Source of the DNA: a candidate division KSB1 bacterium
GTDB lineage: Bacteria; Electryoneota; RPQS01
Direction of reading: 5' to 3'
Length of the DNA stretch: 64,000 nt
NCBI GenBank assembly: GCA_016214895.1
Contig: JACRMR010000003.1
Location: 434,001-498,000, forward strand
Under the pieces are notes generated by a model. It was not told the DNA's origin, made no database searches, and saw only the letters and a program-made list of their open reading frames with translations. The translations under genes and the position numbers were made by a program. Shown piece after piece: positions 1 to 64,000 of the stretch (positions are counted from its first letter, which is position 1; each line of letters starts with the position of its first letter).

Positions 1-1210
1 CAGCGTGGAACGGGTGACCTATTACGATCAGCAAGCGCGCGTGCTTTTCTCGACCGACTCGAGCGTGGAGCACCGCGCTCAAACCAGCAACCCGCTGCTT
101 AGGTCAGCGCTGGCAGGAGACAACGCCTCAGAGCTGATTCTCGAGCCGACACCGGCCCACATGGATTCGGCGAGCGGGTCAACGGATCACCTGCTGGCCT
201 ACGTGCCGGTCACGATCCGGGCCCATGACGGGACCTCCGCTCGCATCGTGTTCGAGGTCGTGATGAACGTTGCCGGAACCTACCGCAAAGTGGAACAACT
301 TCGCTTTGTGATCGTGCTCAGTACGCTCGCCACAGGCATTGCTTTGTTCCTGGTGGTCTGGTTGATCGCCACCCGGGCGGACCGCATGATCATCGCCGAA
401 AATCGTGAGCGTGTGCTGCTGGCGGATCAGATTCGCGAGCAAAACGAGCAACTCGAGAGCATCGTCAAGCAGCGCACTCAACAGTTGCTTGATGCTCAGG
501 CGGGTCTCGTTCAGATGGAGAAGATGGTAGCGACCGGTCAACTCGCGGCCGGAGTCGCGCACGAGATCAACAACCCCGTCGGGATCATCCAGAACCGGCT
601 TGAGATTCTGCTGGATGACTTGCGACGAGGACGACCGATCGCCGATCTGGAAACCCATTTGTCGATGATGCACCGGCAGTCCGAGCGCGTGTCGAAGATT
701 GTCAGCCGGTTGCTTTCATTCGCCAGAAAATCAACGACTGGAAAGTCGCCGATTCAGCTCAGCTCCGTGTTTAGCGGTGTGCTGATGCTGGTACAGAAGG
801 AAATTGAAAAACGCGGGATCCAGTTCAACCAGCGGATTACCGCCGACCTGCCCGCCTTGCGCGGAAACAGTGTTGAGCTGGAGCAGGTCTTCATCAACTT
901 GCTGGTGAACGCGATGGACGCGACGCCGCGCGGCGGGACGATTGACCTCATCGCGCAACGGATGAATGACCGCCTGCAGATTCAGGTCATCGACTCGGGC
1001 GCCGGCATTGCCCCCGAACATCAGTCACGGATCTTCGACCCCTTCTTCACAACCAAGGATGTCGGCGTCGGGACCGGCTTGGGATTGGCCATTACTTATC
1101 GAATTGTCGAAGATCACGACGGGACGATCATGGTGGCCAGCATGCCCGGCCATGGGACCACTTTCACGCTCCATTTCCCGATTCTCCAACCGGAAAGCAC
1201 CCAGTCATGA
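1..1210 (+). CDS. Sensor histidine kinase, NtrB-like (5' end outside window)
   Basis: This is a membrane-bound sensor kinase that should autophosphorylate on His and pass the phosphate to the regulator encoded next. The reading frame is open to the left edge, so the true start lies upstream; a GTG at position 5 is only the first start codon visible. Counting from that GTG, an extracytoplasmic sensor part (about residues 1-98) is followed by one membrane helix (about 99-121), a coiled stretch (130-175), the HisKA box with AHEINNP (His about 186), and the ATPase domain with the N box (NLLVNAMDA), G1 (DSGAGI), F (FDPFFTT) and G2 (GTGLGLAI) motifs. All catalytic motifs are intact. The stop overlaps the next start as ATGA, so the pair is translationally coupled. 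The signal sensed cannot be read from the sequence. Confidence 0.93.
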   Translation, partial: SVERVTYYDQQARVLFSTDSSVEHRAQTSNPLLRSALAGDNASELILEPTPAHMDSASGSTDHLLAYVPVTIRAHDGTSARIVFEVVMNVAGTYRKVEQLRFVIVLSTLATGIALFLVVWLIATRADRMIIAENRERVLLADQIREQNEQLESIVKQRTQQLLDAQAGLVQMEKMVATGQLAAGVAHEINNPVGIIQNRLEILLDDLRRGRPIADLETHLSMMHRQSERVSKIVSRLLSFARKSTTGKSPIQLSSVFSGVLMLVQKEIEKRGIQFNQRITADLPALRGNSVELEQVFINLLVNAMDATPRGGTIDLIAQRMNDRLQIQVIDSGAGIAPEHQSRIFDPFFTTKDVGVGTGLGLAITYRIVEDHDGTIMVASMPGHGTTFTLHFPILQPESTQS

Positions 1211-2601
1211 GTCCACAGCCGAAGATTCTGGTGATCGACGACGAGCCCGATATGCTGGACAACTGCAACTTGATGCTCGGTCGGGAGGGTTATGACGTCC
1301 GCACGCTGCTCGACGGACGGGAATTGGGCGCATGTTTAAGCGCCTATGACCCGGATCTGGTGCTCACCGACCTGATGATTCCGCACAAGGATGGGATGGC
1401 CATTCTGGAGGAATTGCGGTATTCCCATCCCGACGTTCCCGTGCTGATGATGACGGCCTATGCCACGATCGAGACCGCCGTCGATGCGATGAAGCTTGGC
1501 GCGGCCGACTACATTGTCAAGCCGTTTTCTCAAGATCAACTAATTTTGCTGGTGCGGCGCGTGTTGAAGGAGCGCAATCTTGTGCTGGAAAACCGGCGCT
1601 TGCGACTCGAGCTTGAGCGGCAGTCGTTAACTGGGCGCCTGGTGGCGGCTGATCCGGCGATGCAGAATGTGCTGGGGATTGTCGCGCGCGTGGCGGATAC
1701 GGATGTCAGCGTAATGATCCAAGGGGAATCCGGCACGGGGAAGGAGGTAATTGCCCGTGCGATACACGAATCCTCGCGGCGCGGCGGACATCCGTTTGTT
1801 GCCGTGAACTGCAGTGCATTGCCGTCGCAGCTCATGGAGAGTGAGTTGTTCGGACATGAGAAGGGTGCGTTCACCGGTGCGGTGGCGGCGCGGAAGGGGC
1901 TGCTTGATGAGGCGCACGGCGGGACGTTCTTCTTCGATGAAGTAACGGAGATGGACTCGGGCATGCAAGCGAAGCTCCTGCGCGTCGTCCAGGAGCGGAC
2001 CGTGAGGCGAGTGGGCGGCAATCGTGAGAGCCCATTCGATGTGCGCATCCTCTCGGCAACCAATCGCCCGATTCAAGAGGCGATCAAGACTCAGCGGTTT
2101 CGCGAGGACCTGTTTTTCCGCCTGGCCGTGGTCAATCTCGTGATTCCACCGTTGCGGAGTCGCCGCGCGGACATTCCGGTTCTGGCTGTGCGCTTTCTCG
2201 CCGAGGTCTGCAAGGCGTTCGGACGCAAAGTGGACGAGTTCTCGCCGCAAGTTATGGATCGGCTGATGGACTATCCGTGGCCGGGAAACGTACGCGAGCT
2301 TCGCAATGTAGTCGAGCATGCGGTTTCCATGGCCATGACCGCGATCATCCGCGAATCGGATCTGCCCGAGACTCTGCAGAAGGCGCACATCCGCAAGCTG
2401 GTAGTCAGTTCGACGGAGTCCTATGAGACCGCAAAGAACAAGGTTGTTGACGATTTTCAGCGTGCGTACTTTGATCAGATCTATGGCGAAGAGCGTGGCA
2501 ACATCAGTCGTGTCGCGGCGCGGGCAGGTGTGGATCGCAAGACGGTCTATAGGATCATGCGGAGCTACGGAATGCTGAGAAAAGACCAGGATGAGGAGTA
2601 G
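1207..2601 (+). CDS. Sigma-54-dependent response regulator, NtrC family
   Basis: This transcription activator pairs with the kinase just upstream. The receiver domain (residues 1-120) has the acidic pair D11/D12, the phosphoacceptor D55 in LVLTDLMIP and the conserved Lys in VKPF. A central AAA+ domain (about 140-375) has Walker A GESGTGKE, the sigma-54 contact loop GAFTGA, and a Walker B region ending in FFDEVTEM. The C-terminus carries a Fis-type helix-turn-helix (NISRVAARAGVDRKTVY). The intact GAFTGA loop argues that it works with sigma-54 RNA polymerase. Length (464 aa) is normal for the family. It is the last gene of the pair and is followed by a hairpin terminator at 2647-2670. The target promoters are unknown; no convincing -24/-12 element was found in the window. 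Confidence 0.95.
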   Translation: MSPQPKILVIDDEPDMLDNCNLMLGREGYDVRTLLDGRELGACLSAYDPDLVLTDLMIPHKDGMAILEELRYSHPDVPVLMMTAYATIETAVDAMKLGAADYIVKPFSQDQLILLVRRVLKERNLVLENRRLRLELERQSLTGRLVAADPAMQNVLGIVARVADTDVSVMIQGESGTGKEVIARAIHESSRRGGHPFVAVNCSALPSQLMESELFGHEKGAFTGAVAARKGLLDEAHGGTFFFDEVTEMDSGMQAKLLRVVQERTVRRVGGNRESPFDVRILSATNRPIQEAIKTQRFREDLFFRLAVVNLVIPPLRSRRADIPVLAVRFLAEVCKAFGRKVDEFSPQVMDRLMDYPWPGNVRELRNVVEHAVSMAMTAIIRESDLPETLQKAHIRKLVVSSTESYETAKNKVVDDFQRAYFDQIYGEERGNISRVAARAGVDRKTVYRIMRSYGMLRKDQDEE

Positions 2602-2646
2602 AGAATCCTCCATGATTTGAAGCAACGTGGCACGATGAACACATTT

Positions 2647-2670
2647 GCCCGGACAAGTCGTCCGGGCTTT
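2647..2670 (+). terminator. Rho-independent terminator after the NtrB/NtrC pair
   Basis: An 8-bp perfect GC-rich stem (GCCCGGAC at 2647-2654 pairing with GTCCGGGC at 2660-2667) has a 5-nt loop and is followed by TTTCTCT. It sits 46 bases after the stop of the response regulator. Confidence 0.8.
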
Positions 2671-3010
2671 CTCTGCGGTGATTCCGCGAGACTCGATGAT
2701 TCGTGGCTGCGAAGCCTTCGCTCACAACTGCCCCATCAAGGCCTCAGTCAGTGCTCAATCAAAATCAATGAGTTGTAAAGGAGTGTGGAACGTGCGCCCC
2801 GCTTCAGCGGTGGATCCACTGGCGAACTACCCCATTGTCACCGACGGGGAGTAAGTCCTAACCTCTTTAATGGAATGAGTTAATGAGCGCGGATGCAACG
2901 AGCAACAAGTATGGCATGTCGATTGCAAAACTACATGACACATTCAAACGAGTCCGCGCTTCACCGGCGCTGCTCGAAGTCATCCTCAACCGGTATCCAT
3001 CAGGATCGAC
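2671..3010. other. Intergenic stretch without a supported gene
   Basis: Between the terminator and the next start no open frame shows a recognisable domain. A 69-codon frame beginning at 2645 runs through the terminator and has no family features. The last bases before 3011 hold the ribosome binding site AGGA, five bases before the ATG of the next gene. A promoter for that gene must lie here but no clear -35/-10 pair was identified. Confidence 0.5.
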
Positions 3011-4564
3011 ATGAAACCAAGAATTAACGCTTTGGCATTGTTGCTTATCATAGTGGCGCAGGTCCCCGGCCATGCTGGCTCCAGTCGCCCGGTACCCAAT
3101 CGGACAACTCCGCCGTCGAGCCCAGTTCGCTCTCCGCTCGCCACAATTGTCACGCTGCCGTGGGCGGAAGATTTCGAGTCGGGTGGGGCGGATTGGACCA
3201 CTTCGGGTTTCTTCCACGTGATCGCGGATCCGCAGACTCACGAAGTGCGGAACCCACTGATAAATCCCGGCATGGTGTCCCTCCCCGACGAGGGCTTTCT
3301 TCCGGCTGCACATAGCGGCAATCATTCGCTGTGGTACGGTGAAGACGTGACCGGCTCATTTATCGGCGCGGATTTTGACACGATACAGGCAAGTCACTCT
3401 GGCGGAACGTCGCAGCTGGCGAATACTGGCTGGGCGATTTCCCCGGAGCTTGATCTTACGACCGCGACTGAGCCGGTTCTCACATTCTGGACATGGTGGG
3501 AAATCGAAGGCGTGGACGTGCCCTGGTTTGACATGATGTTCGTGGAAGCCTCAACGGACGGCGGGCTGAACTGGCTGCCGGTCGGCAGTGGCTCATTGAA
3601 TCCGCTGGATGATGTAAATGCGAACGCGCATGTCGGCTATAGCTCGGGCGGCGTCGGTGAGACCGGGGCGTGGGTGCACCATGCCTTCCTGCTGACCGGA
3701 CTCGCGGGCGGTCACGGCTGGATTCGCTTTCGCTTTGACACGGTGGACCCCCTCTACAACGGATTCCGCGGGTGGATCATCGACGACATAGCGGTGACCG
3801 ATGGCACGATACCGGGTCCGGTGATCACGGAACTGGTCCCGCACTTGGGGCAGCAGGATGATCTGGTGCACGCGCATGGCCAGAATTTTCACAGTGGCGC
3901 ACAGATTACAATCGGGGGCGAGGCCTGCACGGAAGTGATTCTTGCCGAGGACCTTGCACAGCTCATCATTCCCAATCTGCGTCGCGATATCTATGATGTG
4001 ATGATCACGAATCCGGACGGACAAGTTGGAATCTGTCATTCGTGCTTTCAGGTTGATAACATCCGGCCGCCCGAGATTCAGATTGTCTCACAGACGTGGG
4101 CCTATGTCGGACTCCCGCGGACCATCACGATCGCCGGCGAGCGATTCGATCCCGCCGCAGTCGTGACCATGGGTGGTATTCCGGTGACGAATCTGAGCAT
4201 CGTCAATGATCAAACCCTGACCTGCACGACACCGCTTGGCCTCGGCTTGGGGGCGCGGCCGATCCGCATCGAGAATCCCAATGGGCTGTTTGATGTTTGT
4301 TCCGGTTGCATGGAGATTCGACCGTGGGTGACCCTGACTCCTCCGGGTGACCTTGTGATCGCGGTGTCGTCACCGCACGTCAAGTTAAACTGGAGTCCGA
4401 TCACGGGGATTGGCAATGAGTATGTCATCTTCCATGGCGATCCGGCGGGCGGCGACTTCATGGACTTCGTCGGGGCGACCACGGACACGACCTTTGTGGA
4501 CAGCTTCGCGGTAAACGCCGCGCCGAGTCCGCAGTACTATGCAGTGCGCACGCTGGCGCCATGA
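3011..4564 (+). CDS. Secreted β-sandwich/IPT-TIG repeat protein, paralog A
   Basis: This exported protein has no recognised enzymatic motif. A signal peptide covers about residues 1-22. Residues about 48-260 form a β-rich domain opening with WAEDFESGG and resembling MAM/concanavalin-like lectin folds. Two IPT/TIG Ig-like domains follow (about 270-350 and 355-435), each ending in a CxxC pair (ICHSC and VCSGC). A fibronectin-III-like domain closes the protein (about 440-517). It is a close paralog of the minus-strand gene at 8641-10188, with matching domain order and CxxC pairs. No NYPNPFN sorting tail is present, so the export route beyond the inner membrane is not clear. The start is supported by AGGA five bases upstream. 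A surface binding or adhesion role is inference only. Confidence 0.85.
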   Translation: MKPRINALALLLIIVAQVPGHAGSSRPVPNRTTPPSSPVRSPLATIVTLPWAEDFESGGADWTTSGFFHVIADPQTHEVRNPLINPGMVSLPDEGFLPAAHSGNHSLWYGEDVTGSFIGADFDTIQASHSGGTSQLANTGWAISPELDLTTATEPVLTFWTWWEIEGVDVPWFDMMFVEASTDGGLNWLPVGSGSLNPLDDVNANAHVGYSSGGVGETGAWVHHAFLLTGLAGGHGWIRFRFDTVDPLYNGFRGWIIDDIAVTDGTIPGPVITELVPHLGQQDDLVHAHGQNFHSGAQITIGGEACTEVILAEDLAQLIIPNLRRDIYDVMITNPDGQVGICHSCFQVDNIRPPEIQIVSQTWAYVGLPRTITIAGERFDPAAVVTMGGIPVTNLSIVNDQTLTCTTPLGLGLGARPIRIENPNGLFDVCSGCMEIRPWVTLTPPGDLVIAVSSPHVKLNWSPITGIGNEYVIFHGDPAGGDFMDFVGATTDTTFVDSFAVNAAPSPQYYAVRTLAP

Positions 4565-4700
4565 GCGCAATCTCGCACCGTACAGCGCAAGCAATTCGCC
4601 CCGAGACGTCATCGTCCGGGGCGTGCTCATCGGGCCGGATCTTCGCCATCAGAGCGAACGATGTCTGATGCACGAATCTCGCGCACTTTTCAACGGAAAA

Positions 4701-4731
4701 AGATCAGGCTCCCCATCGCTGAGGAGCCTGC
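4701..4731. terminator. Bidirectional hairpin terminator, copy 1 of a 31-nt repeat
   Basis: CAGGCTCC (4705-4712) pairs with GGAGCCTG (4723-4730) around a 10-nt loop. A T-run follows on the plus strand (CCTTTTG), and the A-run just before the stem gives a T-run on the minus strand. It lies between convergent genes ending at 4564 and 4760, so it can stop both. The same 31 bases recur exactly at 8542-8572. Confidence 0.75.
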
Positions 4732-4759
4732 CTTTTGCATACGGATTCAGGAGCACGTA

Positions 4760-5386
4760 TCAGCGGGTCTGCCGACCCGTCACGGCTTTTACGGCAGCCC
4801 GGTGCGGCCGAACCTCTGGAACGTGGCCCGGCGCCCTCGTTGACTCGCTTGGTGGTTGTCCAGCTCCTGCTGCTGCCGTCATGTCCCTGATCGGTGTCAC
4901 GACCAACCCCGCGGCGTTCGCCGCTGTCACGGCGTAGTAGTAGCGCCACGCGGGCAAGCCGAGCGCCCCGACGTCCGTGAACGAAGTATCTACAACAACC
5001 CCGATTTGCGAGCTTGGACCGGGAACAAACAGCGGGTCCGTCGAGCGATAGATCTTGTACTGCGCGGCATGAGCAATCCGTCCCCAATGCAAGAGTACGT
5101 TTGCGGTCGGGCCGGCTTGCCGACGAATAACCAGGTCATCAATCGGATTCAATTCACCCGCGGCGAACACCGGCGACAGAAAGCCCGCGTAGAGATGGAA
5201 ACTTTCCGATGACTGGGCACCGATCGGCGAAGGCTGGCCGAACGCGGAAACCAATCGAAAATCCGTCGAAGCACTTGCGCCGCCGCCGGCATCGATCACA
5301 GATTTCGCGATCCGAAAGTTCTCGCTCTGTTGCGGTTGGGCAAGTACACATGAGGCTGCGAATAGCAGCACGATGATCTGTTTCAT
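4760..5386 (-). CDS. Small secreted protein with FnIII-like domain
   Basis: This 208-residue exported protein has an unknown role. Translation most likely starts at the ATG at 5386, giving the signal peptide MKQIIVLLFAASCVLAQ. A longer frame upstream has no signal and overlaps the previous gene. After the signal, a short motif region (about 25-70) with repeated F-R-L type segments and the phrase HLYAGFLSP is of a kind often seen in secreted FCB proteins. A fibronectin-III-like β domain follows (about 80-165), with WRYYYAVTAAN near its end. The start lies one base after the stop of the upstream YadA-like gene, so the two are probably translationally coupled. It could be an accessory factor for that surface protein, but this rests on position alone. 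Confidence 0.75.
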   Translation of the reverse strand: MKQIIVLLFAASCVLAQPQQSENFRIAKSVIDAGGGASASTDFRLVSAFGQPSPIGAQSSESFHLYAGFLSPVFAAGELNPIDDLVIRRQAGPTANVLLHWGRIAHAAQYKIYRSTDPLFVPGPSSQIGVVVDTSFTDVGALGLPAWRYYYAVTAANAAGLVVTPIRDMTAAAGAGQPPSESTRAPGHVPEVRPHRAAVKAVTGRQTR

Positions 5387-5387
5387 G

Positions 5388-8090
5388 TTAGTGGTCCTGA
5401 TTGAGGGCCTTCTGCTCCGCGGCCTCCAGCGTTTGCACGCGGGCACGCAGTTCGAGCACTTCCTTGTAGAGTTGCTGAATGGCGGCCAGCGCAATTCCAT
5501 CGGGGTCGATAGTCGAAATGCTCAGGCTGTCATCGCCGATGCAGAACAGGTTCCAGAAGTCCTGTGCCATCGGGCCGATATGTTCGACGGTGGGATCCTG
5601 CGATTTGTAGCTCCACTGCTTGATCGGCAGTCGCGCCACGCGCTCGAGAAGGTTCCGGGTATCGACGTCGCGAATATTCCGTTTTCTGGTGGAGTCGGAG
5701 ACGATCACCCAGCCGGACGATCCCGCGAACACCTGCACACCCGCGGTGCCAGCCGTATTGGTGAACATCTGAATGCCGCCGGACGCGCGGACGGTGAAGC
5801 TGTTCGTCGAATCGGATGCGACGTCACCGTCATAGGAATCGCCCCAGACAAAGCTGCCGTCATGATTCGCTTTGGCCCGCCGGCCGGCCGCGAACGAGTA
5901 TTGCCCGGCGGCTTTATTGTAGTATCCGCCGGGAACCATGCCGAAGGATGCCGTGACCGAATCGCCTTGACCGCCGCCGATCACACCGGCAGTGCCGCTG
6001 ATAAGGTTGTCATATCCACCGCCGATGAAAGCGGAGGTGCCGGAGATGTAGTGACTGCGGCCGCCAACGATAGCGGAGTGCTGAGCGACAATTGAATTGG
6101 AGTCGACGCCACTCCCGCCTCCGCCACCGATGAACGAGTACGACGCTCTGGCGAAGTTCTGGTCGCCGCAGACGATGCCGGAGCGTGAGCCATACGCGCC
6201 GTTCGCCGTCCCGGCGCCGACAAATCCATAGCTGCTGGTGGCTTGATTCCATCGGCCACCGACGATGGCGGATTCCGTGCCCGACGCGTTGTTGTCCCAA
6301 CCGCCGCCTACGAATGCCCGATCCACCGTTGCATCGTTGTAAGAGCCGCCGCAAACAACGGTGCCATCGTCCGTGGAGTTGTTGTGGCTTCCGCCTCCGA
6401 TCATGGCGGAGGCGCCCGAGCAGCTATTGGCGGAACCACCAAGGATCACCGCGCGAGTTCCTGTTGCGCTATTGGAATCCGTCGCGGAGGTGCCACCGCC
6501 ACCGGCGACCACGGCAAACCGTCCGCGCGCATGGTTGTACTTGCCGCCTCCGACAAATGCGGCGGAGTCTGCGGCCAAGTTCAGAAAGCCTCCAGCCACT
6601 GTCGAATAGGGCCCGGTGATCCCGTTTTGGAAGCCGCCCCCCACGGTACCGTACTCCCATCCAACCGAGTTCGCGCCGCCGCCGGCGATCGTTCCGCCGT
6701 ACCCCCCGATGCTGTTAGAAACTCCTCCGCCGATCGTTGCCTTGTTGGCATCGATATCATTCGCGTTGCCTCCGGCGATCGTAGCGTGGTCGCCGCCGGC
6801 GCTGTTTCCCAATCCTCCTCCGACAAAGGACCCGAGATTTCTGGTGCTATTACTTCTCCCTCCGGCAATTGCATCGTAGTCGCCGAGGGCGCTATTGCTG
6901 TCGCCCGCCAGCGTGCCACCTCCCCCGACCACGACCGAGAACTCGCCGCGGGCCGAATTGTACCCTCCGGCACCGACGAATCCGCATTGGCCTCCGACCG
7001 TGTTGTAGAATCCTGCGCCGATGGCACCGTTTTGATTGGTAAGTCGATTCCAGCTTCCACCGCCGATCATGCCACGATAGCCGACACCAGAGACACTGTT
7101 GTCCCATCCGCCGCCAACGAAGCTCTCGCGTGGGCTCGCAATGTTAAATGCTCCTCCGGCAACAGCCGCGTAGTCGCCGGTCGCGGAGTTGCTCCGCCCG
7201 CCGCCGACGAACCCGCCGTAGTCCGCGGCGTTGCTCTGCCCTCCGACGACCACGGCCATGGAGTCGGTGGTGCTGTTGCGACGCCCGCCGCCGATGAAGG
7301 AGCTGTTACCGCGCGCGGAGTTTGAGTCGATTGCGGTGCTCCCGCCGCCGCCCCCGACAACGGAATATTCCCCGCGAGCGGCGTTGTTTCCACCGGCACC
7401 GATGAAGCTGCCTTGACCGGCCGTCACATTCGACACACCGCCACCAATTGCAGCAAGCTGGTTCGTTACACGGTTCCACCTGCCGCCCGCAATTGCGCCG
7501 CGCAACGCTCCCGATGAGATGTCGTTGTCCCAGCCCCCGCCCACGAAGCTCTGATCGGCCGCCGCCGAATTGCTATTCCCGCCGGTCACACTTGACTGTG
7601 ACCCGCCTGCGGAGTTCCCGAATCCCGCCGCAAATGACTCTGCACCGGGATTAGTGGTTCCCGTTCCCGTACAGATCTTGGTGGTGACGATCAAGTCGCC
7701 CTTGATCGTTCCGCCGCGCGCGCTGTCCACGGTACCAACGGCGTACGAGTAGCCCGTGGAGACCAGCCGCGCCCGTGGTGTCATTTCGCTATTGTTCCCC
7801 ACTGTAGCCCCAAGCCATCGACTCGTGTCAGCGAATACGCTCGGTGGCAATGAAACCAGGCAACTGAAGAGTCCGGTCTGCACCGTGCAGGCTTGCGAGT
7901 ACGTCCAGATTGCCGCGCCACCGGTCGGTACAATGTAGATCCGAAATGAGACGATTACAATCGTGTCCAGCGGAGCGCCAACGGTGTCGGTCAAGTAGCC
8001 CTGGTAGTTGATGCTCTGAGGTACTTCGGCCAACAGCTGTGCCGACAGCGCAATGAAGCAGGCCATGAAAACCAGAATAGTTCTGCGCAT
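5388..8090 (-). CDS. YadA-head-like repeat surface protein with S74 self-chaperone domain
   Basis: This large surface protein probably trimerises. The signal peptide (MRRTILVFMACF onward, about 1-22) is followed by a β domain (25-125), then roughly 600 residues of short degenerate repeats of about 14 residues with the pattern GGG..N.A.G....V.GG. Such repeats build the left-handed β-roll of YadA/trimeric adhesin heads. The last ~103 residues match the peptidase S74 intramolecular chaperone of endosialidase tailspikes: SDSTRKRNI at about 798 offers the Ser...Lys pair used for self-cleavage in that family, and a coiled coil ends the protein. The ATG at 8090 is chosen because AGGGAGG lies five bases upstream; a TTG at 8108 is in frame but less likely. 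No YadA membrane anchor is visible, so surface attachment is unexplained. Confidence 0.85.
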   Translation of the reverse strand: MRRTILVFMACFIALSAQLLAEVPQSINYQGYLTDTVGAPLDTIVIVSFRIYIVPTGGAAIWTYSQACTVQTGLFSCLVSLPPSVFADTSRWLGATVGNNSEMTPRARLVSTGYSYAVGTVDSARGGTIKGDLIVTTKICTGTGTTNPGAESFAAGFGNSAGGSQSSVTGGNSNSAAADQSFVGGGWDNDISSGALRGAIAGGRWNRVTNQLAAIGGGVSNVTAGQGSFIGAGGNNAARGEYSVVGGGGGSTAIDSNSARGNSSFIGGGRRNSTTDSMAVVVGGQSNAADYGGFVGGGRSNSATGDYAAVAGGAFNIASPRESFVGGGWDNSVSGVGYRGMIGGGSWNRLTNQNGAIGAGFYNTVGGQCGFVGAGGYNSARGEFSVVVGGGGTLAGDSNSALGDYDAIAGGRSNSTRNLGSFVGGGLGNSAGGDHATIAGGNANDIDANKATIGGGVSNSIGGYGGTIAGGGANSVGWEYGTVGGGFQNGITGPYSTVAGGFLNLAADSAAFVGGGKYNHARGRFAVVAGGGGTSATDSNSATGTRAVILGGSANSCSGASAMIGGGSHNNSTDDGTVVCGGSYNDATVDRAFVGGGWDNNASGTESAIVGGRWNQATSSYGFVGAGTANGAYGSRSGIVCGDQNFARASYSFIGGGGGSGVDSNSIVAQHSAIVGGRSHYISGTSAFIGGGYDNLISGTAGVIGGGQGDSVTASFGMVPGGYYNKAAGQYSFAAGRRAKANHDGSFVWGDSYDGDVASDSTNSFTVRASGGIQMFTNTAGTAGVQVFAGSSGWVIVSDSTRKRNIRDVDTRNLLERVARLPIKQWSYKSQDPTVEHIGPMAQDFWNLFCIGDDSLSISTIDPDGIALAAIQQLYKEVLELRARVQTLEAAEQKALNQDH

Positions 8091-8640
8091 AATCGCCTCC
8101 CTATGCAATTGATTTTTCGCCCTTGAGCGGGGTTGAAGCCACCCCGTATTTCAATACGATTGATGTTGCGGAAATTGAAACAAAAATGACCTCACCGGCA
8201 GGTAAAGGTCATAAGTTGAGCACGATCGAGGTCTTTATCGCCGGGCGATTACGTCGCCGACAATCAGACGACTTGTCGGACGCACTGTGATGCAATATAT
8301 AAGTTCATGGTGGCATTGTCAAGGCCGTTGTTAGACGTCGCCAATTGTGCAATGCGTTTCAGGCATGGACGATAAGCGTATATTATGGAGAATGGCTAAC
8401 TCCTGCTCGGACAGCGACCCGCGTAAATGAGGCGAACGAAGAAGAACCACCGGAATTGAGACGTTGGCAAACGAGCGTCAGCGGCAGGCGCGGGCGGCAA
8501 CTGCCGTCTAAAGTGCGCATGAGTCCGGCGGCGCCCAATAGAGATCAGGCTCCCCATCGCTGAGGAGCCTGCTCGGGGCTGAAGAGTCATGCTGGCACTT
8601 CACGCCGTCGGCCAAAATTCGATGCTTTCACAACTCGGCA
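8091..8640. other. Intergenic region between two minus-strand secreted-protein genes
   Basis: The stretch holds the leader of the YadA-like gene and the 3' flank of paralog B. Its only clear element is the hairpin repeat at 8542-8572. Small open frames on both strands (60-72 codons) lack start signals and any family features. No promoter could be assigned with confidence. Confidence 0.5.
8542..8572. repeat. 31-nt hairpin repeat, copy 2
   Basis: This is identical base for base to 4701-4731 and in the same plus-strand orientation, with stem CAGGCTCC/GGAGCCTG (8546-8553 and 8564-8571). It lies just past the 3' end of the minus-strand paralog B, as copy 1 lies just past the 3' end of the plus-strand paralog A. 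It may act as a terminator, but the flanking T-run is poor here. Confidence 0.7.
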
Positions 8641-10188
8641 TCACGGTACGTAGGCCTTGACGATGTAGAACAGTCGAACGTCCGGATCGACGAGCACATT
8701 GTTGTCAACGAAGAATGTGTCCCGCACGTCGCCAACCATCAGGCTGAAAGTACCGTTCAGTTCCGTGTCGCGAAAGATTCGATACTCCGCTCCAACCCAC
8801 GGCGCCGGACGCCAGTTCAACTGGATGTCGTTGAGCACATGATTGATGACGACTTCCGTCGGAGGTTCCGGGATGCGCACTTCAAAGCAACCGGTGCACT
8901 GGTCGAATTGACCGTCGGGATTCGTCACCCGCACAGCATGAAAACCTAATCCCAATGTGGCCGGAGTTGTGCAGGTAATGCGTTCCTGAGTCACCACGAC
9001 TATGTCCGTGGGCAACTGCCCGCCGATCGTTACGGTGGCTGCCGGATCGAAGTTTTGTCCCTCGATGATAATCGGCGTCGGAATGCCCGGATAGGCCCAG
9101 TTTGGAACCACAAATGAGATCTGCGGACCTTGCACTGGTGTGATTTCAAAGCATGCGGTGCAAACATCGAACTGGCCGTCCGGATTTGTAAGCGTCACAT
9201 CATAGTTTCCGTCCGGCAGCACAGGCACGATGAATTGCGCAAGTACATTCGACAGGACCGCAGACGTTGTATTCAGGCCGCCGAGGGTAATCGTGGCGCC
9301 GCTCTGGAAATTCTGCCCGTGCACATAGATGATGTCATCAGGCTGCCCTGCCCCGGGAATCACATCGGTGATGATCGGGCCCAGTGATTGTCCGGTTCCT
9401 TCGACCGAGATGTCGTCGATAAACCAACCGCGGAATCCGTTATAAAGTTGATCCACGGTATCAAAGCGGAATCGCAGCCAGCACGCGTTGCCGCAAAAGT
9501 CCGCCAGCGAGAAGCTGTGCTGTACCCAGGCCGGCGGTAAGCCGATTCCTCCCGAACTGTAGCCAACATTGGCGTTCGTGTTCACGTCGTTCAGCGGATT
9601 CAACGCCCCACTGCCGACCGCGGACCACGTTGCTCCGGCGTCGATGGATGCTTCCACATACATGACGTCATACCACGGGATGTCCACGCCTTCCACTTCC
9701 CATAGTGTCCAGAAACTAAGTGTGGCATCGGTAACCGAGGTCAGATCCAAATCCGGCGTAATGGCCCAGCCGGTGTTCGGAAGCTGCGAAGTCCCACCCG
9801 AAAGCGGCGGCTGGTTATGGTAGAAATCCGCTCCGATAAACGTCCCGGTTGACGCCTCGCCATACCAGAGCGCATGATTCCCGCCGTGGGCGCTTGGCAA
9901 TGTACCAGCATCCGGCAGGGTAACGAGCGCGGGATTGATGGTCGGATTCATGACCTGCTGCAACTGCGGATCGGCGATCACGTTGAAGAAACCGCTGGTC
10001 ACCCAACCGGGCGCACCGGTCTCAAAGTTTTCGGACCACGGCAGCGTCGCCAGTGCAGGACCGCCGCGCGTGAGAGTCACCGCAGGAGGGGGTGTCCGGA
10101 TGGGAACGGGACGGCTGGGCTTCGCGTGCGCCACCATAAGCGCACAGATCACAGACATGAGGAACACAGAAATGAGTGTCTTTTGCAT
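8641..10188 (-). CDS. Secreted β-sandwich/IPT-TIG repeat protein, paralog B
   Basis: This is a close paralog of the protein at 3011-4564, with the same domain order and almost the same length (515 against 517 residues) when the ATG at 10188 is used. That start gives a signal peptide beginning MQKTLISVFLMSVIC. A start at 10263 would add 25 residues ahead of the signal and is less likely. The N-terminal β domain opens with WSENFETGAPGW. Two IPT/TIG domains follow, each closed by a CxxC pair (VCTAC and QCTGC), then a fibronectin-III-like domain. The duplicated pair flanks the YadA-like locus in opposite orientation. Function is unknown; ligand binding at the cell surface is a guess from the folds. 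Confidence 0.85.
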   Translation of the reverse strand: MQKTLISVFLMSVICALMVAHAKPSRPVPIRTPPPAVTLTRGGPALATLPWSENFETGAPGWVTSGFFNVIADPQLQQVMNPTINPALVTLPDAGTLPSAHGGNHALWYGEASTGTFIGADFYHNQPPLSGGTSQLPNTGWAITPDLDLTSVTDATLSFWTLWEVEGVDIPWYDVMYVEASIDAGATWSAVGSGALNPLNDVNTNANVGYSSGGIGLPPAWVQHSFSLADFCGNACWLRFRFDTVDQLYNGFRGWFIDDISVEGTGQSLGPIITDVIPGAGQPDDIIYVHGQNFQSGATITLGGLNTTSAVLSNVLAQFIVPVLPDGNYDVTLTNPDGQFDVCTACFEITPVQGPQISFVVPNWAYPGIPTPIIIEGQNFDPAATVTIGGQLPTDIVVVTQERITCTTPATLGLGFHAVRVTNPDGQFDQCTGCFEVRIPEPPTEVVINHVLNDIQLNWRPAPWVGAEYRIFRDTELNGTFSLMVGDVRDTFFVDNNVLVDPDVRLFYIVKAYVP

Positions 10189-10379
10189 TTGGGTGAGCTT
10201 TCGACCGAGTTGGCGTGAGGTGAACATATCGAATCCAATGACCGGCAAACTTCCAAGTGCCACAAGTCGGACTTGTGCATCACACTTGGCAGCAATGTTG
10301 AGTGAATTGCCAGAGGGGCAGGTTTGCGAAGATGTGAGCGAACGAGGGATAGGGAAAATGGCCGTGCGTCAACCCGTGT

Positions 10380-11651
10380 TCAAGGTAGTTGGTCCGTCGC
10401 ATGGACGGCATAGAAGCGCCTGGCGTGAGCAGCAGAATCAAGCGGTAGTGTGATGAACGTGTCCTGGGTCGCCGCAACAACGTTGGCAAAGGCACCGTCC
10501 GCTGCCATATCGTCACGAACCACGAACGCCGGATTGCCCCGTCCGGTCCAGCGCAATGTGATGCTGTCTCCCACAGACTGGATCGCGAGGTCCAGGACGG
10601 GCAGGAGGTCAGGTGCAGTGGCGGGCATCCAGATCGCCGTGTTCTGTGCGCTGGTCGCTCCTGCGGAGCGGAAGATCCCGCCGGCCGCGCAGCCGGTTCC
10701 ATACGGGTGTAGGGCAAACACCCAGATCGCCGAACCGTTATTGAACATGCCGCCGTTCATTGATGACCAAGTCGCACCATTCCAACTGGCAATAGAACTC
10801 ACGGGTACTCCACCCGCCGTCGTAAAGTTACCTCCGGCGATCAACTCATTTCCCATCACGGCAAGCGCCATGACGCTGCCGGCGGGCCCATCGGCAGCAG
10901 TCAATGGTGTCCAGGCCGTGCCGTCCCAACTGGCATTCCCCCCCGCGATGAGGTGGCCGTTGAAGACGGTCAGCGCGTAAACGAGCGGGTTGACTCCGGC
11001 GCCCAGCGGCGACCACGAAGTGCCGTTCCAGGCGGCTACGTGCATCGCACTCACCCCGCCCGCTGTCGAGAAGAACCCCGCCGCAATCAGACCAGTACCG
11101 TAGGTCGTGAGCGCCATCACCTGACTATTCACCCCGACTCCCAGGGGCGACCAAGCGTGCCCATCCCATTGCGCGACATAGTTAGCGGGACCGTTTGCAT
11201 CCGTGAAGTAGCCACCGGCGATCAGATTGCCATTGTAAACAGTCAGCGCGGTCACGATGCTGTTTGTCCCTCCCTCCAAGTCAATCCACGAACTGCCGTC
11301 CCAGCTTGCAATGAAGCCGACTTCGAGCGTATCGGCCATGAAGAAATGTCCCCCGGCGATCAGGTTGCTGTTGTAAATTGTGAGCGCGTCCACCTGTCCC
11401 GAAAGCCCGCTTCCCAGCGGAACCCACGCCGAACCGTCCCAGCGGCGAATGTATCCCGGGGCTTCGCCCCCTGCGATAAGGTCGCCGTTATAGACAGTCA
11501 GCGCATGCACCCAGTAGGGTACTCCGCCATTGAGAGTTGACCAATCCTGAGCAAACGCCGCGAACGGCTGCACGCTGAGAACCAGCAGCAGGATTGACAA
11601 CCTGCCGATTCCCGACGCGGAGCGGGTCCCCGAACTTGTGCTTGGCCTCAC
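10380..11651 (-). CDS. Secreted repeat protein, probable β-propeller
   Basis: This 423-residue exported protein has a signal-like segment at about residues 17-35 ending AAFAQ. The rest consists of about seven repeats of 45-55 residues with the core W-G--W-PLG-G---V-ALTVYNG-LIAGG, a pattern seen in predicted β-propellers of secreted bacterial proteins. The C-terminal ~85 residues form a different β domain (LAIQSVGDSITLRW onward), probably fibronectin-III-like. The start is a GTG at 11651 with AAAGGA about nine bases upstream. No sorting tail, catalytic motif or metal site was recognised. Confidence 0.75.
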   Translation of the reverse strand: MRPSTSSGTRSASGIGRLSILLLVLSVQPFAAFAQDWSTLNGGVPYWVHALTVYNGDLIAGGEAPGYIRRWDGSAWVPLGSGLSGQVDALTIYNSNLIAGGHFFMADTLEVGFIASWDGSSWIDLEGGTNSIVTALTVYNGNLIAGGYFTDANGPANYVAQWDGHAWSPLGVGVNSQVMALTTYGTGLIAAGFFSTAGGVSAMHVAAWNGTSWSPLGAGVNPLVYALTVFNGHLIAGGNASWDGTAWTPLTAADGPAGSVMALAVMGNELIAGGNFTTAGGVPVSSIASWNGATWSSMNGGMFNNGSAIWVFALHPYGTGCAAGGIFRSAGATSAQNTAIWMPATAPDLLPVLDLAIQSVGDSITLRWTGRGNPAFVVRDDMAADGAFANVVAATQDTFITLPLDSAAHARRFYAVHATDQLP

Positions 11652-11854
11652 TGGCTTAGTTCCTTTCGTTCTGACGGTGCCGATTCGTTGGCCGTGTCAT
11701 TGGATAAAGTTCTGCGCACTCATCGTCGGCGCCGCTCTCGGACTGAATGTACTACGTCAACTACCGAGGCGTCAGAGTGTAACGATGATCGGTTACCGTG
11801 GTCCGCTTCGGTTCGCCAGGCTTGGCATCCGGATTGCGCGTCGGCGGACTACTC

Positions 11855-12412
11855 TCAATCGGAATCGGAATGAGACGATTCCGCACACCCCAAGTTCACG
11901 GTAGTCGCGGCTGCCCTCTGCTCTGCCGTGGTCATCATGGCTTTCACCCCAAGTTCGTGTACGAGTCGGCCTCCCTGATGGGCGGTATTGGCGAGGAGCA
12001 GCACGCCCCCGGAGTAAAACACCAGGAACGCCAGCATGACAATCGTTTGCGACACGGCGGCCAGCCTCTTTCTGAGTAGCGCGGGTCCGAACACAATAGC
12101 GGCAAACATGACAGTCAAGACCGTGAACAGACTGCGCGTGAGCTCCGCCAGCTCTTCGTGCTGCTCGATCGCGGCACTCACCGTCGCATTTCGTTCGGCG
12201 AGTTCTCCCGCGGCCTCGCCGGTCGAAACGGCGATGAACGCGGCGGCGGATCCCAATGCCATCAGCAGAAACGCGGCGATCATCAGTCCGTGTCGTTGCC
12301 GCAGCAGAACCAGGGCAGCGATGATGAGCAGGGGAGCGGTGATGAGCAGCGCAATCGGGAAGTGGATGATCAAGGGATGGAGTCCATCCCAGCTCGGCGG
12401 AGGTGGTAGCAT
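11855..12412 (-). CDS. DUF2231-type multi-pass membrane protein
   Basis: This small inner-membrane protein has four predicted helices. The start at 12412 is preferred: it has GAGG about seven bases upstream and puts the family-defining HPLIIHFPIAL motif at about residue 12. A longer frame from 12508 adds a hydrophilic leader without family features. Helices lie at about 17-37, 43-63, 95-115 and 120-140. A conserved His-containing segment near the end (AHQGGRLVHELG) also fits DUF2231. Family members are sometimes found near cytochrome or metal-handling genes, but the biochemical role is not established. The neighbours give no functional hint. Confidence 0.75.
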   Translation of the reverse strand: MLPPPPSWDGLHPLIIHFPIALLITAPLLIIAALVLLRQRHGLMIAAFLLMALGSAAAFIAVSTGEAAGELAERNATVSAAIEQHEELAELTRSLFTVLTVMFAAIVFGPALLRKRLAAVSQTIVMLAFLVFYSGGVLLLANTAHQGGRLVHELGVKAMMTTAEQRAAATTVNLGCAESSHSDSD

Positions 12413-12793
12413 CGGGAGCCTCGACTTGGTGTGGTTTGGCTGAAGAGTCACCGAGCCGCCCGCCCGCAACACGTGCGAACGAGCGGCTCGCATCACATCG
12501 TCTGTCAATTTACGTTCTCATACTTGTCCGCGCTCGTGAAGCAAGATATTGGTCGCCATGGAAGCGCGCCCGCGGAATGCCGCCTGAAGTCGCCGGGCTT
12601 GTGATCGAGCGGCATAGCATGGCAAGTGCTAAAACAATATGTATGCCAATCGACCCAATCACCTGAAAAGACAACGACATAGAATGTGCGTCGCCGATAG
12701 AAGAAGCCCGACCGTTGTCAAAATTTTTGAACGGTCGGGCTGACGTTTGTAAAGAAACTGGAACGTGCACCGGGGCACAAACCGCGTGCGATC
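12413..12793. other. Intergenic region with one terminator
   Basis: Apart from the hairpin at 12705-12741 nothing is recognised. An 86-codon minus-strand frame (12510-12770) runs through the hairpin, lacks a ribosome binding site and shows no domain, so it is not annotated. Confidence 0.5.
12705..12741 (-). terminator. Rho-independent terminator after the second sigma-54 regulator
   Basis: A 12-bp perfect stem (AGCCCGACCGTT at 12705-12716 with AACGGTCGGGCT at 12730-12741) has a 13-nt loop. On the minus strand the stem is followed by TCTTCTATC. It lies 52 bases past the stop of the response regulator. Confidence 0.8.
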
Positions 12794-14194
12794 TTAGAGC
12801 ATTAGGTCATACTTCTTCATCTTGTAGCGCATGTCGCTCCTCGAAATGCCAAGCCTGCGCGCCGCTACCGCTTGCACTCCACCCGCCGCGCTGAGCGCCC
12901 GCACCAGCAGTGCCTTTTCGATTTCCGCCAGCATCGACCCCAACGCGATCTCGGCCGGAAGCGAATTCACCCACCTGCCGATGCCGGACGGCTGTGCCGC
13001 TGAGTTCGGCCCTGTACTCGGGTAGCCCGCGGACGGCGAGACCGGAAAATGCTCGGGTCCGATCACGTCAGACGAAGCAAGGATGTTTGCGCGCTCGACC
13101 AAGTTGCGCAGTTCACGGACGTTTCCGGGGAATGCGTAGTCCATGAGCGATTCGCTCGCGGCTGACGACAACCGCCGTTGCGGGAGATTCTCGTCGGTCT
13201 CGATTGATCTTAGAAAGTGCTCAGCGAGTAGCGGAATATCGTCACGGCGCTCGCGCAGCGCAGGCATCTGAATCGGCACCACGGCGAGTCGGTAGTACAA
13301 GTCCTCCCGGAACAGGCCGTCCCGGGTTCGCTGCCAGAGATCGCGATGCGTAGCCACGACGATTCGGACGTCCACCGTCCGCGAGACGGTCGAACCCACC
13401 CGGGTAAACTCGCCATCGACGACCACCCGCAGCAATTTCGCTTGCAGTGGCAACGACATCTCGCCGGCCTCGTCGAGGAACAGTGTTCCCAGGTGTGCGG
13501 CTTCAAACAGTCCATGGCGCGTTTTGTCCGCGCCGGTAAATGCTCCCTTTTCATGGCCGAACAACTGGCTCTCTAACAAGGGTTCGGGAAAGGCGCTGCA
13601 GTTTACGGCCACGAACGGCTTCTCCGCGCGCGCGCTGCCTTTGTGAATTGCGCGCGCGGCGAGTTCTTTCCCCGATCCCGTTTCACCGGTAATCAACACC
13701 GTAGCATTGGTCCGGGCCACCTTCTGAATGAGCGCCTTCACCTGCTGAATGGCCGCGCTCGTACCGAGAATCCCGGCGAAGATGTCCTGCCGCTCGACCT
13801 CTCGTTTCAAGAGCTGATTCTCGCGAAGCAGCTCGGTTCGTTCCACGGCCCGCCGCACGACTCCCCGTACGACATCCGGAGTGTAGGGCTTGGTCAGAAA
13901 ATCAAACGCCCCTTCCCGCATCGCTTGCACGGCAAGCTCCACCGAGGCGAACGCCGTCAGCATGACGATCGGAATCGTCGGGTCTTCTTCGCGACAGCTC
14001 GCCAACAAGGCCATTCCGCTTCCGTCCGGCATCTTCTGATCCGAAATGACGAGATCGAGCGGAACGGAGCGGAACAGCTCGAAAGCCCGCTCCACACCCT
14101 CGGCTTCAATGACGGTATGCCCCTCTTCTTTGAGGATGACACCCAGGACGCGCCGCGCGCTGGACTCATCGTCTGCGACCAATATACGGGCCAT
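12794..14194 (-). CDS. Sigma-54-dependent response regulator, NtrC family
   Basis: This is the second NtrC-type activator in the window, encoded right after its kinase (16 bases apart). The receiver domain has D8/D9 and phosphoacceptor D52 in VISDQKMP. The AAA+ domain has Walker A GETGSGKE, a complete GAFTGA loop and Walker B TLFLDEAGEM. A Fis-like helix-turn-helix (VAARRLGISRSDMRYKM) ends the 466-residue protein. It therefore should open sigma-54 promoters. Its operon diverges from the 19-gene aromatic operon at 16350, which makes control of that operon possible, although the promoter I can see there looks like the sigma-70 type. Autoregulation is equally possible. Confidence 0.94.
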   Translation of the reverse strand: MARILVADDESSARRVLGVILKEEGHTVIEAEGVERAFELFRSVPLDLVISDQKMPDGSGMALLASCREEDPTIPIVMLTAFASVELAVQAMREGAFDFLTKPYTPDVVRGVVRRAVERTELLRENQLLKREVERQDIFAGILGTSAAIQQVKALIQKVARTNATVLITGETGSGKELAARAIHKGSARAEKPFVAVNCSAFPEPLLESQLFGHEKGAFTGADKTRHGLFEAAHLGTLFLDEAGEMSLPLQAKLLRVVVDGEFTRVGSTVSRTVDVRIVVATHRDLWQRTRDGLFREDLYYRLAVVPIQMPALRERRDDIPLLAEHFLRSIETDENLPQRRLSSAASESLMDYAFPGNVRELRNLVERANILASSDVIGPEHFPVSPSAGYPSTGPNSAAQPSGIGRWVNSLPAEIALGSMLAEIEKALLVRALSAAGGVQAVAARRLGISRSDMRYKMKKYDLML

Positions 14195-14210
14195 CAGGAT
14201 TGCTCGCCGA

Positions 14211-15719
14211 TCATGCCAACTCCATGTTGGGAATCGTTAGTTCAAACCGAATCTGTCCGGGAAGATTGCTCACCAGTTCCAAGCTGCCGCCGTGCCCCTC
14301 CGCGATCTTGCGGGCGATCGCCAATCCTAAACCGGTTCCGCTCGACTTCGTCGTAAAGAACGGCTCGAAGATTCTGTGCAGCACGTCGTCCGGGACGGGT
14401 TCGCCGGCATTCTCAATTCCAAACACGAAGGCCTGCCCCTTGCGCTCTGCTCGCAGCACAATGGCGCTGTCGGGGGAACTTGCATCAATGGCATTCCGCG
14501 TGAGATTAATCAACGCCTGATAGATCTGGAACGGATCACAAGTAAAGGCATCATCCTGTGCACAAATCGTCTCGATCCTGACCCGGGCCGCCAGCGCGTA
14601 CCCTTGCACGACATCTCGCACGTAGTCCAGCGTCAAAGCGAGTTGGGTCCGCCGCAACTCCGGCGGCCGCTGCCGGGCATACGAAAGAAAATCGGTTGTC
14701 AGTACCTCCATCCGATGCGCCTCATTCCTGGCGATGCCCAGCAGTTCATCGCGTAACCCGGGGGCGCACGATTCGGACGAGGCGGACTCCAACGAACTGG
14801 AGATGGTCGATACGGGGTTGCGAATCTCGTGTGCAATTGCGCTTGCCAGCCGGCCCACGGCGGCGAGTTTTTCTTCAACCACCAGTCGGTCCTGCGTCTG
14901 TGCCAATTCCGCTACACTCTGCTCAAGCACCTGTTCACGATGTCGCAGCATGGTCACAAGTAGGTGGACGACGAGGGCCACAACGACATAGATCAGCACC
15001 ACCGTTGCCGCCTCGTAGTATTCCGTGAGATGGGGTTCGCGCCAATAGAAGTACCACACTTGAAAGATGGTCAGGCATCCGCTGACGCCCACCGTCAGCA
15101 GCGTGATCCACAGCGGCGCATGGCTTGCGGCGGCGACGATGATCGGCAACACCATCAGCGCGGCATAGTGTGATTCCTGCACGTTGCTGAGCATCGAAGC
15201 GGCGAAGGCGAAGCCGACTCCCAGAATGACGGTCGCCAGCAGATAGCGCCCCATGGCCGATTCACTGAGCGGGGATTTGAGATTTTGCAGCCAAACCAAT
15301 TCCCCCAGTTGTTCGATGAATCGTGCCGCGAATAGAATGACCAAGCCCTGGCTGGGATAACCCATCACTCGGGTAAACCCGACGTGAACGGCCATCAGAG
15401 CGGCCATGACCAGCAGGCTGAGCTGGATCCAGATCGCCGCCTGCCGCCGAAACGACTCAAAGTTGCTGGGGACCGCCGAACCACGGTTCATGGAGGATTT
15501 TTGTGTGGGAATATCTGCCCGGTCTGCTGCAATGCTGGAAAGCTGGTTGGCCATCGCGCAGCACCCGAGAGCAGGAATGGCGGCTTTCGAGTGGCTTTGG
15601 CTTCGGGGCGATCCGCGAGGGGGATCGACCACGGCGGACAATTTAGAGCCAATCTTCTCAGGATTCAAGTCATACCGGGTATTTTCGCGATTTACGTTAA
15701 TCAGACTCAATTGATCCAC
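14211..15719 (-). CDS. Sensor histidine kinase with six-helix membrane domain
   Basis: This is the cognate kinase of the regulator at 12794-14194. About six hydrophobic helices (from about residue 91 to 265) form the sensor, with no large periplasmic loop, so it likely senses a membrane or cytoplasmic cue. A short coiled coil is followed by the HisKA motif AHEIRNPV, an N box (LINLTRNAID), the F motif FEPFFTT and G2 GTGLGLAI. The G1 region is weaker (IENAGEPVPDD). The start is uncertain: GTG at 15719 gives 502 residues with an odd charged leader, while ATGs at 15554 or 15491 would begin nearer the first helix. None has a good ribosome binding site. The C-terminal catalytic half is secure. Confidence 0.88.
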   Translation of the reverse strand: MDQLSLINVNRENTRYDLNPEKIGSKLSAVVDPPRGSPRSQSHSKAAIPALGCCAMANQLSSIAADRADIPTQKSSMNRGSAVPSNFESFRRQAAIWIQLSLLVMAALMAVHVGFTRVMGYPSQGLVILFAARFIEQLGELVWLQNLKSPLSESAMGRYLLATVILGVGFAFAASMLSNVQESHYAALMVLPIIVAAASHAPLWITLLTVGVSGCLTIFQVWYFYWREPHLTEYYEAATVVLIYVVVALVVHLLVTMLRHREQVLEQSVAELAQTQDRLVVEEKLAAVGRLASAIAHEIRNPVSTISSSLESASSESCAPGLRDELLGIARNEAHRMEVLTTDFLSYARQRPPELRRTQLALTLDYVRDVVQGYALAARVRIETICAQDDAFTCDPFQIYQALINLTRNAIDASSPDSAIVLRAERKGQAFVFGIENAGEPVPDDVLHRIFEPFFTTKSSGTGLGLAIARKIAEGHGGSLELVSNLPGQIRFELTIPNMELA

Positions 15720-16349
15720 TTTAGTTCAGCGGCTTCTCCCGACTCATCACGACCCTATACGCATGCGCGCGTTTGCTTCGCATTGGGCTGGAGGCATGCG
15801 GAACCTCAGCCGAAGAGCGACGGTGACGGAGCTTTCCGATGGATGTTCGCCGTACGTCTGCTCGATACTCCGCTCGGCGCCGGCAAGCGAGGGAGCGGAA
15901 GCGGATTGAGCGGCCAGCGCGGCGGGACTTCAGACCGTGCGAACTGTTCGTTCTCTCCAAAGCCGAACGCACGTCTATCAAAAAGCGCCTGCATTTAATA
16001 AAGTGGACTTATCTTATCCGATTTCAAAGTCGACTACTTGAGTCAGATTTAAATGAGCGAAGCGTAGTCATTGCATTGTCGAGTGAACGGCATTATATTG
16101 GAAACGTTACCATCGTGAAGTAACCGGCGAACGTGAGGGACTATCCACGTGGATCGTCGGTCGCCTTCTGCCTCCTCGCAATCTCCAATTCCGGGTTATC
16201 TCTGCTGAACTTGGGCGAGCCCTGTCGCGAGGGATGACCTTGACCCAAGCACCTCGTTTCCGCTCTAACTTCCATTCTTCCCTCGTCCGGCCACGACGTC
16301 CCTTCGCTGGTGTGGCCTCTTCTGCATCGGGCAACTCGAGTCAAGTCAT
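15720..16349. other. Divergent intergenic region of the kinase and the aromatic operon
   Basis: The segment 15990-16110 is visibly AT-rich compared with its surroundings and carries a good promoter for the rightward operon (16071-16099). The roughly 240 bases between that promoter and the first gene are an untranslated leader without a convincing gene or terminator. Overlapping frames of 60-200 codons on both strands lack domains and are not annotated. A promoter for the leftward kinase gene must also lie here but was not resolved. Confidence 0.55.
16071..16099 (+). promoter_or_regulatory. Sigma-70-type promoter for the aromatic degradation operon
   Basis: TTGCAT (16071-16076) and TATATT (16094-16099) are 17 bases apart, close to the housekeeping consensus. 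Transcription would start near 16106, leaving a leader of about 244 bases before the first gene. The assignment is by pattern only. Confidence 0.55.
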
Positions 16350-17231
16350 ATGTGGGACTGGGTATCAGCCTTGGCACGCTTGCGGCGCGAGACCCGCGCG
16401 GCGGTGTTAGTAACCGTTTGTCGGACCGCGGGTTCGACACCACGCGAGTGCGGCGCCAAAATGATCGTCTGCGCCGACGCCTCGATTGCTGGTACGATCG
16501 GGGGGGGCCAAGTCGAGCAATTCGCGATTCGCGACGCGCTGAACTGCCTGGAGCGGCGTACAGGCGGGATATTCAATTATCCACTGACGGCTGCCCACGG
16601 TCAATGCTGCGGGGGCGGAATGGAACTGCTGATGGAACTGGTGAACTGCGGTCCCCAACTATGCATTTTTGGCGCGGGACATGTCGGGCAGGCTTTGAGC
16701 CGCGTGCTGGAGGGCACCGTTTTCACCACTCACCTGATTGATGCGCGGGAGCACTGGATTCGCGATGCGCGAATTCCGGAAAGCTGCGTGCGGCATGCGA
16801 TGGGATGGCGTGAGTTCAATCCGGGCGTGGCTTGGAACGAAGATGTGAGCTACGCCGTGATCATGACTCCCGAGCATTTCGAAGACTTTGAAATTCTGAC
16901 GGATTTGTTGAATCGGCCGTTGCGCTTCGTCGGGTTGATCGGCAGCCGCTCGAAATGGACCCATTTCCGCCGTTCCTTGACCGCACTCGGGTTCACGCCG
17001 GAAGCAATCCAGCGCGTGAGGTGCCCGGTCGGAATCGGCCGGTTCGGGAAGGCGCCGGAAGAAATCGCGATTAGCGTGGCGGCGGAGATCCTGGCGGACT
17101 ACTATGGAACTCGCGGAAATCCCACTGATACTGCCGGCGGCGGGGAAGTCGAGCCGTGTGGGCAGCCCCAAGGGGTTGTTGCAGCACGCTCGGCGGACGT
17201 GGCTGGAAATTCAGTGTCAGTTTTACGCTGA
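16350..17231 (+). CDS. XdhC/CoxI-family molybdenum cofactor insertion protein
   Basis: This is the first gene of the aromatic operon. XdhC-type proteins bind molybdenum cofactor, promote its sulfuration and insert it into xanthine-oxidase-family enzymes; 4-hydroxybenzoyl-CoA reductase, encoded downstream, is such an enzyme. The N-terminal XdhC/CoxI domain has the motifs RTAGSTPRECGAKM, GGGQVEQ and GQCCGGGMELL. The C-terminal Rossmann domain has IFGAGHVGQALSRVL and GLIGSRSKW. The body of the family ends near residue 255 (EIAISVAAEILA). The remaining ~38 residues are read from a frame that overlaps the start of the next gene by 128 bases, so they may be an incidental extension. No strong ribosome binding site precedes the ATG. 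Confidence 0.88.
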   Translation: MWDWVSALARLRRETRAAVLVTVCRTAGSTPRECGAKMIVCADASIAGTIGGGQVEQFAIRDALNCLERRTGGIFNYPLTAAHGQCCGGGMELLMELVNCGPQLCIFGAGHVGQALSRVLEGTVFTTHLIDAREHWIRDARIPESCVRHAMGWREFNPGVAWNEDVSYAVIMTPEHFEDFEILTDLLNRPLRFVGLIGSRSKWTHFRRSLTALGFTPEAIQRVRCPVGIGRFGKAPEEIAISVAAEILADYYGTRGNPTDTAGGGEVEPCGQPQGVVAARSADVAGNSVSVLR

Positions 17232-17805
17232 GGCCGGCGGGCGGGTGGTCGTGCTCGTATTGGGGTACGACATCGATCGCTATCTGGAAGCTTTGGGCTG
17301 CACGCTGACCGGGCGGTCCGGAGCCACGAAATGCGGTGGATGCTCATTGCAGCTACTGGAGAATCCGTCACCGGAGTTAGGTCCCCTTTCGTCGTTAGCG
17401 CAGGCCGGCAGTTGGATCGAGAGCGCCACGGATTTTCCGGCGGCGTTCTATCTTCCCATTGACACTCCGGTACCCTCAGCAACCGTGTTACACGCACTCG
17501 CACAAGCGATGGGTGACGGCATTTGCGCAGTGCAGCCGCAATTTGACAATCGCGGCGGGCATCCCGTGCTGCTGAGCCGTGGCTATCTGAGAGAGCTTAC
17601 GACACTTGATACATCATCGCCGGACTCGCGGCTGGACTGGCAGATCCGCAGGCAACAAGCCATCGGCGCGGCGCTCCGGGTGCCCGTGACAGACTCGCGT
17701 GTATTGTTGAATCTGAACGATTCCGACTCTTGGGAACGATATTTTAGGTCTGAAACGAGGTTTGAGATGGCTGCGAGTCCGACAACAACACCCAACTTTC
17801 AGTGA
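17104..17805 (+). CDS. MocA/MobA-like molybdenum cofactor nucleotidyltransferase
   Basis: This is a probable CTP:molybdopterin cytidylyltransferase (or the GTP variant) that converts Mo-molybdopterin to the dinucleotide form used by 4-hydroxybenzoyl-CoA reductase. The signature loop LPAAGKSSRVGSPKGLL lies at residues 9-25, directly after the start, which fixes the ATG at 17104. The metal-binding Asp is in LPIDTPVPS and a later segment NRGGHPVLLS fits the family. The protein is 233 residues long. It overlaps the XdhC-like gene by 128 bases in another frame, and its stop is 10 bases before bcrC. Hcr-type enzymes are known to use the cytosine dinucleotide cofactor, which favours MocA over MobA; the sequence alone does not prove it. 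Confidence 0.85.
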   Translation: MELAEIPLILPAAGKSSRVGSPKGLLQHARRTWLEIQCQFYAEAGGRVVVLVLGYDIDRYLEALGCTLTGRSGATKCGGCSLQLLENPSPELGPLSSLAQAGSWIESATDFPAAFYLPIDTPVPSATVLHALAQAMGDGICAVQPQFDNRGGHPVLLSRGYLRELTTLDTSSPDSRLDWQIRRQQAIGAALRVPVTDSRVLLNLNDSDSWERYFRSETRFEMAASPTTTPNFQ

Positions 17806-17815
17806 CGGCGGCATC

Positions 17816-19018
17816 ATGATGAACAGCGTTGCTGATGCGATGGTTCGACATCAGCAGACAGATCTCGCGGCATCGCTCGATCAGGCCAAAGGATTATTCA
17901 ATGATCTGAGCTTTGCCTATGTACGTGACTGGAAAGGGCAGAATCCATCCCGGCGGGTGATCGGATTTCTGCCCATTTATATTCCCCGGGAGATCATTCA
18001 CGCTCACGGCATGCTGCCCGTGGGTTTGTTTGGCGCGGGGGACCGGATTCCGGTGGTGAAGGGTGATGCCTATTTTCAATCTTATATTTGCCACCTTCCG
18101 CGCACCGTGATCGAAATGGCGCTGAACGGCAACCTCGACGCATTCGACGGCTTCATCTTCCCGGCGATCTGCGACGTGATCCGGAATTTGTCGGGGATCT
18201 TTCAGCTCAAGTTCAACGCCAAGCTGATTCGGTATCTTGACTTTCCGCAGAACTTTGATCCGGAAGTAGGCGGCGTTTTCTACCGGACAGCCTTGCGGCA
18301 ACTATCCGAAGATCTTGCGCGCCTGAATGGCGTGGCCGGCGACGTGGCGGCGTTGAATCACTCGATTAGCCTTTACAACGAAAACCGGCGGCTGGTCAAG
18401 GACTTGAGCGACTTTCGCGCGGCGAGTCCGCATAAAGTCTCAGCGGTAGAATACTATCTGATCCTGCGGGCCGGACAGACCCTGACCATTGAAGATCATA
18501 ATGCTTTTGTGAGGCGGGTCATGCCGCAACTTGCGGAGCGCGATGCCCTGCCGGAAGACAAGATCCGCGTGGTTGTCAGCGGCTCCTTCTGCGAGCAGCC
18601 GCCGTTGGGCCTGATTCGAACGATTGAAAACGCGGGCTGCTATATTGTGGAAGACGACTTTCAGCTTGGGTTGCAGTGGATGGGCGATCCCATTCCTGAC
18701 GACACCGCTGATCCACTGGCGGCACTGGTGGACGCCTACTTGACGAAAAGCACGTATTCCTCCGCGGTATATGATGGGGACCATCCGAAGGAAGAGCAGC
18801 TGGTAGCGCAAGTCCGAGAGCGTCGGGCTGACGGAGTCATCTTCTGCGCTCCCAGCTTCTGTGATCCGGCCTTATTGGATCGGCCGTTGTTGGAAAAGGC
18901 GATGGACCGCAGTCACATTCGACACATCAGTTTTCAGTATCATGAGAATCTCGGGCAGTTTCACGTGGTAAAAGAGCAAGCGGGCACGTTTGCGGACATG
19001 ATCAAGCTATGGGACTGA
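17816..19018 (+). CDS. bcrC: Benzoyl-CoA reductase subunit C (HgdB/BcrC family)
   Basis: This is one of the two iron-sulfur subunits of ATP-dependent (class I) benzoyl-CoA reductase, which hold the catalytic [4Fe-4S] site and reduce the aromatic ring to cyclohexa-1,5-diene-1-carbonyl-CoA. Three Cys at positions typical for cluster ligands are visible at about C92 (SYICHLPR), C119 (FPAICDVIR) and C349 (APSFCDP). A start at 17816 gives 400 residues; an in-frame ATG at 17762 lies inside the previous gene and is unlikely. It is followed by bcrB (10-base overlap), bcrA and bcrD, the same CBAD order as in Thauera and in badDEFG of Rhodopseudomonas. That order, more than the isolated sequence, decides between BcrC and other HgdB relatives. 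Confidence 0.88.
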   Translation: MMNSVADAMVRHQQTDLAASLDQAKGLFNDLSFAYVRDWKGQNPSRRVIGFLPIYIPREIIHAHGMLPVGLFGAGDRIPVVKGDAYFQSYICHLPRTVIEMALNGNLDAFDGFIFPAICDVIRNLSGIFQLKFNAKLIRYLDFPQNFDPEVGGVFYRTALRQLSEDLARLNGVAGDVAALNHSISLYNENRRLVKDLSDFRAASPHKVSAVEYYLILRAGQTLTIEDHNAFVRRVMPQLAERDALPEDKIRVVVSGSFCEQPPLGLIRTIENAGCYIVEDDFQLGLQWMGDPIPDDTADPLAALVDAYLTKSTYSSAVYDGDHPKEEQLVAQVRERRADGVIFCAPSFCDPALLDRPLLEKAMDRSHIRHISFQYHENLGQFHVVKEQAGTFADMIKLWD

Positions 19019-20310
19019 CGATGGACGTCCAAAAAGAGAACAGCATGATCAAGCAGAAGCAGATGCTGTCTGATCATTTCATGGCGCTGTCGCAGGTCAA
19101 GGAAACCGGCAAGAAGGTCGCCTACACGTTTGTTCCGGGCAACTTGACGGAATTGATCACCGCCTTTGACATGCTGCCGGTGTATCCCGAGATTAACTCC
19201 CTACAATCGGGCATGCGCAAGAAGTCCGGGGATTTCATTCGGGAAGCGGAGGACGTCGGCTATCCGGAGGATGTCTGCTCGTATGTGAAATGCGATATCG
19301 GGATGATGCTGCAAGGGAACATCGGGCCCACGGATCAATTGCTCCCCTCGCCGGACATCCTGCTGCTGAGCTATACAGGTTGCTTCGTGTTCATGAAGTG
19401 GTTTGAGAATCTGCGACGTCTGTATCCCCATGCCGAAATCGCGATGCTGCACATCCCGTATCAGGCCGACGGCCGGGTTGATCCCGCGGCGGTGAAGTAC
19501 ATCAAGGATCAGCTCACGAAGGACGTGATCCCAAAATTCGAAAAAGTAGCGGGGAAGCGGCTGAGCGACACGGTGTTGGCGGAGTGCCTGTCGCGTTCGG
19601 CGGTGGCGGAAGATTTGCTGATGAACGTCTTTGAATCCGCGCGCCACAAGCCCTCGCCGATTGATGCGTACTTCGGCGGGGTCTATTACATCGGGCCGAT
19701 CTTCACTTCGTTTCGCGGGTCGCCGGCCTGCGTCGGGTATTACGAGGAGCTCTGGAAAGAGGTTCAGTACCGCATCGCGCATAAGTTGGGGCCGATTACT
19801 CCTGACGGCGCGATCACGGAAGAGAAGTATCGCCTGGTGGTCGAAGGGCCGCCGAATTGGACGAATTTTCGCGATTTCTGGAAGTTGTTCTACGATCACG
19901 GTGCGGTCTTTGTCGGATCCACCTACACGCGTGTCGGCGGTTTGTATGACTATGGCTTTCGGCACTCGCCGGATGACCCGCTCGGCAGCCTCGCGGAGTA
20001 TTGCCTCGGCTGCTACACGAACCGCAATCTGCCGCAGCGCATCGAGCTGATCGAGAAGTTCATTACGGATTGCGACGCCGACGGGCTGGTCATCAATTCG
20101 ATCAAGAGCTGCAATTCATTCTCCGCCGGCCAGCTGGCGATGATGCGGGACATTGAGGAGCGGCGGGGCATCCCGGTCGGCTTCATCGAGACGGATCTGG
20201 TGGATCCGCGCTACTACTCGTACTCGAATATCAAGAACCGGCTGGACTCGTTCTTTCAAATGCTGGAGCAGCGCAAAGAGCTGCAACCGCGGGCGAGGGT
20301 GATCGCGTGA
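19009..20310 (+). CDS. bcrB: Benzoyl-CoA reductase subunit B (HgdB/BcrB family)
   Basis: This is the second iron-sulfur subunit of class I benzoyl-CoA reductase, expected to pair with BcrC to form the ring-reducing heterodimer. The cluster-ligand-type cysteines are at about C90 (PEDVCSYVKCDIG), C125 (LSYTGCFVF) and C368 (IKSCNSFSAG). Length is 433 residues, normal for BcrB. The start overlaps bcrC by 10 bases; an internal ATG at 19021 would do as well. The stop overlaps the bcrA start as GTGA. The longer HgdB-like protein encoded at 24153 is clearly related but more distant, with a different C-terminal ligand region. Confidence 0.9.
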   Translation: MGLTMDVQKENSMIKQKQMLSDHFMALSQVKETGKKVAYTFVPGNLTELITAFDMLPVYPEINSLQSGMRKKSGDFIREAEDVGYPEDVCSYVKCDIGMMLQGNIGPTDQLLPSPDILLLSYTGCFVFMKWFENLRRLYPHAEIAMLHIPYQADGRVDPAAVKYIKDQLTKDVIPKFEKVAGKRLSDTVLAECLSRSAVAEDLLMNVFESARHKPSPIDAYFGGVYYIGPIFTSFRGSPACVGYYEELWKEVQYRIAHKLGPITPDGAITEEKYRLVVEGPPNWTNFRDFWKLFYDHGAVFVGSTYTRVGGLYDYGFRHSPDDPLGSLAEYCLGCYTNRNLPQRIELIEKFITDCDADGLVINSIKSCNSFSAGQLAMMRDIEERRGIPVGFIETDLVDPRYYSYSNIKNRLDSFFQMLEQRKELQPRARVIA

Positions 20311-21602
20311 TCGTCTATTTGGGCATTGATCTGGGTTCCACGACGTCCAAGGCCATCATCCTTGACCCCACCGGCGAGATTATCGGCCGGGGGATTACCA
20401 ATACGCGCTCGGACTACAACGTGGCGGCGGAAATCGCCCGCATGGAAGCCGAATTCAACTCTCGCTTTTCGCTGCTGCGTCGCCGGGTGGAGGCGGATGG
20501 CGGCAGCCCGGTCGAGTGGGCGCGGATCTTCGACTTGCTGGACAGCCGGTTTCACTTCCTCCAGTACCTGTCGCGGCACGAGCGACTGGCGACGGCGATG
20601 ACGGACAGCATCAAGCACGATTCGTCCCGCGCGGACCTGGCTGAGAGGCTGCAGGCCGCTCTGCAGCAGACGCTGGAAGCAATTCGCACTCGCTTCTTTG
20701 ACGGTCAGGTAAACAGCACCTCGCAGTTCTTTCGCGATCTGTTCAGCGCGACCTTCATGCGAATGATCGACAAGTTCGACCGCCTGACGTTTGATCGACT
20801 GGTTTCCGTTTACGACCGCTCGATCAACCCGGTGGAAAATCAGATAATCAGTTTCGATTTTGCGGAACTCACGGAGCGCTCGCTGGAACTGATGCCGGCC
20901 GAGACCGGCATCGTCTGGCCGCTGATCCGGAAATACCTGCGCGAGGTGGCGGCCATTTCGCTGGACCCGACGGACTATATCGGCACCGGTTACGGGCGGC
21001 AGTTGCTGCCGTTTGAAGAAAAGCACATCAAGTCTGAAATTCTCTGTCACGCACTCGGGGCTCATGATTACTTTCCGGAGACGCGCACGGTCTTAGACAT
21101 CGGGGGGCAGGACACGAAGGCGATTCAGGTGGATGAGCACGGCTTGGTCACGAGTTTTCAGATGAATGACCGCTGCGCGGCCGGCTGTGGCCGCTATCTG
21201 GGATACATCGCCGACGAGATGAGCATCAGCGTCAGTGAGCTGGGGCCGCTGGCGATGGCCGCCGATCATGAAACGAATATCTGCAGCACATGCACGGTGT
21301 TCGCCGGCGCGGAATTGCGCGAGCACCTCAATTTAGGGGAGCGCAAGGAAAATGTCCTGGCCGGGCTGCATCTGGCCATCGTGCAGCGGGCATTCGCGCT
21401 CTTGGCCAGATCGGGTGGTGCGCGAAACGAGTTCACGTTCACGGGCGGCGTGGCCCGGAATGCCGCGGTGGTCAAGTACGTGAGTAACATGACGCGCACG
21501 AATTATGGCGAGTTGACCATCAATCTCCATCCGGACTCGATCTTCATGGGCGCCCTTGGGGCGGCGATCTTCGGGCTGCGCAGGAAAGGAGCACATGCAT
21601 GA
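20307..21602 (+). CDS. bcrA: Benzoyl-CoA reductase subunit A, ATPase/electron activator
   Basis: This is one of the two ASKHA-fold ATPase subunits that drive electrons from ferredoxin into the BcrBC site at the cost of ATP. The phosphate-1 loop is at the N-terminus (YLGIDLGSTTSKAI) and the second at VLDIGGQDTKAI. The two Cys that bind the interface [4Fe-4S] cluster are in NDRCAAGCGRYL and ICSTCTVFAGAE, and the adenosine-contact segment FTGGVARNAA is present. A roughly 150-residue helical insertion between the two loops is typical of BcrA and absent from BcrD. The protein has 431 residues. The start is GTG, overlapping the bcrB stop, and the stop overlaps bcrD as ATGA. Confidence 0.93.
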   Translation: MIVYLGIDLGSTTSKAIILDPTGEIIGRGITNTRSDYNVAAEIARMEAEFNSRFSLLRRRVEADGGSPVEWARIFDLLDSRFHFLQYLSRHERLATAMTDSIKHDSSRADLAERLQAALQQTLEAIRTRFFDGQVNSTSQFFRDLFSATFMRMIDKFDRLTFDRLVSVYDRSINPVENQIISFDFAELTERSLELMPAETGIVWPLIRKYLREVAAISLDPTDYIGTGYGRQLLPFEEKHIKSEILCHALGAHDYFPETRTVLDIGGQDTKAIQVDEHGLVTSFQMNDRCAAGCGRYLGYIADEMSISVSELGPLAMAADHETNICSTCTVFAGAELREHLNLGERKENVLAGLHLAIVQRAFALLARSGGARNEFTFTGGVARNAAVVKYVSNMTRTNYGELTINLHPDSIFMGALGAAIFGLRRKGAHA

Positions 21603-22420
21603 ACTATACGCTGGGGATTGACGTGGGCAGCAGCTTTGTCAAGTTTGCGCTGGTTGACTATGGCGAGCAGCCGGAGATCGTGGAAGTCATCAACGAGAAG
21701 ATCCGCAAGCGGAATCCCGCGCACGTCGCGGAGCGCGTAGTGGCGGAATTGCTGGAGCGGCGCCGTTTGTCCTTCGACGATTTGCTGTACGTGGCCTCCA
21801 CCGGCGAGGGCGAACTGATTACGCGCAAGCGCGGGCATTTCTACAGCATGACGACGCATGCGCGGGGAGCGTGGCACTATCATCCCGAAATCCGGTCGGT
21901 GGCGGATTTGGGAGCGCTCTTTAACCGGGTGATTTCGCTGGAGCATGGCGCGCGCGTGCACAACTACATGATGACCGGACAATGCGCGTCCGGCTCGGGT
22001 CAGTTTTTAGAGAACATTTCCCGCTACCTGGGGCTGACGCTGGACGAAATCGGGCCGCTGTCGCTCGAGTCCAGGAATCCGGCCGTCACCAGCGGCATCT
22101 GTGCGGTGCTGGCGGAGACGGACGTGATTAATATGGTATCGCAGGGAATACCGACTCCCGATATTATCAAGGGAATTCACCTCTCGATTGCGCGTCGGAT
22201 TGTACGGTTGATGCGCAAATTGAAGATCGAATCACCCGTGGCCCTGACCGGCGGTATGGCTCAGGACGTTGGCTTGGTGGCGGCGATGCGCGAAGAAATC
22301 GGCGAATCGGGAATGGATCTGGAGATTTTTCCCAGCCCGAACTGTGAGGCGGCCGGAGCGATCGGCGCGGCGCTGTGGGGCGGATACCGGCACTTCAAGC
22401 TCCTGGGAGTTGCGGCGTGA
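21599..22420 (+). CDS. bcrD: Benzoyl-CoA reductase subunit D, ATPase/electron activator
   Basis: This is the smaller ASKHA ATPase partner of BcrA (273 residues; the Thauera protein is of similar size). The phosphate-1 loop is LGIDVGSSFVKFAL near the start. Cluster-ligand cysteines are C129 (TGQCASGSGQFL) and C168 (SGICAVLAETD), and the C-terminal segment ALTGGMAQDVG contacts the nucleotide in the family. It completes a bcrCBAD set. ATGA overlap upstream and GTGA overlap with the ligase gene downstream suggest tight co-translation of the whole complex and the activating enzyme. Confidence 0.93.
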   Translation: MNYTLGIDVGSSFVKFALVDYGEQPEIVEVINEKIRKRNPAHVAERVVAELLERRRLSFDDLLYVASTGEGELITRKRGHFYSMTTHARGAWHYHPEIRSVADLGALFNRVISLEHGARVHNYMMTGQCASGSGQFLENISRYLGLTLDEIGPLSLESRNPAVTSGICAVLAETDVINMVSQGIPTPDIIKGIHLSIARRIVRLMRKLKIESPVALTGGMAQDVGLVAAMREEIGESGMDLEIFPSPNCEAAGAIGAALWGGYRHFKLLGVAA

Positions 22421-24153
22421 GCGCTCCCGTTATCTGGAAATCGGAGACGCCGCTGCGAGCACACGCCGCGAATCTGGCGAGCATGCTGAACCGGAATGCG
22501 GCGACATTCGGCGATCGTCCCGCTTATCAGGAATCGCGAAACGGCTCCTATCATCCCTTGTCATGGTCGCAGTTTCGCCATGATATCTGCGCGATCCAAA
22601 CCGGATTGAGCGAACGAGGACTGGAGGCCGGCGATCGGGTGGCGATAGTCTCCCGCAATCGTCAGGAGATGCTCGAACTCGAATTGGCGGTAATGGCCAT
22701 GGGCGCGGTGGCTGTCCCGATCTTCGCTGGCTACACTCCGCCGCAGACTGAGGCGCTGGTCAACTTTTGCGAGCCGCGGATGGTGGCAGTCGCGGAGCAG
22801 GCGCACTTTGAAAAGTTGGGGTCCCCTGCTCAGTATGATCGAGTGATTCACTTCAGTAAGCTGGAGCATAATCCGCCAGCGAATCTGATCCCGTTCGCTG
22901 AATTGGCTGGAACGCGGCCGGCATCGGAATCGATCTCGGGTGAACAGATCGCCGCGGACTCGGTGTGCCTGATGATGTACACATCCGGCACGATGGGCAA
23001 GCCGAAGTGCGTACAGCTCACGCATCGGAATATCCTTTCGCAGCAGGCCGCGGGCAAGGACCTGTGGCCGCTTAGTGAACGGGATCGGTTTCTCTCGTAT
23101 CTGCCCTGGCACCACAGCTACGGCGGGATCTTCGAGAAGTACTCGGCACTGACCAACGGTGCGGTGTTGTCGTTGGAACACGGGTACGGCAAGGACCTGG
23201 ATACACTGATCGAGAACTGGCGGCGAATCCGGCCAACGGTGTTTTACAGCGTGCCGTTGATCTACCAGGCGTTGTTGACGCGCTCTCATCAGGATGCGGC
23301 GATCGAGCGCCTGCTTTTTCACGCTGAATTGCGCTATTTCTTTACCGCAGCCGCGCCGTTGCCCAAGGTCATCTCCGATGAATTCGAGCGACGCAATATC
23401 GCCGTACTGGAGGGTTGGGGTCTGACGGAGACATCGCCTTGCTGCACGGTCACGCAGCCCGGTGCGCGACGACAGCCGGGAGTCGTCGGCCACCCGATTC
23501 CGGGGGTGTCGGTGGCGATCGCTCCCGACGGCGAGATTTTGGTGAAGGGACCGAATGTCATGACGGGCTACTATCGGAATCCGGAGGAAACCGCGAAGGT
23601 ACTCACGGACGATGGCTGGTTTTGCACCGGTGATGTCGGCGAGTTCACGGACCTCGGACTAAAATTGGTTTCCCGCAAGGACCGCATATTCAAGCTTACC
23701 AACGCGGAGAAGGTGGTGGCGGCGGAATTAGAGAACATGATTACCGGAGGCTGTCCGTACTTGGCCTGGGCTTATGTGACCGGGAGTGGCCGAGACTATC
23801 CGGTCGCGCTGCTCTTTCCGAATCGCGCAATCTTTGCCTGCATTCCGGAGGGTGCGAAGCTGCCGGGTGGGTGTTGCCGGCCACATGACGTGGCCACACT
23901 CGCGCACTGTCTGGGTCATTGCCTTGCGCAAGTGAATCGGCGGCTCGACGCCGAATACAGCCGCATGCCGCGCGTTATGCTGGTGGATCACGAATTGTCC
24001 ATCGAGAACGAGGAGCTGACGCCGTCGATGAAGATGTCCCCCAACACAGTCGGTCGTATCTTCAAGGCGAATATTGAGCGCCTCTATGATCCGGCGTCAA
24101 CCGCGGAGACCTCGACGGCAGACTCTGTGTACATCATTCGATTGGATCGCTGA
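22417..24153 (+). CDS. AMP-dependent acyl-CoA ligase, probable aromatic acid activation
   Basis: This ANL-family adenylate-forming enzyme makes a CoA thioester from a carboxylic acid and ATP. Motifs are intact: A3 P-loop YTSGTMGKPK, A5 GWGLTETSP, A7 WFCTGDVGEF, A8 SRKDRIFKLTNAEKV, and a late Lys in LTPSMKMSP. The GTG at 22417 (GTGA overlap with bcrD, GGGAG upstream) gives 578 residues and is chosen over an ATG at 22375 inside bcrD. The A8 region and length look more like the long-chain fatty acyl-CoA synthetase branch than classical benzoate-CoA ligases. Position between bcrD and the extra reductase module argues for benzoate, 4-hydroxybenzoate or an alicyclic acid as substrate. The exact acid cannot be told from sequence. 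Confidence 0.85.
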   Translation: MSAPVIWKSETPLRAHAANLASMLNRNAATFGDRPAYQESRNGSYHPLSWSQFRHDICAIQTGLSERGLEAGDRVAIVSRNRQEMLELELAVMAMGAVAVPIFAGYTPPQTEALVNFCEPRMVAVAEQAHFEKLGSPAQYDRVIHFSKLEHNPPANLIPFAELAGTRPASESISGEQIAADSVCLMMYTSGTMGKPKCVQLTHRNILSQQAAGKDLWPLSERDRFLSYLPWHHSYGGIFEKYSALTNGAVLSLEHGYGKDLDTLIENWRRIRPTVFYSVPLIYQALLTRSHQDAAIERLLFHAELRYFFTAAAPLPKVISDEFERRNIAVLEGWGLTETSPCCTVTQPGARRQPGVVGHPIPGVSVAIAPDGEILVKGPNVMTGYYRNPEETAKVLTDDGWFCTGDVGEFTDLGLKLVSRKDRIFKLTNAEKVVAAELENMITGGCPYLAWAYVTGSGRDYPVALLFPNRAIFACIPEGAKLPGGCCRPHDVATLAHCLGHCLAQVNRRLDAEYSRMPRVMLVDHELSIENEELTPSMKMSPNTVGRIFKANIERLYDPASTAETSTADSVYIIRLDR

Positions 24154-25355
24154 TGGCACGGTTGCAATCGCAAGTCCGGATGAAAGACGTGCTGCGGGAC
24201 TATTTTACCGGCCTTGCATCCCCGCTTGCCTGGTGCACGAGCGTCGGCCCGGCGGAGCTCCTGCGCGCACTGGGTTTTCAAGTTTATTTCCCGGAAAATC
24301 ATGGAGCGATGTTGGGCGCATCCCGTGCAGCCCACAAGCACATTCCCCGCGCGAATAACGAGGGATATTCCAATGAAATCTGCTCGTACCTGACGTCCGA
24401 CATCGGAGCCTGGCTGAACCGGGAGACGCCGTTAACGGCCGCCTATGGACTGCCATCGGTGCCGAGGCCGGATCTGATAGTTTTCAACACCAATCAATGC
24501 CGGGAAGTGGCGGAGTGGTTCAACTATTTTGGGCGCCAGTTTTCATGTCCGGTCGTGGGGGTTTACCCTCCCCGTCACGTCGAAGAAGTGACGCGGGCGG
24601 ACGTGGACAATGTCGTCAGCCAGTTTCGGAATTTGATCGCCGTCGGCGAACAGATTATCGGGCGCGAACTGGACCCGCAGCGCCTGCGCGAGGCCGTTCG
24701 CTTGAGCCGGGAAGCATCACAACTCTGGAAGGAGCTGCTGGAGACCGCTCGGACTCATCCCGCACCACTGACCTTTTTTGACGGAACGATCCTGATGGCT
24801 CCGGTGGTAATGCTGCGGGGCACGGAAGCCTGTGTTGAATTCTATCGGGCAGCGCGCGCGGAGTTGCAGGCGCTGGCAGCACACGGTGACGCCGCGGTGC
24901 CCGGCGAGCAGGCCCGACTCTATTGGGAGGGCATGCCGATCTGGGGTCGCCTTCGCTCGCTGGCGGAGATCTTCTCGGGCTGCCGGTCATCTGTGGTCGC
25001 ATCGACGTATTGCAACAGTTGGGTATTTGACGATTTCGATTCGGACAACCCGCTGGAATCCCTGGCGATTGCCTACACTCAGATTTTCATTAATCGGGGC
25101 GAGAACTTCAAGCTGAGCTATCTGAAGCGGATGATCGAGGACTATGCCATCGACGGCATGCTGTTTCATGATTCGAAGACCTGCTTCAACAATTCCAATA
25201 ACCGCTTCGGCCTGCCGCAACGACTGCAACAGGAAACGGGCATCAGCACCTTGGTCATTGACGGTGATCTGAATGACCTGCGCTTCTTTTCCGATGAACG
25301 AGCGCGAACCAAGATCGAGACGTTCGTAGAGCAACTTTCCGCGAGGGCAGTATGA
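24153..25355 (+). CDS. Extra HgdB/BcrB-like iron-sulfur protein of unknown substrate
   Basis: This is a third member of the 2-hydroxyacyl-CoA dehydratase/benzoyl-CoA reductase catalytic family in the same operon, after BcrC and BcrB. It is 400 residues long. Three cysteines at ligand-type positions are kept: C77 (SNEICSYLTSDIG), C116 (FNTNQCREV) and C344 (DSKTCFNNSNN). The segments LYWEGMPIWGRLR and TLVIDGDLNDLRFF match the family. Classical dehydratases and reductases use two different subunits, but only one is encoded here, with its own activator ATPase at 26391. It may form a homodimer, as described for double-cubane cluster proteins, or pair with BcrB or BcrC. It overlaps the ligase by one base and the next gene as ATGA, so it belongs to the operon. 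The reaction is not assigned. Confidence 0.8.
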   Translation: MARLQSQVRMKDVLRDYFTGLASPLAWCTSVGPAELLRALGFQVYFPENHGAMLGASRAAHKHIPRANNEGYSNEICSYLTSDIGAWLNRETPLTAAYGLPSVPRPDLIVFNTNQCREVAEWFNYFGRQFSCPVVGVYPPRHVEEVTRADVDNVVSQFRNLIAVGEQIIGRELDPQRLREAVRLSREASQLWKELLETARTHPAPLTFFDGTILMAPVVMLRGTEACVEFYRAARAELQALAAHGDAAVPGEQARLYWEGMPIWGRLRSLAEIFSGCRSSVVASTYCNSWVFDDFDSDNPLESLAIAYTQIFINRGENFKLSYLKRMIEDYAIDGMLFHDSKTCFNNSNNRFGLPQRLQQETGISTLVIDGDLNDLRFFSDERARTKIETFVEQLSARAV

Positions 25356-26347
25356 TTGCGAAGCCTAAGCATGAGCCACTCGGTTCCACCATGACTTCGA
25401 ACAATGGCAACAATCAGCTTCGGGTCGGCATCGTGGGCATGGGTCCGGTCGGCTGCATTCTGGCGGCACATCTGATCGAGGCCGGCGTGGACGTGCTTCC
25501 CTGCGACGTCCTGGCGGACCGGATGGACGCGATTCTGAAGCACGGCATTCGGTTGACCTACACCTTTGAGAAGACCGTACCGGTCAGGCAGGTCTGCTAT
25601 TCGCCGCAGGAGTTGGAGACCTGTGACCCGGATCTGGTGGTGATCTGCGTGAAGACTCCCAATTTGAAGCGGGTGATCGAGCAGCTTGCGCAGATTGGTT
25701 CCGATAAGTTCTACGTCATGTGCGCGCAGAACGGGATCGACAATGAGATCGAGGTGGCGCGGGTCTTTGGCGACGAGCGGACGATGCGCATGGTGATCAA
25801 CTATGCGGGCAACATGGTGAATCAGCACACGGTGCATGCCAGCTTCTTCAATCCGCCTAACTACGTTGCGCCGTTGTTGATTGAAGGCGGCGGCGATGTC
25901 GCCACGCGGCTGGTGGAGCGGCTCAACACCTCCGGTCTGACGACGGAAATCCCGGATGATATTCAGGAGTTCGTATGGGAGAAGTCCATGCTGAACGCAG
26001 CCCTGAGCGCCATTTGCGCGATCACGCGGCGCACGATGAAAGAAGTGATGGACACACCCAAGTCGTTTGATCTGGTGGAAGCATTGCTGGATGAGTGCGT
26101 ACGGGTAGCGGAGATGGAAGGCATCGACGTGGGCAAGAAGTTCCGCCGCTATTCGATCCGCTATCTGAAGAATGCGGGGCATCACCGGCCCTCGATGCTG
26201 GTGGACTTGGAGCTCGGGCACCCGACGGAGATCGACTATTTGAACGGCAGGATCGTCGAGTATGGCCGCAAGCATTGTATTCCGACACCACTCAATCAGT
26301 CGGTGACCGCCATGATCTACTTGCTGCAGAATTCCGACAACAAGTGA
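25352..26347 (+). CDS. Ketopantoate-reductase-family (ApbA/PanE-like) dehydrogenase
   Basis: This NAD(P)-dependent reductase has the 2-dehydropantoate 2-reductase fold. The Rossmann motif GIVGMGPVGCILAAHL lies at about residues 26-41, the segment LVVICVKTPNLKRVI fits the family, and the catalytic Lys/Asn region is kept (WEKSMLNAALSAICAIT). Length is 331 residues. Enzymes of this fold reduce ketopantoate or other 2-oxo acids. Its place between an HgdB-like protein (ATGA overlap) and an activator ATPase (43-base gap) makes a housekeeping pantothenate role unlikely and suggests a dehydrogenase step in the same unknown reaction series, for example forming a 2-hydroxy acid. This is inference from context. 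ATG at 25352 or an internal ATG 13 codons later could be the start. Confidence 0.8.
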   Translation: MIAKPKHEPLGSTMTSNNGNNQLRVGIVGMGPVGCILAAHLIEAGVDVLPCDVLADRMDAILKHGIRLTYTFEKTVPVRQVCYSPQELETCDPDLVVICVKTPNLKRVIEQLAQIGSDKFYVMCAQNGIDNEIEVARVFGDERTMRMVINYAGNMVNQHTVHASFFNPPNYVAPLLIEGGGDVATRLVERLNTSGLTTEIPDDIQEFVWEKSMLNAALSAICAITRRTMKEVMDTPKSFDLVEALLDECVRVAEMEGIDVGKKFRRYSIRYLKNAGHHRPSMLVDLELGHPTEIDYLNGRIVEYGRKHCIPTPLNQSVTAMIYLLQNSDNK

Positions 26348-26390
26348 CCGTGACTTTGCGAGCGGAGAACGCCTGAGTCAGAGCCATAGC

Positions 26391-27188
26391 ATGCAGCCCA
26401 ATTCCACAAATCTTAGTCCCTTGACGGCGCGCGATGATGACTTGGGCCTCGGGGTTGATCTCGGCTCGCACTACACGAAGTTCGTGGTTTCTGACAGCAC
26501 GGGCGGTCGCGTCTTTATGAAAGTGATCCCGACCTTGAGCCGTCATCACCAAGCGTTCTCGGAGAGCCTCACGGGTATTCGCAACCGGTTCAACATTCGC
26601 GGAGAGTGTGCGACCGGATATGGCCGCAACAGCTATGCGAGCGAGCTGAAGAAGCCGGAACTTATTTGCGCGGCGGCGGGTGTGTCGTCACTGTTTCCCC
26701 TGCGGAAGGTCATCATTGATATCGGGGGCGAAGACATCAAGATCATCGAATGCGAACCCGGCGGCCAGGTCATTCAGTTCTACATGAATGACAAATGCTC
26801 CGCCGGAACCGGCGCCTTCTTGACGGAAATTGCAGACAAGGCTGAGATTGGTCTGGACGAGATGAGCGCGCTGGCGCGGAGATCGACGTCTGACCAACCC
26901 ATGAACAGCTTTTGCACGGTGTTCGCCAAGACGGAGATCCTTTCGTGGAAGTTCAGCGGCGTCGCGATCGAGGATATGGCACGCGGCATCTACCTGTCGA
27001 TTGTGGACCGCATCTGCAAGCTGCCGATTCGCGCCGGGTTGCCCGTGTTTCTGTGCGGCGGCGTGGCGGCACATCACCCGTACCTCTGCGAGTTGCTGTC
27101 CCGGCGGTTGGGCGCGCCGGTACAGATTACCCCTGATCCGCAGTTTATGGTGGCGCTAGGCGCAGCCATGTTCGCGCGACAATCCTGA
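26391..27188 (+). CDS. Extra BcrD/HgdC-like activator ATPase
   Basis: This ASKHA-fold ATPase is of the 2-hydroxyglutaryl-CoA dehydratase activator/benzoyl-CoA reductase type, 265 residues, so closer in size to HgdC and BcrD than to BcrA. Phosphate loops are LGVDLGSHYTKFV and IIDIGGEDIKI. Ligands for the subunit-bridging [4Fe-4S] cluster are C136 (MNDKCSAGTGAFL) and C175 (MNSFCTVFAKTE). The nucleotide-contact segment FLCGGVAAHH is present. Homodimeric activators of this type fire single electrons into an HgdB-like partner with ATP. The partner is most likely the protein encoded at 24153, two genes upstream, rather than BcrBC, which already has BcrA and BcrD. Confidence 0.87.
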   Translation: MQPNSTNLSPLTARDDDLGLGVDLGSHYTKFVVSDSTGGRVFMKVIPTLSRHHQAFSESLTGIRNRFNIRGECATGYGRNSYASELKKPELICAAAGVSSLFPLRKVIIDIGGEDIKIIECEPGGQVIQFYMNDKCSAGTGAFLTEIADKAEIGLDEMSALARRSTSDQPMNSFCTVFAKTEILSWKFSGVAIEDMARGIYLSIVDRICKLPIRAGLPVFLCGGVAAHHPYLCELLSRRLGAPVQITPDPQFMVALGAAMFARQS

Positions 27189-27264
27189 TGGCTGACGCGG
27201 CACCTAATCGCGCGGGTCTTCATTCGGAATTGTGAAGTCATTCACAAACAAGCAGGTTCATACT

Positions 27265-28320
27265 ATGACGATGATTCAAGCGTACCAGATGACGGTGAGG
27301 AATCAGCCGTTTGAGCGGACGTCCTATCCGGTACCCGCCTTGCAGCCGGGCGAAGCGCTGGTGCAGGTTGCCGGCTGCGGTGTGTGTCACACGGACATTA
27401 GTTTTTGGCATCACGGAGTGCCGACCAAGAAGGAACTGCCGTTGACGTTGGGGCACGAAATCAGCGGCGTGGTAGTGGATGGTCCGCTGGACTTGATCGG
27501 GAAATCGGTTGTGATTCCGGCGGTACTGCCTTGCGGCGAATGTGATTTGTGCCGAACCGGGCGCAGCAACATTTGCCAGAAACAGCGGATGCCGGGCAAC
27601 GACTTTCATGGCGGCTTCGCCAGTCATATTGTGGTCCCATCGCGATTTCTGGCGGTCGTACCGGAGGCCGTGCTCGCGCGCTACAAACTCGAAGAACTGG
27701 CCGTAGTTGCCGACGCCGTTTCGACGCCGCTGCAGGTCATCGAAAAGAGCGGACTGAAGTCCGGGGATTTAGCCATTGTCATCGGGATCGGTGGCGTCGG
27801 TCTGTATGCCGCACTGCTGGCCAGAATTGCGGGAGCCAGGGTTGTCGCGCTTGATCTTTCGCAGGCTCGTCTCGATCTGCTTTCGCAGGCGGGGATCACC
27901 TCGACGCTGAACACCGGCGGACTGAGTATCAAGGAAATCAAGGACAAGGTGAAGGCGATCGGCAAAGAATTGGGCGCGTCGCCCTATGGCTGGAAGATCT
28001 ACGAAGTTTCCGGCACGGCGGCCGGGCAGGAATTGGGCTTCGCGCTCCTCGGGATTGCCGGCGTGTTGTCCGTGGTCGGGTTTACGCTCGACAAACTGGA
28101 ACTGCGGCTCAGCAACTTGATGGCCTTCGATGCACAGGTCATCGGGACCTGGGGCTGCCGTCCCGAGTTATACGGCGAAGCGATCCGCATGGTGGGCGAC
28201 GGTCGGCTGAATTTGGCACCTTTCACAAAGACGCATCCGCTGTCGCAAATCAACGATGTCTTTCAGCAGGCGCTAGAACACAAGCTCTTGCAGCGCGCAG
28301 TGCTGGTGCCGGATTTCTGA
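27265..28320 (+). CDS. had: 6-hydroxycyclohex-1-ene-1-carbonyl-CoA dehydrogenase, zinc alcohol dehydrogenase family
   Basis: This should oxidise 6-hydroxycyclohex-1-ene-1-carbonyl-CoA to the 6-oxo compound with NAD+. The medium-chain dehydrogenase fold is clear: catalytic zinc site CGVCHTDISFWHHG and GHEISG, structural zinc cysteines in CGECDLCRTGRSNIC, and the cofactor loop IGIGGVGLYAALLA. ATG at 27265 is preferred (AGCAGG about eight bases upstream), giving 351 residues; a GTG at 27232 is in frame. The product name rests on its place between the reductase genes and oah/dch, the same trio as in Thauera and Azoarcus clusters. A gap of 76 bases separates it from the upstream ATPase gene. Confidence 0.88.
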   Translation: MTMIQAYQMTVRNQPFERTSYPVPALQPGEALVQVAGCGVCHTDISFWHHGVPTKKELPLTLGHEISGVVVDGPLDLIGKSVVIPAVLPCGECDLCRTGRSNICQKQRMPGNDFHGGFASHIVVPSRFLAVVPEAVLARYKLEELAVVADAVSTPLQVIEKSGLKSGDLAIVIGIGGVGLYAALLARIAGARVVALDLSQARLDLLSQAGITSTLNTGGLSIKEIKDKVKAIGKELGASPYGWKIYEVSGTAAGQELGFALLGIAGVLSVVGFTLDKLELRLSNLMAFDAQVIGTWGCRPELYGEAIRMVGDGRLNLAPFTKTHPLSQINDVFQQALEHKLLQRAVLVPDF

Positions 28321-28387
28321 GCCACCCGGCCCACGGAGATCAGACATCGCGCTCGGCTCTTCAATTTAACTCACAAGGTGCAAAAAC

Positions 28388-29473
28388 GTGGCTCACGATC
28401 TGTACGATCATAACTTGGTGGAGACCCGGTTCTCCGAGATCCTGTTTGAACGGCGCCCATGTCTCGACAAAGGCGGTAATCCGATCGCGGGTTTGTACAA
28501 TGCCTGGATCCTGCTGAATAATCCGAAGCAATTCAATTCGTACACGACGGCGGCCGTCAAGGAAGTCATTCTGGCCGTGCGCAACGCATCGGCCGATCGT
28601 GCCGTGGTCAACGTCGTTTTTACGGCGGTCGGCGACAAGGCGTTTTGCACGGGGGGCAACACCAAGGAATACGCGGAGTACTACGCCGGGCGGCCGACCG
28701 AGTACAAGCAGTACATGCGCCTCTTCAACGATATGATCACGGCTCTGCTTTACTGCGATAAGCCGGTGATTTGCCGCGTCAATGGGATGCGAGTCGCGGG
28801 TGGTCAGGAAATTGGCATGGCATGCGATTTTACGATTGCCAGCGACCTTGCGGTCTTTGGGCAAGCCGGGCCGAAGCACGGGAGCGCGCCAGACGGCGGC
28901 AGCACGGATTTTCTGCATCTGTTCGTCGGAATCGAACGCGCAATGCAAAGCTGCACGCTCTGTGAAATGTGGAATGCGTATGAAGCGGTATCCATCGGGC
29001 TGATCTCGCGAGCAGTGCCGGTATTGACAGTGAACGGCAAGCTCGTGCGCAATCCTCTGCTCATTACCGACCGTTGGTTGGATGAGTCGGGTACGATTGT
29101 GTACGGGCAGAAGAAGACGGGAGCAGCGATGGAGGAAGCTAAGGCCGTCATGGCCGCCGGCACCATCGACTTAACACCGCTTGATAGCGCTGTCAACGAG
29201 ATGGCCACCAAGCTGCTCTATACGATGCCGGATTGCATCAACAAGACGTTGAACAGTCTGCGAAAGAAGAAGCTTGAGCATTGGGATCGGAACCATCAGA
29301 CCAATCGCGACTGGCTTGGGTTGAATATGATGACCGAAGCCAAGGCCGGGTTTCGAGCGTTCAATGAGGGCCCGAAGGGCAATCGCGAGGTGGATTTCGT
29401 CAAACTTCGCTTGATGCTGGCCGCCGGCCATCCGTGGGATGAGGAGATGGTGGAAGCGATACTACCCAGGTAA
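28388..29473 (+). CDS. oah: 6-oxocyclohex-1-ene-1-carbonyl-CoA hydrolase (ring-opening)
   Basis: This crotonase-fold hydrolase adds two water molecules to 6-oxocyclohex-1-ene-1-carbonyl-CoA and opens the ring to 3-hydroxypimelyl-CoA. It is the marker enzyme (BamA/Oah) of anaerobic benzoyl-CoA degradation. The oxyanion segment NGMRVAGGQEIGMACDF and the family-specific stretch KHGSAPDGGSTDFL are present. At 361 residues it is longer than ordinary enoyl-CoA hydratases and matches the Oah size class. The start is a GTG at 28388 preceded by AAGGTG. Seven bases separate it from dch. Of all proteins here, this and BcrA/D identify the pathway most directly. Confidence 0.93.
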   Translation: MAHDLYDHNLVETRFSEILFERRPCLDKGGNPIAGLYNAWILLNNPKQFNSYTTAAVKEVILAVRNASADRAVVNVVFTAVGDKAFCTGGNTKEYAEYYAGRPTEYKQYMRLFNDMITALLYCDKPVICRVNGMRVAGGQEIGMACDFTIASDLAVFGQAGPKHGSAPDGGSTDFLHLFVGIERAMQSCTLCEMWNAYEAVSIGLISRAVPVLTVNGKLVRNPLLITDRWLDESGTIVYGQKKTGAAMEEAKAVMAAGTIDLTPLDSAVNEMATKLLYTMPDCINKTLNSLRKKKLEHWDRNHQTNRDWLGLNMMTEAKAGFRAFNEGPKGNREVDFVKLRLMLAAGHPWDEEMVEAILPR

Positions 29474-29480
29474 CAAAGAC

Positions 29481-30257
29481 ATGCCGCAGAAGATTCGCCG
29501 CGAGTCGTCGTACGACGGTCAGGTCGTCACGCTGACTCTTGACGCACCGAAGGCGAACATCCTCGATGCTGAGTTGATGTGTCAGCTACAGTTGGAGCTG
29601 GATGATTTGCGCGAGCACGCCGAGCTGAAACTGGTTCAGTTCACGGGTGCGGGAGATCATTTCAGTTTCGGCGCCAGTGTTGCGGAGCACACCCGTGAAA
29701 AGGCGGCGGCAATGCTCACGCAGTTTCATGCGCTGTTTCATGCGCTGACTGAGCTGGCCGTTCCCACCGCGGCGCTCATTTCGGGACAGTGCCTTGGTGG
29801 AGCCATGGAATTGGCGCTGATGTGCAATTTCATGTTCATTGATCGCACGGCCCGGCTTGGTCAGCCGGAGATTGTGCTTGGGGTCTTCCCCCCGCCAGCT
29901 TCGCTCTTGCTGCCGTTGAAGATCGGACAGGCGCGTGCTGACGAGCTAATTCTCACAGGTAGATCGCTGACGGCGGAGGAAGTGGTGAGCTTCGGCCTGG
30001 CCACCGCATCGTGTGCCGATCGCGCCGCGCTGGAGGCGGGAGTTGAAGCTTGGGCTGCGAAGCACATCCTTCCGAAGAGTGCCACAGCATTGCGCTACGC
30101 TGTCCGCGCGTCACGCTGGCGGTTCAATCAGGCCATCAAGACGGAGCTGAACCGACTTCAGGAGTATTATGTCGGGGAGCTGATGGCTACGCATGACGCC
30201 AACGAAGGCATCGCGGCGTTTCTGGAAAAGCGACCTCCAGTTTGGCAGAACCGCTGA
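29481..30257 (+). CDS. dch: Cyclohexa-1,5-diene-1-carbonyl-CoA hydratase
   Basis: This crotonase-family enzyme hydrates the dienoyl-CoA made by benzoyl-CoA reductase to 6-hydroxycyclohex-1-ene-1-carbonyl-CoA. The oxyanion/active-site segment SGQCLGGAMELALMC and the following PEIVLGVFPPPAS are characteristic; the PPPAS variation near the second catalytic position is a feature of Dch rather than of fatty-acid hydratases. Start ATG at 29481 gives 258 residues, the usual size for Dch; an earlier in-frame start overlaps oah. It is five bases from the SDR gene. A general enoyl-CoA hydratase cannot be wholly excluded, but the gene context is strong. Confidence 0.88.
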   Translation: MPQKIRRESSYDGQVVTLTLDAPKANILDAELMCQLQLELDDLREHAELKLVQFTGAGDHFSFGASVAEHTREKAAAMLTQFHALFHALTELAVPTAALISGQCLGGAMELALMCNFMFIDRTARLGQPEIVLGVFPPPASLLLPLKIGQARADELILTGRSLTAEEVVSFGLATASCADRAALEAGVEAWAAKHILPKSATALRYAVRASRWRFNQAIKTELNRLQEYYVGELMATHDANEGIAAFLEKRPPVWQNR

Positions 30258-30262
30258 AGACA

Positions 30263-31000
30263 ATGAGTAGTTTTCAAGGGAAGTCCGCGATCGTGACCGG
30301 AGCCGCGCGCGGCATCGGCCGCGCAATTGCTCAGCGGTTTCATGAGTTGGGTGCACGGGTGTTCGTACTGGATCGGGACTACCCCGATTCCTTTACGAGC
30401 GAAACCGAGGGTCTCATCCCGTTCACCGGTGATGTGTCATCGCGTATCGATGTCGAGCAGTTCGTCGCGGCCGTTATTGAGCAGGCCGGCGGCATCGATA
30501 TCCTTGTGAACAATGCCGGAATTCTTCGAGACAATGTGATCTGGCGAATGAGTGAGGAGGAGTTCGACGCCGTGTTGAATGTGAACCTGAAGGGCGCGTG
30601 GTTGATGTGCAAGACCGTTGCCCAGCCGATGCGCGAGCGGAAGTATGGCCGGATCATCAATATTGCCTCGCGTGCGTGGCTAGGGAATGCCGGACAGTCC
30701 AATTACTCGGCTTCCAAAGGCGGACTCATCAGTCTCACGCGCGTGCTGGCTTTAGAATTGGCGCGCTCCCAAGTGACCGTGAACGCGGTAGCACCGGGAC
30801 TGATTGATACCCCGATGACGCGGGCATTGCCGGAGGACACTTTTCAGATGCTCGTGAATGCGCAGCCCGGCAAGCGGGCCGGGACTCCCGAGGACGTTGC
30901 CGCCGCGGTTTGCTTCTTCGCTTCGGCTGAGGCGGCGTTCATCACGGGCCAAACGCTCTACGTGGACGGCGGCAAAAGCATCGGAGCCGCGACCGTATGA
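30263..31000 (+). CDS. Short-chain dehydrogenase/reductase, FabG-like
   Basis: This classical SDR has 245 residues and starts at the ATG at 30263 (a TTG at 30242 overlaps dch). The cofactor motif TGAARGIGRA, NNAG, the catalytic Ser of NIASRAW, YSASK with Tyr and Lys, and the ending GQTLYVDGG are all present. D at the end of the second strand (VLDRD) suggests NAD rather than NADP. Between dch and hcrC it probably acts as a 3-hydroxyacyl-CoA dehydrogenase, for instance on 3-hydroxypimelyl-CoA, overlapping in role with the dehydrogenase fusion at 35973. An alicyclic hydroxyacyl-CoA substrate is also possible. Confidence 0.85.
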   Translation: MSSFQGKSAIVTGAARGIGRAIAQRFHELGARVFVLDRDYPDSFTSETEGLIPFTGDVSSRIDVEQFVAAVIEQAGGIDILVNNAGILRDNVIWRMSEEEFDAVLNVNLKGAWLMCKTVAQPMRERKYGRIINIASRAWLGNAGQSNYSASKGGLISLTRVLALELARSQVTVNAVAPGLIDTPMTRALPEDTFQMLVNAQPGKRAGTPEDVAAAVCFFASAEAAFITGQTLYVDGGKSIGAATV

Positions 31001-31009
31001 TTCGGATCC

Positions 31010-31477
31010 ATGCCTGACCTGACGCTCAATGTGAATGGCGCGCGGCACACCGTTTGGGTGGATCCGCACGAATCCTTGCTGGACGTCCTCCGCGAACGCT
31101 TGGGCCTGGCGGGAACGAAGCGGGGTTGCGACCAAGCGACGTGCGGCGCCTGCACGGTGCTCTTGGACCGTCAACCGATCCTGAGCTGTATCACTCCGGC
31201 ACTCCGCTGTCGAAACCGCGATGTGCGGACCATCGAAGGCGTCGCCCTGAACGGCAAGCTCCATCCGGTGCAGGAAAGCCTGGTCGAATCCGGCGGGATT
31301 CAATGCGGCTTCTGCACGCCGGGGATGGTGATGACCATTCTCGCCTTCTTGAGTGAGAATCCCAATCCCTCGGCGGAGCAGATTCGCCGGGCCCTCTCCG
31401 GGAATCTGTGCCGCTGCACCGGCTACGCAAAAATCGTATCCGCCGTGCAGCGCGCGGCGGAGGTACTTAGATCATGA
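31010..31477 (+). CDS. hcrC: 4-hydroxybenzoyl-CoA reductase γ subunit, two [2Fe-2S] clusters
   Basis: This is the small iron-sulfur subunit of the molybdenum enzyme that removes the phenolic hydroxyl of 4-hydroxybenzoyl-CoA to give benzoyl-CoA. The plant-type [2Fe-2S] domain uses C40, C45, C48 and C60, and the helical second domain uses C99, C102, C134 and C136 (QCGFC and CRC). All eight ligands are present in the 155 residues. The stop overlaps hcrA as ATGA. Related hydroxylases share this subunit, and the assignment to 4-hydroxybenzoyl-CoA reductase rests on the β subunit described at 33750. Confidence 0.92.
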   Translation: MPDLTLNVNGARHTVWVDPHESLLDVLRERLGLAGTKRGCDQATCGACTVLLDRQPILSCITPALRCRNRDVRTIEGVALNGKLHPVQESLVESGGIQCGFCTPGMVMTILAFLSENPNPSAEQIRRALSGNLCRCTGYAKIVSAVQRAAEVLRS

Positions 31478-33753
31478 GTCGTGTTATCGGCCATCCCACG
31501 CCGTACATTGACGCACGCCGCAAAGTGACCGGCGAGGCGCTGTACACGGATGACTATCGATTCTCCAATGCGCTTCATGTTCATTTTCTGCGCAGTCCGC
31601 ATGCCCATGCCTTGATCAAAAGTATCGACGCGTCCGCGGCCGAGGCGAATCCGCGGGTGCGAGCGATCGCAGTGGGCAAGGAGTTGCCGACGGCGTTCGG
31701 AATACTGCCCATCAGTCCGGATGAGACGGCGATGGCGATCGAGAAGGTGCGCTTCGTCGGGGAGATCGTGGCGGCGGTGGCGGCGGATACGAAACAGGCG
31801 GCCATGGCGGCGGCCCACGCCATTCGCGTCGAATACGAGTTGCTTCCAGCGGTTCTGGACCCGGAGGAAGCGCTGCAAAGCTGCGAGCCGGGGCGGCAGA
31901 TTCACGACCATTCTCGCGACCGAACGAATATTCACAAGACGGCCGAACTGAGCTTCAATGATCCGGAAGCCGGGCTGCAGGAATCGACTTTTGTACGATC
32001 CGCGGAATTCAAATTCGCGGGCGTGACTCATGCGTTTACCGAGCCGCATGCCACCTGGGCAACGTATTCACCGGATGGCGAGCTAACGGTGATTTCCGCG
32101 ACGCAAGTTCCCCACTACTTGCAGCGGACGTTGTCCACTGTGCTTGGACTGCCCCGGCACCGGGTGCGCGTGGTGAAGCCGACGCTGGGCGGTGGCTTCG
32201 GCGGGAAGGGCGATCCGTTTCCCCACGAGCTCATTACGGCTCATCTGGCGATGAAGACGGGGCAGCCTGTCCGATGCTCTTTCAGCAGGGAAGAAGTGTT
32301 TTTGACCAATCATGGCCGACATCCAACGACGCTGACGATGTCGGTCGGCTGCGACAAGTCCGGCAAGCTGACGGCACTGCACGGAGACATCGTGATTGAT
32401 GGCGGAGCGTTTGCCAGCTTCGGCGTCGTGACGACATACTACAACGGTGTGCTGCTGCAAGGGCCTTATCGAATAGACCGTTTTGGCTTTCGGACCCGGC
32501 GTGTGTACACCAATAAGCCGCAGAGCGGCGCGATGCGCGGCCACGGCGCGGTAAACTCCCGCTATGCGGTCGAAACGCTGTTGGACATGCTGGCGCGCGA
32601 CGCCGGGATGGATCCCTGCGACTTCCGCATGCAGAACTTCCTCCCGGCGCATACTCAAACCGTCGGTCAACTGCGCATTACGAGTAACGGAGTGCGGGAA
32701 TGTCTGGAGGCTGTCCGGAAACGTTCCGGCTGGGATCAGCGCTTCGGCAAGCTGCCGTTCGGGAGAGGCATCGGCGTGGCCTGCGGCTTCTACATCTCCG
32801 GTAGCGCGCTCCCTATCATCTGGAATCGCCAGCCGCAAAGCGTCGTTCACGCGAAACTCGACGCCGACGGCAGCATCGTGATCTTCAGCGGCGCTTCCGA
32901 CATCGGTCAAGGTAGCGATACCATGTTGGCTCAGATTGCGGCGGAAGTGCTCGGCGTTCCGCTGAGCCGGATTCGTGTCGTGACGGCGGACACGAGCCTC
33001 GCTCCCGTGGATTTGGGAAGTTACTCGAGTCGCGTAACCTTTATGGCCGGTAATGCCGCCAAAAGCGCGGTCGAGAAAGTTCGTCACGAGATCGCGCTTG
33101 CCGTAAGTCAAGAGCGCAAGGTTGATGCGGACGCGCTGTGCTTCGATCATGAGCGTGTCCTGACCGCCGACGGACAGGTGGATGTGAGTTGGGATGAAGC
33201 CGTGGAAATCGCCACCGCCTTTCGCGGTTCCTTCGTAGAAAGTGGATTCTACATATCTCCCAAGCTGGGCGGAGATTTCAAAGGTTCCGGCGCGGGTCTG
33301 AGTCCGTCTTACAGCTTCGGCGCGGCCGTCAGTGAAGTGGCGGTGAATCATCACACCGGTGAGGTGCGCGTCATCAAGGTGTGGAGCGCTCACGACTGCG
33401 GCAAGGCGCTGAATCCGCTGGCCGTGGAAGGGCAGATGGAGGGCAGTATTCACATGGGTCTCGGCCAGGTCCTCTCAGAGGAGTTGCGCTACGACAACGG
33501 CCGACTGCTGAATGCAAACCTTGCGGACTATCGGATTCCGACGGCGCTGGACACTCCTGAAATGGATGTCACCATTGTTGAATCGGCGGATCCCGAAGGT
33601 CCCTTCGGCGCCAAAGAAGTCGGCGAGGGGCCGATTCATCCGGTGCTCCCTTCGATTGGAAATGCCATCTTCGATGCCGTTGGTGTGCGGATGTATGAAC
33701 TGCCGATCACTCCCGAAAAAGTGCGTCGGGCACTTCGCCAGGGCTCCGTATGA
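31474..33753 (+). CDS. hcrA: 4-hydroxybenzoyl-CoA reductase α subunit, molybdenum-binding
   Basis: This is the catalytic subunit of the xanthine oxidase family, binding the molybdenum dinucleotide cofactor. Family motifs are intact: GGGFGGKGDPF, RGHGAVNSRYAVE, GASDIGQGSDTMLAQIAAE, and the near-terminal GAKEVGEGP with the active-site Glu. It has 759 residues, as expected. The XdhC-like and MocA-like proteins at the operon start should supply and insert its cofactor. ATGA overlaps on both sides link it to hcrC and hcrB, giving the order C-A-B, unlike A-B-C in Thauera and Rhodopseudomonas as I recall it. Confidence 0.93.
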   Translation: MSRVIGHPTPYIDARRKVTGEALYTDDYRFSNALHVHFLRSPHAHALIKSIDASAAEANPRVRAIAVGKELPTAFGILPISPDETAMAIEKVRFVGEIVAAVAADTKQAAMAAAHAIRVEYELLPAVLDPEEALQSCEPGRQIHDHSRDRTNIHKTAELSFNDPEAGLQESTFVRSAEFKFAGVTHAFTEPHATWATYSPDGELTVISATQVPHYLQRTLSTVLGLPRHRVRVVKPTLGGGFGGKGDPFPHELITAHLAMKTGQPVRCSFSREEVFLTNHGRHPTTLTMSVGCDKSGKLTALHGDIVIDGGAFASFGVVTTYYNGVLLQGPYRIDRFGFRTRRVYTNKPQSGAMRGHGAVNSRYAVETLLDMLARDAGMDPCDFRMQNFLPAHTQTVGQLRITSNGVRECLEAVRKRSGWDQRFGKLPFGRGIGVACGFYISGSALPIIWNRQPQSVVHAKLDADGSIVIFSGASDIGQGSDTMLAQIAAEVLGVPLSRIRVVTADTSLAPVDLGSYSSRVTFMAGNAAKSAVEKVRHEIALAVSQERKVDADALCFDHERVLTADGQVDVSWDEAVEIATAFRGSFVESGFYISPKLGGDFKGSGAGLSPSYSFGAAVSEVAVNHHTGEVRVIKVWSAHDCGKALNPLAVEGQMEGSIHMGLGQVLSEELRYDNGRLLNANLADYRIPTALDTPEMDVTIVESADPEGPFGAKEVGEGPIHPVLPSIGNAIFDAVGVRMYELPITPEKVRRALRQGSV

Positions 33754-34730
33754 GCAGCGCATTGCCGTCCGATCCCGCAGCGCGCTTCTACTCCCTGCCG
33801 GAATCCGTTGCTGAAGCGTTGGCCGCGGCTCGCAGCTGTGCGGGAGAATACCGATACTCGGCAGGAGGCACGGACCTGCAAGTGCTGCGTGGGCAAGGCT
33901 TGCATGATCCGGCAATGGTGATTGACCTCTCCTGTATCCGCGACCTTCGTGAACTGCGCTTTCAGGATAGCGCACTTGACATCGGCGCACTTGTCACACT
34001 GGATGAACTGATTTCTAATCTCCGGGTCAGGCAAGCCTATCCGCTGTTGCTCGAAGCGGCGCTGTCCGTGGCGACTCCGGTAATCCGCAAGACGGCGACC
34101 GTCGGCGGCAATCTGTTGGTAAGTAATCGCTGCATAAACTACAATCAATCCCGGTCGTGGCGAGCCGCGGTGGGTTCCTGCTTGCGCGACGTCGGCGACA
34201 CGTGCCTTGTCACGGGAGTCCGCCATGGCAAGTGTTTCTCGCGTCATGTGTCGGATTTGGCTCCGGTCCTGCTTGCCCTCGATGCCGCGGTGACGATTCG
34301 AAATCAGAACTCCACGTTCTCCATTCCGTTGTCCAAGTTATATGTGCAGGATGGCATCCGGTTCCTCAGCCACCTCGAGCACGACGGCATTCTGCTGAGC
34401 ATTCGAGTCGCGGCGACCACCAAGCATTGTTATTACCGAAAGCTTCGTCTGCGGCAGAGCCTGGATTTCGCGTCGTTGTCAGTGGCGGCCTGCGTTGACG
34501 CAGCAGGAGTCGTTCGCATCTGCCTGAACGGCATAGCGATGGCTCCAGTTTTGATTACGGGCACATGGTCCGACCTCTCTTTGCCGGACCTGATCAAGCG
34601 GGCGCGTCTGAAGAGCAAGTTAGTGGACAACGATCTTCTGCCGATGGCCTATCGACAGGAGATGCTGGCTGTGTATCTCGAAGAGTTGTGGCACGTCTTC
34701 CACGGGCAGAGACCCGAAAGCAATCGATGA
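33750..34730 (+). CDS. hcrB: 4-hydroxybenzoyl-CoA reductase β subunit with FAD and extra [4Fe-4S] loop
   Basis: This is the FAD subunit. The FAD-binding segments YSAGGTDLQVLRGQG and ATVGGNLLVSNRC are visible. What makes it specific is an insertion of about 40 residues carrying four cysteines, C128, C144, C152 and C162. In the Thauera enzyme such a loop holds an additional [4Fe-4S] cluster used for the reversed, reductive reaction, and other xanthine oxidase relatives lack it. Spacing is 16, 8 and 10 residues; the last interval appears one longer than in the Thauera protein. This loop is the best evidence that the complex is 4-hydroxybenzoyl-CoA reductase and not a hydroxylase. Length is 326 residues. 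Confidence 0.93.
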   Translation: MSSALPSDPAARFYSLPESVAEALAAARSCAGEYRYSAGGTDLQVLRGQGLHDPAMVIDLSCIRDLRELRFQDSALDIGALVTLDELISNLRVRQAYPLLLEAALSVATPVIRKTATVGGNLLVSNRCINYNQSRSWRAAVGSCLRDVGDTCLVTGVRHGKCFSRHVSDLAPVLLALDAAVTIRNQNSTFSIPLSKLYVQDGIRFLSHLEHDGILLSIRVAATTKHCYYRKLRLRQSLDFASLSVAACVDAAGVVRICLNGIAMAPVLITGTWSDLSLPDLIKRARLKSKLVDNDLLPMAYRQEMLAVYLEELWHVFHGQRPESNR

Positions 34731-34761
34731 GGGACAACATGACGAAATTCCGGAGGCATTC

Positions 34762-35970
34762 GTGAGCGACCAACACCAGATGTTTCCTCGCGCCCGAATC
34801 CCCTATGGCACATGGGGCAGCAGCTTCTTTCCGGCGTGGCAGACGTCGCCGCTTGCCGAGGTCAATATCGGCCAGTTCGCGGGCGAGGCGATGAACCTGA
34901 TCATGGGGAAACGCAAAGTCCCGGTCCGCGAACTCCAATATCTGATCATCGGCTCTACCATTCCGTGGCACTGGAAATTTTGGAATGCTCCGTTGGTAGC
35001 AAGCTGCGTGGGCCATCGTGTGCCCGGTTTTCACATGGAACAGGCATGCGCCACAGGGCTCCAGGCTGTGCTGCTCGCCGCGGCCCAGGTAGAGACAGGC
35101 GCCAGCGACGTCGTGGGCGTGTTGACGTTTGATCGCACCAGCGATTCGCCCGTGGGAGTCTTTCCCGAGCGACGCGGGTACCGGCGCACGGAAGTTATCG
35201 GTGATGTGTGGGATAACTTTGGCTTTGACCCGGCCACCGGACAGGCCATGATCACCACGGCGGGCATGACGGCGCGCAAGTACAAGATTGACCGCAGTGA
35301 GGTGGACGATATCGCGTTCTTCCGTCACCAGCAATATTTTGAAGCGCTCGCCTCCGGAATTCTGGATCACGTGCTCGTTCCGTTGGACGTGCTGAACTTG
35401 CAGGGCCGCTCCATGGGTGTTGTGAGTCAAGATGTGGGCGTTCGCGAGGTCACACTGGCGGGTCTGAAAGCGATGCGCGAGTTGGACACCTGCGTGACGG
35501 CGGGAACTCAGACTCATGCTGCCGATGGCATGGCGACACTCCTGGTCACAGACAAGCAGCAGGCGCGCAAGTTGAGCACCCGTCCCGAAATCGATATCAC
35601 GTTTGTCGGGAAGCAGGAGGTTCGCACCTCGCCCGGCATGATGCCGGAATCGCCGGGAATGGCGGTAGTAGAGTTATTGAAGCGGACCGGACTAAAGATG
35701 TCCGACATGGCGGTGGTGAAGAACCACAATCCGTTTGCCGTCAATGACGCGCTGTTTGCCAAAATGCTCGAGTACGACTGGCGGAACATGAACAAGACCG
35801 GCAGCTCGCTGGTCTGGGGACACCCGCAGGGACCGACCTTGACGCGCGTGATTATTGAGGCGTTGGAAGAGGCGGTGTCACTCGGCGGCGGTTACGCGCT
35901 GATCTTTGGCTGTGCCGCGGGCGACGTTGGCATCGCCGCGATACTCAAAGTAGCGGAAGGGGGGAACTGA
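34762..35970 (+). CDS. Thiolase-family acyl-CoA acetyltransferase
   Basis: This probably cleaves 3-oxopimelyl-CoA to glutaryl-CoA and acetyl-CoA. The nucleophilic Cys is C96 (EQACATGLQAV), and the later motifs NHNPFAVND, the His of WGHPQGPT and the second Cys in FGCAAGD fit thiolase catalysis. Length is 402 residues. The start is a GTG at 34762 with GGAGG six bases upstream. The protein is somewhat atypical (His replaces the Glu of the usual NEAFA-type motif). The following fusion gene starts two bases after its stop, so the pair probably completes one β-oxidation round. Confidence 0.88.
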   Translation: MSDQHQMFPRARIPYGTWGSSFFPAWQTSPLAEVNIGQFAGEAMNLIMGKRKVPVRELQYLIIGSTIPWHWKFWNAPLVASCVGHRVPGFHMEQACATGLQAVLLAAAQVETGASDVVGVLTFDRTSDSPVGVFPERRGYRRTEVIGDVWDNFGFDPATGQAMITTAGMTARKYKIDRSEVDDIAFFRHQQYFEALASGILDHVLVPLDVLNLQGRSMGVVSQDVGVREVTLAGLKAMRELDTCVTAGTQTHAADGMATLLVTDKQQARKLSTRPEIDITFVGKQEVRTSPGMMPESPGMAVVELLKRTGLKMSDMAVVKNHNPFAVNDALFAKMLEYDWRNMNKTGSSLVWGHPQGPTLTRVIIEALEEAVSLGGGYALIFGCAAGDVGIAAILKVAEGGN

Positions 35971-35972
35971 AC

Positions 35973-38057
35973 ATGGTCAAGTTCATGAGGCAGCCTACAC
36001 TACAGACGCTCGGGCTTGGGAATGTTCACGATATCTTCCGTCAGGGTCGTTTACCCGTGACCGCCGGCGAATTGGTGGACAAAGTTTTCGGCAAACCGGA
36101 CGAACGCGGCTCGCTGGTCATCTCCGGCATGAACGGGATTGTGGGCGCGGGAAAGGCGATGCAACTCGGATCACGGTTGGAGCCGTTTGGTGTCACGATC
36201 GTGGGTTTGGATTTTCCCGGCGCCGCGGATGGCATCGGACGCCAATATCAAGGCCTGAGGCAAGCGTTTGGCGGGGACGGCGCGGACCGAATCATGGGTC
36301 GAATTGTCCGGCTTGCGTACGATGGCAAGCATTTGCCTGCCGCGCTGTTGGGGATGAAGCCGCGTTTTCTGCTCGAAGCGATCCCGGAAATCCTCCCCGT
36401 GAAGAAATCGCACTACACGCTATTCCAGGCGGCGTTTCCCGGAATCGAGATTCGCTCCGTCACCTCCGGATTTCCGCGGTCTCAGCTCGGGGTCGGCGTC
36501 GCCCATCCCTCGTTTCCCCATGAAATCAATAAGGTGTGGGAGACCATCGAGCCGACTCCTTCCGCCATCACACAACTACTCTGGGCGCTGGGGCTTGTTC
36601 CCGTACCGGTGGCGGATCGTTGGTCGTTTGTGCTCGACGTGCTCTTCTGCGGTGTGACGCTGGCGGCGCTGCGATATCAGCAGGCGAGCAACATGCCCTT
36701 CTGGAAGGTGGACAAATTCGTGCGGCGGCTGGTCGGCCCGAATCCGTTCCGCGCGCATGATGCCATTGGAGCGAAGGGTGCGGACTTCCTGACGTGGTCC
36801 TGCCTGCATCATCTGGCGCAGCAGTATGGCGAACTGTTCCAGCCGACGATTCAACTGGAGGAGCGCCGTGCGGATGGCCGGGATTGGTATCCGCTAAATC
36901 ACCTGCGGCCGATTGTCAACTGGAGTATGCAAGCCGATCAGGAAGAGGAGTTTCGATCCTGGATTCTGGGGCCCCTCTTCCAGATGGCCGCTCTCATGTT
37001 GCATGAAGAGCGGGGGCACCTCTCGCATATTAATGCCATCGGCGAATTGTGTGCTCAATTCCGGCGCGGAATTCTCGCCGAAATCCGTGCGAGCGGCGCG
37101 GCTGCAGCGATCAAACGCGTTGAAGCTTATCATCGTCTGCACCCGGCGGCGGCGCAGAGTTGGTTTCCCGCAGCATTCGACAATCTCGACGGCCCGGACT
37201 GGCAGCAGCTCTATGTCAATGCCGAGCATGACGGAACCGTGGGTGTCATCACGATCAGCCGGGAAAGCTACAACGACGATGTGGACCGGGAACTGAATCG
37301 TGCGGTGGATTGGCTGAAAGCGGAGCGGATCAAGCGCGTGATCGTGACCGGAGATTTTCATCTTTCCACGCAGATGGTCGGGGCGGATACGAACGAGTTC
37401 TTTGGTGCGCTTGAGAGCGCGGACCACGGAACGCAGCTTTCGATCCGTTGGTCGCTGACGGCCAGACGGCTGCATCACGAGTTCGATGTCTCGATTGGTT
37501 TCATCAACGGTAAACGCTGCCTCGGCGGGTTTCTCGAGCTGTTGATGCATTGCCACTACTTGGTCTCGCTGGACTCCGCCTACGTGGGAATGCCTGAAGT
37601 TTCACTGCCGGTAGTGCCGGGCATGGAAGGCTGTCACTGGCCATTCCGCAAATCGAGCCCGGAACAATGGCCGCAACTGCTGAACTTCCTCCTCAGCGGA
37701 AAGATGCAGAAGGCAGGCGAAGCCGTCCCGTGGTTGGTTGACTATGCCGGGACCATCGAGGATGCGCTGCAAACGACTTGGAATATTGCCACGGGCGGCC
37801 ACCACGGATTGAAACCGAGAGTACTCAGGCAAGAGCGCTTCGACAGCATTCCCCGAGAGTCGCGCCTTGCGGCACCCGAAAATCCGGAAACCGAGGCCGC
37901 GCGCAAAGCGATCGTGGATACGATTCAGGCGGCGTGCGGGGCCGGCCTGAGTGAGGCGCTCGAGATTCAGGCCCGTCACTCGGCGAACTTCATGACGACA
38001 TCATCTTGTAAGCGCGGACGGATCGGTCAGGACTGCTCCAAGATCATGGCGGTTTGA
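35973..38057 (+). CDS. 3-hydroxyacyl-CoA dehydrogenase/enoyl-CoA hydratase fusion
   Basis: This two-domain β-oxidation enzyme has 694 residues. The N-terminal part (about 1-330) looks like 3-hydroxyacyl-CoA dehydrogenase: a glycine-rich nucleotide loop (ISGMNGIVGAGKAMQLG) ending in Asp of VGLDFPG, and an active-site-like AHPSFPHEIN. The loop departs from the usual GxGxMG. The C-terminal part (about 415-600) is a crotonase domain with the oxyanion segment KRCLGGFLELLMHC and catalytic-type Glu residues in ELL and MPEVSLP. The order dehydrogenase-hydratase is opposite to FadB and resembles archaeal-type fusions. It likely works on 3-hydroxypimelyl-CoA or the 2,3-enoyl form and is the last gene before a strong terminator. 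Homology is distant, so activity of each domain is not certain. Confidence 0.8.
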   Translation: MVKFMRQPTLQTLGLGNVHDIFRQGRLPVTAGELVDKVFGKPDERGSLVISGMNGIVGAGKAMQLGSRLEPFGVTIVGLDFPGAADGIGRQYQGLRQAFGGDGADRIMGRIVRLAYDGKHLPAALLGMKPRFLLEAIPEILPVKKSHYTLFQAAFPGIEIRSVTSGFPRSQLGVGVAHPSFPHEINKVWETIEPTPSAITQLLWALGLVPVPVADRWSFVLDVLFCGVTLAALRYQQASNMPFWKVDKFVRRLVGPNPFRAHDAIGAKGADFLTWSCLHHLAQQYGELFQPTIQLEERRADGRDWYPLNHLRPIVNWSMQADQEEEFRSWILGPLFQMAALMLHEERGHLSHINAIGELCAQFRRGILAEIRASGAAAAIKRVEAYHRLHPAAAQSWFPAAFDNLDGPDWQQLYVNAEHDGTVGVITISRESYNDDVDRELNRAVDWLKAERIKRVIVTGDFHLSTQMVGADTNEFFGALESADHGTQLSIRWSLTARRLHHEFDVSIGFINGKRCLGGFLELLMHCHYLVSLDSAYVGMPEVSLPVVPGMEGCHWPFRKSSPEQWPQLLNFLLSGKMQKAGEAVPWLVDYAGTIEDALQTTWNIATGGHHGLKPRVLRQERFDSIPRESRLAAPENPETEAARKAIVDTIQAACGAGLSEALEIQARHSANFMTTSSCKRGRIGQDCSKIMAV

Positions 38058-38085
38058 CGTCAGCACGGAACGCGGCGGTAGCTAC

Positions 38086-38113
38086 AAGAAGCCCGGGAAT
38101 CCCCGGGCTTCTT
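38086..38113. terminator. Bidirectional terminator between aromatic and metal-efflux operons
   Basis: A 12-bp perfect stem (AAGAAGCCCGGG at 38086-38097 with CCCGGGCTTCTT at 38102-38113) has a 4-nt loop. Because the stem ends are A/T-rich, both strands carry a T-rich 3' side. It lies between convergent operons, 28 bases after the fusion gene. Confidence 0.85.
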
Positions 38114-38213
38114 CGCGTCTTAGCAACTTGTGCGACGGACAGTAATTCGCCCGCAATCACCCGGAACCCAGTCGTGGGAGTTCCCGCTGTGCGGCTTCTC
38201 AACCGTGCCGCTG

Positions 38214-41200
38214 TCATGTTTCCTGTTCGTCGGCGATCCGCGCTGCCTGCGCCTTGCGCTTCGCCCCGAACTTCCAATAAAGTGCGGGCAGCACGACCAT
38301 GTTGAGTGCCGTTGACGTGAGCAGACCGCCCAGAATCACAACGGCCATCGGCGTCTGAATCTCCTTCCCCGGCTGACCACCGCCCATCGCCAGCGGCAAC
38401 AACGCCAGTCCGGCACAGAGCGCCGTCATCAGGATTGGGTTCATTCGTTCCATGCTGCCCCGGATGATCGCACTGCGCGCCGACATCCCTTCCTTGTCGA
38501 TTAAATCGTGGAAATGGGCAATCATGAGAATACCGTTTCGAGCCGCGATCCCGAAGAGCGTAACGAATCCCACCAGTGCCGCAACAGAGACAATTCCGCT
38601 GGTGAAGTATATGGCAAACACGCCGCCGATCAGCGCCAACGGCAGATTCACCATGACCAGAAACGCGTCTCGGAAAGTCCCGAATTCCATATACAGCAGT
38701 ACGAGTATCGCTCCGATCGAAAGCAGTGACAGCAATAGAATGATGCGACTGGCGGCTTCCGCACTTTCAAACTGACCACCGTAGGACACAAAGTAGCCTT
38801 CCGGCAACTTGACTCCTGCGTTCACTTTCGCGCGCACCTCCTCGACCGCGCTGCCCAAGTCCCGACCCGCAATATTGGCCTGGACCACGATCTTGCGGCT
38901 GACGTTCTCCCGACTGATCGAATTAGGTCCGCTTGCACGATAGACCTTCGCCATCTCATTGAGGGGCACTTGCGGCCCGGCGGGCGTGGCGAAGAGGCTC
39001 GTGCGGATCAGTTCGTCATCTTGGCGGGCAGCTTCCGGAAATCGCACGACCAGGTCAAACGGAATCTGACCTTCCAGCACCTGCCCCACGACTTCGCCAT
39101 TAAATGCAGTCTCGATATTCTCCGCAAGATCGGCCACCTGCACGCCGTACACGGCCATCGCGTCCCGGTCCATTTCCACGCGGAGCTGCGGCACATCCAC
39201 TTGCGCCTCCACGGCCAAATCCACAAGACCGTCCACCGTTTGCATTTGCGCCTTGACTTGCTGAGCAATGTTGCGCAGCTCGTAGAGGTTGCTGCCAAAG
39301 ATCTTCACGGCCAGTGCAGCCTGGGTCCCACTTAACATGTGGTCAATCCGGTGAGACAGCGGCTGACCCACGCTGATAACCGTTCCCGGAACGTCTGTTA
39401 GCAGCTCACGTAGTTCACGAAAGACCTGCTCCTTGTGAAAGCCCTCCGGCTTCAGGCGAACTTCAAGCTCCGTCTGATTGCTGCCAAACGAATGTTCATC
39501 CAACTCACCGCGGCCGGTACGACGCGCCACGGACAGCACCGCCGGATGTGTCATCAATCTTCGCTCTACGAGTTCACCCATGTCGGTGGACTCCTGCAGC
39601 GACGTTCCCGGCGGCGTCAGCGCAATGATCGTGGCAGAGCCTTCATTGAATTCGGGAAGAAACGAGCGCCCTAACTGCGCGTAAACCATTAGCGCCACAA
39701 CAATCAATGCCAGGGACGACGCGATCACCCAGTTTCCGCGCTTGAGTGCCCACTCCAGCGCCGGGCGGTAGCCGGTCTTCAGCTTTCGTACCACCCACGT
39801 TTCCTGATGTCCGGCTTTCTGTTTGAGCGTTGGCAAGAGGTACAAGCTGAGTGCGGGAACGATCGTCACCGCAACCAGCAGCGACGCAAACACGGCAATG
39901 ACGAAGGCGAAGCCCAGCGGCAGCAGTAGCCGGCCTTCAATTCCCGACATGAAGAAGAGCGGGGCGAACACGGCGATGATGATGAACGTCGCGATCACCA
40001 TCGGCTGCCGAATCTCGTTGGACGCTTCAAAAATAACCGGTAGTGACGGCCGCTGCTTGTCCACGGGCAGGGTCCGATTCTCGCGCAGCCTGCGATAGAC
40101 GTTTTCAACGTAGATAATCGCATCGTCCACCAGCACCCCCACGGCAATTGCCATCCCGCCCAAGGTCATCGTGTTGATGGTTAGCCCCATCCCATACATG
40201 GCCAGCATTGCCAGGATCAGAGACAGCGGAATGGAAATGAGACTGATGAACGTCGTGCGGATGTTCGCCAAGAACAGTAAGAGAATGATCGTCACCAGAA
40301 TCGCCCCGTCCCGCAGCGCTTCCACAACATTATGAATGCTGACGTCGATGAAATCCGCCTGCCGAAAAACATGGTTGTTGATGTCCACGTCGGCCGGCAA
40401 CAGCGGCTTCATGTCCGCGACCATCGCATCCAGCCGCTCGGTCAGCTCCAGCGTATTGGCGTTTGGCTGCTTCTGAATGGAGAGAATCACGGCATCGCAT
40501 CCGCTGACTGATGACGTTCCCAGCTTCGTTGCCGCCCCGATTTGCACATCCGCGACGTGCTCCACCAGTATCGGGCTGCCGTCGCGCACCGTGACCACAG
40601 CTCGCTTGAGGTCTTCCAGCGCTTCAACCCGTCCGACTCCGCGAATCAGATATTCACTGCCGCTGGCGACAAAGAACCCACCGGTTGAGTTTAGATTGGC
40701 TTTGCTGACTGCCTCTTGCAATTTGTCAAGGCTGATCTGATATGCCGCCAACCGTTCCGGACTGGCGAGCACTTGGTACTGCTTTCGTTCACCGCCGATG
40801 GCGACAACTTGCGATACCCCCGGAACGGCCAGCAGTCTCCGTCTCAGGATATTGTCGGCGAAGGACCTGAGGTCCATGGCGGGAAGCGAGTCACTGGAGA
40901 CGCCTACGAGCATGATCTCACCCATCAGGGAGGAGACCGGGGCCAGCATCGGCGGGTCCATGCCCAGGGGCAGCAGGCCGATGGCGGATTGCAGCTTCTC
41001 CGCGACAATCTGCCGGGCCTGGAACACATCGGTTCCCCATTCGAATTCGATCCAGATCACCGCCACGCCTGTCGTCAGCGATGAACGAACGCGCCGAACA
41101 CCCGAAGCGCCATTCATGGCCGTCTCGATGGGGAAGGCAACCAGTGTCTCCACTTCCTCGGGAGCCATGCCGTGCGCATCCGCCAGAATGGTCACGGTGG

Positions 41201-41333
41201 ACGCCGTGAGATCGGGAAATACGTCAACGGGCAGGCGAAAGGTAACGAAGTAGCCCAGCAGCAGAACCAGCACGGACGCGAGCACGACAATAAATCGATT
41301 CTCCAGAGAGAACCGGATGATTTTTTCAAACAT
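38214..41333 (-). CDS. czcA: Heavy-metal RND efflux transporter, CzcA/CusA family (system 1)
   Basis: This inner-membrane proton-driven pump of a tripartite efflux system has 1039 residues and twelve predicted helices in the usual 1+5+1+5 layout. The N-terminus (FSLENRFIVVLASVLVLLLGYF) and the helix-4 signature VGVLVDDAIIYVENVYRR place it in the heavy-metal RND group. The signature has two adjacent Asp in place of the DGA or DAA of the best-studied zinc/cobalt and copper/silver pumps, so the metal cannot be named. It is the last gene of the operon after the adaptor (11-base gap). A paralog with the same signature lies at 58661. Confidence 0.93.
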   Translation of the reverse strand: MFEKIIRFSLENRFIVVLASVLVLLLGYFVTFRLPVDVFPDLTASTVTILADAHGMAPEEVETLVAFPIETAMNGASGVRRVRSSLTTGVAVIWIEFEWGTDVFQARQIVAEKLQSAIGLLPLGMDPPMLAPVSSLMGEIMLVGVSSDSLPAMDLRSFADNILRRRLLAVPGVSQVVAIGGERKQYQVLASPERLAAYQISLDKLQEAVSKANLNSTGGFFVASGSEYLIRGVGRVEALEDLKRAVVTVRDGSPILVEHVADVQIGAATKLGTSSVSGCDAVILSIQKQPNANTLELTERLDAMVADMKPLLPADVDINNHVFRQADFIDVSIHNVVEALRDGAILVTIILLLFLANIRTTFISLISIPLSLILAMLAMYGMGLTINTMTLGGMAIAVGVLVDDAIIYVENVYRRLRENRTLPVDKQRPSLPVIFEASNEIRQPMVIATFIIIAVFAPLFFMSGIEGRLLLPLGFAFVIAVFASLLVAVTIVPALSLYLLPTLKQKAGHQETWVVRKLKTGYRPALEWALKRGNWVIASSLALIVVALMVYAQLGRSFLPEFNEGSATIIALTPPGTSLQESTDMGELVERRLMTHPAVLSVARRTGRGELDEHSFGSNQTELEVRLKPEGFHKEQVFRELRELLTDVPGTVISVGQPLSHRIDHMLSGTQAALAVKIFGSNLYELRNIAQQVKAQMQTVDGLVDLAVEAQVDVPQLRVEMDRDAMAVYGVQVADLAENIETAFNGEVVGQVLEGQIPFDLVVRFPEAARQDDELIRTSLFATPAGPQVPLNEMAKVYRASGPNSISRENVSRKIVVQANIAGRDLGSAVEEVRAKVNAGVKLPEGYFVSYGGQFESAEAASRIILLLSLLSIGAILVLLYMEFGTFRDAFLVMVNLPLALIGGVFAIYFTSGIVSVAALVGFVTLFGIAARNGILMIAHFHDLIDKEGMSARSAIIRGSMERMNPILMTALCAGLALLPLAMGGGQPGKEIQTPMAVVILGGLLTSTALNMVVLPALYWKFGAKRKAQAARIADEQET

Positions 41334-41344
41334 GGTTCTGCTCC

Positions 41345-42979
41345 TTAATGTCCGTGACCGGCATGACCCGCATCCGCCGCGCTGGTCTTCAGCGACGCCA
41401 GGCGGACTTTGTAGGCGCCCGTGGCAACCACTCGTTCGCCTTCCACCAGACCGTCGAGAATCTCGATGTATCCTTCATCTTTCGCTCCGGTCTGCACGAT
41501 CCGTCTCACGAACTCCTCTCCGCCGATCTGGACATAGACGACTGGAGTGCCATCCTCGTCGAGGATTGACGACTCCGGAACCGTCAGCGCTGCTCGCGAC
41601 GAGCGGGTCTTCAGGTACACATGTGCGTAGCTGCCGGGGCGAAAGATGGCGTTTGTGTTATGAAATTCAAAGATCACGGGGACACGTCTCGTCGCCGGAT
41701 CAAGCAGCGGACTCACGGTGACGAGCTTGCCGCCCAACTCGGATACTCGATGAATCTGATCCGAACCACTGAGTGTAAAAGCGGCATCGCTCACCTGATC
41801 CAGCCGGCCGGATTCGGAAACCGGAACCTGCACCTCCAACCAAATCCTGGATGGATCAACGATGTTGAACAGATGCTCGCCCGTCTCGACGTGCTGTCCA
41901 AATCGCAGATGAGTATCCGTAATCACGCCGCTCGCCGGTGCGCGCAAGTGAAAGTGATCGCCCTCAGCAACCAGTGCATCGAGCTCAGTGTCTCTTCCGC
42001 CCAGCGCGCCACGGAGCCGACTCCGCTTGTTCTCCAGATCCAGCCGCGCCTCTTCACGGCGCTTCGTCGAGACCGCGCCCCCTTCCGCCAACCTGCTGAC
42101 CCGGTCAAATTCCGCGTTGGCCAGCTTGTAATCGTTCAGCAGTTGGGTCCAACCGCTTTCCGGTCCGCCCGAGGCGGCAATCCGCGCCAAAACCTCGCCT
42201 TTGGCCACCACTTGTCCGGGACGAACGATGCCGTGCTGAGGATCAGGCATCAGGACACCATCAAACGGAGCGAACACTTCCGCTTCACCAACACCCGCGG
42301 CCTTGATTTCACCTAACGCTCTGATATTGTCGGACAATGTCCGTCTGCTCACGGGCTGTGTGCCAAAGTCTAACTGCCACTGCTGCTCCTTTGGAAAGCT
42401 CACGGCCTCTGCGGTGACCGCTCCGGCATGGTCGTCATTCTCCGGCGTCTCAGCATGTGCTTCGCCGCCAGAGTGCTCAGAGCCTTCCTGCTCATCATGT
42501 GCGGCCGCGGCTGACCCCCATACATCGACATCGTCGAAGATCGCGCGGTGGACGCGGCTATCTCGATTCAAGGTGAATACAAGTTCATACTCCCCTGCGG
42601 CGGGACAAGCAAGCTGCACACGATAAATCCCGGGACGAGTCGGCTGTTCTACCGCCGCACTCTGAATCTCCCTCACATCTTGCATGAGCGCAACCGTTAG
42701 CGTGCCAGCGGTTACCGGCTTGAACGTGTGCAGGTCCGTGACACGAACCAATAAATCAGCCTTCTTCCCGGTGACCAGCTCTGTCCACTCGGTGAAGACT
42801 TCGAGACTGTCTTGCCAAACCGTGCGGGAACTACCCGCCGCATCGTGGCCATGTCCCTCATGCGCCGCGTCCACGGCCTCCGTCCTGGCTGGGTCCGCCT
42901 CGCGTGTGGCTTTACAGCCGGCGCTGAATAGTGCCACCGTCATCGTGATCTGCACGACTACGAGTAGATAGCGTTTCAT
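41345..42979 (-). CDS. czcB: Metal efflux membrane fusion lipoprotein, CzcB-like (system 1)
   Basis: This periplasmic adaptor links the RND pump to the outer-membrane channel. The signal peptide ends in a lipobox (FSAGC at residue 22), so it is anchored by lipid. A His-rich stretch (EGHGHDAAG) is followed by an extra β domain (about 55-150), a second acidic/His-rich linker, the barrel-sandwich and helical hairpin region (about 210-370), and β-barrel and membrane-proximal domains. The protein ends with another His-rich tail (GHAGHGH). The His clusters may bind metal before transfer. It starts two bases after the stop of the channel gene. Length is 544 residues, longer than minimal adaptors because of the N-terminal domain. 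Confidence 0.9.
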   Translation of the reverse strand: MKRYLLVVVQITMTVALFSAGCKATREADPARTEAVDAAHEGHGHDAAGSSRTVWQDSLEVFTEWTELVTGKKADLLVRVTDLHTFKPVTAGTLTVALMQDVREIQSAAVEQPTRPGIYRVQLACPAAGEYELVFTLNRDSRVHRAIFDDVDVWGSAAAAHDEQEGSEHSGGEAHAETPENDDHAGAVTAEAVSFPKEQQWQLDFGTQPVSRRTLSDNIRALGEIKAAGVGEAEVFAPFDGVLMPDPQHGIVRPGQVVAKGEVLARIAASGGPESGWTQLLNDYKLANAEFDRVSRLAEGGAVSTKRREEARLDLENKRSRLRGALGGRDTELDALVAEGDHFHLRAPASGVITDTHLRFGQHVETGEHLFNIVDPSRIWLEVQVPVSESGRLDQVSDAAFTLSGSDQIHRVSELGGKLVTVSPLLDPATRRVPVIFEFHNTNAIFRPGSYAHVYLKTRSSRAALTVPESSILDEDGTPVVYVQIGGEEFVRRIVQTGAKDEGYIEILDGLVEGERVVATGAYKVRLASLKTSAADAGHAGHGH

Positions 42980-42981
42980 GG

Positions 42982-44226
42982 TTATGGCTCCACGGGGTCA
43001 ATGCCGGCCACCCTGCGCAATTCCGCGCGCGCCATAGCCAGCGAATTTCTCAGTCTCAGTGCCGCATCCTGAGCTTCGATGCCGGTGCGCAGCGCGTCCA
43101 CCAATTCCAGCGCGCTCATTTCGCCTTCCAGATACAAACGCACGCCTCGCGCCGTATTCAAATTGGCGCTGTCCGCAAGACCGGTTTCCAGTGCGAGTCG
43201 CAGGCGGTCCACAAGCTGAAGCTGCTGAAATGCCGCACGCACTTCCTGTTCAACAAGTTGGAGTTGACTGCTCTGATGAAGCTCGGCCCGAGCCAATTCC
43301 GACCGGGCAATGTTCTTCTCGCCTCGGCGCTGGTTCCATAGTGGCAACTCCAACTCACCTTCCGCATAAAGTCCGCCCGGACCCGGATCAACCGTCTTCG
43401 TACCCACACCGAGGCTGACTTCCGGCAATTGCCTCCAGCGCGCCTGCGCCAGCGCGCGCCGCGCGGCAGCGAGTTGTTTTGCCGTCCGCGTGAGTTCAGG
43501 ACGGTGGTCCAGGGCATAGCGCACGGCTTCATCTTCAGAGGTAAACGACAGCGCCGGCGGGGATATCAATTCGATCCGCTGCAATCGCTCCGCGGGAAGT
43601 CCCGTCAGCCGCACCAAACCGGAAAGCGCATTCAGCTTGTCCCGGGCGGATTCCTGCTTACGGTTCTGCAGTTGGACCTGCTCCAGCAGGAATCTCTGCT
43701 CATCATACGGAGCGATGTCACCCTCTTTGCGACGAGCCGTGGTTGCCTTGGATAGCTGCTCCGCGCGTGCGAGCACACTGTCCAGTAGACTGCTCTGTTG
43801 ACGCAGCCGATCGTACTCGTATGCCTGAGTCATGACCTGAACTGTCAGCTCGCGCCGAATCTCCACGAAGGCGGCTTGTGCCGCCTCGTACGCGGCTTTC
43901 GTGGCGGCATAACGCGACGATTGGGACCAGAGGAATCCCAAGTCTTGACGAACACCGATAATGCGTTCGGTAGAATTGATCGCATCATTCAGGGTTTCTT
44001 GAGTACCGAAAAGCGCGGGGTTGGGAAAGGCTCGGCTACTCGTATGGGCGGCGCGCGCCCTGGCGAGATCGACTCGGGCTGCCGCCAGTACGGGCGACGT
44101 CGAGTCCAGAGACGCTATGACCTGCTGCAGTGAGTGCGAGTCAGGCTGAGCGAGGGAAGGGGAAACGGGGCTGGATACAAAAAACGCTCCCAGCAGGAGC
44201 GTCAACCAATTAAGTTGAGATGGCAT
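42982..44226 (-). CDS. czcC: Outer-membrane efflux channel, TolC/CzcC family (system 1)
   Basis: This is the outer-membrane factor of the tripartite pump, 414 residues. The signal peptide is MPSQLNWLTLLLGAFF to about residue 27. The rest is long amphipathic helix with two OEP repeats (about 30-215 and 225-410), including the typical DHRPELTRTAKQLAAARRAL and LYAEGELELPLWNQRRGE segments, the latter a common mark of metal-type channels. No lipobox Cys follows the signal. It precedes the adaptor and pump genes and follows a small Cys/His-rich protein gene by 69 bases. Confidence 0.9.
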   Translation of the reverse strand: MPSQLNWLTLLLGAFFVSSPVSPSLAQPDSHSLQQVIASLDSTSPVLAAARVDLARARAAHTSSRAFPNPALFGTQETLNDAINSTERIIGVRQDLGFLWSQSSRYAATKAAYEAAQAAFVEIRRELTVQVMTQAYEYDRLRQQSSLLDSVLARAEQLSKATTARRKEGDIAPYDEQRFLLEQVQLQNRKQESARDKLNALSGLVRLTGLPAERLQRIELISPPALSFTSEDEAVRYALDHRPELTRTAKQLAAARRALAQARWRQLPEVSLGVGTKTVDPGPGGLYAEGELELPLWNQRRGEKNIARSELARAELHQSSQLQLVEQEVRAAFQQLQLVDRLRLALETGLADSANLNTARGVRLYLEGEMSALELVDALRTGIEAQDAALRLRNSLAMARAELRRVAGIDPVEP

Positions 44227-44295
44227 TCCTGTACTCCAAGTTCAACACGAGTGTAGCCGTACCTTGTGAAGGCACGGAGTTGACCTATGAATGAA

Positions 44296-44613
44296 TTAGG
44301 AGTGCAGTCGAGGCGGTCGTTCTATCGAGGGGAGGTAGGTGTGAAAGGTGGAGCTAATGTGGACATACAGAGCTGGAGCCGTCGGCAGCGCCGGAGCACC
44401 GTGGACGTCGAATAGGACCGCGCAGACCACGATGTGGCAAGGACACCCGCATTGCGAATCATCGTGGTCACCTTCCGCGGTGGATGAGGATGTTTCATGC
44501 CCTTCGTCACACGCGTGACCCATCGAACCGATCACCGGGCCGACGGCGATCAGCAGACAAACAAGGGTCACAACGATGAACGGAATGAATCGGGTCAGCA
44601 TCAGGTTTCGCAT
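44296..44613 (-). CDS. Small exported Cys/His-rich protein at head of czc operon
   Basis: This 105-residue protein has a hydrophobic N-terminal segment (about 10-30) that can be a signal peptide or anchor. After it comes a run rich in potential metal ligands: GHACDEGHE, then HDDSQCGCPCH, followed by a β-like tail. ATG at 44613 is chosen over one two codons upstream because the promoter at 44641-44669 would put transcription about 20 bases before it. No family was recognised. Position as first gene of the efflux operon suggests a periplasmic metal-binding or sensing role, which is inference. Confidence 0.65.
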   Translation of the reverse strand: MRNLMLTRFIPFIVVTLVCLLIAVGPVIGSMGHACDEGHETSSSTAEGDHDDSQCGCPCHIVVCAVLFDVHGAPALPTAPALYVHISSTFHTYLPSIERPPRLHS

Positions 44614-44640
44614 TGCCAATATTACTCAATATGCAACCAC

Positions 44641-44669
44641 AATATACAGTATTTAGTTCCATTGGGCAA
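44641..44669 (-). promoter_or_regulatory. Sigma-70-type promoter of czc operon 1
   Basis: On the minus strand TTGCCC (44669-44664) and TATATT (44646-44641) are 17 bases apart. Transcription would begin near 44634, about 20 bases before the ATG at 44613. AT-rich partial inverted repeats around 44620-44650 could be an operator, but no known metal-regulator site was recognised. Confidence 0.55.
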
Positions 44670-44908
44670 GTACCGCGCTCGTCGGTGCAGCCCATGATCG
44701 AGGTTGCAGGCCTCCGGCACGCAATGGAGTCGCAAGTTGCCCCGATTCGCGATCACTCCCGTATTTATAAGAGTTTAATAAACAATAGCATAACAATGAC
44801 TTCCCAACCGGTTACCGACACCGCACCAAGATAAGGTAATTCGTCAAGTCACTATACGAGTGTTGTCACACATCGCCGGAGATGACCTCTGCTGAATAAC
44901 CGTGAGAA

Positions 44909-44928
44909 AAGCCCCTGCGGGGGGGCTT
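44909..44928 (-). terminator. Rho-independent terminator after the serine hydrolase gene
   Basis: The stem AAGCCCC (44909-44915) pairs with GGGGCTT (44922-44928) around a 6-nt loop. On the minus strand the stem runs into TTTTCTCA. It lies about 150 bases past the stop of the serine hydrolase gene. The rest of 44670-45078 shows no gene. Confidence 0.7.
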
Positions 44929-45078
44929 CTACTCGGATGACAGCGAGATCCGCTGTCCAGCAACCAGCATCAACTGAAAACAGGATAAGAGCAGTCCGGC
45001 GGTCTTCAGGGAGGGTGTTTCACAACGTTGATGAGCGTCAGCTCGTTCTGGAGGTTGCCGGACTCCCGTCGAAGCAAC

Positions 45079-47013
45079 CTATTTCAATAGCATGAGCTTC
45101 GTCGCCTGCGAATTGGCGCCAGCATCGAGCCGCGCGATATAGATCCCCGAGGCCAGATCGCTCCCATCAAACGTCACGCGGCGCATTCCTGCCTGCACAA
45201 CTCCATCCTCGAGTACCGCAACTTCCCTCCCCAACAGATCAAACACGCGCAGCGAAACGTACCCGGTCATCTGCAGATTGTAGGCAATCGTGGTTGACGC
45301 ATTAAACGGGTTTGGATAGTTCTGGACTACGGAAATTTCACGCGGTGCTGCACGCGCGTCCGGCGGCTCCGGCGCCGCGAGATGATGCTCCACGTATTCG
45401 AAGATCTCGTTGTAGATGTACCGCGGGCCCCAGTAATCTTCACCGTTGGTCAACACGATAACGCCCGTATTTTCTGCGGGGCAATACCACATATCCGTCG
45501 CGGCCCCATGCTCCAATCCGTGATGTCCCCATACGACTCGCCCCCACCAAGTCCGTGAAATCCAGAACAGACCCCAGACGTAGCCGCCCCACACCGGACT
45601 TGGAAGCTGAGCGCTTGACATCATCTCAACCGTCGTGCTGTCCAGGATTCGAGCTCCGTCAATCTGACCATGCTGCATGAAGGCGATCAGGTGGCGGGCG
45701 AGTTGATTCACGCTCGTACGCAACTGACCGGCGGGAAAGTCAGGATAGCCCGGATGCTGATAGGAAACGTAGCGGCTTCCATTCCACGCATAGGGCACGG
45801 CGGCCTGACTCATGTCCAGATTCGCTTGGAAGAACGAGGAGTTATTCATTCCCAGCGGATGCAAAATGTGCTCCTGGCAGTACTCCTCGAATGCCAGCGA
45901 ATCAGGATTCATTCGCTCCACCAGATAAGCTGCCAGCGTGGCCCCAACGTTGCAGTAGTTCCAAACGGTACCGGGCACTGCGTTGCTGAAGTTCGCTCCC
46001 GCGTGATAGTAAGTGCCCCCGGGCGTCAGATAATTCATCAGGAATTCTCCCAGTGGAATCGGTGAATCGCCGCCCCAAGTATAAAGCTGATCCAGCTCGT
46101 CCCCGTTGTCCGCAATGCCTGACGTGTGCGTCATCAGCATTCGAACCGTAATCGCGGAGTCGGGGTAGAAGGGATGGTGCACTTCCCAGGGCAGATACAG
46201 GTTGATGTCATCATCCAACCCGAACAGACTATCCTCCCAAAGTTGCATCAGCGCGGTCGCGACAACGGTTTTGGAGATCGACGCCAAATGGTAAAGCGTG
46301 GAATCCGTCGGCGCGATGTCCTGCGCGATATTCGCGTTTCCGTAGTTGCCCGTCCAAACGATCTCCCCGTCACGAACGGCACACGCCGACAATCCCGGAA
46401 TATGACGCGCCTGCATGGTCGAATCGATGAAGGAATCCAACTCGGCGGCTGGCTGGTACTCAGTAATGCGCAACTGATAGGCTCCGGCGCTGTTGCCGTA
46501 CCCGTCCACCACGATCAATAGCTCTTGTCCCGCCGACAGCGCAAAACAATACAACTCGGACTGAACTCCGCACACATCATCACTTCCGCAGATGAAATCT
46601 TCCGGATACGACGGTTCTGCGGGGCAAGTGAAATTGAATAGCAGCAAGCCAGTGTCGTATGAACTTCCGCAGAGGGAAATGGTGTAGCGGGCATCCGCCG
46701 GCACGGTCCACTTGTAAGTAATACCTCGTCCTGAACACGCGCCCGAATCCCAGCCGCCCCGCCAGCACGGAGGCCATGCCGGATATGGGCCGTAGTCATT
46801 CGTGGCTCCGACAGTGGTGCCGTTCACGTTGATGGGCAGTGACTGGCCCGAGAGGTCAATGTAGTCAGTGCAGTCGCCCGTGAGAAAGGGATCTCCGGGA
46901 GGTGAACGGAAGACCTCCGAACCCTTACAGAATACTCGATTGCTGAAATCCGCAGCTTGCCCACACACTTGCGGGAGCAGGCAGCCGAGGATTACCACTA
47001 ACAGGATCGCCAC
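45079..47013 (-). CDS. Secreted PPC-domain/serine beta-lactamase-like hydrolase with sorting tail
   Basis: This exported serine hydrolase belongs to the class C beta-lactamase/DD-peptidase superfamily. The GTG at 47013 is chosen because AAAGGAGG lies six bases upstream and it puts the signal peptide (ILLVVILGCLLP) at the very start; a TTG at 47118 is in frame but lacks these marks. Residues about 60-185 form a PPC-like β domain rich in Cys. The hydrolase domain follows, with S245-x-x-K248 (ASISK), Y353-x-N355 (WNYCN) and a late HHG motif (WGHHGLEHG). The last ~80 residues are a type IX-style sorting domain beginning QNYPNPFN. Substrate is unknown: esterase, peptidase or D-amino-acid amidase activity would all fit. 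It is 644 residues long. Confidence 0.88.
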   Translation of the reverse strand: MAILLVVILGCLLPQVCGQAADFSNRVFCKGSEVFRSPPGDPFLTGDCTDYIDLSGQSLPINVNGTTVGATNDYGPYPAWPPCWRGGWDSGACSGRGITYKWTVPADARYTISLCGSSYDTGLLLFNFTCPAEPSYPEDFICGSDDVCGVQSELYCFALSAGQELLIVVDGYGNSAGAYQLRITEYQPAAELDSFIDSTMQARHIPGLSACAVRDGEIVWTGNYGNANIAQDIAPTDSTLYHLASISKTVVATALMQLWEDSLFGLDDDINLYLPWEVHHPFYPDSAITVRMLMTHTSGIADNGDELDQLYTWGGDSPIPLGEFLMNYLTPGGTYYHAGANFSNAVPGTVWNYCNVGATLAAYLVERMNPDSLAFEEYCQEHILHPLGMNNSSFFQANLDMSQAAVPYAWNGSRYVSYQHPGYPDFPAGQLRTSVNQLARHLIAFMQHGQIDGARILDSTTVEMMSSAQLPSPVWGGYVWGLFWISRTWWGRVVWGHHGLEHGAATDMWYCPAENTGVIVLTNGEDYWGPRYIYNEIFEYVEHHLAAPEPPDARAAPREISVVQNYPNPFNASTTIAYNLQMTGYVSLRVFDLLGREVAVLEDGVVQAGMRRVTFDGSDLASGIYIARLDAGANSQATKLMLLK

Positions 47014-47107
47014 GTTCGGCCTCCTTTCAACGCTAATTCTGCTGATGTCCACGAACGATCTCCCACGATGTGTCGTCTTGCGAACGGCTTCCGCGAGCCG
47101 AGCGGCA

Positions 47108-49225
47108 CTAACGCGCAACTGCTTTCACTTGATAGACGCCGTGCCGGTTCATCGCCGGCGTGTCAACGAAGTATGTTGTGTCATGAGGAGCAGGAACTCC
47201 GACTGAATCCATCCGAGTCCCGTCACCCTTCATCACCACATAGTGGTCAACATCGATTTCCGCGCCCAGGGTGTCGAACCGGACCGGCGCCCAGCTCAGC
47301 CACAACAGCTCGAAATCAGGATCATACCGCACGACCAGACTCTCCGGGGCTGCGGGTACGCTGGGTGGATGGGGCGCAAAGTATGAGATGTCATAGATCC
47401 CGAAAAAGTGGTTGTCTGCTACATATGCAAGATCACCAACCACGGAAGCGCTCCAGGCCAAACCCGGCGTGTCGTAGTACCCCACCGGCACGAGCGAAGT
47501 CGGGCTTGTGATGTCAATCACGCGCAGACCGCTCGCGTAATCGGCGACGTAGGCGTAATTCTCCACGACGACGACCCCCGAAGCCACGCCCGGGGTATCA
47601 TAGTATCCCGCCAACGCGGGTGTCGCCGGATTGCCTACGTCAATGACCAGCAGTCCGGAATATCCGGCGGCAACATACGCATAATCTCCGACCACGGCCA
47701 CCGCGGAATACACATCCGAAACATGATCATAGATTCCGATTTGCCACGGCGCCGTAGGTTCGGAAATATCAATCACCCGTAGCCCCCCGCCCCCGTCCGC
47801 CAGATAGGCCAGATTCCCCACCACGGCCACGCCCATTGCGCCCGTAGTTGAGAGCCCCGCTACGTCGAGCGGGGCGGCAGGATCCGTAATATCAAGAACC
47901 CAGAATACTCCGCCTGCGTCTGCCACGTAGGCATAAATACCCGCGACCGCCACGCCCCGGATAGCTGCGTATTCCGCCATCCCAATCGCCCCGACCTCCG
48001 CGGGCCAGAGCGGATCTGAGACGTCGATCACGCGGAGGCCGCCTTCGTAATCCGCGACGTATGCATAGTTACCGGCCACCGCGACCCCGCGCGCATGACC
48101 CGGTGTATCGCAGAAACCCACCTCCATCGGAGCCGCGGGTGTCGAGACATCGATGACGCGCAACCCGGCGGCGTCCGCCGCGACATAGGCATAATTCCCG
48201 ACGACAGCCACGGCCATCGCCGATCCCTGTGAATCGAGAAATCCCAACTCGATGGGAGCGCTGCCGACGGCCACATCTACTACGCGCAGGCCAGCATTGA
48301 AATCGGCGACATAGACGACATCGCCAACCACCGCCACGCCATAGGCGTTTCCGGGCGTGTCATAGAACCCAACCGCAATAAGCGTCGCTGGGTTCGAAAC
48401 ATCGATGACGCGCAATCCGGTGATACCGTCCGCCAAGTACGCATTGCTCCCTGCGATGGCCACACCCCGCGCCTGTCCCGGCGAGTTGTAAAACCCCATG
48501 GGCACGGGCACTGCCGGATCTGTCACGTCGATGACGCGCATCCCGATGCCATCCGTGACGTAGGCAAACTGGCCGGCCACCGCCACCGACAGAACCATGT
48601 TCGGGGTGTTCAAGGCAACGATCGAGACTGGCGCCGCGGGATTTGAGATGTCCAGAATGCGAAGCACTCCGTATTCCTCATCATAGTGGTAGTCCGTCAA
48701 ATAGGCATAGCTCCCCGACACGGTCACCGCCCGCGCTTCTCCATCCGTGGCATAGAACCCGATCTCGGCCGGAATGGATGGCGTCGAGATGTCCACTACT
48801 CTGAGGCCGTTCGTATCATCCGCGACGTAGGCGAGATTACCGGATACGGCTACGTCATGAACGAAACCCGGCGTGTCGTAGGCGCCGACCGCTTCCGGGG
48901 ATGCCGAATTGGAGATATTCACCACGCGTAAGCCACTGAGTCCGTTCGCGACATAGGCGAACTCGCCGGCAACGTCCACACGGAGTGCTGGTTCGGGGGT
49001 GTTGACAAACCCGACGTCTATCGGTCGCGACGAGTTCGAGACATTGACGATGTGTAGTCCGGTGATTCCGGTCGCGCAATACGCGTAGTCGCCGACCACC
49101 TCTACATCGTACGCGTATTCCCAGAAACTGAACAAGCCCACCCGCCGCACGTTCAGACTGTCCTGCGCGATCGCTGCCTGGCCGATCAGTATTCCGGCGA
49201 CCATAGAAATCGTGAATCGCTTCAT
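47108..49225 (-). CDS. Secreted LVIVD-repeat β-propeller protein
   Basis: This exported protein of 705 residues is built almost wholly from about 14 LVIVD-type repeats of some 42 residues, with the pattern VAVVGNYAYVAD--GLRVIDVS-P--P--VG-YDTPG. Such repeats fold into β-propellers. The signal peptide covers residues 1-20 (ending AAIAQ). The last ~90 residues form a fibronectin-III-like domain. No sorting tail is present, unlike the two neighbouring secreted proteins. ATG at 49225 has GGAG six bases upstream and is chosen over the ATG four codons earlier. It lies 24 bases after the preceding gene, so the two are likely co-transcribed. Function is unknown. Confidence 0.85.
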   Translation of the reverse strand: MKRFTISMVAGILIGQAAIAQDSLNVRRVGLFSFWEYAYDVEVVGDYAYCATGITGLHIVNVSNSSRPIDVGFVNTPEPALRVDVAGEFAYVANGLSGLRVVNISNSASPEAVGAYDTPGFVHDVAVSGNLAYVADDTNGLRVVDISTPSIPAEIGFYATDGEARAVTVSGSYAYLTDYHYDEEYGVLRILDISNPAAPVSIVALNTPNMVLSVAVAGQFAYVTDGIGMRVIDVTDPAVPVPMGFYNSPGQARGVAIAGSNAYLADGITGLRVIDVSNPATLIAVGFYDTPGNAYGVAVVGDVVYVADFNAGLRVVDVAVGSAPIELGFLDSQGSAMAVAVVGNYAYVAADAAGLRVIDVSTPAAPMEVGFCDTPGHARGVAVAGNYAYVADYEGGLRVIDVSDPLWPAEVGAIGMAEYAAIRGVAVAGIYAYVADAGGVFWVLDITDPAAPLDVAGLSTTGAMGVAVVGNLAYLADGGGGLRVIDISEPTAPWQIGIYDHVSDVYSAVAVVGDYAYVAAGYSGLLVIDVGNPATPALAGYYDTPGVASGVVVVENYAYVADYASGLRVIDITSPTSLVPVGYYDTPGLAWSASVVGDLAYVADNHFFGIYDISYFAPHPPSVPAAPESLVVRYDPDFELLWLSWAPVRFDTLGAEIDVDHYVVMKGDGTRMDSVGVPAPHDTTYFVDTPAMNRHGVYQVKAVAR

Positions 49226-49249
49226 CTCATGCTCCACGGATTGTGTCTA

Positions 49250-51784
49250 TCACTTTAGCAGCATCAGCTTCCGCGTCTGCGAGAACTCCCCCGCCTCCAG
49301 CCGCGCGAAGTAGATCCCTGAAGCCAAACCGCTGCCGTCGAACACTGTTCGATGCCCGCCGGCTTCGACAATGCCATCCTTGAGCACGGCGACCTCTCTG
49401 CCCAGCAAATCAAACACGCGAAGCGAGATTCGTCCAGCCTTCGGCAGATCGTAGGCAATGTTCGTGGTTGAGTTGAAGGGGTTCGGGTAGTTCTGGCGAA
49501 GCATCAATTCAGTCGGTAGCGGTTCGTGCTCTTCGTGAACAGCTTCGACTTGCTCATCCGCCAGCCTGATGAGATAGACATCGCTGCCACCGGCCCCGAA
49601 GGAGCTTGTTTCACCGGCAATGACATGTCCGCCGTCCGAGCATCGTGCGAGACTCCAACCTCGATCGGCTGCGGATCCTCCCCAGCCCGTGCTCCACACT
49701 GAATTGCCAAGAGAGTCAGTTCTCACCAGATAGACATCCCAGTCACCCGCACCGAATGACCGCGTGAAACCCAAACTGAGAAATCCCCGGTCCGCCGTCT
49801 GGACAACCGACTGGCATTCATCCCAATCGGAGCCTCCATCCGCCCGGTTCCACTCCGCGTATCCGTGGACATCGGTCCTGACAAGATAGGCGTCATAATA
49901 CCCACTGAATGAACAGGACCATCCCCCGAAGATGAATCCTCCGTCTGAAGTCTGCTGGACGGAACGACCCCCGTCGCCCGCCTCACCTCCGTATGTTTGC
50001 GACCAGACAACAAAGCCGTCGGCGTCAGTCCTGACCAGATAGTAATCCCAGTTTCCGGCGCCGTATGATCGCGTCGTCCCTGCAATCACATATCCGCCGT
50101 CTGACAACTGTTGGATTCCCCAGCCCTCGTCGTTACCTTCGCCTCCAATGGTTCTTGTCCAGAGGGTATCGCCCCTTTCATCTGCTTTCACCAGGTAGAT
50201 GTCACGCTGACCCGCCCCGAAGGAACTCGTGATCCCCGCCACGATATAATCTCCGTCGGCGACCTGTTGAACCGAAAATGCCCACTCATCGTTCGCTCCG
50301 CCGAACGTACGTGTCCAGATCGTGTCCCCCTGGCTATCCGTCTTCACGAGGTAGAAGTCCCTGCTGCCCGCGCCAAAGGAAGTCGTAGTTCCGGCCACGA
50401 TGTAGCCGCCGTCCGTGGTCGGTTGCACGGACCGGGCCTCATCCCAGCCGCTTCCTCCATATGCGCGCGCCCACAGCATGTCTCCGAGCCCGTTCGTTTT
50501 CACCAGATAGAAATCACCCGAGCCGGCACCGAGAGACTCGGTTAGTCCTGCCACGATGTAGCCTCCGTCGGCGGTCTCCTGAATAGAATAGCCGTAATCA
50601 TTACCGGCGCCCCCAAGCGTACGCGTCCACACCGTGTCGGGTGCGGTTCCTCCTGACCGTCCGCCGTTGGACGTATGCAAGATTAGACTCCAGGTCGAAT
50701 CAAGCACGCCATTCGAATCGTAACGCCCGGCGGATCCCACAATCCAGCCATGGTTCGCGTCCGCAAAGTCAATGTCTTGAACGCGAGTCAATGGAGCACC
50801 GGTTTCCTGTGTCCACCAAGACACGCCCCCATCCGTGGTGTGTTGGATGACATAGAATGGCGGAGCCCAAGCGCTCAATGCTCCGTTACCCGCGGCCCAG
50901 CCCCAATTCGCGTCAATGAAATCAAAAACGGTCTGAGATTGCCTCACTCCGGGAATTCCATGAGTGCTCCACGTAGCGCCACCATCTGTCGTGCGCCAGA
51001 AGCCGCCCATGTCGTAGCCCTCAGGCATGCATCCCCCAACAATCCAACCGTGGTTCGCATCAATGAACTCTACTCTTCGGAAGGGATATGAGCAATAAGC
51101 CACTTGCGGAGTCCACGTGGCTCCCCCATCCGTCGTGCAATAGACGACTTCTCCATCATCGAGCGATCCGGTGTCGCAGAATCCGCCCACGGTCCAGCCA
51201 TGGTTCACATCCAGGAAATGCACGCCATGCATCAAGTGACTCACGCTCGCCTGTGTCACCCATGTGAGACCCCCGTCGGTAGTGTGCAATATGTCCGAAG
51301 GCGGCGTCCAACAATCCACGCTGCCCACAGCCCAACCGTGGTTCAAGTCAACAAAGTCCACGCTGCTCAAACAGCGACTTGAATCGCTCACCTGCGTGGT
51401 CCAAATCGCGCCGCCATTGGTGGTCCTCATAATAACGGAACGCCGAAAGACGGAAATAGAATCTGACCCTATCACGCTGCCCACCGCCCAACCGTGATCA
51501 ACATCTACGAATTCCACTTCAGTCAGGAAGTACCCTGTGTCACTGCTCTGGATCGTCCACGTTTCGCCGCCATTGGTCGTATGCAGAATGATGCTTCGAC
51601 TGGAATCAGGGTACCAGTAGTCAACAGACCACGCTTGACCTCCGACGGCCCAGCCATTGCTGGTGTCCACAAAAGCGACCGCGTTGAGCGGCAGCTCTGT
51701 CGGCGGAATCTGCCGCTCCCAGCCTTGCGCGAACGCCTCTTGGTTGATCAGCACCGCAATGACGATTGCAACGAAGCTCTTCAT
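49250..51784 (-). CDS. Secreted BNR/YCF48-like and delta-type repeat protein with sorting tail
   Basis: This 844-residue exported protein has a signal peptide at 1-19 (ending EAFAQ). Residues about 25-385 contain repeats of the kind VEFVDVDHGWAVG...HTTNGG-TW, like the BNR/YCF48 β-propeller proteins. Residues about 385-745 contain seven or so repeats of the form TRTFGGANDE--FSVQQ-ADGGYI-AG-T-SFGAG. The end is a type IX-style sorting domain (NYPNPFNSTTN onward) closely matching that of the hydrolase at 45079. AAGGAGG lies six bases before the ATG. Catalytic motifs were not seen. It is first in a group of three secreted-protein genes on the minus strand. Confidence 0.85.
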   Translation of the reverse strand: MKSFVAIVIAVLINQEAFAQGWERQIPPTELPLNAVAFVDTSNGWAVGGQAWSVDYWYPDSSRSIILHTTNGGETWTIQSSDTGYFLTEVEFVDVDHGWAVGSVIGSDSISVFRRSVIMRTTNGGAIWTTQVSDSSRCLSSVDFVDLNHGWAVGSVDCWTPPSDILHTTDGGLTWVTQASVSHLMHGVHFLDVNHGWTVGGFCDTGSLDDGEVVYCTTDGGATWTPQVAYCSYPFRRVEFIDANHGWIVGGCMPEGYDMGGFWRTTDGGATWSTHGIPGVRQSQTVFDFIDANWGWAAGNGALSAWAPPFYVIQHTTDGGVSWWTQETGAPLTRVQDIDFADANHGWIVGSAGRYDSNGVLDSTWSLILHTSNGGRSGGTAPDTVWTRTLGGAGNDYGYSIQETADGGYIVAGLTESLGAGSGDFYLVKTNGLGDMLWARAYGGSGWDEARSVQPTTDGGYIVAGTTTSFGAGSRDFYLVKTDSQGDTIWTRTFGGANDEWAFSVQQVADGDYIVAGITSSFGAGQRDIYLVKADERGDTLWTRTIGGEGNDEGWGIQQLSDGGYVIAGTTRSYGAGNWDYYLVRTDADGFVVWSQTYGGEAGDGGRSVQQTSDGGFIFGGWSCSFSGYYDAYLVRTDVHGYAEWNRADGGSDWDECQSVVQTADRGFLSLGFTRSFGAGDWDVYLVRTDSLGNSVWSTGWGGSAADRGWSLARCSDGGHVIAGETSSFGAGGSDVYLIRLADEQVEAVHEEHEPLPTELMLRQNYPNPFNSTTNIAYDLPKAGRISLRVFDLLGREVAVLKDGIVEAGGHRTVFDGSGLASGIYFARLEAGEFSQTRKLMLLK

Positions 51785-51966
51785 GCGTCGCCTCCTTGAT
51801 TCACCTTATGTTGCCCGCAGAGGAAATTGGCAGGACTGCCTGGACTCGCCTTCGGGGGGCTTCTACTCAGTAGATTGGAGGATCGCACCGCGTCTTTCCG
51901 CGAGTCCAAACCACGGACGAATGCGGACTTAGAGTCACGGTCAATCGGCAACTCCACGCACAAGAA

Positions 51967-52004
51967 AGGCAGACTCTTCCGCCGTCGGTGCGGAGAATCT
52001 GCCT
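51967..52004 (-). terminator. Terminator of the caspase/sigma-factor operon
   Basis: A long imperfect hairpin (outer stem AGGCAGA at 51967-51973 with TCTGCCT at 51998-52004, inner pairs to an AC-rich loop) is followed on the minus strand by TTTCTTG. It lies about 50 bases past the stop of the zinc-finger/TPR gene and before the start of the secreted-protein genes. Confidence 0.75.
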
Positions 52005-52056
52005 GTCCAAAGCGCGCGGCGGAGATCGGACCTCCCCCCCGGATGTTATTGCGGGT

Positions 52057-52905
52057 CTATCGCGTCCCTTTCAGTTTCCAAAGTTTCGTGGCGAGCAGAT
52101 CGGCTCTTGGAGACCAGCGAGATTCTCGATCCACTTGCTCAAGTACCTCCAGTGCGGAGTCCGCCTGATTGTTGAGGAGAAACGCCTGCGCGAGGTACCA
52201 CTGACCGGCGTTACGGACTCCGGGACTCGTGCTTGAAGTCGCTTGCCTCAGGGCTTTGAGGGCCGGACCCGCGTCTTCTTGGAGATAGTAGGAGACGCCC
52301 AGGTAGAGCCAGGCTGAATCGTTCTCGGAATCATGAGTGACCGCTTGGGAGAGTAACGTCGCTGCCCTTTCATAATCACCGGTGCAGTAAGCATCCATGC
52401 CTTCACTGAAGAAATCGCCCGGCTTCGGAGCCTCCATTTCTCGAACACCGTGTCTCTCATAGAGCAAGGGCTCGAACTCCAGCAAACCCAGGTATGCTTT
52501 GCGCGGATAACTCCACATGAGTACCAGGATAGCCACAATCGCTGCCGCGCCAATGGCGGGTGCCAGCACCCAGGACCTGCGCCACTGCGAAAGCCACTGG
52601 ACCTGTCGAGACCACCACGCGGAATAGGGAGACTTTCGATTCGAGTCGCTGACCGCGATAGCGCGTATCTCACTGCAGATCGCCTCATAGGTAACGCCTT
52701 CGTCCTGTAGCCTTGCGAGTAACTCGACGCGACGCTGACGGAGCGCACCCATGGCCGGCAGCATCGTGAAGACCTCATGTCGGCACACCTCGCATTCCAT
52801 CAGATGAACCTCGAAGCGCTCGCGCTCGTCCGGCTTCAGGTCACCCAATTCATAGCGCCAGATGTGGCAGCCGATCGCCGTGTCCGTACAGGAAGCAGCG
52901 TTCAC
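52057..52905 (-). CDS. Zinc-finger anti-sigma-like membrane protein with TPR domain
   Basis: This is the probable partner of the ECF sigma factor encoded just upstream. The GTG at 52905 overlaps the sigma stop as GTGA and gives 282 residues; another GTG at 52944 is in frame. An N-terminal zf-HC2-type site is visible (CHIW..., then HLMECEVCRHE). One membrane helix lies at about 135-155 (LAPAIGAAAIVAILVLMW), and the outer part (about 180-275) has TPR-like helical repeats (GDYERAATLLSQAV and the following AWLYLGVSYYLQ). In known pairs the zinc finger holds the sigma factor until a signal arrives; the TPR part outside could read that signal. This role is inferred from family and position. Confidence 0.82.
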   Translation of the reverse strand: MNAASCTDTAIGCHIWRYELGDLKPDERERFEVHLMECEVCRHEVFTMLPAMGALRQRRVELLARLQDEGVTYEAICSEIRAIAVSDSNRKSPYSAWWSRQVQWLSQWRRSWVLAPAIGAAAIVAILVLMWSYPRKAYLGLLEFEPLLYERHGVREMEAPKPGDFFSEGMDAYCTGDYERAATLLSQAVTHDSENDSAWLYLGVSYYLQEDAGPALKALRQATSSTSPGVRNAGQWYLAQAFLLNNQADSALEVLEQVDRESRWSPRADLLATKLWKLKGTR

Positions 52906-53540
52906 GGATTCAATCCAATCGCTTCTCGAAGCCGTTTGCGACACATGAATATCCGCTTGTCAAATGCTCTCCGTGTTAAGTAAGGCTCCGCAGTGTGGGC
53001 AACGTCCCACACATCAAGCACTGCCTTGCCTTCCAGCATAGCGACGATGAACATCCTGCAGAAACGCGGAAGCCGGACCAATTCGGCGTGAATGCGCTGC
53101 AGCAGGGCGGTTCCATCGATCCGCGCTCCATAGTTGCTCTCTGGATCAGTTTCGCCGATCGGCACCGCTTCTGACGTCTCGTCCACATCGGAGTCCGCGA
53201 AATCCGCCCGATTGCCCCTGATTGACGCACTGGACTTCATATGCCGCAGTGCGTCACCGATCTTGTTATGCATGACCTGCAAGGCGAAGATGTGCGGGTT
53301 ATCTTCGATGTGGCTATACTTGTCGGCAAACACTAAGAGCGTATTTTGTAGAATATCCTCCTGATCCTGCCGCGACCATCCCCATAATCTGGATTGTAAG
53401 GCCACTCGCAATCTTTCCGCAAGCGCCCGACACAGTTTGTCCAAGGCCGCACGATTTCCCCGTTTGGCCTGGCTCAAAAGCTGATTCATCTGGCGGGCTT
53501 CCTCAGACATCGGTCGTTCTAAAGGGTGATCATGGATCAT
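52902..53540 (-). CDS. ECF-type RNA polymerase sigma factor
   Basis: This 212-residue protein has a sigma region 2 (about 28-100, with WSRQDQEDILQNTLLVFADKY) followed by a short acidic linker and a region 4-like helical part (about 140-210, LVRLPRFCRMFIVAML and a following helix-turn-helix). The region 4 DNA-binding helix is less typical than in housekeeping ECF factors. It starts 14 bases after the stop of the caspase gene and overlaps the zinc-finger gene, so the three form one transcription unit. ATG at 53540 or 30 bases further in may be the start. Its target promoters are unknown. Confidence 0.85.
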   Translation of the reverse strand: MIHDHPLERPMSEEARQMNQLLSQAKRGNRAALDKLCRALAERLRVALQSRLWGWSRQDQEDILQNTLLVFADKYSHIEDNPHIFALQVMHNKIGDALRHMKSSASIRGNRADFADSDVDETSEAVPIGETDPESNYGARIDGTALLQRIHAELVRLPRFCRMFIVAMLEGKAVLDVWDVAHTAEPYLTRRAFDKRIFMCRKRLREAIGLNP

Positions 53541-53554
53541 GCCATTCCAGGTGC

Positions 53555-56500
53555 CTAAGGGAACGCCGATCGCAGGAGGGGGGCAGCCACCACCAAGTTC
53601 TCCAGGCCCGCGGGTGCCCAGAACACCGGATTCTGCTTCTGCCCCGTCAGTTGAATGACGCGACTGCTCACATAGGTGATTAGTTGCAGCGCAGTAACCT
53701 TGTGCTCCACGCCGGACGGATTTCCCTCGCCTTCCAATCCTTCAATCAATGCATACGTGAACACTCCGTGCTGCAAGCTATCGGATTCAATTGAGGGTCG
53801 GCTGCCCTCACTGGAAGTCATAACCAATACACGGTTGTCTTTCAGCCCGCGCGCAAGTCTCACAACGTCAACACCGACGTCTCCTGAATGGCAGGCATCG
53901 AGAAACACAAGCCGTCGGGCCGATACGTTGACCGCCTCCAGCAGGGAGGCGCTTGAAATCGCTTTGGACTTGTTGAAGTCGTGGGGTCCCGCAATCTCGG
54001 CATCGGAAGGCAGGAAGTAGAAATCCCCTGTGCTGTCGTTTTCACCATGTCCTGCCATGAACAATACGGCCAGATCCCGTTCGCCTGCCCGCTGCAAGAA
54101 GCCGATGTTTGAGACAATGGCGGCGTACGTCGGTTTCTCAGGGCTATCGTCCGTGAGGCACACACTCATTACCTTCCGGCACGTCTTGCCGGCCTGAGAC
54201 TCAAACGCCTGAATGACCCCCTGCGCATCATTCTGGCAGTAGCTTAGTCGGCGCACTCGCCTGTCATCATACCGATTCACGCCGACCGCGAGTATCCAGA
54301 TCGTGTCAATGTCCCAGGGTTCAGATCCGGTCTCGGTACTCTGAACCCGCACCTGAAGGTTCACCACGGCTTCCGACCTGCCCAGAACGATGATCGAAAT
54401 CTGATTGTCTCCTTCGTCCAGCTGTACCGGGACCTTGAGGTCGCGTGAAGCGTTTCCTTGGGCAATGTCGATGAAGCGACGCGAAGTCGCGTCGCTCGTG
54501 GCGGCGGTCGTGCGCCTGGTCAAGGGCCGACCATTCACAAACACCCTGACTGACTTGATCGACGAGTGCCGGTCCTCGACTCGAAACACCAGCGTCGCGT
54601 CAGTCGTTCGCAGTGTGTCACCGTTTCTTGGATACTTGATCTCGACAATTGGCGGCTCCAGAGTCGGCAAGTCAGCAATCGTCGTACACGTTTCCTTGCA
54701 GCCCAGAACTTCACGGATGGCCGCTTCGCTATCCCCCAGTCGCAACGCCGCTTCAACCACGGCCGGCTGGTAGAATGTCGAACGGTACGGCTCAATCCCC
54801 GTGACCATGCTGCCGGCGCGCACGTTAAGAGATGCGTCTCCATTCAGTGATGCGGTGTAGTAGCCTTCTGGAGTTACCGCAATCCACTCGCCGTTCAGGA
54901 AGCTGACCAATTGCACGATCTCTTTGCCGGTCACAACACTCCACACCCGTGTGATACCCCCATAACTACTGGTGACAAGCCGGTGGTCATCCGCAGACAG
55001 ACCATTGCATACGATGTACCCGGTTTGGTCGAAGAACTCACGAACCTTCCTTCCCGTTTGAGCATCCCACATCCCGACCGAAGAACAGTCCCATATTCGT
55101 GTCCTAAGATACTCGGTCCCCGTCCACCAGTCGATCGCCGCCAAGTGATACGCCTGACCCGCAAACCAGCGCTCGTCCGAGGACTGCACAAGTCGCACCG
55201 CGGCGTCATCCAACTTCAATGACCGGGTGATCCTGCCGGTCAACACGTCCCAGAATTCAACGGTACCGTCGAATCTCGAAATCACCGCGCGATCACCCGA
55301 TGACGAGAGTAGTGCTTCCGTCGTGCAACCGCCGCCCCAGCCGTCTGGATCAAATCGAACATCCATGGCGGTATCGCGCAGAATCATGTGACGGTTCGTC
55401 GTGAAGTCGAAGTAGTCCACCTCTGGAACACACCGCTTCGCCATGGCTCGTTGGCCGTTGGCAGAGAGTGACACCGTCCTACATAGCTGAGACTTCACGC
55501 AAAGTGGCGGGCAATCGCCGGTAAAGCTCCCGGCTTTCTGGCCGGTAGCGATGTCCCACCGAGTGTAAACGCTGTCAACCGTTTCTGTCAGCGCGAAGTG
55601 ACCGTTGCTATCGACAGCCCAGGCTTTCACGTCGCCCAACACAGGTTGCGATGTGATCCCCAGCGGACCGCGTTCCACGCTCCAGAACTTGATGTAGGCA
55701 GAGCCGGCGTCATCCCCGGCAATTCGCGCCAAGGCATGTCGGCAGTCTCTGGTCCAGTTCCACCCTTCACCCTGCTCGCTCGGAAATACCACTTCAACTC
55801 GTCTGCCCGTTCGTGCGTCCCAAGACATTAGCCGGTCCCACAACGCGGTTCGAATCCGGGTGCCGTCCGGCGAAAAGGCAACCTCGGAAACGGCTCCCGC
55901 GAGCCTGGCGAAGTCGCGCACAAGACTCCCCCGCTCGATGTCCCAGAGGTGGATAGCGCCATCAGACCCTCCCGTCAGAATGTAATATCCATCTGGCGAC
56001 AGAGAAGCAGCGGTGACGGGATAGTCTTGCACGGGATACTGCGTGAGCAGCTGCCCATCCTCGATTCCCCACAACTTCATCGTCCCGTCCAGTCCGCATG
56101 AGAGCACGCGCCGCCCGTCCGGCAGAATCTGGATTGCGGATACACCGTAGTCATGCGCGACGATGTATTGTGTCCTGCCCCCCGATTGTACATCCCATAT
56201 TTCCAGCTTTCCGGCTTCCGCATAATCCGCACGTGGCCCCGGAAGTCCGACACCCGCACGAGACTTCACGAACGCCTTGAGGTTGCCGTTGCCGGAGAAT
56301 ATTTTCGCTCCACTCTCGTCGAATGCGACACACAGGAGAGCTCCTGGCGCCAGGCGAAATTTCTGGACAGCACGGCCTGCATTGACCTCCCACTTGGTCA
56401 GTAACGTCGTATCCTGCGATCCCCCCGTGATCGCGTAACGTCCGTCGCCGGAGAATGCTGAGCAGATGGCCCCCCCGAAGCCGGTAGTCACGCGCTGCAA

Positions 56501-57049
56501 CTCAGGCCCTGAGTTGGTATTCCAAATATACGCAACGGAGTCACTGGTCGTGCAGAGAATCCGGTCACCATTGGCGGACAAAGAGACGGAGTTGACCGGA
56601 GCTGCTGTGTTGAAGCGCCGGCTCTCCGTCAAAGTGCTCGCATCCCAGATCCGCACTGTGCTGTCTGTACCTGCTGTCAGAAACTGCTTGCCGTGAGCGA
56701 CATACGCTACAGCGGTAACCCAGCCCGTCGCATGCGCGCGAAGACTGTACACCTCACGTCCGGTCGCGACTTTCCAGATCTTGACAAGGCCGTCCCGCCC
56801 CCCAGATATCGCGTAGCGTCCATCCGGCGACCACGCGATGGATATCACAGTTGCATGGTGCCCTTGCTGAACGTACACCTGCGGCGCGTCGAACTCGACA
56901 ACGCCAGCGGTACTGCCTTGCTTTTCGTGCCTGGCCAGGAGCAGGGCCAAGACCGCAGCGAGGACAATCGCTAAGACCAGTGCAAATCCGATAACGCGAC
57001 GACGCACGGCATTCTCCGGAGTCTCATCACCTTGAGAGTCTTCTTCCAA
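53555..57049 (-). CDS. WD40-repeat/caspase (peptidase C14) membrane-anchored protein
   Basis: This 1164-residue protein has one N-terminal membrane helix (about 20-40), a long array of WD40 repeats (about 60-760; for example WSPDGRYAISGGRDGLVKIW), a β linker, and a C-terminal caspase-like domain (about 935-1150). The His/Cys dyad is intact: H1001 in FMAGHGEND and C1053 in FLDACHSGD, so proteolytic activity is plausible. Caspase-like proteases of bacteria cut after basic or acidic residues and are tied to stress or programmed death in some species. The start is uncertain: TTG at 57049 has a poor ribosome site, whereas a GTG at 57007 has GGAG six bases upstream and would still begin before the membrane helix. 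It heads an operon with a sigma factor and its likely antagonist. Confidence 0.88.
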   Translation of the reverse strand: MEEDSQGDETPENAVRRRVIGFALVLAIVLAAVLALLLARHEKQGSTAGVVEFDAPQVYVQQGHHATVISIAWSPDGRYAISGGRDGLVKIWKVATGREVYSLRAHATGWVTAVAYVAHGKQFLTAGTDSTVRIWDASTLTESRRFNTAAPVNSVSLSANGDRILCTTSDSVAYIWNTNSGPELQRVTTGFGGAICSAFSGDGRYAITGGSQDTTLLTKWEVNAGRAVQKFRLAPGALLCVAFDESGAKIFSGNGNLKAFVKSRAGVGLPGPRADYAEAGKLEIWDVQSGGRTQYIVAHDYGVSAIQILPDGRRVLSCGLDGTMKLWGIEDGQLLTQYPVQDYPVTAASLSPDGYYILTGGSDGAIHLWDIERGSLVRDFARLAGAVSEVAFSPDGTRIRTALWDRLMSWDARTGRRVEVVFPSEQGEGWNWTRDCRHALARIAGDDAGSAYIKFWSVERGPLGITSQPVLGDVKAWAVDSNGHFALTETVDSVYTRWDIATGQKAGSFTGDCPPLCVKSQLCRTVSLSANGQRAMAKRCVPEVDYFDFTTNRHMILRDTAMDVRFDPDGWGGGCTTEALLSSSGDRAVISRFDGTVEFWDVLTGRITRSLKLDDAAVRLVQSSDERWFAGQAYHLAAIDWWTGTEYLRTRIWDCSSVGMWDAQTGRKVREFFDQTGYIVCNGLSADDHRLVTSSYGGITRVWSVVTGKEIVQLVSFLNGEWIAVTPEGYYTASLNGDASLNVRAGSMVTGIEPYRSTFYQPAVVEAALRLGDSEAAIREVLGCKETCTTIADLPTLEPPIVEIKYPRNGDTLRTTDATLVFRVEDRHSSIKSVRVFVNGRPLTRRTTAATSDATSRRFIDIAQGNASRDLKVPVQLDEGDNQISIIVLGRSEAVVNLQVRVQSTETGSEPWDIDTIWILAVGVNRYDDRRVRRLSYCQNDAQGVIQAFESQAGKTCRKVMSVCLTDDSPEKPTYAAIVSNIGFLQRAGERDLAVLFMAGHGENDSTGDFYFLPSDAEIAGPHDFNKSKAISSASLLEAVNVSARRLVFLDACHSGDVGVDVVRLARGLKDNRVLVMTSSEGSRPSIESDSLQHGVFTYALIEGLEGEGNPSGVEHKVTALQLITYVSSRVIQLTGQKQNPVFWAPAGLENLVVAAPLLRSAFP

Positions 57050-57252
57050 GCCCTTTCATGGTGATAGCCCGTGTACAAGTAACGGGTGATACCTGATCCT
57101 GCATCAGAGGTTGGTCCGACGGTCTAAAGATAGCGACAACAGTGAACTTTCAGCCTAAGATACGTAATGACAAAATAGTAGAATTTATCAAGGAATCAAT
57201 TTCCGCGAGCAAGATGTTACTTGCGGCAACGTCGGATCCAAACAAATTCACA

Positions 57253-57286
57253 AGGCCCCTGTTAACAATGAAGTTAACAAGGGCCT
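57253..57286 (-). terminator. Hairpin with palindromic HpaI-like arms, putative terminator
   Basis: AGGCCC-C-TGTTAAC (57253-57266) pairs with GTTAACA-A-GGGCCT (57273-57286) around a 6-nt loop, with one mismatch. The minus strand continues TTGTGAATTTG, a modest T-rich tail. It lies downstream of the gene remnants on that strand. Confidence 0.5.
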
Positions 57287-57289
57287 GTC

Positions 57290-57318
57290 GGTGGGGAGGG
57301 CGGGAATCGAAAACGAAA
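57290..57318 (-). other. Possible 3' end of a tRNA (fragment)
   Basis: Read on the minus strand the segment contains TTCGATTCCCGCC followed by CTCCCCACC, which resembles the T-loop and acceptor end of a tRNA. The matching 5' half (acceptor strand, D-arm, anticodon arm) was not found upstream, and the T-stem 5' side does not pair. It may be an attachment-site remnant or chance. Confidence 0.2.
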
Positions 57319-57497
57319 CTGCGGAGCTCGGCACGCCTTCTAAACAAAGTAAGCACAATAAGTAAGCTGGCTTGTGACGGCTCTGCGCGGGTACGATCAC
57401 ACGGCATAGAACGCCAATCCGCGGCAGGTCAGGGAACCGGGGATGCCGAGCCCGGAATCAGCGTGTTCATCCCGTCACAACACGGCTCTGGCTATTC

Positions 57498-57971
57498 CTA
57501 CTCCGTGCGGTCCGGCACACGCTGGATGAGAACTCGGTCGATGCGGTTGCCGTCCATGTCCACGACTTCGAATCGACCGTTACCGAACTGGAAGTGTGCG
57601 CGAATCTCGGGTATTCTTCCAAAATGGCCCAGTACAAATCCCTCCAGGGTCTGCATATCATCTCCCGTGAAGACTCCGGTGATCTCGGTGATCTGATCGG
57701 TCGCAACATCCCCGTCCACCGGCCACGACCCATCGTCGCGCTGAACAATTGCCGCCTTCTCGTCTTCGCCTTGCTCCGGCAGCTCCCCTGCAATCGCTTC
57801 AACAATGTCGGTCAAGGTCACCAGCCCGTCCGTCGAACCATGCTCATCAACGACGATCGCGAAGTGGATCTTCTCCTTCTTAAACCTGTTCAACAGCTTC
57901 AGCGCCGGCATTCGATCCGTCACCCACAGGACCGGTGTCACATGTTGACGCAAATCTATCGACTCTCCCAA
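57498..57971 (-). pseudogene. 3' remnant of a CorC/HlyC-family (CBS domain) gene
   Basis: The frame encodes about 157 residues that match only the C-terminal half of CNNM/CorC-type proteins: the second CBS domain (FAIVVDEHGSTDGLVTLTDI) and the CorC_HlyC domain (FGRIPEIRAHF, RFEVVDMDGNRIDRV). The membrane DUF21 domain and first CBS domain are missing, and the 5' end abuts the stop codon of a degraded transporter gene. The only start codon is a TTG without a ribosome site. It is best read as a truncated gene, though the remaining frame is open and undamaged. Confidence 0.75.
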
Positions 57972-58370
57972 TCCGCGTGCAGATTGGACGGATCGATGTC
58001 CGGCTCATGCGCATGGGGATGATGCCCGTCGTGGATGTGCTTGTGATCGCGTAATGCTTGTCATGCGTGTGCTCGTGGCGCTCCGGGAGATACAACCACA
58101 CTCCAACAGCCATGAGGACTGCCGGTGCGGCATACGCCGTCGTCAACGGAGAGTGAAGTCTGGCGAGAGAACTCATCGCTCCGGCAAACGGAGCTATAGA
58201 AAAATACGCACCGGCTCGGGCGGTTCCGACGTGCCGCGGAGCAAGCACGCACGGCCGCAATTCTCTCGGCAAGCGCAATCATGCGCAACAGGGGACCCAC
58301 AACTCCGCCCACGGCGACTGCGCGGGTCAACCACGGTCGGTCGTACCGAGTCAGCGAGCCTTCGGTCGTA
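57956..58370 (-). pseudogene. Degraded EamA/DMT-family transporter gene
   Basis: Fragments in different minus-strand frames add up to parts of a drug/metabolite transporter. One frame gives RAVAVGGVVGPLLRMIAL (about 58270-58330), a typical EamA helix. Another gives GAYFSIAPFAGAM and later VGVWLYLPERHEHTHDKH (to about 58050). A third then continues a His-rich tail DHKHIHDGHHPHAHEP to a TAG at 57956-57958. At least two frame changes and an internal deletion are needed, and the N-terminal helices are absent. The His-rich tail after the last helix is known from a subset of such transporters. Confidence 0.65.
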
Positions 58371-58620
58371 ATTCCAGGGCATCAGCGCATGTTTCGAATA
58401 GGCAGCTACCAGCCAAGTCCTACTCCGGCACCTGAGTTAAGCAAACCGCGAGGAGTGCGGGATCCACCCCGTTGAGCAGGGACTCTGCAAGGGGGGTGGA
58501 TTCTCCCCAGAGTACAGCCGCCGCCAAGCCCGGGTAGGCGCCGGTTCCATCTGGCCTGCTCGTTGACAACTCACGAATGTTTCAGGAGTCAAGTCTGAGT
58601 ACTTGCCATCGGAAACGTGA
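58371..58620. other. Non-coding stretch next to the pseudogene scar
   Basis: No gene is supported. A 9-bp inverted repeat (ATCCACCCC at 58462-58470 with GGGGTGGAT at 58493-58501) is the only structure seen; its role is unknown. Confidence 0.4.
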
Positions 58621-58642
58621 GAGTCGGCGGAATTGCCGACTC
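58621..58642 (-). terminator. Hairpin after czc operon 2
   Basis: GAGTCGGC (58621-58628) pairs with GCCGACTC (58635-58642) around a 6-nt loop, 18 bases past the stop of the efflux pump gene. On the minus strand it is followed by TCACGTTTCC, a weak T-tract, so termination is probable but not certain. Confidence 0.6.
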
Positions 58643-58660
58643 CTGCATTCCTCCGACAGT

Positions 58661-61600
58661 CTATTCCACCGCGGCCAAACGTTTGTCGCGGCCGAAGCGC
58701 AGATAGAGCGCCGGAACCACTACCATGTTCAATGCGGTCGATGAAATCAGTCCACCGAGAATCACGATCGCCATCGGGGTCTCTATCTCTTTGCCCGGTA
58801 GTCCTCCACCCAATGCGAGCGGTATCAATGCCAATCCAGCGCACAAGGCTGTCATCAGAATCGGACTCATCCGCTCGATACTCCCTTGCACGATGGCCTC
58901 GCGGAAGGCAACACCTTCCTCCTGCATCAGATGATGATAGTGTGAAATCATCAAAATGCCGTTGCGTGCCGCGATGCCGAACAAGGTGACAAAACCAACC
59001 AAACTTGCGATCGACACAATCCCGTCAGTCATCCCGATTGCCAGCACACCGCCAATCAAGGCAAGCGGTAAGTTCACCATGACCAGGAGCGCGTCGCGCA
59101 GGTTGCCGAATTCCGTGAACAACAGGATCAGTATCACCAGAATGGCGAGCACAGTCAGCATGCCGATCACCCTGCTCGCACTCTCGGCGCTTTCAAACTG
59201 ACCGGCGTATGAAACGAAGTAACCGTCCGGGAGCGGGACATTTTCCGCCACGCGCGTCTGTACATCACCCACGACGCTGCCCAAATCGCGCCCGGCCACA
59301 TTGGCTTGAATAACGATCTTGCGGCTGACGTTTTCACGCGAGATCATGTTCGGCCCGGTTGAACCGTAGATCGTTGCCAAATCCCGCAACATCACAAAAT
59401 GACCTGTCGCTGTGTGGAACGGAGTTCGGATGATAGCGGCCGTATCGGCCTTGGCGCTTTCATCATAGCGGACAATCAAGTCGTAAGCATATTGCCCTTC
59501 CATGACGCGGCCCACGACTTGTCCGTTGAAGGCGGTCTCGATGGTTTCCGCGAGTTCGACAGGCTTCACGCCATATTGACTCATCGCCTCTCTGTTCATG
59601 TCAATGCGTAACTGCGGAACCTCGATCTGCGGTTCGACCGCGAGGTCCACAATGCCCTCAACCTGGCTCATCTCCTGTTTGATCTTCTCCGCCGTGCTTC
59701 GCAATTCAGTCAAGTTATCGCCGTATAACTTCACGGCGATCGCCGCTTGAGTGCCGCTTAACATATGGTCGATTCGATGCGAGATTGGCTGTCCGATGCT
59801 GATGAACGTCCCCGGGACCAGCGCGAGACGTCCACGCAGTGATTCAAGCAGATGTTCCTTGTCCACCCCTTCATCCAACCGGGCTTCCATCTCGGTGGCA
59901 TTCGAGCCCATCGCGTGCTCATCCATTTCGCCACGGCCGGTGCGACGGGCGACGCTTGCCACTCCGGGTTCCGACAACACGATCTGCTCAATCATGCGAC
60001 CGATTTCGTGCGATTCCTGCAAGGCTGTTCCCGGAGGTGAGACGGCAATAACAGTGAGCGATCCCTCATTGAATTCCGGTAGAAAGGCCTGTCCAAGTCG
60101 GCTATACAACACGACAGAGGCGATAAAGAGCATCACCGACACCACGATCACGGTCGTGGCATGCTTAAGCGCAAAGTCCAGCGTTGGGCGATAGGCTACC
60201 TTTAATCGTCGAACGAGCCACGCCTCATGTTCAATCTGACTTTGCTTGAGCCGCCCCAGCATGTAATACGACAGAGCGGGCACCACGGTGACAGCGACCA
60301 ATAGAGAGCCGAGAATCGATATGACAAACGAGAGTCCCAACGGCCTGAGCAGCCGCCCCTCCACTCCGGACAGGAAGAAGAGCGGTGCAAAGACAGCAAT
60401 GATAATGAGGGTAGCCACGACAATCGGCTTCCTCACTTCAATGGCTGCCCGCAGGATCACGACCAGCACGGAACGCTGCTCGGCCGTGGGTTTCAATGCG
60501 TTCAAGCGCAATCGGCGATACACGTTCTCGACGTAAATGATCGCGTCGTCCACGAGCAGTCCAATCGCGATCGCCAGTCCCCCCAGTGTCATCGTGTTGA
60601 TCGTGCTTCCCATCAGGCTCAAGACGATTACCGCGACAACCAGTGACAAGGGTATCGCCAACAGACTAATGAACGTCGTTCGCAGATTGCCCAGAAAGAG
60701 CAACAGAATGATCGTGACCAGGATCGCTCCGTCTCTGAGTGAGTTGAGCACATTTCGGACGGCAACTTCGATGAAATTCGCCTGCCGGAATACGTCCGCA
60801 CGAACCTCAACGTCCGCCGGAGCCAGCCGCTGAAGATCCGCTACGGCAGTTTCGATTCGTTTGGTCAGTTCCAACGTGTTCGCGCCGGGCTGCTTCTGCA
60901 CCGAGAGCACAACGGCGTCCTTGCCTTCCACGGAAGCCGTTCCCAGTGGAACCCCTCCGCCAATCCGCACATCCGCCACCTGCTCGATGAGAATCGGGAC
61001 ACCATTGCGCATGGTGATAACCGTTCTGCCGATATCATCCGTGGATTCCACGCGACCAACACCGCGAATCAGGTGCTCCTGTCCTCCCTGCAGAAGGTAA
61101 CCGCCGGTCGTATTCTCGCTGGACAGGCGTGCGGCTTCCAGCACTGCTTCCAATGAGACGTCGAAGGCAAGTAGTTTCTCAGGCTTGACGACAACCTGAT
61201 ACTGCTTGATCTGCATCCCGATCGGCGTGACTTGCGCGACTCCCGGAATTGCGAGTAGGCGCTTCCGTAGAAAGTTATCCGAGTATGAGCGTAAGTCCGT
61301 CGGATGAAGTGAGTCGCTGCGAACGCTGATCAGCATCACTTCACCCATGATCGAGGCAATCGGCGCAAGCATGGGTGGCTCCATATCCGGCGGCAGGCTG
61401 CTCATCACGGACTGCAGTCGCTCCGTCACCACTTGTCTCGCCTGCAATATCTCCGTACCCCAAGTGAACTCGACCCATACAATGACCATTCCAGTCGTAA
61501 TCGACGACCGGACTCGGCGAACGCTGGTAGCACCGTTCATTGCGGATTCAATCGGAAATGCGACCAGACTTTCAATCTCTTCGGGTGCAAGTCCGTGAAC

Positions 61601-61756
61601 GTCTGCCATCACCGTGACGGTAGGCGCAGTCAATTCCGGGAAGATGTCGATGGGCATTTGCAGCGCAACATAGGTGCCGCCGATCAGGATGACCAGCGCT
61701 GCCAGCAGCACGTGAAACCGCTTCTCAAGCGATTGGCGAACGATCAAATCAAACAT
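58661..61756 (-). CDS. czcA: Heavy-metal RND efflux transporter, CzcA/CusA family (system 2)
   Basis: This is a paralog of the pump at 38214, 1031 residues, with the same domain plan and the helix-4 signature IGLLVDDAIIYVENVYRR. Long stretches match the first copy closely, including ARRTGRGE, ISHRIDHMLSGTQAA, PGTALQES and the C-terminal ILGGLISSTALNMVVVPALY. It lies nine bases after the adaptor gene. Having two such operons 20 kb apart suggests duplication with possible divergence of metal or expression, which cannot be judged from sequence alone. Confidence 0.93.
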   Translation of the reverse strand: MFDLIVRQSLEKRFHVLLAALVILIGGTYVALQMPIDIFPELTAPTVTVMADVHGLAPEEIESLVAFPIESAMNGATSVRRVRSSITTGMVIVWVEFTWGTEILQARQVVTERLQSVMSSLPPDMEPPMLAPIASIMGEVMLISVRSDSLHPTDLRSYSDNFLRKRLLAIPGVAQVTPIGMQIKQYQVVVKPEKLLAFDVSLEAVLEAARLSSENTTGGYLLQGGQEHLIRGVGRVESTDDIGRTVITMRNGVPILIEQVADVRIGGGVPLGTASVEGKDAVVLSVQKQPGANTLELTKRIETAVADLQRLAPADVEVRADVFRQANFIEVAVRNVLNSLRDGAILVTIILLLFLGNLRTTFISLLAIPLSLVVAVIVLSLMGSTINTMTLGGLAIAIGLLVDDAIIYVENVYRRLRLNALKPTAEQRSVLVVILRAAIEVRKPIVVATLIIIAVFAPLFFLSGVEGRLLRPLGLSFVISILGSLLVAVTVVPALSYYMLGRLKQSQIEHEAWLVRRLKVAYRPTLDFALKHATTVIVVSVMLFIASVVLYSRLGQAFLPEFNEGSLTVIAVSPPGTALQESHEIGRMIEQIVLSEPGVASVARRTGRGEMDEHAMGSNATEMEARLDEGVDKEHLLESLRGRLALVPGTFISIGQPISHRIDHMLSGTQAAIAVKLYGDNLTELRSTAEKIKQEMSQVEGIVDLAVEPQIEVPQLRIDMNREAMSQYGVKPVELAETIETAFNGQVVGRVMEGQYAYDLIVRYDESAKADTAAIIRTPFHTATGHFVMLRDLATIYGSTGPNMISRENVSRKIVIQANVAGRDLGSVVGDVQTRVAENVPLPDGYFVSYAGQFESAESASRVIGMLTVLAILVILILLFTEFGNLRDALLVMVNLPLALIGGVLAIGMTDGIVSIASLVGFVTLFGIAARNGILMISHYHHLMQEEGVAFREAIVQGSIERMSPILMTALCAGLALIPLALGGGLPGKEIETPMAIVILGGLISSTALNMVVVPALYLRFGRDKRLAAVE

Positions 61757-61765
61757 GCTTTCTCC

Positions 61766-63355
61766 TTAATGTGCGTGGCCGTGACCGACTTCGCCGGTAC
61801 TGCCAGAAGCAAGTTTGATTTTGTACGCCCCGGCCGTCGCGACACGCTCTCCTTCTTTCAAACCTGCCAGGACCTCGATCCATGGCCCGTCGATTGCGCC
61901 CGTCGTCACAACGCGTCTTACGAAGGATTCTCCTCCGGCTTGAACATAGGCAACCGTTGACCCACCGTCTTCCAGAATCGCGGACTTCTGCACCGCCAGT
62001 GCTCTGCGGGCCACCGAAGTCTGCAAGTCCACCTGCACGAACTCCCCGACTTTCAGAAGGCCGTCACTATTCTTCAGTTCAAATGTCACAGGAATCCGCC
62101 GTGTTATCGGGTCTAAGACTGATCCCGATGCAATGACGTTTCCTTCAAATTGATCCGTCGAATAGACAATCCCGGAGCCACTGATGGTAAAGAACGCCCG
62201 GCTAATGTCGTTCGCGTTGTGGATGTCTGCCGCGGCCGCCTGGATTTCGAGCCAAACGATCTCCGGATTTATGACGCTGAATAGTCTCTGCCCCGGCTGA
62301 ACGTAGGCTCCGTAGGCAACATCATGATGGGCAATGACGCCGTCACGCGGCGCCCGTACCGTGAAGTGTGGCGTTTCGCTGTCCACATCGTCCAGTTCGG
62401 CTCCCCCCAAGGCCGCCATTAATTGAGCTTCTTTCACCGTCAACCTTTGTCGTGCCTCCTCAACCCGACGCTGCGATACTGCCTGTGACTCATAGAGCTT
62501 CTCTACACGAGTCATTTCAGCCTTTGCCAGGCGATACTCTCCCAACAACTCATACCAACTGTTTTCGGCATTCGGTGAAGGTGATATCATGGCAAGTGCC
62601 TGGCCCTTTCGCACGACCTGACCGTGCCTGACCGCTCCAAACTTGTGGTCGGGCAATAACGCTCCTGCGAACGGCGCATAGACTTCAGAGGCCCGGTTCC
62701 CGGCAGCTTTAAGCTCTCCGGGTGCACGAACATTATCGTGAATGTCCCTGCGCTCGACCAGTCCTGTCTTCGTGCCAAGCACCCATTGCTGCTCTTTCAA
62801 AAACGAGATTTCCTCTTCGCCGCCTTCTGCATGAGGCATTTCTGGGGCTTTGCCTTGATAGACGTGAACACCATCAAGCGTAATCGTACCACTCATCTGT
62901 GGCGATGCCAGGGTCATCGTCATGCGATACGTCCCCGGATCCGGTGGAAGAACCTCGACAATGAAAATGCCGGTGCGGGTCACGGTGTCGGCGACTTGCG
63001 ACTTCACCACTCGCTCGCCTTGCTGCCACGTGATGGTCAATGGCCCGTCCGTTGCCGGGTCGAAGGTGATGAGACTCGTGAAGTGCAACACGGCCCGCGA
63101 AGACTGTCCGGCCAGGAATTGCGGCCACTCGCCGAACATTTCTAAATTGTCTTGCCAAATCGTCTCAACCACTCCACCTTCGCCAGGGCCGTGACCATGT
63201 TCGTCTGCTCCGTGGTCACCATGTTCACCTTCGTGTGCTTGCTCGCCTTCGTGCGCGTGCTCGTCATTTTGAGCGTGATCGGCAGTGCCACCGCCGCAGC
63301 CAAAGGCAAACAGAATGGCGGCGAACGCGACGGCAATCAATCCTGTATACTTCAT
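61766..63355 (-). CDS. czcB: Metal efflux membrane fusion lipoprotein, CzcB-like (system 2)
   Basis: This periplasmic adaptor of the second pump has 529 residues. The lipobox FAFGC (Cys about residue 20) predicts a lipid anchor. A long His/Glu-rich segment follows, with repeats of the type HAHEGEQAHEGEHGDHG over about residues 27-60, much richer in His than in system 1. Then come the extra β domain, the barrel-sandwich/hairpin region (about 205-365) and the β-barrel domains. The protein ends in GHGHAH. The stop of the channel gene lies one base upstream. The His-rich segments probably bind metal ions in the periplasm. Confidence 0.9.
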   Translation of the reverse strand: MKYTGLIAVAFAAILFAFGCGGGTADHAQNDEHAHEGEQAHEGEHGDHGADEHGHGPGEGGVVETIWQDNLEMFGEWPQFLAGQSSRAVLHFTSLITFDPATDGPLTITWQQGERVVKSQVADTVTRTGIFIVEVLPPDPGTYRMTMTLASPQMSGTITLDGVHVYQGKAPEMPHAEGGEEEISFLKEQQWVLGTKTGLVERRDIHDNVRAPGELKAAGNRASEVYAPFAGALLPDHKFGAVRHGQVVRKGQALAMISPSPNAENSWYELLGEYRLAKAEMTRVEKLYESQAVSQRRVEEARQRLTVKEAQLMAALGGAELDDVDSETPHFTVRAPRDGVIAHHDVAYGAYVQPGQRLFSVINPEIVWLEIQAAAADIHNANDISRAFFTISGSGIVYSTDQFEGNVIASGSVLDPITRRIPVTFELKNSDGLLKVGEFVQVDLQTSVARRALAVQKSAILEDGGSTVAYVQAGGESFVRRVVTTGAIDGPWIEVLAGLKEGERVATAGAYKIKLASGSTGEVGHGHAH

Positions 63356-63356
63356 G

Positions 63357-64000
63357 TTACTTAGTCTCCAAAGTTGGGTAGCCGGTCAACTCTCGCAGGC
63401 GCAGATCTGCCTGAAGTCGTGCAAAGTCTATCTCAAACCGCTCGTTCAAAGTCACTTCCGTAACTGAAAACGCATCGAGGAACTCGAGGTAGCCAATCTC
63501 TCCACTCATGTACAACGAATGCGCGGTCTTCATGTGTGATAGCAGCGACTCCAATTCTAGTGCGACTTGCGGCTGGGTGCTGAGTTCTTTCCAGACACTG
63601 AAGGCGCCGGATATCTCAGAGTCAATGCTGCTGGATCGCACTCTGCTAAGCCGGCTTGATTGAAATGCTTGCGCCGTTGCAAGCTGTACATCGGCGTTTC
63701 TGCGACCAAACAACGGGAGTTCAAGTTCCGCTTCAACGAGAAATCCCTCGTCGTCACGATTGGTTGATTTGCTTCCTGCACCGAGCGCGAGTGCCGGCCA
63801 GCGGTTGCGCTTGGCGGCGGTTACAGAATGTTTCGCGGCATTCTCCTTTGCATGCAGCAGAGCTAATTCCGGGGCATGTTCCCGCGCGTATTCGGTGGCA
63901 TCCTCAATGTTCGAGTAGGGTAACACGGAAAGGCCGTCCAGATCAATCTGTGACAGCTCGTATTCGCACAGCCCTGTCGCACGGCCCAATGCAGACAGCA
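63357..64000 (-). CDS. czcC: Outer-membrane efflux channel, TolC/CzcC family (system 2, partial)
   Basis: Only the C-terminal ~214 residues are in the window; the frame is open to the right edge, and a TTG at 63989 is not the real start. The visible part holds the second OEP repeat, with the metal-channel type segment VEAELELPLFGRRNADV, and ends in ELTGYPTLETK. The piece near the edge (LGRATGL) lines up with LVRLTGL of the first channel at 42982. It precedes the adaptor gene by one base, so system 2 has the same C-B-A order as system 1. Confidence 0.88.
   Translation of the reverse strand, partial: LSALGRATGLCEYELSQIDLDGLSVLPYSNIEDATEYAREHAPELALLHAKENAAKHSVTAAKRNRWPALALGAGSKSTNRDDEGFLVEAELELPLFGRRNADVQLATAQAFQSSRLSRVRSSSIDSEISGAFSVWKELSTQPQVALELESLLSHMKTAHSLYMSGEIGYLEFLDAFSVTEVTLNERFEIDFARLQADLRLRELTGYPTLETK

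Follow-up and report, generated by a model that had tools for sequence, protein, structure and literature searches.

Organization of the operon

Three reverse-strand genes are arranged as an operon in the window, the whole 64,000-nucleotide stretch that was analyzed. A WD40-caspase gene comes first and is followed, after a 14-base gap, by an ECF sigma factor gene, which meets the gene of an anti-sigma factor in a GTGA overlap; a hairpin lies 3′ of the operon (Table 1). Re-reading of the sequence bore out the reading frames, strand, gap and overlap described in the initial annotation, and the 3′ terminator that it proposed coincides with this hairpin. Terminator-like patterns overall are no commoner than in shuffled sequence, and a sigma-70 promoter scan gave no signal above shuffles. 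The GTG start of the anti-sigma gene at 52905 is backed by homologues, and the TTG at 57049 is a tentative call for the start of the caspase. About 205 bases upstream of the latter, an almost perfect inverted repeat whose arms are separated by 6 bases (57254-57285) forms a possible operator or terminator. The host assembly (3.2 Mb) is kin to Candidatus Zixiibacteriota, and its sole C14 gene is that of the operon's WD40-caspase.

Table 1. Features of the operon and its 3′ flank, with positions in the window
Feature	Position	Strand	Basis
WD40-caspase, orthocaspase-type C14, 1164 aa, N-terminal membrane anchor	53555..57049	-	Pfam C14 E=3.9e-14, WD40
Membrane helix, aa 19-37, after RRR	56939..56995	-	Hydropathy 3.16
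WD40 repeat region, limits approximate	54770..56878	-	Pfam WD40
Caspase domain, aa 920-1145, motif DACHSG	53615..54292	-	Pfam above cut-off
Codon of H1001	54047..54049	-	Residue read from translation
Codon of C1053	53891..53893	-	Residue read from translation
ECF sigma factor, 212 aa, sigma2 + sigma4	52902..53540	-	Family models, AlphaFold2 model
Anti-sigma factor, 282 aa	52057..52905	-	zf-HC2 and TPR above cut-off; conserved partner of sigma
Cytoplasmic zinc anti-sigma domain (C6, H34, C38, C41)	52735..52905	-	Pfam; conservation
Membrane helix, aa 112-132	52510..52572	-	Hydropathy, structure model
Periplasmic linker, aa 133-164	52414..52509	-	Aa 151-160 modeled at confidence 62 and free of secondary structure
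Codon of R155, proposed P1 residue	52441..52443	-	Arg in 36/37 homologues; CHAT co-occurrence
Periplasmic TPR domain, including stop codon	52057..52413	-	Pfam TPR, structure model
Hairpin, probable terminator, 3′ of operon	51964..52004	-	-27.6 kcal/mol, z=-4.3

The three proteins

The WD40-caspase combines its C14 domain with many Pfam WD40 matches. The catalytic pair described as intact in the initial annotation is indeed present, residue 1001 being His and residue 1053 Cys within the p20 domain, as in peptidases of family C14. The single membrane helix assigned to each end protein also holds, at the N-terminus in the caspase and as the only helix in the anti-sigma factor. Under the positive-inside rule, the N-terminus of the caspase would lie inside, with the propeller and the caspase domain outside. 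A generic PADLOC caspase model matches the protein weakly, and the EACC1-associated caspase model gives 67.6 bits against a cut-off of 140.

In the DACHSG motif, an Asp stands two residues before the Cys; in metacaspases, this Asp is the residue of basic specificity. An Asp-type caspase cleavage site was considered and is ruled out by this motif together with the C14 literature: it is the wrong expectation because, outside the animal caspases, C14 enzymes are reported to require a P1 residue that is Arg or Lys (PMC5756287). Another WD40-caspase with a DACHSG-type motif, in a related genome (L093:2940-8574), adjoins a Lon protease gene.

The sigma factor taken alone is divergent and falls under the Pfam and NCBIfam cut-offs, but eight of nine members of its family match the sigma-70 ECF model TIGR02937. 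Its AlphaFold2 model (pLDDT 86) matches the SigE-RseA, SigW-RsiW, AlgU and CnrH structures; sigma2 and sigma4 are present in an ECF fold, without sigma1 or sigma3. Seven of the nine members match the CASP-sigma model NF041236. Special kinship with CASP-sigma is nevertheless not supported, since other ECFs score higher on this model, and its cut-off is reached by no sigma in 39 genomes. Searching plasmids with the sigma factor gave weak generic sigma matches only, and a scan of genome contigs gave one relative.

The anti-sigma factor matches zf-HC2 at 27.4 bits (cut-off 22.2) and TPR above cut-off; DUF1822 is not among its Pfam matches. It has the HxxxCxxC motif and upstream Cys near the N-terminus of a ZAS domain. 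Because this zinc domain precedes the membrane helix and the TPR region comes after it, the TPR half is placed outside the membrane. The protein is a predicted inhibitor of the adjacent sigma factor, a role suggested by their conserved adjacency. Two relatives (L019:1877-3988 and L018:768-1904) carry a Kre9/KNH-like Ig domain, and the former also has a C-terminal type IX secretion sorting domain; such extra domains are odd for a protein that is required in the inner membrane.

A CHAT protease in the place of the caspase

A profile of the sigma factor (A1) retrieved 19 loci in the Zixibacteria phylum, the window among them and one weak match excluded. The anti-sigma gene follows the sigma gene in 18 of them, the exception (L056) stopping at a contig edge. 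A CHAT protein is encoded beside the pair at 15 of the 19 loci, mostly upstream and mostly with TPRs, and it is this upstream place that the WD40-caspase holds in the window. No protease was seen near the pair at L018, L019 and L020, the first two of which are on short contigs. Further genomes yielded CHAT trios from two additional phyla (L114, L115) and, from a third, a pair that lacks CHAT (L116); in the phylum of G209, CHAT was present at 15 of 18 further loci. Across Zixibacteria and three other phyla, CHAT occurs at 32 of 40 loci and C14 at one. In a sigma tree with open forks, the window sigma is placed among the CHAT-neighbored sigmas.

CHAT is rare in the Zixibacteria phylum (32 matches in 39 genomes), and no CHAT gene is present in the window genome. 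This genome has a single caspase, and it sits in the CHAT slot. Conserved adjacency of the literal trio, proposed in the initial annotation as a test, failed to appear: the phylum's 24 other C14 genes all lie away from this sigma family, and no second instance of the exact WD40-caspase/sigma/anti-sigma trio occurs among the genomes searched. On the evidence of gene neighborhoods, the conserved unit is sigma factor, anti-sigma factor and caspase-clan protease. The window is its sole caspase example, and the role of the caspase would follow from its equivalence to CHAT. These same counts, a single caspase example and 24 others elsewhere, would speak for a chance neighborhood, with an unrelated WD40-caspase preceding the pair. 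Such a coincidence is extremely unlikely because the genome's single C14 gene sits here, on the same strand, 14 bases from the pair and in the place of the relatives' caspase-clan protease.

The sigma frames at L016, L022 and L024 are broken by a stop or frameshift, either through sequencing error or through decay, and the adjoining CHAT and anti-sigma genes are intact. At L022:1-9608 (G007:C474), the CHAT, sigma and anti-sigma genes are accompanied by a frame-broken, caspase-containing open reading frame about 4 kb downstream.

Predicted topology

By a crude hydropathy measure, export-like N-termini are found in 36 of 42 CHAT proteins and 19 of 22 caspases, compared with 37% of background open reading frames. 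Several CHAT proteins have lipobox-like cysteines, and the window caspase is presumably exported. With both the protease and the anti-sigma ectodomain outside, the protease and the TPR half are predicted to share the periplasm and could meet there.

This placement bears on the initial suggestion of a death response, for which no support emerged. Under that reading, the operon would be a module for cell death or abortive infection: its caspase would kill the cell, and expression of the caspase would be controlled by the sigma factor. Caspases and ECF sigmas do co-occur in proposed conflict systems (PMC8195603), and the weak PADLOC caspase match points the same way. However, the protease is predicted to be extracytoplasmic, and no PADLOC model is matched by the sigma or anti-sigma factor, which makes a death module very unlikely.

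A conserved arginine in the linker

R155 is the most conserved ectodomain residue in an alignment of 37 anti-sigmas, in which the placement of L116 is ambiguous: it is Arg in 36 and His in L020, above the conservation of the zinc ligands H34/C38/C41 (31/37). It lies about 25 residues past the helix, in the lowest-confidence stretch of the model between helix and TPR. In L150-L152, whose ectodomains have no TPR region, L-R-G is kept at a nearby place; L151, L152, L189, L225 and L228-L230, with non-TPR ectodomains, retain an Arg in a comparable position. The initial annotation had proposed looking for a caspase-type cleavage site in the linker near the membrane helix. A near-invariant Arg in the juxtamembrane linker answers to this idea in position, and no Asp-type site is to be expected.

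Anti-sigmas from the phylum of G333 served as a separate test set; most sigma matches there are generic ECFs that align over region 2 alone, and these were left out of the family count. Members of a short class (about 220-232 aa) differ in their ectodomain and bear motifs such as LMPTRSS or LLPLRST 18-25 residues past the helix. CHAT is encoded beside six of these short proteins (L189, L224, L225, L228, L229, L230); three others (L184, L222, L223) have no CHAT in view, and L183 is truncated where its contig begins. One-helix anti-sigmas of 754-799 aa (e.g. L185-L187, L191, L226, L227), another class of ECF partner with long TPR-like ectodomains, lack both a CHAT neighbor and an aligned motif. 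A fixed pattern was found in 6/6 anti-sigmas with CHAT and 5/13 without (Fisher P=0.018), a result from a loose three-residue pattern and a small sample in which L185, among the five, looks spurious on inspection. Within the discovery set, the pattern occurs at a fixed maximum distance in 27/30 anti-sigmas with a protease and in all 6 of those that lack one, several of which sit at the edge of a contig; this set speaks for conservation of the Arg motif and offers no contrast by protease. The co-occurrence of Arg and CHAT is support, not proof, for cleavage at this residue, and R155 could alternatively be a docking or folding residue.

A docking residue would suit a protease that acts as a sensor or scaffold, binding the anti-sigma TPR and freeing the sigma factor without a cut. 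Repeat domains on both sides (TPR and WD40) are typical of binding, and a docking site can be invariant. This reading is rather improbable, given that the catalytic Cys is present in all 40 CHAT proteins and that the Arg persists without a TPR domain. A different possibility is that the sigma factor controls the protease, which acts on other envelope proteins, while a general site-1 protease opens the anti-sigma factor. ECF sigmas often control their neighbors; the CHAT gene is often divergent from the pair in the G209 phylum, as a regulated target would be; and motif-bearing anti-sigmas with no CHAT seen nearby exist (L150, L184, L222 and L223, two of the four on short contigs). This arrangement has a modest chance of being correct and is on balance unlikely, because it leaves unexplained both the retention of the Arg in unrelated ectodomains and its tracking of CHAT.

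A proposed site-1 protease for an ECF sigma factor

The architecture, neighborhood, active sites and arginine are best explained, with a probability of roughly 0.57, by a three-gene transmembrane gene switch in which the exported clan-CD protease would act at site 1, cutting the anti-sigma factor at the conserved Arg. The WD40 propeller, or TPRs in relatives, would sense an envelope signal, and the caspase, as a dedicated site-1 protease, would cut the periplasmic linker at or near R155. An RseP-like site-2 protease would then cut the stub in the membrane, and the freed sigma factor would drive its regulon, perhaps including its own operon. We infer cutting because CHAT holds the slot in relatives, the partners share a membrane side and the linker Arg is near-invariant. 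In support, CHAT adjoins the pair although it is rare, and the catalytic Cys is intact in the CHAT proteins, as are His and Cys in the window caspase. The idea that the caspase frees the sigma factor by cutting the anti-sigma factor, raised in the initial annotation, is thus the best-supported one, although not through conservation of the literal trio. CHAT specificity is less clear than that of C14.

In the sigma-E pathway, site-1 cleavage falls to DegS, a PDZ serine protease whose gene lies elsewhere, and the anti-sigma factor RseA is not known to have TPR or a linker Arg motif. The putative two-step proteolysis resembles this DegS/RseA/RseP pathway, in which a single-pass anti-sigma is first cut on its periplasmic side, at site 1, and then by RseP. 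The topology is compatible with such a scheme, the window genome encodes an RseP-like S2P homologue, and the sigma model matches sigma-E. In contrast to DegS/RseA, the window protease adjoins the pair and the anti-sigma factor carries TPR and the linker Arg.

Craspase is RNA-guided, CRISPR-linked and cytoplasmic. In this type III-E system (Cas7-11/Csx29 TPR-CHAT, Csx30 and CASP-sigma), the CHAT protease cuts an ECF sigma inhibitor in a flexible loop, Csx29 cleaving Csx30 between residues 427 and 429 with no single residue essential (PMC10028731). With its TPR-CHAT protease acting on an ECF sigma inhibitor, Craspase is the closest working precedent for the window operon, whose proteins differ in being predicted to be exported or membrane-bound and whose sigma factor shows no special kinship to CASP-sigma. 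The type III CRISPR Lon system encodes a protease, an anti-sigma-like inhibitor and a sigma factor together (CalpL/CalpT/CalpS), and this one-neighborhood layout recurs in the window; however, CalpL is a SAVED-Lon activated by cyclic oligoadenylate, whereas the window protease belongs to clan CD.

Two further likenesses are known from published descriptions. ECF54 sigmas have CHAT, subtilase or carboxypeptidase proteins conserved nearby and are described without an anti-sigma factor (PMC8999054); a CHAT neighbor is shared, and the anti-sigma factor sets the present system apart from that description. EACC2-caspase neighborhoods also contain genes for an ECF sigma and for a TPR protein with DUF1822, and their caspase proteins combine a constant N-terminal EACC2-caspase module with a variable C-terminus (PMC8195603). 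Compared by description, they likewise encode a caspase, an ECF sigma and a TPR protein together, but the window caspase domain is C-terminal and the anti-sigma factor is zf-HC2, not DUF1822. The remark in the initial annotation that it was aware of no described circuit of this composition has to be tempered, given Craspase, CalpL/T/S, ECF54-CHAT and EACC2-caspase/ECF neighborhoods. In open-licence full text, CHAT domain with anti-sigma yielded the Craspase paper only, and orthocaspase with sigma factor yielded no paper, which is weak evidence of novelty.

It is conceivable, at slightly less than even odds, that exported caspase-clan proteases (CHAT and WD40-caspase) constitute a widespread, CRISPR-independent class of dedicated, locally encoded site-1 proteases that would cut membrane anti-sigmas at an invariant juxtamembrane Arg and release ECF sigmas, with the Craspase circuit as a relative or a parallel. 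If so, bacterial caspase relatives would gain an extracytoplasmic signaling job, one for which a substrate is named and a cleavage residue predicted, and the Craspase sigma circuit would sit beside a broader CRISPR-free theme. The system offers a direct test of orthocaspase and CHAT protease function.

Downstream of the operon, genes at 45079-51784 code for secreted proteins of propeller type (LVIVD, BNR/DUF5122) and for a protein that resembles beta-lactamases; two of the products have C-terminal type IX sorting domains. These genes could be targets of the switch.
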